The notes below the pieces were generated by a model. It did no database searches and was not told the DNA's origin. It was given only the letters and a program-made list of their open reading frames with translations. 24,468 bases of DNA from a virus: positions 1 through 24,468 of IMG/VR virus record IMGVR_UViG_3300046000_003616; one strand, 5' to 3'. This document shows positions 1 through 24,468 of the stretch, in pieces. How positions within the stretch are numbered: the stretch's first letter is position 1; every line of letters starts with the position of its first letter. The position numbers and the translations under genes are program-made.

Positions 1-65
1 TCTACATTGATTGTAGAGGAGAAAGATGCGTATTGTTCAATCGTTATCTCGGAATAAGCGGCCAA
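1..65 (-). CDS. 5' end of a further minus-strand phage gene, TTG start, runs off the window
   Basis: Reading leftwards, a TTG codon at 65..63 opens a frame that stays open to the window edge and begins M-A-A-Y-S-E-I-T-I-E-Q-Y-A-S-F-S-S-T. A GGGAG Shine-Dalgarno (76..72) lies 6 nt before the TTG, and the frame has a stop a few codons further upstream with no ATG, so TTG is the best start. The pattern 'I-E-Q-x-A-x-F-S-x-T-I-x-V' resembles, from memory, the N terminus of small structural proteins found in T4-like cyanophages; that is recall, not a search. Only about 21 residues are visible, so no function is assigned. The start falls just after the hairpin and late-promoter-like motif described at 70-109. 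Two short plus-strand frames also cross this stretch and cannot be excluded from sequence alone. Confidence 0.55.
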   Translation of the reverse strand, partial: MAAYSEITIEQYASFSSTINV

Positions 66-69
66 AATT

Positions 70-109
70 AACTCCCAATTTAATTACCTATTTAGTCAAA
101 CTGGGAGTT
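70..109 (-). promoter_or_regulatory. 12-bp hairpin with a late-promoter-like loop that encloses the downstream ribosome binding site
   Basis: On minus-strand RNA, 109..98 (AACUCCCAGUUU) pairs with 81..70 (AAAUUGGGAGUU): 12 continuous pairs with one G-U at 101/78. On the plus strand that pair would be an A-C mismatch, so the fold favours minus-strand transcripts. The 16-nt loop (97..82) consists of the 14-nt motif GACTAAATAGGTAA plus two T. The 3' arm contains the GGGAG that serves the TTG-start gene. The stem is followed by AATTTTGG, so a weak intrinsic terminator for the fibre operon is the alternative reading. Confidence 0.65.
84..97 (-). promoter_or_regulatory. Late-promoter-like motif GACTAAATAGGTAA
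   Basis: The 14 bases are identical to those at 1854-1867, which lie just ahead of the fibre gene starting at 1841. CTAAATA is close to the T4 late-promoter box TATAAATA. It ends 23 nt before the TTG start at 65, and T4-type spacing would place transcription start near position 83. Promoter activity is inferred from motif and placement. Confidence 0.5.
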
Positions 110-114
110 TGGAA

Positions 115-336
115 CTAAGGTCTTTCTGGCCAAGTAAATGTGTCTGGAAATCCAGGTTGTAATGAGATATCTCTTAATTGTTGACGATAAACAGCCCAAG
201 CCGTTTTCTTTTCCTCATTAAGTGGACCATCTGGCATTTGAGTCCAGTCACTTAGTGTGAGTAAATGATTTCTCTGTGAAAGTATTGTGAATTTTTGAAA
301 TTCAATTCTGGATGTTTCTAAAATATTGTCAATCAT
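115..336 (-). CDS. Small tail-assembly-chaperone-like protein (Phage_tail_APC type)
   Basis: This 73-residue protein matches the C-terminal signature of the Phage_tail_APC family: 'Q-R-N-x-L-L-x-x-S-D-W-T-Q' (residues 21-33), a 'D-G-P-L-N-E-E-K-K-x-A-W' stretch (36-47), 'Y-R-Q-Q-L-R-D-I' (50-57) and a final 'P-G-F-P-x-x-x-x-W-P-E-R-P'. Members are often encoded next to tail-fibre genes and are thought to assist fibre assembly. Its start codon overlaps the stop codon of the BNR fibre gene (TAATG at 338..334), which suggests translational coupling and that this fibre is its client. It is a short version of the C-terminal half of the 168-aa protein at 7746-8252. It ends TAG and is followed by the hairpin at 70-109. 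Confidence 0.72.
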   Translation of the reverse strand: MIDNILETSRIEFQKFTILSQRNHLLTLSDWTQMPDGPLNEEKKTAWAVYRQQLRDISLQPGFPDTFTWPERP

Positions 337-1841
337 TATTGTGGACCGTATAAAGTTGGATTAAATGTAGAACTAGATAGTGCCATAATCTTATTAACCC
401 GAGTGTCGGCAGTATTAAAGTCTTGGAGTGGCGATTGTACTAAAGTCCATGAAGATGTATTTGGATTAGCTTGACTACTGCTATATAGATAAACCCTGCT
501 GTTACTCAAGCCAGCTAAAACATACCATTTACTGTCCACAGAATTGTATGCAACTGAAGTTGGGGTTCCATATGTTGTAGGGAAGCCACTAACAAAAGTC
601 CAAGTTGTGCCAGAACCCATTGTTTTTGTAACCAAATAATGAGAACTTGCAATAGCACCCACAGACAACCAATAAGTGCCATTATGAGTTAAAGCAATTG
701 GATAATAAGTGCTAGAAGTGCCGTGCGTACTATCTCCAAAATTATAAGTTGAATAATTTAAACCACCATCTGTTGAACTAGCTATACCTACTGTGCTAGG
801 TCCATTGTGTCCAAGAATAACTTCTGTAGAACTACCCACAAATTGGCCCGTATAATAGTATCTACTAGGTACAGACCAAGAGTATGACCAAGTATTACCA
901 TCTTGTGAGTACAGAACATATGAAGTTCCCCCATCAATAGCATAGATTAAAAAATATGAGGATCCTTGAGTTCCATTATCTATAAAATTTATATAATATG
1001 CGTAAGTACCACCACCGCTAGTAATCGAAGTGAGTCCGGTAATGGTCGCAGTTGCTGAGTTTAGATTGAAAGGAGTATCTGGCCCATTAGCCCATATATT
1101 ACCACCACTTTGAGCAATTGCGACAACCACGTTTCTACCTGTATACTTATTTACAGCTGCATCAAAACCAACACCGGTACCGGATATATTACCCGCTATT
1201 GTTGTCCAATCGATACCATCTTTTGAGCGTGCTACACCTTTAATTATACTATTACTGTTGTTAATATCAACTGTACCTTGGAAATTAGCTATCAACTGAT
1301 TATTATAAAAATCTCGTTTAATATTATAAGCAGAACTTAAGCTAACATTTCTATTAGAGGTCATACCTAAGTAATAACCTATGTCTTCTGCTGGATATCC
1401 TGCCCATTTTAAAGTACCGGAAACAGTAGAAGGATTTTGTAGTACATATACAGAACCTCCACCAAAATATCCCTGTGGTCCAGAAAGTATTAAACTTCCT
1501 GATGTATATAAAGAAGATACTGGAGTTGACCAAGTTGGCGCATTGGTACCATTTGAAGTTAGGACTTGACCAGCTGTTCCTGTTGCCAACATTGCAGTAG
1601 CACCAGCTCCTGTTTGATATGGTATTGTTCCTGCTGATCCACCTGCCAAGTTGTTTGCTGTATTACTGACACCTAGAGCCGCATTGGCCGCAGATGTTAT
1701 TCTACCAACAGAATCGACTGTGATAATTGGAATAGCACCAGCACCACCATAAACACCGGATGTTACGCCAGTGTTGGCCAGAGCTGCAGATGTAATCGTG
1801 TTTGCTGTAATACTATTAGCTGTAATTCTTGAGATTGGCAT
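336..1841 (-). CDS. Tail fibre/adhesin with beta-propeller-like (BNR) repeats
   Basis: The 501-residue protein is probably a distal receptor-binding fibre. The N terminus (about 3-60) is a fibre repeat, with 'T-G-V-T-x-G-x-Y-G-G-A' followed by 'I-P-I-I-T-V-D-x-x-G-R-I-T'; the same module occurs in the 287-aa fibre at 10372-11235. A 'G-Q-V-L-T-S-N-G-x-x-A-P-x-W' trimerisation-type motif follows near residue 95-108. From about residue 200 there are five spaced blade-like repeats: 'S-K-D-G-I-D-W' (about 205), 'S-Q-D-G-N-T-W' (310), 'S-T-D-G-G-L-N-Y' (355), 'G-S-G-T-T-W' (410) and 'N-T-S-S-W' (455). These resemble the Asp-box/BNR motif of sialidase-type propellers. No enzyme activity should be assumed, because BNR repeats are also used only for binding. 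A late-promoter-like motif lies 17 nt upstream, and the gene overlaps a small chaperone gene by one base. Confidence 0.72.
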   Translation of the reverse strand: MPISRITANSITANTITSAALANTGVTSGVYGGAGAIPIITVDSVGRITSAANAALGVSNTANNLAGGSAGTIPYQTGAGATAMLATGTAGQVLTSNGTNAPTWSTPVSSLYTSGSLILSGPQGYFGGGSVYVLQNPSTVSGTLKWAGYPAEDIGYYLGMTSNRNVSLSSAYNIKRDFYNNQLIANFQGTVDINNSNSIIKGVARSKDGIDWTTIAGNISGTGVGFDAAVNKYTGRNVVVAIAQSGGNIWANGPDTPFNLNSATATITGLTSITSGGGTYAYYINFIDNGTQGSSYFLIYAIDGGTSYVLYSQDGNTWSYSWSVPSRYYYTGQFVGSSTEVILGHNGPSTVGIASSTDGGLNYSTYNFGDSTHGTSSTYYPIALTHNGTYWLSVGAIASSHYLVTKTMGSGTTWTFVSGFPTTYGTPTSVAYNSVDSKWYVLAGLSNSRVYLYSSSQANPNTSSWTLVQSPLQDFNTADTRVNKIMALSSSTFNPTLYGPQ

Positions 1842-1853
1842 AGTTTTTTCTTT

Positions 1854-1867
1854 TTACCTATTTAGTC
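1854..1867 (-). promoter_or_regulatory. Late-promoter-like motif upstream of the BNR fibre gene
   Basis: GACTAAATAGGTAA is identical to the motif at 84-97. CTAAATA ends 17 nt before the ATG at 1841. A second T4-like box, ATAAATA (1883..1877), lies slightly further upstream and overlaps the end of the 82-aa gene. Either could drive the fibre-chaperone gene pair. The call rests on motif recurrence and position. Confidence 0.55.
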
Positions 1868-1875
1868 TGTAGTGC

Positions 1876-2124
1876 TTATTTATCTTTTTGCTGGCTTGGT
1901 GTAATGATGGCGGTTGAATTAATCCTATCAATCGACATATAGCCTTGGCAAGTTACATTATAATCCACTCCATTTGCATCCTTCTCACTCTTAACAGGTG
2001 CAGTAATATCTAAATTCTTAAACAAGTATTCTTTACCATTCTCAAACACACGCCAAACATGGTCTATAGTCCCACGTCCAGATTGTCCACGACTTTTATT
2101 AAACCTAATTTGATAAGTGTTCAT
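1876..2124 (-). CDS. Small conserved phage protein, function unknown
   Basis: The 82-residue protein begins 'M-N-T-Y-Q-I-R-F-N-K-S-R-G-Q' and continues 'D-H-V-W-R-V-F-E-N-G-K-E-Y-L-F-K', a beta-rich, charged sequence without signal peptide or membrane segment. From memory, closely similar short proteins occur in cyanophage-type T4-like genomes, but I know of no function. Its ATG overlaps the stop codon of the oxygenase gene (shared bases 2121-2124, ATGA), and a GAGG lies a few bases before the start, so the two are probably made together. The partnership with the oxygenase is inference. Its stop codon region carries the ATAAATA box at 1877-1883. Confidence 0.7.
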   Translation of the reverse strand: MNTYQIRFNKSRGQSGRGTIDHVWRVFENGKEYLFKNLDITAPVKSEKDANGVDYNVTCQGYMSIDRINSTAIITPSQQKDK

Positions 2125-2819
2125 ATAACCTCAGCAGAAGGAATATTACAGATAATGTTTGGTTCTGAAACAACTGTTAAATTAAAATGTACGAATTTAA
2201 TAGGTAAATCTGAAGCATGACGAGTGAATGAATGTGCTAACCAAGAATTTGTGAAAATCATTAAACCAGGTTTTGGTTGAAAGTTAATCATTTTACTAGC
2301 AAAAGTTGCTTTAGTTATATCAGTTTCAGGTAAATCTATTTGAACTTTTGCAATACGTGGATCATGGAATACAACTTTTGAGCAATTTTCTGGAGCTTCT
2401 AAAAAATAAAATCCCACAATTTGAGAACCATAACCGTGAACATGTTGGTCCATTGCAGAATGTTTATAATGTTCCTGTGTCCACATTTCCATGTAGGATA
2501 TTGATTTATCCTGCATATCATAACCTTGGTCATTAAGAATATTCCAAGAAGTTGCACCAACAAATTCTGTAAACTCTAACAAACGAGGATCGTTGTAATA
2601 ACTACTAGTCATATGCAAAGGATACATTTCATCCAAATCTTGTTCTTTGCGTTTAATCTCTAAATTTTCTTCAGAAACGGTATTAACTATTTCTAAAAAG
2701 TCGGGCCTTTCAATCAAATAAACAGCACTTGGAAATTGAAGCTCTACTTGTAACTGAGTATTTAAAACCTCAGATTTAATTAATTTTTTAGATTTTTTTT
2801 TAGATACACTTTTTGCCAT
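2121..2819 (-). CDS. 2OG-Fe(II) oxygenase family protein
   Basis: This 232-residue protein resembles the 2OG-FeII_Oxy_5 type of non-haem iron, 2-oxoglutarate-dependent dioxygenases common in marine T4-like phages. Visible landmarks are 'M-D-Q-H-V-H-G-Y-G-S' (residues 123-132, candidate iron ligands H126/H128), 'G-F-Y-F-L-E-A-P' (136-143), 'V-F-H-D-P-R' (150-155), 'P-G-L-M-I-F-T-N-S-W-L-A-H-S' (184-197, distal His H196) and 'K-F-V-H-F-N-L' (208-214). The distal Arg that usually binds 2-oxoglutarate in this family appears to be replaced by Lys (K208). The N terminus is lysine-rich (residues 3-16). The substrate is unknown; the position among fibre genes makes a virion protein, or a host metabolite or protein, possible. 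It is followed by the overlapping 82-aa gene. Confidence 0.78.
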   Translation of the reverse strand: MAKSVSKKKSKKLIKSEVLNTQLQVELQFPSAVYLIERPDFLEIVNTVSEENLEIKRKEQDLDEMYPLHMTSSYYNDPRLLEFTEFVGATSWNILNDQGYDMQDKSISYMEMWTQEHYKHSAMDQHVHGYGSQIVGFYFLEAPENCSKVVFHDPRIAKVQIDLPETDITKATFASKMINFQPKPGLMIFTNSWLAHSFTRHASDLPIKFVHFNLTVVSEPNIICNIPSAEVI

Positions 2820-2838
2820 AATATACTTTCTTAGTCTT

Positions 2839-2856
2839 GCATATAATTATATATGC
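2839..2856. repeat. Short perfect inverted repeat between two genes
   Basis: GCATATA (2839-2845) and TATATGC (2850-2856) pair around an ATTA loop, in the 54-nt spacer between the 172-aa gene and the oxygenase gene. No T-run follows on the minus strand, so it does not look like an intrinsic terminator. It could be an mRNA-end or processing structure. A partial late-box look-alike, GACTAAGAAAG, lies nearer the oxygenase start. Confidence 0.4.
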
Positions 2857-2873
2857 ACTCGCACAATTGATTA

Positions 2874-3392
2874 TCAATCAGTTTGACTAACTGTTATCCA
2901 TTGCCATGCAAAGAAATCAAAAATCACATATTCATTATCATCAACCGGTTTAGGCGGTTTAGGTGGTGTATCTTTCCAATTGTTATCTGCACCGCACCAA
3001 AAAGTCATAATGCCAGCATTAATTTTTGTTTGGTTTTTTTCTGGTCGTGGAATTGGTGGAACCATCTTACCAATATTTTTATCAAAAACCCAAGCTGACC
3101 AATTTTCGCTTTGAGGTCGTGAATTAAAAATATCAATAATAAACTGTTGTGCAACTGTTTTTTCTTCTTCGGTCATGTTACGTACATTCCACACATCAGT
3201 CCAAACTCCATCTACTTTTGCATAGACTGGTTCATTAGATTCTAAAACTTCATAGATGCCAGGAATAGGACGCTCAACACGAACAAATGGTTCCCAGTTT
3301 TCAGGAATCATATCAAATGCTTGTAAAAGATTATCTTCAAGTGCAGGATGATTTTTTGGTTGTCCGTTTTCAATTTCAATGTAAAGTTTCAT
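2874..3392 (-). CDS. Tryptophan-rich tail accessory protein, probable fibre assembly factor
   Basis: I place the start at the ATG at 3392 (M-K-L-Y-I-E-I-E-N-G-Q-P), giving 172 residues. A GGAGA Shine-Dalgarno at 3402..3398 is correctly spaced for it, whereas the in-frame ATG at 3404 would put that signal inside the coding region. The N-terminal half has 'E-N-W-E-P-F-V-R-V-E-R-P' and 'V-Y-A-K-V-D-G-V-W-T-D-V-W-x-V-R-N-M-T-E-E-E-K'. The C-terminal half has two proline-rich units, 'V-P-P-I-P-R-P' and 'P-P-K-P-P-K-P', each near Trp/Phe-rich segments, a layout seen in tail-fibre assembly chaperone-like proteins. Similar proteins occur next to fibre genes in T4-like marine phages, by recall. It directly follows the glycine-rich adhesin gene, a plausible client. 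Confidence 0.6.
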   Translation of the reverse strand: MKLYIEIENGQPKNHPALEDNLLQAFDMIPENWEPFVRVERPIPGIYEVLESNEPVYAKVDGVWTDVWNVRNMTEEEKTVAQQFIIDIFNSRPQSENWSAWVFDKNIGKMVPPIPRPEKNQTKINAGIMTFWCGADNNWKDTPPKPPKPVDDNEYVIFDFFAWQWITVSQTD

Positions 3393-3397
3393 TATGT

Positions 3398-3402
3398 TCT
3401 CC
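3398..3402 (-). promoter_or_regulatory. Ribosome binding site that fixes the start at 3392
   Basis: GGAGA reads from 3402 to 3398 on the minus strand, five bases before the ATG at 3392..3390. It also lies within the first codons of the alternative ATG at 3404, which makes the upstream start unlikely. Confidence 0.65.
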
Positions 3403-3407
3403 AAGAA

Positions 3408-4421
3408 TTAAAGGTCACCAGTACAAGTTGAAGGGAAACTGCGAGTTGTGCCAGGATAGATGATACGGACTGCGCCATTTTTTCCTTGTGCGGCAGAACC
3501 TGGATAATAATAGTAATATGTACCGCAGCATGTGCAGAATGGACCCTCACGGCGGCCGCCAGAACCACCGCCGCCTCCACCATAATTACCACCTGTTGTG
3601 CCGTTGTTATTTCCAGTAGCGTTAGTACCAGCAGTACCACTAGAACCTGCGCCGCCGCCAGTAGCTGTATTTAATGAAACAGTTCCACCAGCACCAGTTG
3701 ATCCTTTTCCAAAAATTCCAACGCCACCGCCACCTGCACCGCCAGTGTAACTTAAACAACCACTTCGTTGAGCGCCGCCACCACCGCCACCGCCTGCGCC
3801 ACTGCAAGCAGCTCCAGCAGAACCATTGTTGAGCGGCGGTTGTCCAGCTCCACCAGCGCCTGAATAACCACCAGCACCGCCGCCAGAACCGCCTGCATTA
3901 CCGCCGCCTTGGCCACCAGCACCACCAGCACCACCAGTGCCAGTATATACTATTCCTGCAAGGCCGCCAAGAAATCCTGGTCCAGCTGAACCGGCACATC
4001 GAGCACCGCCGCCTCCACCAGCATTAACATATGTTGTGCCAGAATAACTGAACGTTGAATTAGCCCCAGCACCACCAGCAGAAGGTTGGCCACCAGTCGT
4101 ACCTCCATTGCCTACAACAACTGTGTAAGAAAGACCTGGAGTTACAGTTTGAGAATTAACATATGCTAGTGCACCACCTGCACCTCCGCCAGCACCGGTC
4201 TTACAACCGGTACCAGACTGATTACAACCATAACTACCAGTTCCACCGCCACCGCCGCCGCCAATAGCTACAACTGAAACAGAAGTAATTCCAGCAGAAG
4301 GAATCCAAGTATATGTACCAGAAGAAGTGTATGCTTGTTGTCCTATTGCTATTCCAACACTGCCACCACTTTTCTTAAAGGTTGTTCTTATCGAGCCAGT
4401 AAATTTTCTTTGTAAAGGCAT
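3408..4421 (-). CDS. Glycine-rich, cysteine-containing tail adhesin
   Basis: The 337-residue protein starts with a short basic segment. It then has 'Y-T-S-S-G-T-Y-T-W-I-P-S-A-G-I-T' (about 31-46) and 'S-V-V-A-I-G-G-G-G-G-G-G', the typical entry to a phage glycine-rich domain. Runs of Gly with Ala, Ser and Asn fill residues about 50-300, like the polyglycine sheets of T4-type gp38 adhesins. The C terminus has 'F-C-T-C-C-G-T-Y-Y-Y-Y-Y-P-G', then 'G-A-V-R-I-I-Y-P-G-T-T-R-S-F-P-S-T', an ending shared by many glycine-rich fibre proteins of marine T4-like phages. Nine cysteines are visible, many for a virion adhesin. It lies 2 nt after the 265-aa fibre gene and just before the 172-aa accessory gene. 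The likely role is receptor recognition at a fibre tip. Confidence 0.72.
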   Translation of the reverse strand: MPLQRKFTGSIRTTFKKSGGSVGIAIGQQAYTSSGTYTWIPSAGITSVSVVAIGGGGGGGTGSYGCNQSGTGCKTGAGGGAGGALAYVNSQTVTPGLSYTVVVGNGGTTGGQPSAGGAGANSTFSYSGTTYVNAGGGGGARCAGSAGPGFLGGLAGIVYTGTGGAGGAGGQGGGNAGGSGGGAGGYSGAGGAGQPPLNNGSAGAACSGAGGGGGGGAQRSGCLSYTGGAGGGGVGIFGKGSTGAGGTVSLNTATGGGAGSSGTAGTNATGNNNGTTGGNYGGGGGGSGGRREGPFCTCCGTYYYYYPGSAAQGKNGAVRIIYPGTTRSFPSTCTGDL

Positions 4422-4423
4422 AA

Positions 4424-5221
4424 TTAATAGAAACTTTGTACAGATGCAAAAACATTATATGTTGGAGTTGCAGCAGTTTTAATAACTGTTACTGTATAAA
4501 TGTCTGTGTTTGCGGGAGTAATAGATGCTGGTGCACCGCCTGCCCATTTTGGAGTAATAGAACTTCCATCAATTTGGAATCCACTTATGTATTTTGGTGT
4601 TGAACTGTTTGGATTGATAATCACAAACGATGCAGTATTACCAACTGGCATACCACCAAGTCCCACAAAGTTAACAGTTGAGTTTGCTGATGAATTAGCA
4701 GTAAACACTAAGAGTGGTTGAGACACATTGATAGTTGTATTTGCACCCATCAATGTAGAAACGTTTGCAGTTTCAAATACTGTACTGAGAAAACTAGTTG
4801 CGCCAACAAAGTTTATGTTTCCAGTTGTAAGTGTGGATGATAACTTAGCACCAGTAATAGAAGCATCAACAATGTTATTAGCATTAATTGCTGTTAAACC
4901 CAACTTGTCACCTGTTACTGCACCAGCAAGAATCTTTTGTGATGTTACAGAACCATCGGATGGAATAGAAGCACTTGCACCTAAACCTAAGAATATAACC
5001 TCAACGTTATTTGTTCCCAACGGAGGAGCTTCAGAGAATACAAGTGTTGTACTGCTAAGACTATATGAGTCTGTTTGTTGACGGACACCACCAACAAACA
5101 CTATAATAGAACTTGTTGCTAATGGTGCTTCACGTAAGGTGAAGTTAACAGTTGTATTGTCACCACTAAAGGTGTCAATAGCAAATGTTGCTGAGCTGGG
5201 AGAATTTCCGATATAAGCCAT
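4424..5221 (-). CDS. 'YIGN' tail fibre protein, paralogue of 10372-11235
   Basis: The 265-residue protein begins 'M-A-Y-I-G-N-S-P-S-S-A-T-F', then 'F-S-G-D-N-T-T-V-N-F-T-L' and an alternating beta region ('V-G-G-V-R-Q-Q', 'S-S-T-T-L-V-F-S-E-A-P-P'). This is the N-terminal fibre domain that is also present in the 287-aa protein. A 'I-P-S-D-G-S-V-T-S-Q-K-I' repeat, 'G-A-V-T-G-D-K-L' and 'A-S-I-T-G-A-K-L' form a repetitive stalk. The last 70 residues contain 'F-Q-I-D-G-S-S-I-T-P-K-W-A-G-G-A-P' and resemble the C-terminal fibre module of its paralogue only loosely. It is probably a short fibre or a connector for the glycine-rich adhesin encoded 2 nt downstream. A late-promoter-like box lies 30 nt upstream. 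Confidence 0.7.
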   Translation of the reverse strand: MAYIGNSPSSATFAIDTFSGDNTTVNFTLREAPLATSSIIVFVGGVRQQTDSYSLSSTTLVFSEAPPLGTNNVEVIFLGLGASASIPSDGSVTSQKILAGAVTGDKLGLTAINANNIVDASITGAKLSSTLTTGNINFVGATSFLSTVFETANVSTLMGANTTINVSQPLLVFTANSSANSTVNFVGLGGMPVGNTASFVIINPNSSTPKYISGFQIDGSSITPKWAGGAPASITPANTDIYTVTVIKTAATPTYNVFASVQSFY

Positions 5222-5251
5222 AATTCTTTATTTATGTTGTTGGGTTTATTC

Positions 5252-5258
5252 TATTTAT
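5252..5258 (-). promoter_or_regulatory. Late-promoter-like box upstream of the 265-aa fibre gene
   Basis: GATAAATAG reads on the minus strand immediately after the TGA stop of the 661-aa gene; ATAAATA occupies 5258..5252 and ends 30 nt before the ATG at 5221. A second ATAAATA (5235..5229) is only 7 nt from the ATG and probably too close to act. The spacing fits a T4-type late promoter with a short leader. Confidence 0.45.
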
Positions 5259-7243
5259 CATGCAATTGCCAAGAAGATGTAGGTGCCGCCAGATTCATTA
5301 ATTGGATAATTAGTAGAATCGTTATTAACAATGAAACCTGCATTAGCTGGATCAACAGCATCATAAGCTGTTACTTCAGCGGCCGGCGTGTTTGATTTAT
5401 AGAATGGATCATTTCCAGAAACAATACCTCGAGCAGTATCAAATACATACCAATCACCAATTGAATCAGTCCGTTTGATTAAAACAAACCTAGCACCAGC
5501 TGCAAAGCCACAATCAATTGTTTGTGTTGAACCATTACCTGTGTATGAACCAACTTTGGAAACACCAGGACAGGTGGCAAATAGGTAAGCAACATAAGTT
5601 TGCGTATTGTCGTTCAAGTTGGTTGAATTACCATCTGCTTTAAATGTGGTACTTGTTGGTTGCCAAACAGTGCTAGTAGCACCAGTGCCGATGCCATCAC
5701 CAGTTGCTGTTGAATTTAAAATGAACCACAATGTATTAAAAGAAGGTAATATAGGATGATATACATACCAATTTTCAGAGGCACTTCTTTTTTTACAAAT
5801 AATAAGTTCAGGCGTAACTCTAAGATTGTGATTTATATATTGTGTTGAGGCTCCGTTTCCCGTATAGCAAACTATATCAAAGAAACCGGGAGCACGCCTC
5901 AGAAGATAATTTACAATTCCCCATCCAAAATTGTTGACATAACTATAAGTTAAATCGGATCCCAAAGATATACTGCTCATATTAAAAGATGTCACAGCAT
6001 CTGTTGGAGAGGTCTCAGAGGCACCTTGTGATGTTAAGAGTTGCCGGCCGGCTCCTCGCAACCTGTCTACAACGGTACCAGGGCCACTGCCTGTAGTTGT
6101 AGTTTTTATCAGAGCCAAATCAGGCGGAAACCCAGCTGTTACCACATCATTAGCCCCTGTTCCAGTTCTTGTTACAGGACTAAACACACTAGTCCCCACA
6201 GTAGGCACTTTCATCGGGCCTCTGCGAATTGCTATGTAGATGTAGGTAGCGGATGCAGAAAGGGTTGCGTTGGCATAGAAGCCTGTGGCATTGATGTTAA
6301 CTAAACCACCACCCGATTCAGCGCCAGAAGTGTTAGCAAATAAAAATCTAGCTAATCCATCAGCAGGCAAACCACGCATTGTGTCAATCACAGCCCAGCC
6401 ATTTACTGCGCTTGAGCTTTTTACTAATAACCATTGAGGCTCATAGCCAAGGTTTACAGTTGCACTACCCGCACCATCGGCAGTTACAGACCCACACGAA
6501 ATCACATTGTCTGAACCAGTCAGGCCAAAGCCGCCTGCATTGTGGGCAAAGAGGTAGGCTACGTATGTTGCACCAGAGTCATTGAATCCTGAAGCCACAT
6601 TGCTATTAATCCAATTTGGATTAAATGTGGAAGAATCCATATAGCTTGGGCCTGGAGATGTAATAGAACCATCATAAAAAGCAGCATCAGTATTGTTTAA
6701 ATATATTCCAACATAATTTCCATTAGACTTTCGAATCATCGTAAGCCAATTACTTGTTGAACTTGTTTTCTTTATAATGATAGCTCCAAACATCGAACCC
6801 AAATTATGACTAACAATATTTGTAGTTCCTGTTCCTGTATAGGTCACAATATCAAAGAACTTTGCTTGCTCTCGGAAGGTCCATGAGACGTATGTTTGAT
6901 TATTAGTATTTACTGAAGTGTTATAGTTAGTGCCTAATGAAAAACCATTAGAATTAAAACTTGATACCTCAGTACCGGCAGTGTTAGTTTGATAACCATC
7001 GGTGGAATCAGAATGCAAAACTTTGTTTTGTCCTCCATCTGTATTGTATAAAGCATGTTGTGTTGAAGCATTGCTTCTGTTTTTAAGCCAAACCAAACCA
7101 CCTTTTGTAGACAAATCAATCCCATTGGTAATAGTCTGTGTAGAGCCATTGCCTGTGTAAAGGTACGTACTGAATACATCTTCAATATATGTTGGCGTTG
7201 CTGCACCACCAGCCGCATAAACATTATAAGCAGCTTTACTCAT
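5258..7243 (-). CDS. Large fibre/adhesin with six DUF7483-type repeats (copy B)
   Basis: The 661-residue protein consists of six diverged repeats with the core 'Y-T-G-N-G-x-x-Q-x-I' followed by 'G-x-x-P-x-x-x-x-I-K-R' and an ending like 'W-x-V-x-D-x-x-R-G'. They are centred near residues 35, 135, 250, 365, 465 and 570. The pattern matches the DUF7483 family of tail-associated proteins in marine phages, as I recall it. Linkers such as 'Y-V-A-Y-L-F-A-H-N-A-G-G-F-G' and 'A-I-R-R-G-P-M-K-V-P-T' are shared with the paralogue at 8305-10368. The last repeat is nearly identical in the two copies, while other segments differ widely. Its start overlaps the stop codon of the 163-aa gene (TAATG). The likely role is virion surface or receptor binding; enzymatic function is not indicated. 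Confidence 0.68.
   Translation of the reverse strand: MSKAAYNVYAAGGAATPTYIEDVFSTYLYTGNGSTQTITNGIDLSTKGGLVWLKNRSNASTQHALYNTDGGQNKVLHSDSTDGYQTNTAGTEVSSFNSNGFSLGTNYNTSVNTNNQTYVSWTFREQAKFFDIVTYTGTGTTNIVSHNLGSMFGAIIIKKTSSTSNWLTMIRKSNGNYVGIYLNNTDAAFYDGSITSPGPSYMDSSTFNPNWINSNVASGFNDSGATYVAYLFAHNAGGFGLTGSDNVISCGSVTADGAGSATVNLGYEPQWLLVKSSSAVNGWAVIDTMRGLPADGLARFLFANTSGAESGGGLVNINATGFYANATLSASATYIYIAIRRGPMKVPTVGTSVFSPVTRTGTGANDVVTAGFPPDLALIKTTTTGSGPGTVVDRLRGAGRQLLTSQGASETSPTDAVTSFNMSSISLGSDLTYSYVNNFGWGIVNYLLRRAPGFFDIVCYTGNGASTQYINHNLRVTPELIICKKRSASENWYVYHPILPSFNTLWFILNSTATGDGIGTGATSTVWQPTSTTFKADGNSTNLNDNTQTYVAYLFATCPGVSKVGSYTGNGSTQTIDCGFAAGARFVLIKRTDSIGDWYVFDTARGIVSGNDPFYKSNTPAAEVTAYDAVDPANAGFIVNNDSTNYPINESGGTYIFLAIA
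5490..5597. repeat. 108-bp DNA repeat, copy in the 661-aa gene
   Basis: By eye this segment differs from 8537-8644 at 8 of 108 positions, nearly all silent. It encodes the last-repeat entry 'A-T-C-P-G-V-S-K-V-G-S-Y-T-G-N-G' of both DUF7483 paralogues. Flanking DNA is much less alike. It could support recombination between the two genes. Confidence 0.8.
6489..6568. repeat. 80-bp DNA repeat, copy in the 661-aa gene
   Basis: By eye it matches 9623-9702 at 70 of 80 positions, without gaps. Both encode 'A-Y-L-F-A-H-N-A-G-G-F-G-L-T-G' and the following repeat start. It is the second conserved island between the two DUF7483 paralogues. Confidence 0.75.
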
Positions 7244-7734
7244 TAAAATTGTCCTAGAACTGAAGTAGCGTAGTAGTTTGTTCCACCATCAATAGTGTAT
7301 AGAGCAATCGTATCAACATAACCAGCAGTTGTGGATAATGTTGGTGCTGTGTTTGATGGCCATTGAATACTAGATGGCCATGTAAGTGCATAGCTTCCAG
7401 TTTGTGACAACTGAATTAAAAAACTAAATCCTGTCAGACTAGGTGGTGGGCTAGTAAAGATAACATTGGCTGCAGAGGTCACTACAGTTTTAAAAATTGT
7501 TGCACTAGCCAAGTTGCAAGTAATGTTACCAGATGCAATAGAAACGTTAGAGAATGTTTCTTGGTATGTTTGTGCTTTAACGTTACCGCTAATATTTACA
7601 TTACTAGTTATTGTTGGCGCTGTTAATGCACCACCAACAGTAAGAGGACCACCGGTCGATAAACTTGTTGCTAATTGAGTGCCAGTTACGGTACCACTTG
7701 AAATTAAATTACCACTAACTCTAGTTAAAGCCAT
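7243..7734 (-). CDS. Short tail fibre protein
   Basis: The 163-residue protein has an N-terminal fibre stalk ('S-G-N-L-I-S-S-G-T-V-T-G-T-Q-L', then 'T-V-G-G-A-L-T-A-P-T-I'). Its beta-rich C-terminal module has 'F-L-I-Q-L-S-Q-T-G-S-Y-A-L-T-W-P' and 'I-Q-W-P-S-N-T-A-P-T-L', ending 'Y-T-I-D-G-G-T-N-Y-Y-A'. The same module closes the 287-aa fibre at 10372-11235 ('V-R-W-P-A-N-T-A-P-T-L'). It follows the 168-aa chaperone-like gene by 11 nt, with AGAGAA as possible ribosome binding site, and overlaps the 661-aa repeat gene by TAATG. It is likely a structural fibre component or small fibre tip. Confidence 0.68.
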   Translation of the reverse strand: MALTRVSGNLISSGTVTGTQLATSLSTGGPLTVGGALTAPTITSNVNISGNVKAQTYQETFSNVSIASGNITCNLASATIFKTVVTSAANVIFTSPPPSLTGFSFLIQLSQTGSYALTWPSSIQWPSNTAPTLSTTAGYVDTIALYTIDGGTNYYATSVLGQF

Positions 7735-7745
7735 TTTTTATTCTC

Positions 7746-8252
7746 TTATTCTGGTTTAGTTGGCCACACAATATTGAATGGGTCAGACTGTTCTGTAACA
7801 TCTCTTAATGCTTGGCGATATGTAGACCACTCTGTTGGCATTGGAGTAACTGTATCTGCGGCACGGATGGATAACCAATCTGTATCTTTCAACAAAGAAT
7901 CTCTCTGTGAACGGACTTGTGTCCATCTCTCAGTATTACGTCTGGCCATGAATGATTCTTCATGTTGAGCCTTTGTTGTTGTTACACCTTCTACTGTGGT
8001 GTCTGAGAATAGGTCTACTACTTCCCAGTTTTGTACCCAATTGCCTAGGCTATCCTGCACAACACCATTCAAACGGATGGTTTTCAATGGGTCTGTATTG
8101 CTTGGTTGTGGTGCTTGTAGAACTGGATCGATTCCAATAAACTCACAAACAGATGCATCCCATACTGCTGGAAAAGATGTGTTCCAATGTAGGCGTCTTA
8201 CTTCGCCTTGATTTAAAACTTGGCCTGTTTCTCTGATTCTATAGTCTGACAT
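7746..8252 (-). CDS. Tail-assembly-chaperone-like protein (Phage_tail_APC C-terminal domain)
   Basis: In this 168-residue protein the C-terminal region (about 100-168) contains 'W-T-Q-V-R-S-Q-R-D-S-L-L-K-D-T-D-W' (110-126), 'W-S-T-Y-R-Q-A-L-R-D-V' (142-152) and 'N-I-V-W-P-T-K-P' (160-167), the Phage_tail_APC signature. The N-terminal half, starting 'M-S-D-Y-R-I-R-E-T-G-Q-V', resembles the leading domain of fibre-associated phage proteins and holds 'G-N-W-V-Q-N-W-E-V-V-D-L-F'. Such proteins are thought to assist fibre folding or attachment. AAGGA lies a suitable distance before the ATG, and a late-box-like motif is further upstream. It sits between two fibre genes, so either could be the client. 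The 73-aa protein at 115-336 is a shorter relative. Confidence 0.75.
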   Translation of the reverse strand: MSDYRIRETGQVLNQGEVRRLHWNTSFPAVWDASVCEFIGIDPVLQAPQPSNTDPLKTIRLNGVVQDSLGNWVQNWEVVDLFSDTTVEGVTTTKAQHEESFMARRNTERWTQVRSQRDSLLKDTDWLSIRAADTVTPMPTEWSTYRQALRDVTEQSDPFNIVWPTKPE

Positions 8253-8275
8253 TTTTATTCCTTGATGTTTGGATA

Positions 8276-8296
8276 GTTAGATTGATATTCTCTAAC
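8276..8296. repeat. Short inverted repeat in the leader of the 168-aa gene
   Basis: GTTAGA (8276-8281) and TCTAAC (8291-8296) flank a 9-nt loop. The structure lies between the late-box-like motif (8302-8308) and the ATG at 8252, so it would be within the leader RNA. The ribosome binding site AAGGA is outside it. A role is not shown. Confidence 0.35.
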
Positions 8297-8301
8297 TGTA
8301 T

Positions 8302-8308
8302 TATTTAT
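8302..8308 (-). promoter_or_regulatory. Late-promoter-like box upstream of the 168-aa gene
   Basis: CATAAATAAT on the minus strand overlaps the TAA stop of the 687-aa gene; ATAAATA is 8308..8302 and ends 49 nt before the ATG at 8252. It fits the recurring arrangement in which the box is built into the preceding stop codon. Confidence 0.4.
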
Positions 8309-10368
8309 GCGATTGCTAAAAAGAAATATGTGGCGGATGCTACATTGACTGGGAAATTGGTGTCGTCATTATTAACAATAAAACCAGAATTGGCAGGGTC
8401 TACAGCATCATAAGATGATGTTTCAGCAAATGCTCTATTCAAATGTAAGAATGGATCATTTCCTGAAATAATTCCTCGAGCAGTGTCAAACACATACCAC
8501 TCAGAATTTGCGTCTGTTCGTTTAATCCAAATAAGCCTAGCACCAGCAGCAAAGCCACAATCAATTGTTTGTGTTGAGCCATTACCTGTATACGAGCCTA
8601 CTTTGGAAACACCAGGACAGGTTGCAAATAGGTAAGCAATATAAACATCAGGTGAGATGTTTGTGGATGCTGAAATGCCGCCAACTGAAAATACAGATGA
8701 GGTTGGTGCTTGATTATTCCAAGCATGTATATCTGTTCCAGCAGCATATACTTGATTTATAAAAAAAGTTTTATTAGTACCTACAGTTGAAGAATATACA
8801 GTCATACTACCACCTGAAATTCTATTTTTCACAATGATAAACTCAGGTATAACTCCTAAGTTATGTGGAATATCTCGAGCAGAAGCTGTTCCTGCATAAC
8901 CAACTATATCAAAAAATCCTGGAGCTCGGCGAAATCCATAAACCACCTGGCCAGTTGAGGCCAAACCATTACCTGAAAATCCAGCCCGCATAATATTATT
9001 TGAATCTTGGAATGGACAATTATAATAAGATGAACTAAATGATGCAGTTGTTACAAATGCACCAATGGCTTCTTCTGCAAGAGTACCTGGTGAACTAATT
9101 CGATTAGCTGGTGAATTAGTTCCAAGTTGTGGAAATCCTCTAAGTCTGTCAAAAAATTGTGCTGAATTACTACCATTAAACCTATCACGGAAATATAATG
9201 CCATGTCTCCGTTTTCCATAGAAATTCCACCACCAAGCGTACTATCAACTTTAGCTAATGAAAAAACACTTGATGCAACCGTAGGAACTTTCATCGGGCC
9301 CCGGCGGATGGCAATGTATATGAAAGTTTGGTTTGATGCTGACTGATAGGTGTTACCATCGACAGTAAAACCAGTTGCATTTGGAATAAATCCGTGAGAT
9401 GTTCCACTACCTAAATCAATTTCTCTGAAATTGCCCTCAGCAACTAAAACTTGTCCTTTGGTGTTGGAGTTGTAATTTACGGGATCTTGGCTGGGAGCAT
9501 GAGCACCCCTTATACTATCTGATATTACTCCACGGCCTCCATATTGCGAACCTTTAAAAAGAACCCATTGCGGTTCCCAACCAAGAGTCACAGAAGCCTT
9601 TGCATTACCGTCAGTAGTAAATGACCCACACGAAATCACGCTGTCAGTACCTGTTAGGCCGAAGCCTCCGGCATTGTGGGCAAAGAGGTAGGCAACGTAT
9701 GTGTTTCCGGCTTCTCCACTATCAGCGTTGACTTGTGAGTTGTTGCCAACCGTAAATGTTGTGCTTGTTGGATTAACTGTGGTAGAGTTATCTCCAAAAT
9801 AGTTAGCTGCGCCACCTGTGGTTTGTGCGTCCGTAGTATTAAGTTTTATGTAATTTCCTGCTGTTAAACTTCTATGCCAAACATTCCAATCACCCACGTT
9901 ACCACTTCTTTTTATGATAATCATACCTGGTATAGAGCCAAGGTTGTGTGACAAATTCTGTGTGGTACCATTTCCTGTCCAAGTCACAATATCAAAGAAC
10001 TTTGGCTGCTTGCGGAATGTCCATGCAACATTTTTAGTATCAACTTGGTTTCCATTCGCATTATCAGTAAAATAAAATCCTGAAGTTGAAGGAAACGTAA
10101 CGTATGATGGGCCGCCAGTTGCGCCTGAGTTGTTTGAATTGAGTGGATAACCCAAGCCTCTAGTGGTGTCAATCAAAACATGGCTAAAAGCATTATCTCT
10201 ACTTTTAATCCAAATTAACCCACCTTTTGTAGCTAAATCAATTCCATTATTGATAGTTTGTGCGGTGCCATTACCCGCATAAACATACGTACTAAACACA
10301 TCTTCAATATAGTTAGCTCTAGCCGAGCCAGCTGCGCCTTGCTGCAATAATTTAGGAGTTAATGACAT
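8305..10368 (-). CDS. Large fibre/adhesin with six DUF7483-type repeats (copy A)
   Basis: The 687-residue protein shares its architecture with the 661-residue copy B. It has six repeats beginning like 'Y-A-G-N-G-T-A-Q-T-I' (about residue 30) or 'W-T-G-N-G-T-T-Q-N-L' (about 134), followed by 'I-P-G-M-I-I-I-K-R' or a similar strand and endings such as 'I-D-T-T-R-G-L' and 'F-D-T-A-R-G-I'. The fourth repeat is the most eroded. The linkers 'A-I-R-R-G-P-M-K-V-P-T' and 'R-R-A-P-G-F-F-D-I-V' are shared with copy B. The N-terminal 24 residues before 'Y-I-E-D-V-F-S-T-Y' are short and variable in both. It follows the 287-aa fibre gene by 3 nt. The likely role is a virion surface or receptor-binding protein of the DUF7483 type; no catalytic motif is seen. 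Confidence 0.68.
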   Translation of the reverse strand: MSLTPKLLQQGAAGSARANYIEDVFSTYVYAGNGTAQTINNGIDLATKGGLIWIKSRDNAFSHVLIDTTRGLGYPLNSNNSGATGGPSYVTFPSTSGFYFTDNANGNQVDTKNVAWTFRKQPKFFDIVTWTGNGTTQNLSHNLGSIPGMIIIKRSGNVGDWNVWHRSLTAGNYIKLNTTDAQTTGGAANYFGDNSTTVNPTSTTFTVGNNSQVNADSGEAGNTYVAYLFAHNAGGFGLTGTDSVISCGSFTTDGNAKASVTLGWEPQWVLFKGSQYGGRGVISDSIRGAHAPSQDPVNYNSNTKGQVLVAEGNFREIDLGSGTSHGFIPNATGFTVDGNTYQSASNQTFIYIAIRRGPMKVPTVASSVFSLAKVDSTLGGGISMENGDMALYFRDRFNGSNSAQFFDRLRGFPQLGTNSPANRISSPGTLAEEAIGAFVTTASFSSSYYNCPFQDSNNIMRAGFSGNGLASTGQVVYGFRRAPGFFDIVGYAGTASARDIPHNLGVIPEFIIVKNRISGGSMTVYSSTVGTNKTFFINQVYAAGTDIHAWNNQAPTSSVFSVGGISASTNISPDVYIAYLFATCPGVSKVGSYTGNGSTQTIDCGFAAGARLIWIKRTDANSEWYVFDTARGIISGNDPFLHLNRAFAETSSYDAVDPANSGFIVNNDDTNFPVNVASATYFFLAIA
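8537..8644. repeat. 108-bp DNA repeat, copy in the 687-aa gene
   Basis: Partner of 5490-5597, 100 of 108 positions identical by eye, gap-free. It lies at the same place in the paralogous gene, about 3 kb away, in the same orientation. Confidence 0.8.
9623..9702. repeat. 80-bp DNA repeat, copy in the 687-aa gene
   Basis: Partner of 6489-6568, 70 of 80 positions identical by eye. It encodes the third-repeat entry of the DUF7483-type protein. Confidence 0.75.
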
Positions 10369-10371
10369 AGA

Positions 10372-11235
10372 TTATGCTGTGTAACCAATCAATGAAGAAC
10401 CACGCCATGTAGTTCCAGTATTAGCTGTTGAGAAGATTAATAAGTCTTTACCTGAAGATGTTAGTGTTGGTGCAGTATTGGCTGGCCACCTAACAGCTGC
10501 TGGGAATGTAACAGTATATGCACCGCCATTTGCCAACTCAATAACAAAAGAACTATCTCTTGCGACAGGAGCACCAGTGAATACAAATGATGTTGTTCCT
10601 GCTGGATTTACAACAAAGTAATTTGCAAGTGCTACGTTAATCGTATTACTTGAGGTTGCCAATGTTACTACGTTCATAGCAACACCACCATATACATCTA
10701 ATGACGTATTGGCAATTGCACCGGATGTATTACCAACCGCAAATGGTCCACTTGAGAATGTTGGTACTGCACTAAACGCTACGTTAGCTGCATAGGTCAC
10801 ACGACCATCTATGCCAACTGTAACAACTGGAATCTGTGTTGCGCCACCATAAGAGCCGAATGTCACACCAGTATTACTTAAATCAGAAGATGTAATTGTA
10901 TAGGCTGCAATTTTGGCACCAGTGACTGCACCATCGGCAATAGATGCCGTTAAAACTGTACCATCACTAGGTACAAATTTACTTATGATACTGTTTCTAT
11001 ATGTGACAAGAATGTTACCAGTACCGGACGATGGAGCACCGTCAAACGTAAGTGTTGTTCCACTTACAGTATAAGCCGTAAATGGGTCTTGTTGGACATT
11101 GTTAACGATAACTTCAATATCACCAGTAGCAAAAACTGTTCGTGATAATGTAAAAGCCGTTGTCGTATTATCACCATTAAACCTTTCGGTCAATGATACG
11201 AAAGCTGATGTGGATGGTGTATTACCGATATACAT
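10372..11235 (-). CDS. 'YIGN' tail fibre protein with three shared modules
   Basis: The 287-residue protein begins 'M-Y-I-G-N-T-P-S-T' and 'F-N-G-D-N-T-T-T-A-F-T-L', a beta-domain with 'V-N-N-V-Q-Q-D-P' and 'S-G-T-T-L-T-F-D-G-A-P' (about 15-80), as in the 265-aa paralogue. Residues about 117-153 carry 'T-G-V-T-F-G-S-Y-G-G-A' and 'I-P-V-V-T-V-G-I-D-G-R-V-T', shared with the BNR fibre. The final 75 residues ('V-R-W-P-A-N-T-A-P-T-L', then 'T-T-W-R-G-S') match the end of the 163-aa fibre. It therefore joins the N-terminal, stalk and tip modules found separately elsewhere in the window. The start overlaps the stop codon of the 106-aa gene (TAATG). The likely role is a tail fibre or connector subunit. 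Confidence 0.72.
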   Translation of the reverse strand: MYIGNTPSTSAFVSLTERFNGDNTTTAFTLSRTVFATGDIEVIVNNVQQDPFTAYTVSGTTLTFDGAPSSGTGNILVTYRNSIISKFVPSDGTVLTASIADGAVTGAKIAAYTITSSDLSNTGVTFGSYGGATQIPVVTVGIDGRVTYAANVAFSAVPTFSSGPFAVGNTSGAIANTSLDVYGGVAMNVVTLATSSNTINVALANYFVVNPAGTTSFVFTGAPVARDSSFVIELANGGAYTVTFPAAVRWPANTAPTLTSSGKDLLIFSTANTGTTWRGSSLIGYTA

Positions 11236-11555
11236 TAACTAATCTCCAGCACCGATAAAATAACGTCTGCGTTGGCGGTTGCTGAAACCTTAATTGCATC
11301 AGTTGCTTCCAGTACCAATTTTTGGTCTCCGCCAATTGGAACTAAAGCACCACCAACTGCAATAGTTGCTTCTTTAACCATGAAATAGTCTGTGCCACCA
11401 GCCGTAATGAATACGTTAGCGCTAATTGGTGCTGTAGTCATATTAGCAATACTCATGCCAATGACTGTTGCTTGAACACCAGCGCCAGCAGTAAATATAG
11501 TCTGTGCAGCTGTGTTTGCATTTTTAACGTGATAATTTTTAAAAGAATTGGCCAT
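11235..11555 (-). CDS. Small beta-rich virion protein, function unknown
   Basis: The 106-residue protein begins 'M-A-N-S-F-K-N-Y-H-V-K-N', followed by alternating hydrophobic strands ('V-I-G-M-S-I-A-N', 'A-N-V-F-I-T-A-G-G'), 'G-G-D-Q-K-L-V-L-E-A-T-D-A-I-K-V' and an ending 'V-I-L-S-V-L-E-I-S'. Proteins with this layout are common near fibre genes of marine T4-like and other phages, by recall, and probably form a small beta-sandwich in the virion. Their exact role is unknown to me. It has the best late-promoter match of the window (TATAAATA) 21 nt upstream and an AAGGA-type ribosome binding site, so it may begin the fibre transcription unit. The next gene overlaps it by one base. Confidence 0.72.
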   Translation of the reverse strand: MANSFKNYHVKNANTAAQTIFTAGAGVQATVIGMSIANMTTAPISANVFITAGGTDYFMVKEATIAVGGALVPIGGDQKLVLEATDAIKVSATANADVILSVLEIS

Positions 11556-11576
11556 GTTTTGATATCCTTAATGCCG

Positions 11577-11584
11577 TATTTATA
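11577..11584 (-). promoter_or_regulatory. T4-type late promoter, TATAAATA
   Basis: An exact TATAAATA occupies 11584..11577, directly after the TAA stop of the 86-aa gene and 21 nt before the ATG at 11555. An AAGGATATC ribosome binding site lies between. T4 late promoters use TATAAATA as their only core element. It would drive the fibre locus to its left. Confidence 0.7.
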
Positions 11585-11845
11585 TTAGCCTAATGCTATT
11601 GCAAAGGCAAGACTGTCGCCAGTTGATGCTATTGCAGCATTCGCAATGTTGGCGTAAATTGCTGTATTAGCAGAACCTGAAAGCTGTGTAACATTTAAAT
11701 TGCCACCAATTGTCACATTTGTGTTGGCATAGAATGTTGCTGAGTTGCCACCATCTGTTAAGTTGTTGGTCGTAGTGATTAAAGACTGTGAAGCACCCAA
11801 CCATTGTTGGAATGTATTTGCCGTGGTTAGTTGATTAATTGCCAT
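11585..11845 (-). CDS. Short fibre-like protein, possibly reduced
   Basis: The 86-residue protein starts 'M-A-I-N-Q-L-T-T-A-N-T-F-Q-Q-W-L-G-A-S-Q', which resembles the first residues of long fibre or structural proteins in T4-like marine phages. It is followed by a repetitive 'N-V-T-I-G-G-N-L-N-V-T' stalk and 'A-N-I-A-N-A-A-I-A'. It ends soon after, where relatives of this type continue for several hundred residues, so it may be a reduced version or a small baseplate-side adaptor. The family comparison is from memory. Its ATG overlaps the stop codon of the 70-aa gene (TAATG at 11847..11843), and its stop abuts the TATAAATA box. Confidence 0.6.
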   Translation of the reverse strand: MAINQLTTANTFQQWLGASQSLITTTNNLTDGGNSATFYANTNVTIGGNLNVTQLSGSANTAIYANIANAAIASTGDSLAFAIALG

Positions 11846-12057
11846 TATTGTCCCTTAGACGCAATCTGTTGTAACAGAGATTTGATTTCTCTGAATTCAT
11901 CTTTTATTGATGCTATTTCATCAGATAAGGATTCGACAGTTGTTTTCATATCTTTTTTATACTTATGTTCCATCATAGCACCACGATTAATATTAATAAT
12001 CGCTTTGCTTTTAGAATCCCTGACCAGGTCAGGGTGGCCTTCTACTTTGTATTCCAT
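11845..12057 (-). CDS. Small coiled-coil phage protein
   Basis: I take the start at ATG 12057 (M-E-Y-K-V-E-G-H-P-D-L-V-R-D), one base after the stop codon of the giant gene, giving 70 residues. The alternative ATG at 12072 would overlap that gene by 14 bases and add M-H-W-H-N. After 'A-I-I-N-I-N-R-G-A-M-M-E-H' the second half (about 33-66) is a heptad-like helix: 'M-K-T-T-V-E-S-L-S-D-E-I-A-S-I-K-D' then 'E-F-R-E-I-K-S-L-L'. A coiled coil is likely, perhaps a trimeric connector. Short proteins with the same N-terminal pattern occur at this place in T4-like marine phages, by recall; the function is unknown. Confidence 0.75.
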   Translation of the reverse strand: MEYKVEGHPDLVRDSKSKAIININRGAMMEHKYKKDMKTTVESLSDEIASIKDEFREIKSLLQQIASKGQ

Positions 12058-12058
12058 A

Positions 12059-15000
12059 TTATGCCAATGCAACTAAACGTAGGTTTTTACATTTTGGTAT
12101 CTGAGAACTATCATCAGACAAGAATACAATCTTAAATACGATTGCATCAAACTGTGGAAGGTTTTCTACCAATTTTTCTACTTCATTAAATTCACCACCA
12201 AGAGAAGCTTGAACAGTTATGCCAGTAATTTCGGTATACTCTTTTTCTCTCAAATCAACTGTATCACCAACTTCACTAATCTTGTAGAAGAACTTGATGT
12301 TAGCGTTTGTTGGTTTGGCCACATCTACGTAGAACTTAAACGAAGTAGATGGGTTGGTAAAATCGATTTCTCTTGTAATGTATTTAGAATAGGCTGATCC
12401 GTCATATGCAGCTTCTTCTGCAATGAAGTTTCTACCATTTGTGATAGTGTATGTTGCAGTTGCATTTGTGGACACATTTTGTGCGCTTACATTGTACACA
12501 GATAAATTTGTACCAGCATCTGTAACATCAATCACTCGGTATTGACCAGCATTTACACCGTTATTAGCGGTAACATTAATATATGTACCCTTAATAATTG
12601 ATGTGGCATTAATCTTGTCTTGTGAACCTGATAGTGTAATCAGGCCTTGAGCACCAGACACTTGAGTAAAGATAATGTTATTAGCATTAGCAATAGTAAC
12701 AATATCATTTGCAGAGACTTTATTTTCTGTACCGTATGTTGGGTTGTTAATCAAGTTACGAGCATACACACCACCAATTTGTTTAGTGTCAATCACTGGT
12801 GAAAGCAAGCTAGAAGACGTTGAGAATTCAATTCTATGAATAAACGGATTAGTGTTGCTCATTGCAACTTGTTTATTCACATTACTTGCCAATGTCTTAG
12901 TAGAATTGAAGTTTACATCATCTAATGCAATTGTAGTAAATGCAGAATCAACGCCATACGTGGATGAACTGGTTGTCTTAATCTTATTAACCAATGTTGT
13001 ACCGGATGGAACAACGGCAGAGATTACAGGATAGTAAGTGTCATATGCAAAGTCTGTAGAAACTTGAATACTAGCACCACCAGTACGTGTTGTTTGCGTA
13101 ATAGCATTCGACACATTAGATGGCAATGTAATTGTGTATGAATCTAATGTTACATTATCAATTGTAAAGGTTTGAGCATTTAATGAACTTACATTGATAC
13201 CAAAGAAATTAGAGTTAGCAGATGAATTAATCAGATTACCATTTAATGGGAAACCATTAAGTTTGATTGAAGAACCTGTAACTTGGCCATGTGCTGGATG
13301 AATCACACGCATGATGTTAGAGTTTGCGTAAACTTCAAATGGGTCAATACCCAAAGAAATTTGGTCATAATATTCATCATCAACATTAAACTCAACAACA
13401 CCAGTTACAGACGTATCAAATTCTGCACGATACAAATTAAACTTCATATCTTGGAATTGGTCAGCCTGCCACGTTGAAGCATTTTGTGATTTGAACAATA
13501 CACCAATATATGGTTGTTCAGAAATAAATGTATTAGTTAGGATGTCAAATTCACCAACTTGTGCAATCCAAACTCTATAGTTGATAGAATCGGACAACAG
13601 AACAAAGGCGTATTCACCAGAATCTAAGAATACTGGACTCTCAAAACTAATTGATGTTGCTGTGCTACCATCAGTTGATGTATTAATGTTAGTAGGATAA
13701 ACAACAACTTCAGATGATGGCAAAATAAACGAACCAGGAACACCGTTTTCCATTTTGCGAATTTGAACACGCATTGGAATAGTATCATCTTTACTTGAGA
13801 AGTAAACATCAAGTTTAGACAAGTAGATTGGTGTATTGATAAAGAATGATTGAGCTAATGGGTCCATGCCACCAGCAGACAAACAGTTTGCACCATAAGA
13901 ATAACCAGCAGTTGGCTCTGCCTTAACTGTTGTAAGTACAGCTGACTGAGCATCACCTTTCCAATAATTACTTGTATTAGTTGCATTAGGTACAGCACCG
14001 TTTATAGCTGCAATTGCATATGTAATTTGTTTAGCTGTAAAATCAGAAGCTACTTCTTTTGTTCCGCCATTGTTTAAATGGATTTCTGTAATGCCATTAA
14101 CACCATTTTTGCCTTGTTCGTTATTTCTAATACCCGCATCAGTAATTTGTTTCGTGAGTGCATACAAATCAGCAGCTGCTGTATTATAATCGCCAATTGT
14201 AATTAAGTCAGGAGAAATTGCACCAACGTCAACAAAAGCGCCACCATTAACACTAGAAGCGCTAATCAAAGCATTAATACTTGCATAACCTTTGTTGGTA
14301 ACTTGCTTAGAAAAAGAATCATACCAATATTGTTTTTCATTAGGTGCAGGATTGCGGCCAAAGGCGTAACGATAAGTCACATCCAGATAATCTGGCGTTG
14401 GTGGCACAGGAGCTGGAGCAGGATCTGGTTCAACATATTCATCAACATATGCCGATGCAACATAAGTTGGAGGTGGTTCCAAAATAACTTGTGCAGCTGG
14501 AATCGGCTTCTTAATCAACTGGCCATTTGAATTAAATTTCGCAACAGCAAAAGTTTCAAAGTCAGTACCACCAGCTGTAGAATCTGTTACAACAAACGTT
14601 GATTCACCAGTTGGCAAGTTAAACAAATTAGCCAAGTAATGGAACTCACCTGTAAGTTTACCTGTTTCATCAGTAATCAAGTTTTGTGAGTTTGCAGTTG
14701 CTGCAGCGGCCAATGCAGAGTTAGCGCCAATAGGATTTGTATTGATGCTATTACAATAGTTTGTAACATTGATGTTATCGAAGAATATATTAACTCTTGT
14801 CTTAGGTTTCATGCCCTCAGCAGTAAATGTAATTTTCACTGAGCGCATTTTTGGAACAAGAGCAGAATTTGTTACCAAATCATTGTTTGTTTTAGTATCT
14901 TGTCCCTCTGAAACAGCATAGTCAAGACCTGTCCTATCGTCTGTTCTTTGGCTGCCGTAATAGTTGGTTCTCCAATTACCCCAAACTGCATTATATGTAC

Positions 15001-18000
15001 CCTTAGATTGTGAGGTAGCACCGAATTGGTCATAGTTGCCATTTTCATTTTTAGCAACCATCGGCAATTCTTCTTCACTAAACCAGATATCTGATGGTGG
15101 ATCCAACTTGATAGAACCAGTCCATGTGATAACACTAAATGGGTTAATGTTTTCTGTCTTACTTGCCTTTTCATTTTTAATGTATGAAACGTCAGTATAT
15201 GGCAAAGTAATCAAATCGTTTGTTAAAACATAATTGTTTGCAGTTCTTGCTGGTGTTGTTAAATTAATTTCTTGCAACGGAACAAATTGTGTTTTGGAAA
15301 GAGGTCTTAATTCTTTCTTAGTGTAATCAATAGAAACACCATAGTCACGGTTATAAACATCACCAACACCATGGCCAGCAAAGTTATCTACAACAAAACC
15401 ATTTTTGAATCGGTCAAAACCATTTGAATCTTGAATCTGTAAAGACTGTGTATCTTTCTCCAACAAATTCAATGTTGTGTAATATTCCAAATTTTTAACA
15501 CGATTTTCAATACGACCAATGTCACGCATAGTGTATCTACGATTATCAATAGTGGTTACTTCAATATCAGAAGTAATATCAAACACATATGGTTTTTGTT
15601 TAATTACAAACAAAGGCATTGTATCGTCAGACACATTTGGCTCTTTAGGATTTAAAGAACTAATACCTTCAACAATAGAGAATATACCATTCTTGTCCAA
15701 AACAATCTTGTCAGTTCTTGGCAAGTAATAAGAGTAATCAGTTAGAACATCGCTAGCTGGATCAATGAAGTCGTTTACAACAGCACCAACTCCACCAAAG
15801 CCTGTACCATTATCATTGATTCTTGGTCTGAAGTCCAAGCAATCTCTTAGTTGGTAAGTTTTTCTGTTATCGGTAAATGTAGGAATATCTTTATAGGCAA
15901 TTCCAGTATATGAGTTTACCGAAAAGTAATCACCAGAACCATGGGTAAAGTAATCAAAGGTAATACGAATTGGGTTAGTTGGTTTTGGTGAACCAGCTTT
16001 CAGTCTAACTTTGCCAAGGCCATAATACGTTAATTTTTGGCCATTGTCTAATTCATATCTGTCAGTAATGTCAACGTCTCCAGTCGTGTTAAACGCAGTT
16101 CCAAACGCATCTGGAGACATCATTACAGATGTTAGTTTATAGACGTCAGCCTTACCTAAAGACACGACAGTTGCCTGAGCAGTATTGGCATCGGTATAAT
16201 CAATTGTGGCACCAGACACCAAAGTTTTAGTCTTCTTGTCTGCCGCAGTATTTGTCTTTGTAAGTTTGCCGACAAGTGCCACGTCAGCAGTAGCATAGGC
16301 TGATACATTGGCAGGCGAGTTTGACAAAGCAGCAAGGTTAATAGTAACAGAAGTGCCGCCACCTGCTCGTGTCACAAAAGTTGTTGGATTTAAATATTGA
16401 CCAGCGTTTGTACCACTCTTAACAACCAAGATGTAAGAAGATGTAGCGATACTGTCAAATGTCTCATCAGTACCAGCTGAAATGGTTACAGTATTGGAAG
16501 ATAGTGTTCTTGCATATGAACGCTTAACATCATAAGAAGTTTCAATGTTTGTTGGGTCAACAGTTTTAATTGTTGAATATGGAAACTCAAATAAGTGTGC
16601 TAAGTATTGTGTTTCGTTATATGCAGCTGTATCATAATAAGCAATGATACCAGTTTGATTAGCTGTTGGTGCAGTATCTACCACTAAACTTACAGCATTT
16701 GTAACAGAAGTAATTCTATAACTTATACTGTTAATTGAAATAAAATCATTAGTTGTTACTTCATTAGTAAACAATGTAGCAGCACCAGTAATTACGTTAC
16801 TTCCGTTTGTTGTTGAAACAGAACCAGATAATGCAATCTGTGTTGGTGAAATGTTAGCAGTGAAGGTACTATAACCTGAATTGCCCACTAGTAATTGTTT
16901 AACATCACGTTCAAACACATAACCAGCTGTCATAGAAATGTCAAACAACCAACATTTATAAACTGCCGTTGAAGTTCCTGGTGTTCCAGAACTAAATTCT
17001 AAACCTCTAATTCTTCCAGTTCCGATAGCAGTACCACTAGAAGAACCTGGAGTTGCTGTGTATCGGTCATAAAAGGCTACAGATGGGAGTATTGACAAAT
17101 CTGGAATTGAAAATAGGCCAGTGATGTAAATATAGTTACCAATTGTTGTACTAACTACACCATTGTTTACGTTAGCATATTCTCTGGCTTTATTTCCAAT
17201 AGTATATTTTGTTCGAATGTTCTCAACTTCATAACCACGAACATATGCTTTTCCTGGCTGAATGATAGTCATTAACTTGTTGTCATCACCACCATTAGCA
17301 GCCTCATAGTAACCATTACTTGAGACATTACTGCTCTTCAAATGGTTAATGATATTCAAGGTGTAAGGTTTTACAATGTAGTTGCCAGATTCGTCATATG
17401 TTCTTCTAGCAAATGTGTCACCCAAGATACTGTATCGTGGATCCAAGTTCTGAGAAATGACTTCACCATTTTCAATTTTAATCAATTCAATGAAGTTAGG
17501 GTCATCGTTAGCATTAAATGTGACAGGACGTGTGGCCAAATCTAATGCAATTTTATAACGGTCGGCACCAGGCGCAATATAGTTACTTGCACCAACAGCT
17601 GGGTCAAGTAATGAAGTATCTTGTGAAGAAGTTGTTGTTGATTCTGTTACTTGGAAACCAATAATAGTATTGTTAGCCAAAGCATATTTTCCTGCAACCA
17701 AAGTTTGGCTATCAAAATAAGCAAACACACCTTTAGTGAAGATAACACCAGATGATACAGAGAACGCAGTAGCTACACCAGTTGGAGTAGTAGCTGCAAC
17801 TTGTAATGTCACATTGCCTGATTGTGTGGTAATTAACTCACCAGCCTGAAAGACTGTGTTAGAACCACCAGAATATGGTTGTGATGCTGTATATTTTACG
17901 TAAATGGTTGATGGGTCACCACCAGATGTTGAACTGATAGAATTAACAACAATAGCTTTTACGTTAGAAGTTAAACCTGTAATCGTTTCATTAATCAACG

Positions 18001-18274
18001 AAGAAATTTTAGTGTCAGAAGTATTAGCACCATATGATGCCGTCAATTTAACATAGTTGTACTTATTATCAACAACTTGACCACCAGGAACAACGATTGA
18101 ACCTTCTTTATAGATGCCTTGGCCAAAACGCTCAATTTGTTTTTGTAGTGATGTTTGTAACTGTGTTAATTCACGAGCCTGGACTGCACGACCTGGTCTA
18201 AACAAGATACGATAAAACTGTTTCGTTTCATCGTAGTCGTCATAGTAGGGATTAACATTATAGTTCTGCGCCAT
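12059..18274 (-). CDS. Giant baseplate/tail structural protein (DUF4815-type)
   Basis: The 2071-residue protein begins with the DUF4815 landmark 'L-F-R-P-G-R-A-V-Q-A-R-E-L-T-Q-L-Q' (about 24-40). That domain covers much of the N-terminal third and is a virion-structure family of T4-like marine phages. About residues 480-538 form an embedded beta module ('G-S-N-V-I-T-G-A-A-T-L-F-T') also seen in the 834-aa protein. A proline-rich hinge, 'D-P-A-P-A-P-V-P-P-T-P-D' (about 1281-1295), is followed by a DUF4214-like segment, 'T-Y-R-Y-A-F-G-R-N-P-A'. From about 1475, 'D-P-L-A-Q-S-F-F-I' starts a conserved C-terminal region ending 'N-L-R-L-V-A-L-A'. It lies where T4 has gp9/gp10 and probably links the wedge to the fibres. 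Homology to gp7 or gp10 is not shown. It ends 1 nt before the next ATG. Confidence 0.8.
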   Translation of the reverse strand: MAQNYNVNPYYDDYDETKQFYRILFRPGRAVQARELTQLQTSLQKQIERFGQGIYKEGSIVVPGGQVVDNKYNYVKLTASYGANTSDTKISSLINETITGLTSNVKAIVVNSISSTSGGDPSTIYVKYTASQPYSGGSNTVFQAGELITTQSGNVTLQVAATTPTGVATAFSVSSGVIFTKGVFAYFDSQTLVAGKYALANNTIIGFQVTESTTTSSQDTSLLDPAVGASNYIAPGADRYKIALDLATRPVTFNANDDPNFIELIKIENGEVISQNLDPRYSILGDTFARRTYDESGNYIVKPYTLNIINHLKSSNVSSNGYYEAANGGDDNKLMTIIQPGKAYVRGYEVENIRTKYTIGNKAREYANVNNGVVSTTIGNYIYITGLFSIPDLSILPSVAFYDRYTATPGSSSGTAIGTGRIRGLEFSSGTPGTSTAVYKCWLFDISMTAGYVFERDVKQLLVGNSGYSTFTANISPTQIALSGSVSTTNGSNVITGAATLFTNEVTTNDFISINSISYRITSVTNAVSLVVDTAPTANQTGIIAYYDTAAYNETQYLAHLFEFPYSTIKTVDPTNIETSYDVKRSYARTLSSNTVTISAGTDETFDSIATSSYILVVKSGTNAGQYLNPTTFVTRAGGGTSVTINLAALSNSPANVSAYATADVALVGKLTKTNTAADKKTKTLVSGATIDYTDANTAQATVVSLGKADVYKLTSVMMSPDAFGTAFNTTGDVDITDRYELDNGQKLTYYGLGKVRLKAGSPKPTNPIRITFDYFTHGSGDYFSVNSYTGIAYKDIPTFTDNRKTYQLRDCLDFRPRINDNGTGFGGVGAVVNDFIDPASDVLTDYSYYLPRTDKIVLDKNGIFSIVEGISSLNPKEPNVSDDTMPLFVIKQKPYVFDITSDIEVTTIDNRRYTMRDIGRIENRVKNLEYYTTLNLLEKDTQSLQIQDSNGFDRFKNGFVVDNFAGHGVGDVYNRDYGVSIDYTKKELRPLSKTQFVPLQEINLTTPARTANNYVLTNDLITLPYTDVSYIKNEKASKTENINPFSVITWTGSIKLDPPSDIWFSEEELPMVAKNENGNYDQFGATSQSKGTYNAVWGNWRTNYYGSQRTDDRTGLDYAVSEGQDTKTNNDLVTNSALVPKMRSVKITFTAEGMKPKTRVNIFFDNINVTNYCNSINTNPIGANSALAAAATANSQNLITDETGKLTGEFHYLANLFNLPTGESTFVVTDSTAGGTDFETFAVAKFNSNGQLIKKPIPAAQVILEPPPTYVASAYVDEYVEPDPAPAPVPPTPDYLDVTYRYAFGRNPAPNEKQYWYDSFSKQVTNKGYASINALISASSVNGGAFVDVGAISPDLITIGDYNTAAADLYALTKQITDAGIRNNEQGKNGVNGITEIHLNNGGTKEVASDFTAKQITYAIAAINGAVPNATNTSNYWKGDAQSAVLTTVKAEPTAGYSYGANCLSAGGMDPLAQSFFINTPIYLSKLDVYFSSKDDTIPMRVQIRKMENGVPGSFILPSSEVVVYPTNINTSTDGSTATSISFESPVFLDSGEYAFVLLSDSINYRVWIAQVGEFDILTNTFISEQPYIGVLFKSQNASTWQADQFQDMKFNLYRAEFDTSVTGVVEFNVDDEYYDQISLGIDPFEVYANSNIMRVIHPAHGQVTGSSIKLNGFPLNGNLINSSANSNFFGINVSSLNAQTFTIDNVTLDSYTITLPSNVSNAITQTTRTGGASIQVSTDFAYDTYYPVISAVVPSGTTLVNKIKTTSSSTYGVDSAFTTIALDDVNFNSTKTLASNVNKQVAMSNTNPFIHRIEFSTSSSLLSPVIDTKQIGGVYARNLINNPTYGTENKVSANDIVTIANANNIIFTQVSGAQGLITLSGSQDKINATSIIKGTYINVTANNGVNAGQYRVIDVTDAGTNLSVYNVSAQNVSTNATATYTITNGRNFIAEEAAYDGSAYSKYITREIDFTNPSTSFKFYVDVAKPTNANIKFFYKISEVGDTVDLREKEYTEITGITVQASLGGEFNEVEKLVENLPQFDAIVFKIVFLSDDSSQIPKCKNLRLVALA

Positions 18275-18283
18275 AAATTGCCT

Positions 18284-19849
18284 TTAAAACTGTATTACAA
18301 ATTTAATATTTTCTGCTTGGCCATCTGCTCTATCAGTTTTGGCCGCATTCTCAACATAGAGAATGTCACCAGAATACGGTTCGAATTCTGGATTTATTTG
18401 TGAAACGATTGTTCTCGATACACCTGAAGTTGTTCCAGTTAAAGAAGCACCAACCACAAATGTTCCTTGTGTATTTGTCATTTTAACTGAAGTAGAGGTC
18501 TGAGAATAAACATAACCATATGCTGTTGCTGTATTTACTGAAGCACCTTGGTAAACATACTCATTAAGAGAATATGATGAACCCGCAGTCAATGTAATAG
18601 TTCTCGCCTGTGAAATAACAGCATTTGCTGTTGAATTATTTGCTACTGATGTAACGCCATATTTATGTGGGTTCCTAAGCAAACCAAATTGTCTAAAAGC
18701 AGTATCTACAGAAATTAAACCACTTTCTGTAGAATCAACTTCTCCAATTTTACTTGCAACCATAACATTAGTAGCAAGTAAGTCTTTAACTGGATTCTTT
18801 GCATGGCCATATTTTGGCGCAATGATACAACGAGCATTTGCATTAGTTCCAGAACCAAAGATGATGGCGTTAGCATACGTATAACCAGCACCAATTGTAG
18901 TTACTGTAATCTTATTGATTGCACCATTAGATACAGTTGCTGATGCAGCTGCCAAAGTGCCATCTCCGTCAAAGTAAATTCTTGTGGAGATTGACAGGTT
19001 GTTTGCAGTTGCGGCACCACCGCCATTAGCAGTAGTGGCAGAAGACAACGTAATCTTATTGTTTGGTGAATCTAAGTTGGAGATAAAAGCACCAACTGGA
19101 ATACCAGTTCCTGTAACAGACATGTTGGAAGAAACATTAGTTGTATTGGCCAATGTAAGAATTGTGCAACCTGTTCCAAATGCGGAACAAGTAATAACGT
19201 TATGGTAATAACCTGTACCGCCAGTTTGAATAACCACAGTTGTCAATTCGCCAGCAACCACACCCGTATCATCTAAACTATAGTCAGACAATGTACTAGC
19301 GGTGTCAGACCTTCTTGGTGTTGGAATCCAATCGTTAGTTAAAAACTTGTTGGAAGAACGAACATTAAACATGTACTTCCAAATATAACTGTCGGCTGTT
19401 GAGATTACACCATTTGAAGTGGTATAGTCTCCTGTTGGTTCAACTGTCGAATTAGCCGTTGCATTATTAGACAAACATTTGTAAACATTTTTAGTCGAAG
19501 TAATGACATACATCGGTTTCAAGTTTTGACTAACGTTTGCGGTAATTAAGTTTTCCAAGCCAATAGTGTCGTCATACTGGCGGTACTTTGTGTTTGCCGT
19601 CCAGTTGACCCTTGGAATAACATGTTCTACGTCATTTGCAGTAACTTTCTTAGCTGCAAACATATTGTCCCAAACTTCTTTTTCATTTGAGATGGTTTCT
19701 ACGATTGAATCTGGAGATGCCTCATTAGCATATGCCACGTGGCCACCAATGAAGACGTATTCAATTGATGGAGTAGTATCGCTAAAAGAGTTTTTAAATC
19801 TCTCAGCACTATTCAAAGGTAGTTTTTTTGATGTGTAATTTGTTGCCAT
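18284..19849 (-). CDS. 8: Baseplate wedge protein gp8
   Basis: The 521-residue protein shows the T4 gp8 landmarks in order: 'V-I-P-R-V-N-W-T' (compare VIPRRDW in T4), 'K-C-L-S-N-N', 'A-D-S-Y-I-W-K-Y-M-F-N-V' (T4: DGYVWEYLFEI), 'A-K-N-P-V-K-D-L' and the ending 'S-G-D-I-L-Y-V-E-N-A-A', 'E-N-I-K-F-V-I-Q-F' (T4: SGEMIYMEN... EEINILFTF). T4 gp8 has 334 residues, so this protein carries about 190 extra. Much of the excess is a Gly-Tyr-centred beta module near residues 205-345 ('T-G-G-T-G-Y-Y' and 'T-I-G-A-G-Y-T-Y'). In T4, gp8 dimers bind gp10, gp7 and gp6 in the wedge. The gene starts 10 nt after the 834-aa gene and has no clear ribosome binding site, which suggests coupling. Confidence 0.85.
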   Translation of the reverse strand: MATNYTSKKLPLNSAERFKNSFSDTTPSIEYVFIGGHVAYANEASPDSIVETISNEKEVWDNMFAAKKVTANDVEHVIPRVNWTANTKYRQYDDTIGLENLITANVSQNLKPMYVITSTKNVYKCLSNNATANSTVEPTGDYTTSNGVISTADSYIWKYMFNVRSSNKFLTNDWIPTPRRSDTASTLSDYSLDDTGVVAGELTTVVIQTGGTGYYHNVITCSAFGTGCTILTLANTTNVSSNMSVTGTGIPVGAFISNLDSPNNKITLSSATTANGGGAATANNLSISTRIYFDGDGTLAAASATVSNGAINKITVTTIGAGYTYANAIIFGSGTNANARCIIAPKYGHAKNPVKDLLATNVMVASKIGEVDSTESGLISVDTAFRQFGLLRNPHKYGVTSVANNSTANAVISQARTITLTAGSSYSLNEYVYQGASVNTATAYGYVYSQTSTSVKMTNTQGTFVVGASLTGTTSGVSRTIVSQINPEFEPYSGDILYVENAAKTDRADGQAENIKFVIQF

Positions 19850-19858
19850 GAACTATAT

Positions 19859-22363
19859 TTATGTTACAATTATCAAAGATTGTGAGTTGGCATTGGTTGT
19901 AAATGCACTGGATACAGTTAAAGATGTATTACTTGTAATAGCATTAACTGTTCTGATTTGATTATTTACAGAGATGTTTGAACCAACTGTTAGAATGCCA
20001 CGACTGTTGGCCGTAACAAATTTGGTCAAAGTACCTGTTACGTGAATTGAACTATTGACATTGACTCTGCCGGAAACAGAAACTTGTTTATCCGAAGACA
20101 AACTAATATTTGTGTCAATAGTTCTGTTAATTGGATATTCAGCATACTGTTTGAAACCAGCTGGGTGTAACAATCCTTTTAAAATCTCTCTATACTTAGA
20201 GAATTCAACTTGTACGGATGTCACATAAACAAAGTCCGTGTAATAGTTTAGGCCTTCAAGTTTTCTATCCAATGAGGACAGAATACCTTCTGAACTATTC
20301 CATTTACCTGGGAATGAAACATAAGACCTTTCAATTACGGCCTCAGCAGTCGCAGTTCCATCTCCAGACTGTGATAAATCAACCGCAGGCAAAAACTCAT
20401 AACCTGAACCGGTGTCAGTAACACGAATTGATTGAATCTGGCCAACAACTGTAGATGTGTTACCACTAATGAGCTCTGAGTCACCCATAATAGAAACAAT
20501 CTCCACGTTAGCATTTACAGCTGATGTGTTTGCAGAAGAAATGGTAATAGATGGGAAATTGTCTTGTACGTAACCTTGGCCACCAATTAAATCTCGGTCA
20601 TATACACCAACTTTTGCAAATGTGGATGTTTTAGTGAATGCTACGTTGACATTGAATGATGTTGATGATGTGATACTGTTAATGTAACGAGCTTCCAAAT
20701 TAATCATAATCTGGTCACCAACGAACAAATCAGATGTGAAGTTTGTTCCAGTACCAGTAACTATAATATCACCAGATGATGCGTTTGCGGTACCTGGAAT
20801 TCTGGAAGGACCAAATTCAATCCTAGTAATTGCACCAGTTGAACTGACGTTAGTTACCGCAGCTGCAGCACCTGCACCTGTTGTTGATGGTGGGTTTGCA
20901 CCAAAGACAACTTCATCGCCTTTTTTATAACCTTGGCCGCCAGCATTAATTCTGATTCTACCTAAAGAACCAAAGTCTTTTAATCTAACGTTTGTGTTAG
21001 CAATAGCCAAAGGACTATTAGCATTATACGTTATAGTATTACTTGATGAATTTGATGAAAGAATGGATACATTGGTGATTGGACCTAATGAGGTCAATGT
21101 TGTTCTGGACAACGCATCAACAATTCTTGTACTTGCATTTTCACCAGTTGGAATTACATTAGCTGGAAATCCATAATCTGTATTTGAAAGTTGTATACTA
21201 GAATATGTCGAGATAACATCAGTAAACAAGGTGAATGTGTTTGGACTAAGTGTACCGCTTGTGTCAACCGTATTAATCGCACCAGTAACAACTGTGCCAC
21301 CTGGACCAAATCCTTTAAAATCATCACCTGATTGGAATCCTGCACCACCAAAACGGACATTCATTACGTCCACAAAACCTGTTGAAATAGAATCAACTAC
21401 AGCTTCTGCTCTGGTTGTAAAACCACCACCATTAATTGGAACTTGGTCGCCAATATTGTAACTTGCGCCGCCATTGATAACATTGATTAGGTTAACAGTA
21501 GAGATGGTGTTAGAACCAATGGTGATTAATGTTGTTCCATCATCACCAATAATCTCACAGGTAATTTCTTCAGCATTTAGGAATGTGCCATCTAAATTCT
21601 TGGTATTGATGTATAATTCAATTGCTGTTTGTTGTGTAATCAACCTTGGTGCGGCACGTTCAACAATTGCACTGGCACCAGATGTTGTACCAATAATTCT
21701 TCTGGAATTAAATGCGTCAAAGTCAAAGCTTGGATAATATACTTTGATAACCATACCAACTGGCGGTGCAGTATAGAAGATTAACTTTTTAGTTTCTTTA
21801 CGTACAGTATATCCACTATTCAACAAAACACCATTTTCATACACACGAAGGTCTGTTATAAGTGCTTGCTGAGCCAAATAGAATGTGGTGGTTTCACCAT
21901 CACCAACATAGGAAGTATATACGTCATTGTCAATTCTAAGTACATTCTCAACAACCCAATCGCCAGCGGATGCTCTAAGAATATTGTCTTTTGGCAAAGT
22001 AAATTCAACTTCTTCACCATAAAGAATTCTAAACAACAAACTGAAAGACTTCTCACTACCTCTTGATAGGTACAATGGAAGAACATTCTTAATTAAAAAG
22101 GCTTTATCAATCTGTTCTGATTGTGGTAAAAGTGTTGCAAAATTTGATACGAAACTTTCTCCAAACGCATCAATTGAATCATCAACGTCAGAAATATATC
22201 GTAAGTTTTTGGCCTGAGTAACTAAATCATTCTGTTGGGTTCCTTGTTTAGTTTCAAGGAACTCATAGTAAGCTTCTAAGAAGTTTACGAATAATGGATA
22301 TTCTTCCCGAACATACTCGGGTACTTGTTGATTTACAAGAATTGAATTTTTAAAATCTGACAT
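19859..22363 (-). CDS. Baseplate structural protein in the gp7 position
   Basis: The 834-residue protein starts 'M-S-D-F-K-N-S-I-L-V-N-Q-Q-V-P', then 'Y-P-L-F-V-N-F-L-E-A-Y-Y-E-F-L-E' (about 24-39), a conserved N terminus of baseplate-locus proteins in marine T4-like phages. Residues about 90-190 include 'L-L-F-R-I-L-Y-G-E-E-V' and a 'Y-V-G-D-G-E-T-T-T-F-Y-L' beta segment. At least four 'G-G-x-x-Y/F' modules follow (about 295, 330, 475, 590 and 650), with tracts such as 'A-E-A-V-V' and 'T-A-E-A-V-I'. Two 'V-T-G-T-x-T-x-F' modules lie at about 530-580 and 765-834. It occupies the place of T4 gp7 between gp6 and gp8 (T4 gp7 has 1032 residues), but I see no clear sequence similarity, so the gp7 name is positional. 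Its ATG overlaps the gp6 stop codon (TAATG). Confidence 0.72.
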   Translation of the reverse strand: MSDFKNSILVNQQVPEYVREEYPLFVNFLEAYYEFLETKQGTQQNDLVTQAKNLRYISDVDDSIDAFGESFVSNFATLLPQSEQIDKAFLIKNVLPLYLSRGSEKSFSLLFRILYGEEVEFTLPKDNILRASAGDWVVENVLRIDNDVYTSYVGDGETTTFYLAQQALITDLRVYENGVLLNSGYTVRKETKKLIFYTAPPVGMVIKVYYPSFDFDAFNSRRIIGTTSGASAIVERAAPRLITQQTAIELYINTKNLDGTFLNAEEITCEIIGDDGTTLITIGSNTISTVNLINVINGGASYNIGDQVPINGGGFTTRAEAVVDSISTGFVDVMNVRFGGAGFQSGDDFKGFGPGGTVVTGAINTVDTSGTLSPNTFTLFTDVISTYSSIQLSNTDYGFPANVIPTGENASTRIVDALSRTTLTSLGPITNVSILSSNSSSNTITYNANSPLAIANTNVRLKDFGSLGRIRINAGGQGYKKGDEVVFGANPPSTTGAGAAAAVTNVSSTGAITRIEFGPSRIPGTANASSGDIIVTGTGTNFTSDLFVGDQIMINLEARYINSITSSTSFNVNVAFTKTSTFAKVGVYDRDLIGGQGYVQDNFPSITISSANTSAVNANVEIVSIMGDSELISGNTSTVVGQIQSIRVTDTGSGYEFLPAVDLSQSGDGTATAEAVIERSYVSFPGKWNSSEGILSSLDRKLEGLNYYTDFVYVTSVQVEFSKYREILKGLLHPAGFKQYAEYPINRTIDTNISLSSDKQVSVSGRVNVNSSIHVTGTLTKFVTANSRGILTVGSNISVNNQIRTVNAITSNTSLTVSSAFTTNANSQSLIIVT

Positions 22364-24414
22364 TACGAATTAACTTTTAATAATTGCGTAGCAACTGCTG
22401 ATGGGTCTGTTTCATCAATAGTAATAATAGTGTTTCTAATCGATTCAATAATACCAGATTCAGATTCTATACTCAAACGAATTAAACCATCTGAAGTAGC
22501 AACTGCTAAAATTCTTAAATCGTTGATTGTAATAACACCAGTTGAGTAATTAATTGTACCTACACTTGGATTTATAACTTGCCTATTGGCGGTACTATCG
22601 TAATAAATTGTTCTAATTGTTCCAACTTTAGTATCGATTACAGCCGATGCTGCAGCGTTATAACCATCACCACCTGTAATAGTAACAACTGCACGGCTAT
22701 AGTCAGAGCCACGATTTGTCATTTTGATTTCAGTAATTCTACCATTTTGGATTACAGCCACAGCTGTTGCACCTACGCCATCTCCAGTAATTGTTACCGT
22801 TGGCACAGTTTGAAAACCATAGCCTGCGTTTGAGATTTCGATAGAAGAAATGCCTGTTGAAGATTGTGGAATTTCTTCAATGACAGCAGTACGACTAACA
22901 CCACTATTATCAACTGTAGTAAACTCCGATGAGGTCATTCTGTTTGTGATTGTGCCACGATGTAGTGGAACACCAAAATTAATAGTATAATTAGACGTTG
23001 TTCCTACTTCTGGTTGGAATCTTTTTTGTAATCTAACAACCGTTTCTGAACCAATGATACCATTGAAGCTAACATGGTCAATTTCGTCTTGTAATTTCGA
23101 GAGAGCGAAAACACTATTAAATTTATTAAGGTAAGTATTTTTGTAACCAATGATTCCGTTCCTGATTAGAGTTCTTAATGTATTCTCATTAAGAGATGTT
23201 TTTCTATCATCATATTTCACAACCGAGTTTAAAATCAAATACAAATACTCGGGGTCACGAATTTCAGCGCTAACTGAAACAATGGCCTTTGGTTTAATAA
23301 TCTCATTGATAATTCTTGTCTTTTCTGATTCTGTGATATAGTAGTTTTCTTTTGGTTTCAAAGAAATCAAAACTTTACCATAGATTGGTGGAATTTCATC
23401 TTCACCACCCCATACTGATAATGAATCAATACTTGGATAATTCTTCTTAATGTAGGACTCATAGTCCACCTTAGTAACTAAACGATTCTGCGTGGCAAAT
23501 TGAACTGGTGATGCTGATTTAATTTCATCAACTGTTTCTCTATCTGAGCCACCACCTGCAACAGAGACAACTTGAATTACACCGGTACTGTAAGGGCCAA
23601 TGGCAGAAGACATTCCGAAACCATCAACCTTGTTGGCTAAAGTGCCGTTTGTTGACAAATAGCCAACTGAAATTACAGAACCATCTTCAATCTTACGACC
23701 AACAGTTCCATTACCAAAATAGATTTGATATTTTCCGCCTTTAGATTCTTGCAAATAGAATACGGCAGAGTCAGCGCCAACATCCAAAATATCCGTCACT
23801 TTGTTATAAACTGTGGTTGATGTATTACTTGTGGATGGATTTACTGATACAGTAATTGTGGATGTATCAATGTCCATATCAGGCAAAGTAAATATTGACT
23901 TTGGATTAGCACTCTCATCATAATTGAAAGTGTAATTCAATAACTGGCCTTCTTTGATTTCTAAATTCTCAAAGTAATAACTGGTGTCAGATTTTGTGAC
24001 AGTAACGCCATTCATAACCACAAAACCAAAAATACGTTTATCTACCAACTTAGAATTAAAAACATATCCCTTTGGAATAGTTAATGTATCCAATGTTGTG
24101 TTACCACTATTGATTGTTAGGTTGATAGTTGCTGTAGGTGCAGTTTTAGAATAAGGCACATAGCCTAATGTCTTGGCATGAGAAACCACAGAATCACGCA
24201 ACAGGGCAGTATCTAAGAATGCCTCGTTGGCAACCATGTTTAGATAGTAGGCATTATAGTGTGTATTGTAAGCTAAAAGATTAACCAAAACATTTAAACC
24301 AGAACCCTCAAAATCATAATCTTGGAATTCAGTTTGTTGTTTTAGGAATGATTTTAGGTTGGTCTTGATTGTATCGAAATCAAGGTCTGTTACCTGTAAA
24401 CGATTTTGTGCCAT
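22363..24414 (-). CDS. 6: Baseplate wedge protein gp6
   Basis: The 683-residue protein is close to T4 gp6 in length (660). The N terminus has 'D-L-D-F-D-T-I-K-T-N-L-K-S-F-L-K' and 'V-N-L-L-A-Y-N-T-H-Y-N-A-Y-Y-L-N-M' (about 47-63), the hallmark of this wedge protein. The central baseplate-J-like core (about 290-390) has 'T-Q-N-R-L-V-T-K-V-D-Y-E-S-Y', 'S-V-W-G-G-E-D-E-I-P-P' and 'Y-G-K-V-L-I-S-L'. gp6 forms the inner ring that joins the wedges and holds the baseplate together during the hexagon-to-star change. In the C-terminal part (about 525-600) are two GxGY-type beta modules ('N-A-G-Y-G-F', 'N-R-G-S-D-Y'). The ATG directly follows the stop codon of the upstream gene. Confidence 0.88.
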   Translation of the reverse strand: MAQNRLQVTDLDFDTIKTNLKSFLKQQTEFQDYDFEGSGLNVLVNLLAYNTHYNAYYLNMVANEAFLDTALLRDSVVSHAKTLGYVPYSKTAPTATINLTINSGNTTLDTLTIPKGYVFNSKLVDKRIFGFVVMNGVTVTKSDTSYYFENLEIKEGQLLNYTFNYDESANPKSIFTLPDMDIDTSTITVSVNPSTSNTSTTVYNKVTDILDVGADSAVFYLQESKGGKYQIYFGNGTVGRKIEDGSVISVGYLSTNGTLANKVDGFGMSSAIGPYSTGVIQVVSVAGGGSDRETVDEIKSASPVQFATQNRLVTKVDYESYIKKNYPSIDSLSVWGGEDEIPPIYGKVLISLKPKENYYITESEKTRIINEIIKPKAIVSVSAEIRDPEYLYLILNSVVKYDDRKTSLNENTLRTLIRNGIIGYKNTYLNKFNSVFALSKLQDEIDHVSFNGIIGSETVVRLQKRFQPEVGTTSNYTINFGVPLHRGTITNRMTSSEFTTVDNSGVSRTAVIEEIPQSSTGISSIEISNAGYGFQTVPTVTITGDGVGATAVAVIQNGRITEIKMTNRGSDYSRAVVTITGGDGYNAAASAVIDTKVGTIRTIYYDSTANRQVINPSVGTINYSTGVITINDLRILAVATSDGLIRLSIESESGIIESIRNTIITIDETDPSAVATQLLKVNS

Positions 24415-24468
24415 TTATCGTACTCGTTCTAAGAAAAATTGTATTGTTACTGGTTCGGTTCTGTTGAC
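24415..24468 (-). CDS. 3' end of the gene upstream of gp6, possibly baseplate wedge gp25
   Basis: The frame is open from the window edge and ends with TAA directly in front of the gp6 ATG. The last 17 residues are V-N-R-T-E-P-V-T-I-Q-F-F-L-E-R-V-R. In related phages gp25 is often encoded next to gp6, and a beta-strand such as 'E-P-V-T-I-Q-F' suits its C terminus. That is context, not proof. Too little is visible for a firm name. Confidence 0.5.
   Translation of the reverse strand, partial: VNRTEPVTIQFFLERVR

Follow-up and report, generated by a model that had tools for sequence, protein, structure and literature searches.

The window, that is, the whole stretch of DNA analysed here, is a 24,468-nt virus record. 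It carries T4-type baseplate genes (gp6-like and gp8-like) and a series of fibre genes, all of which are encoded on the minus strand; among the fibre genes is one for a 2OG-Fe(II) oxygenase (phrog_81, 2121-2819). Near position 1, the gene for a 73-aa protein, assigned by family match to the tail fibre assembly chaperones (PF16778; 115..336, minus strand), is followed by a hairpin and then by a minus-strand gene with a TTG start (1..65), of which the window end leaves only the first 21 codons. The stop codon of the chaperone gene lies 5 nt before the stem. Read as minus-strand RNA, the hairpin consists of the 5' arm AACTCCCAGTTT (98..109), the 16-nt loop GACTAAATAGGTAATT (82..97) and the 3' arm AAATTGGGAGTT (70..81), which includes the Shine-Dalgarno sequence GGGAG (72..76). 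The stem comprises 12 pairs, one of them a G-U pair (G101-U78) whose counterpart on the plus strand is an A-C mismatch. A 6-nt spacer separates GGGAG (76..72) from the TTG codon (65..63). An earlier note on this DNA had described the stem between 109..98 and 81..70, the G-U pair and the position of GGGAG, and direct reading of the sequence bore out every detail. RNA folding, which the note had named as a check, gave -19.6 kcal/mol for positions 50-125 (z -2.66; 2 of 200 shuffles were equally stable), and the predicted fold has extra weak pairs within the loop (82..97). A search of positions 1-2000 against Rfam 15 gave no match at E values up to 1, and no DNA-level relatives of the window end were found among cultured phages. 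On the plus strand, a 30-aa open reading frame with a strong Shine-Dalgarno sequence (AGAGGAG) runs antisense to the hairpin and the TTG gene (26-118). It is intact in near-identical DNA alone, is disrupted in L094 and is missing from other relatives, and is probably due to chance.

The loop harbours the box ACTAAATA (89..96, minus strand), which the earlier note had called late-promoter-like. It matches (A/G)CTAAATA, the published Aeh1 variant of the T4-type late promoter, in which CTAAATA begins at -12 (PMC1524935, PMC2988020). Counted accordingly, the box would extend from -13 to -6 and transcription would start near position 83. The 14-mer GACTAAATAGGTAA, which includes the loop motif, occurs twice in the window (97..84 and 1867..1854), each time in the gap before a minus-strand gene; the second, identical copy (1854..1867, minus strand) lies without a hairpin ahead of gene 336-1841. 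In a related record of 157,713 nt, 8 of the 10 copies of ACTAAATA and 9 of the 11 copies of TATAAATA fell between genes. Of the control words, AACTAATA did so in 1 of 11 cases and ATCAAATA in 2 of 13, and some others gave values in between. Four of the five related records searched encode a homologue of the late sigma factor gp55. Furthermore, the box lies 22-46 nt ahead of the start codon in nearly all relatives of the TTG gene. Several lines thus point to an Aeh1-type T4 late promoter in the loop, as judged from its sequence, position and distribution. With the box at 96..89 and the expected start at 83, a self-started RNA would lack the whole 5' arm (109..98), which lies upstream of the promoter.

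That the truncated TTG gene is real and lies on the minus strand, as the earlier note had supposed, is evident from relatives, which contain a complete codirectional open reading frame of 111 aa. AlphaFold2 predicted a confident beta sandwich for the product (pLDDT 92). The best PDB matches of the predicted fold were tail-tip chains of phages DT57C and T5, and the best structural and profile matches were the p132 chains of 8hqz and 7qg9. The profile search named these matches L-shaped tail fibre assembly and p132 (E values of 1e-4 and 1e-3). The TTG gene is therefore predicted to encode an Ig-like fold akin to the T5 collar protein p132. In T5, p132 is Ig-like, anchors the L-shaped fibres and forms, as a dodecamer, the collar to which the side fibres attach (PMC10038345). 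The window protein shares the Ig-like fold; it differs in its T4-like context and in its low identity to T5 p132 (about 20%), and its collar role is putative. In one relative, the p132-like gene is the first of a fibre-gene operon. In the cultured cyanophage P-HM1, the genes for a VrlC protein and for a 74-aa protein immediately precede the p132-like homologue. The window has a 75-aa structural gene and the p132-like gene, adjacent in P-HM1, separated by a fibre cassette (roughly 115-11845).

We searched other contigs for a pattern in which the promoter and GGGAG were fixed and the 5' arm was left free. Nine other contigs matched, and all nine had a complementary 5' arm, a TTG or GTG start 6-7 nt past GGGAG and a complete open reading frame of 110-111 aa. 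The sequences upstream of the element were of several different kinds in these contigs. The element travels with the downstream gene, and loci picked by the upstream chaperone were for this reason uninformative. It occurs in uncultured T4-like viruses that form a family related to cyanobacterial phages; in all nine cultured phages with a p132-like gene that were examined, the hairpin was absent. Two loci (L118:4950-5000 and L120:579-629) have a longer loop, with some bases in the promoter box or beside it (GACT or TTTGA) paired in the stem.

Late-promoter flanks are T-rich upstream and A-rich downstream, where the Shine-Dalgarno sequence also lies, and could pair by accident. Indeed, the TTT/AAA part of the stem is nearly invariant, and promoters without hairpins can have T-rich flanks as well. 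A first set of 57 distinct regions was scored for a stem straddling the promoter and covering the ribosome site, with at least 7 bp and at least 3 G-C pairs. Such stems occurred at 19 of the 57 sites ahead of the p132-like gene, whereas none was present at the 56 other late-promoter-like sites of the same contigs; among these sites, the hairpin is thus restricted to the p132-like gene. In the enlarged set, 23 of 111 distinct upstream regions had a promoter-straddling stem over the ribosome site, all with at least 9 bp. Stems of this length arose in only about 1% of shuffled or recombined 5' and 3' flanks, and in 0.9% when flanks of non-hairpin regions were randomly recombined. Likewise, among the 18 promoter-start pairs of the 157,713-nt record, the hairpin was the only strong case. 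These frequencies, together with the co-variation of the G-C part of the stem, make accidental pairing extremely improbable.

The two arms change together between lineages, as in CTCCCAGTTT/AAATTGGGAG, CTCCCGTTTT/AAAACGGGAG, CTCCTCTTT/AAAGAGGAG, CTCCTGTTT/AAACAGGAG and TTCCCCTTTT/AAAAGGGGAA (5' and 3' arm, respectively). One position of the stem is G-C, A-U or C-G, and three others are C-G or U-A. In an arm-swap test, the 3' arms were permuted among seven lineages. Own pairing summed to -109.6 kcal/mol against a mean of -84.9 kcal/mol, and 7 of the 5040 permutations were as good. In the alignment, 92.1% of the pairs were standard, with 17 double-changed cells compared with 6.5 in shuffles. Because possession of a stem was the criterion for entering the hairpin set, comparisons of own with crossed arms are inflated, and the counts at control sites are the safer evidence. 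Within this selected set, the compensatory changes indicate that the stem has been kept by selection, in agreement with the stem conservation that the earlier note had set as a test.

The earlier note had offered a simple intrinsic terminator as its own alternative. A terminator of the fibre gene cluster would suit a stem that begins 5 nt past the stop codon of gene 115-336, and in many relatives the neighbouring position is indeed taken by terminators. However, the 3' arm is followed by AATTTTGG in the window and by ATTTGTGG, GATTCTTGG or AATCAAAATC in relatives, and no lineage shows a U-run. The loop is about 14-17 nt long with the promoter inside, the stem is absent from the list produced by the terminator scan, and the real terminators of the relatives sit separately, upstream of the promoter, a few loci having both. 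We consider it very improbable that the hairpin is a terminator.

Hairpins and terminators instead alternate at this junction. An ordinary terminator lay immediately upstream of the promoter in 3 of the 23 hairpin regions and in 52 of the 88 others (Fisher p 1e-4), a contrast that is not independent of descent and includes only two independent contrasts on well-supported branches of the tree. The hairpin group L131, L137, L138 and L141 is nested among terminator-bearing relatives. Both devices are present in four loci (L101, L103, L104 and L120), the stem being broken in L120. Since the tree provides only these two supported contrasts, we infer, rather than conclude, that hairpin and terminator both insulate the collar/fibre operon against transcripts running on from the fibre genes ahead of it.

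The folding predictions are in line with a role of the hairpin in translation. In the predicted structure of the read-through RNA, a stable stem covers the Shine-Dalgarno sequence. The mean predicted probability that the ribosome site is unpaired was 0.03 for read-through RNA and 0.51 for promoter-started RNA. For GGGAG in the window, the predicted values were about 0.0002 and 0.50, respectively. The element is very likely, as the earlier note had proposed, a translation gate that combines a late promoter with a hairpin. We infer its start site, its translational block and its purpose as follows. In RNA reading through from the preceding tail-fibre genes, the 5' arm would pair with GGGAG and initiation at the TTG codon would be blocked. 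RNA polymerase with the phage late sigma factor gp55 would start at ACTAAATA in the loop, near position 83, and yield an RNA that lacks the 5' arm. In this short RNA, GGGAG would be free, allowing translation of the p132-like collar gene as the first of the fibre operon.

A different outcome for the read-through RNA is conceivable if the hairpin blocks initiation unless the ribosome that finishes the upstream gene opens the 5' arm. Such opening could occur because the stop codon is often close by: the distance is 5 nt in the window and, in most loci that lack a terminator, 4-15 nt. It is longer elsewhere, however, at 25-44 nt in L095, L096 and L099 and at 40-77 nt in L101, L103, L104 and L120, where the stem follows a terminator. 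Moreover, the upstream genes differ between loci, and a promoter inside the loop would not be needed. We therefore regard as improbable such a translational coupling, in which translation of the read-through RNA would keep pace with that of the upstream gene.

Masking of ribosome sites in long RNAs is known in T4. According to the passages on gene e in PMC3014915, the long RNA folds to hide the ribosome site, whereas late RNA escapes because the late promoters are located in the 5' strand of the fold. As far as that account goes, the window element shares both the masking in long RNA, predicted here, and the location of the late promoter. It differs in gene, phage group and sequence, and also in its TTG start and in its upstream genes, which look late, whereas the silenced T4 RNA is described as early. 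The relevant passages of PMC2988022 describe hairpins that hide the ribosome site of I-TevI, I-TevII, I-TevIII, segB and Aeh1 mobE, with a late promoter just upstream whose RNA is too short to fold the hairpin. The window's promoter box is of the Aeh1 type (CTAAATA). In contrast to these homing endonuclease genes, which the account places in early or middle units, the window's gene is a virion gene behind fibre genes. T4 soc is also a virion gene with a ribosome site that is sequestered in its leader, according to the passages on soc in PMC3014915 and PMC2988022. Its product is the small outer capsid protein and not a tail collar, and those passages mention no alternation with a terminator. 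By analogy, the window element appears to use the same mechanism as the switch of e, soc and I-TevI, in a new gene and a new phage group. The placement of a promoter within a hairpin is known from T4; we found no earlier report of it for a tail-collar gene.

In the passages cited, the switch serves to time the expression of T4 e, soc and the I-TevI genes, which are carried on early and middle RNAs (PMC3014915, PMC2988022). Were the window element to operate exactly like that of e or I-TevI, it would silence read-through RNA of the early or middle period and let late RNA be translated, which is the rule for the known cases as these accounts present it. However, the genes upstream are structural (baseplate, fibre and fibre-assembly genes) and are preceded by late-promoter-like sites, so that the read-through RNA is probably late as well and early read-through would not be expected. 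Gene content and promoter-like sites are also what speaks for the earlier note's view that the upstream genes are probably late. A temporal switch of the T4 kind thus seems unlikely. As the preceding genes appear late too, the likeliest purpose of the gate would be not timing but insulation, with the dose determined by the operon's own promoter.

The start codons suggest a further restraint. Among the 111 distinct regions, the gene begins with ATG in 42, TTG in 41, GTG in 14, ATC in 10, ATT in 2 and ATA in 2. In the p132-like family (L091-L360), the starts are aligned at the same codon, with normal spacing from a strong Shine-Dalgarno sequence, and non-AUG starts dominate among the closer relatives. 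A masked ribosome site combined with a weak start codon suggests that the p132-like protein must not be overmade. In its fullest form, the proposal is a late-on-late insulator that frees translation from read-through of exchangeable fibre cassettes and swaps with a terminator at this junction, while regular use of a non-AUG start (TTG, GTG, ATC, ATT or ATA) keeps the collar protein low. We put forward this combined proposal tentatively, as one that comes close to being probable.

The findings indicate that use of the T4 promoter-in-hairpin switch extends beyond T-even-type phages and beyond genes carried on early RNA. They provide comparative support for the switch in the form of many lineages, compensatory changes and gain or loss against a terminator, and the simple anatomy of the element offers a signature by which further gates of this kind could be found. 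They also suggest how phages may swap fibre cassettes while the dose of the collar operon that follows stays undisturbed.
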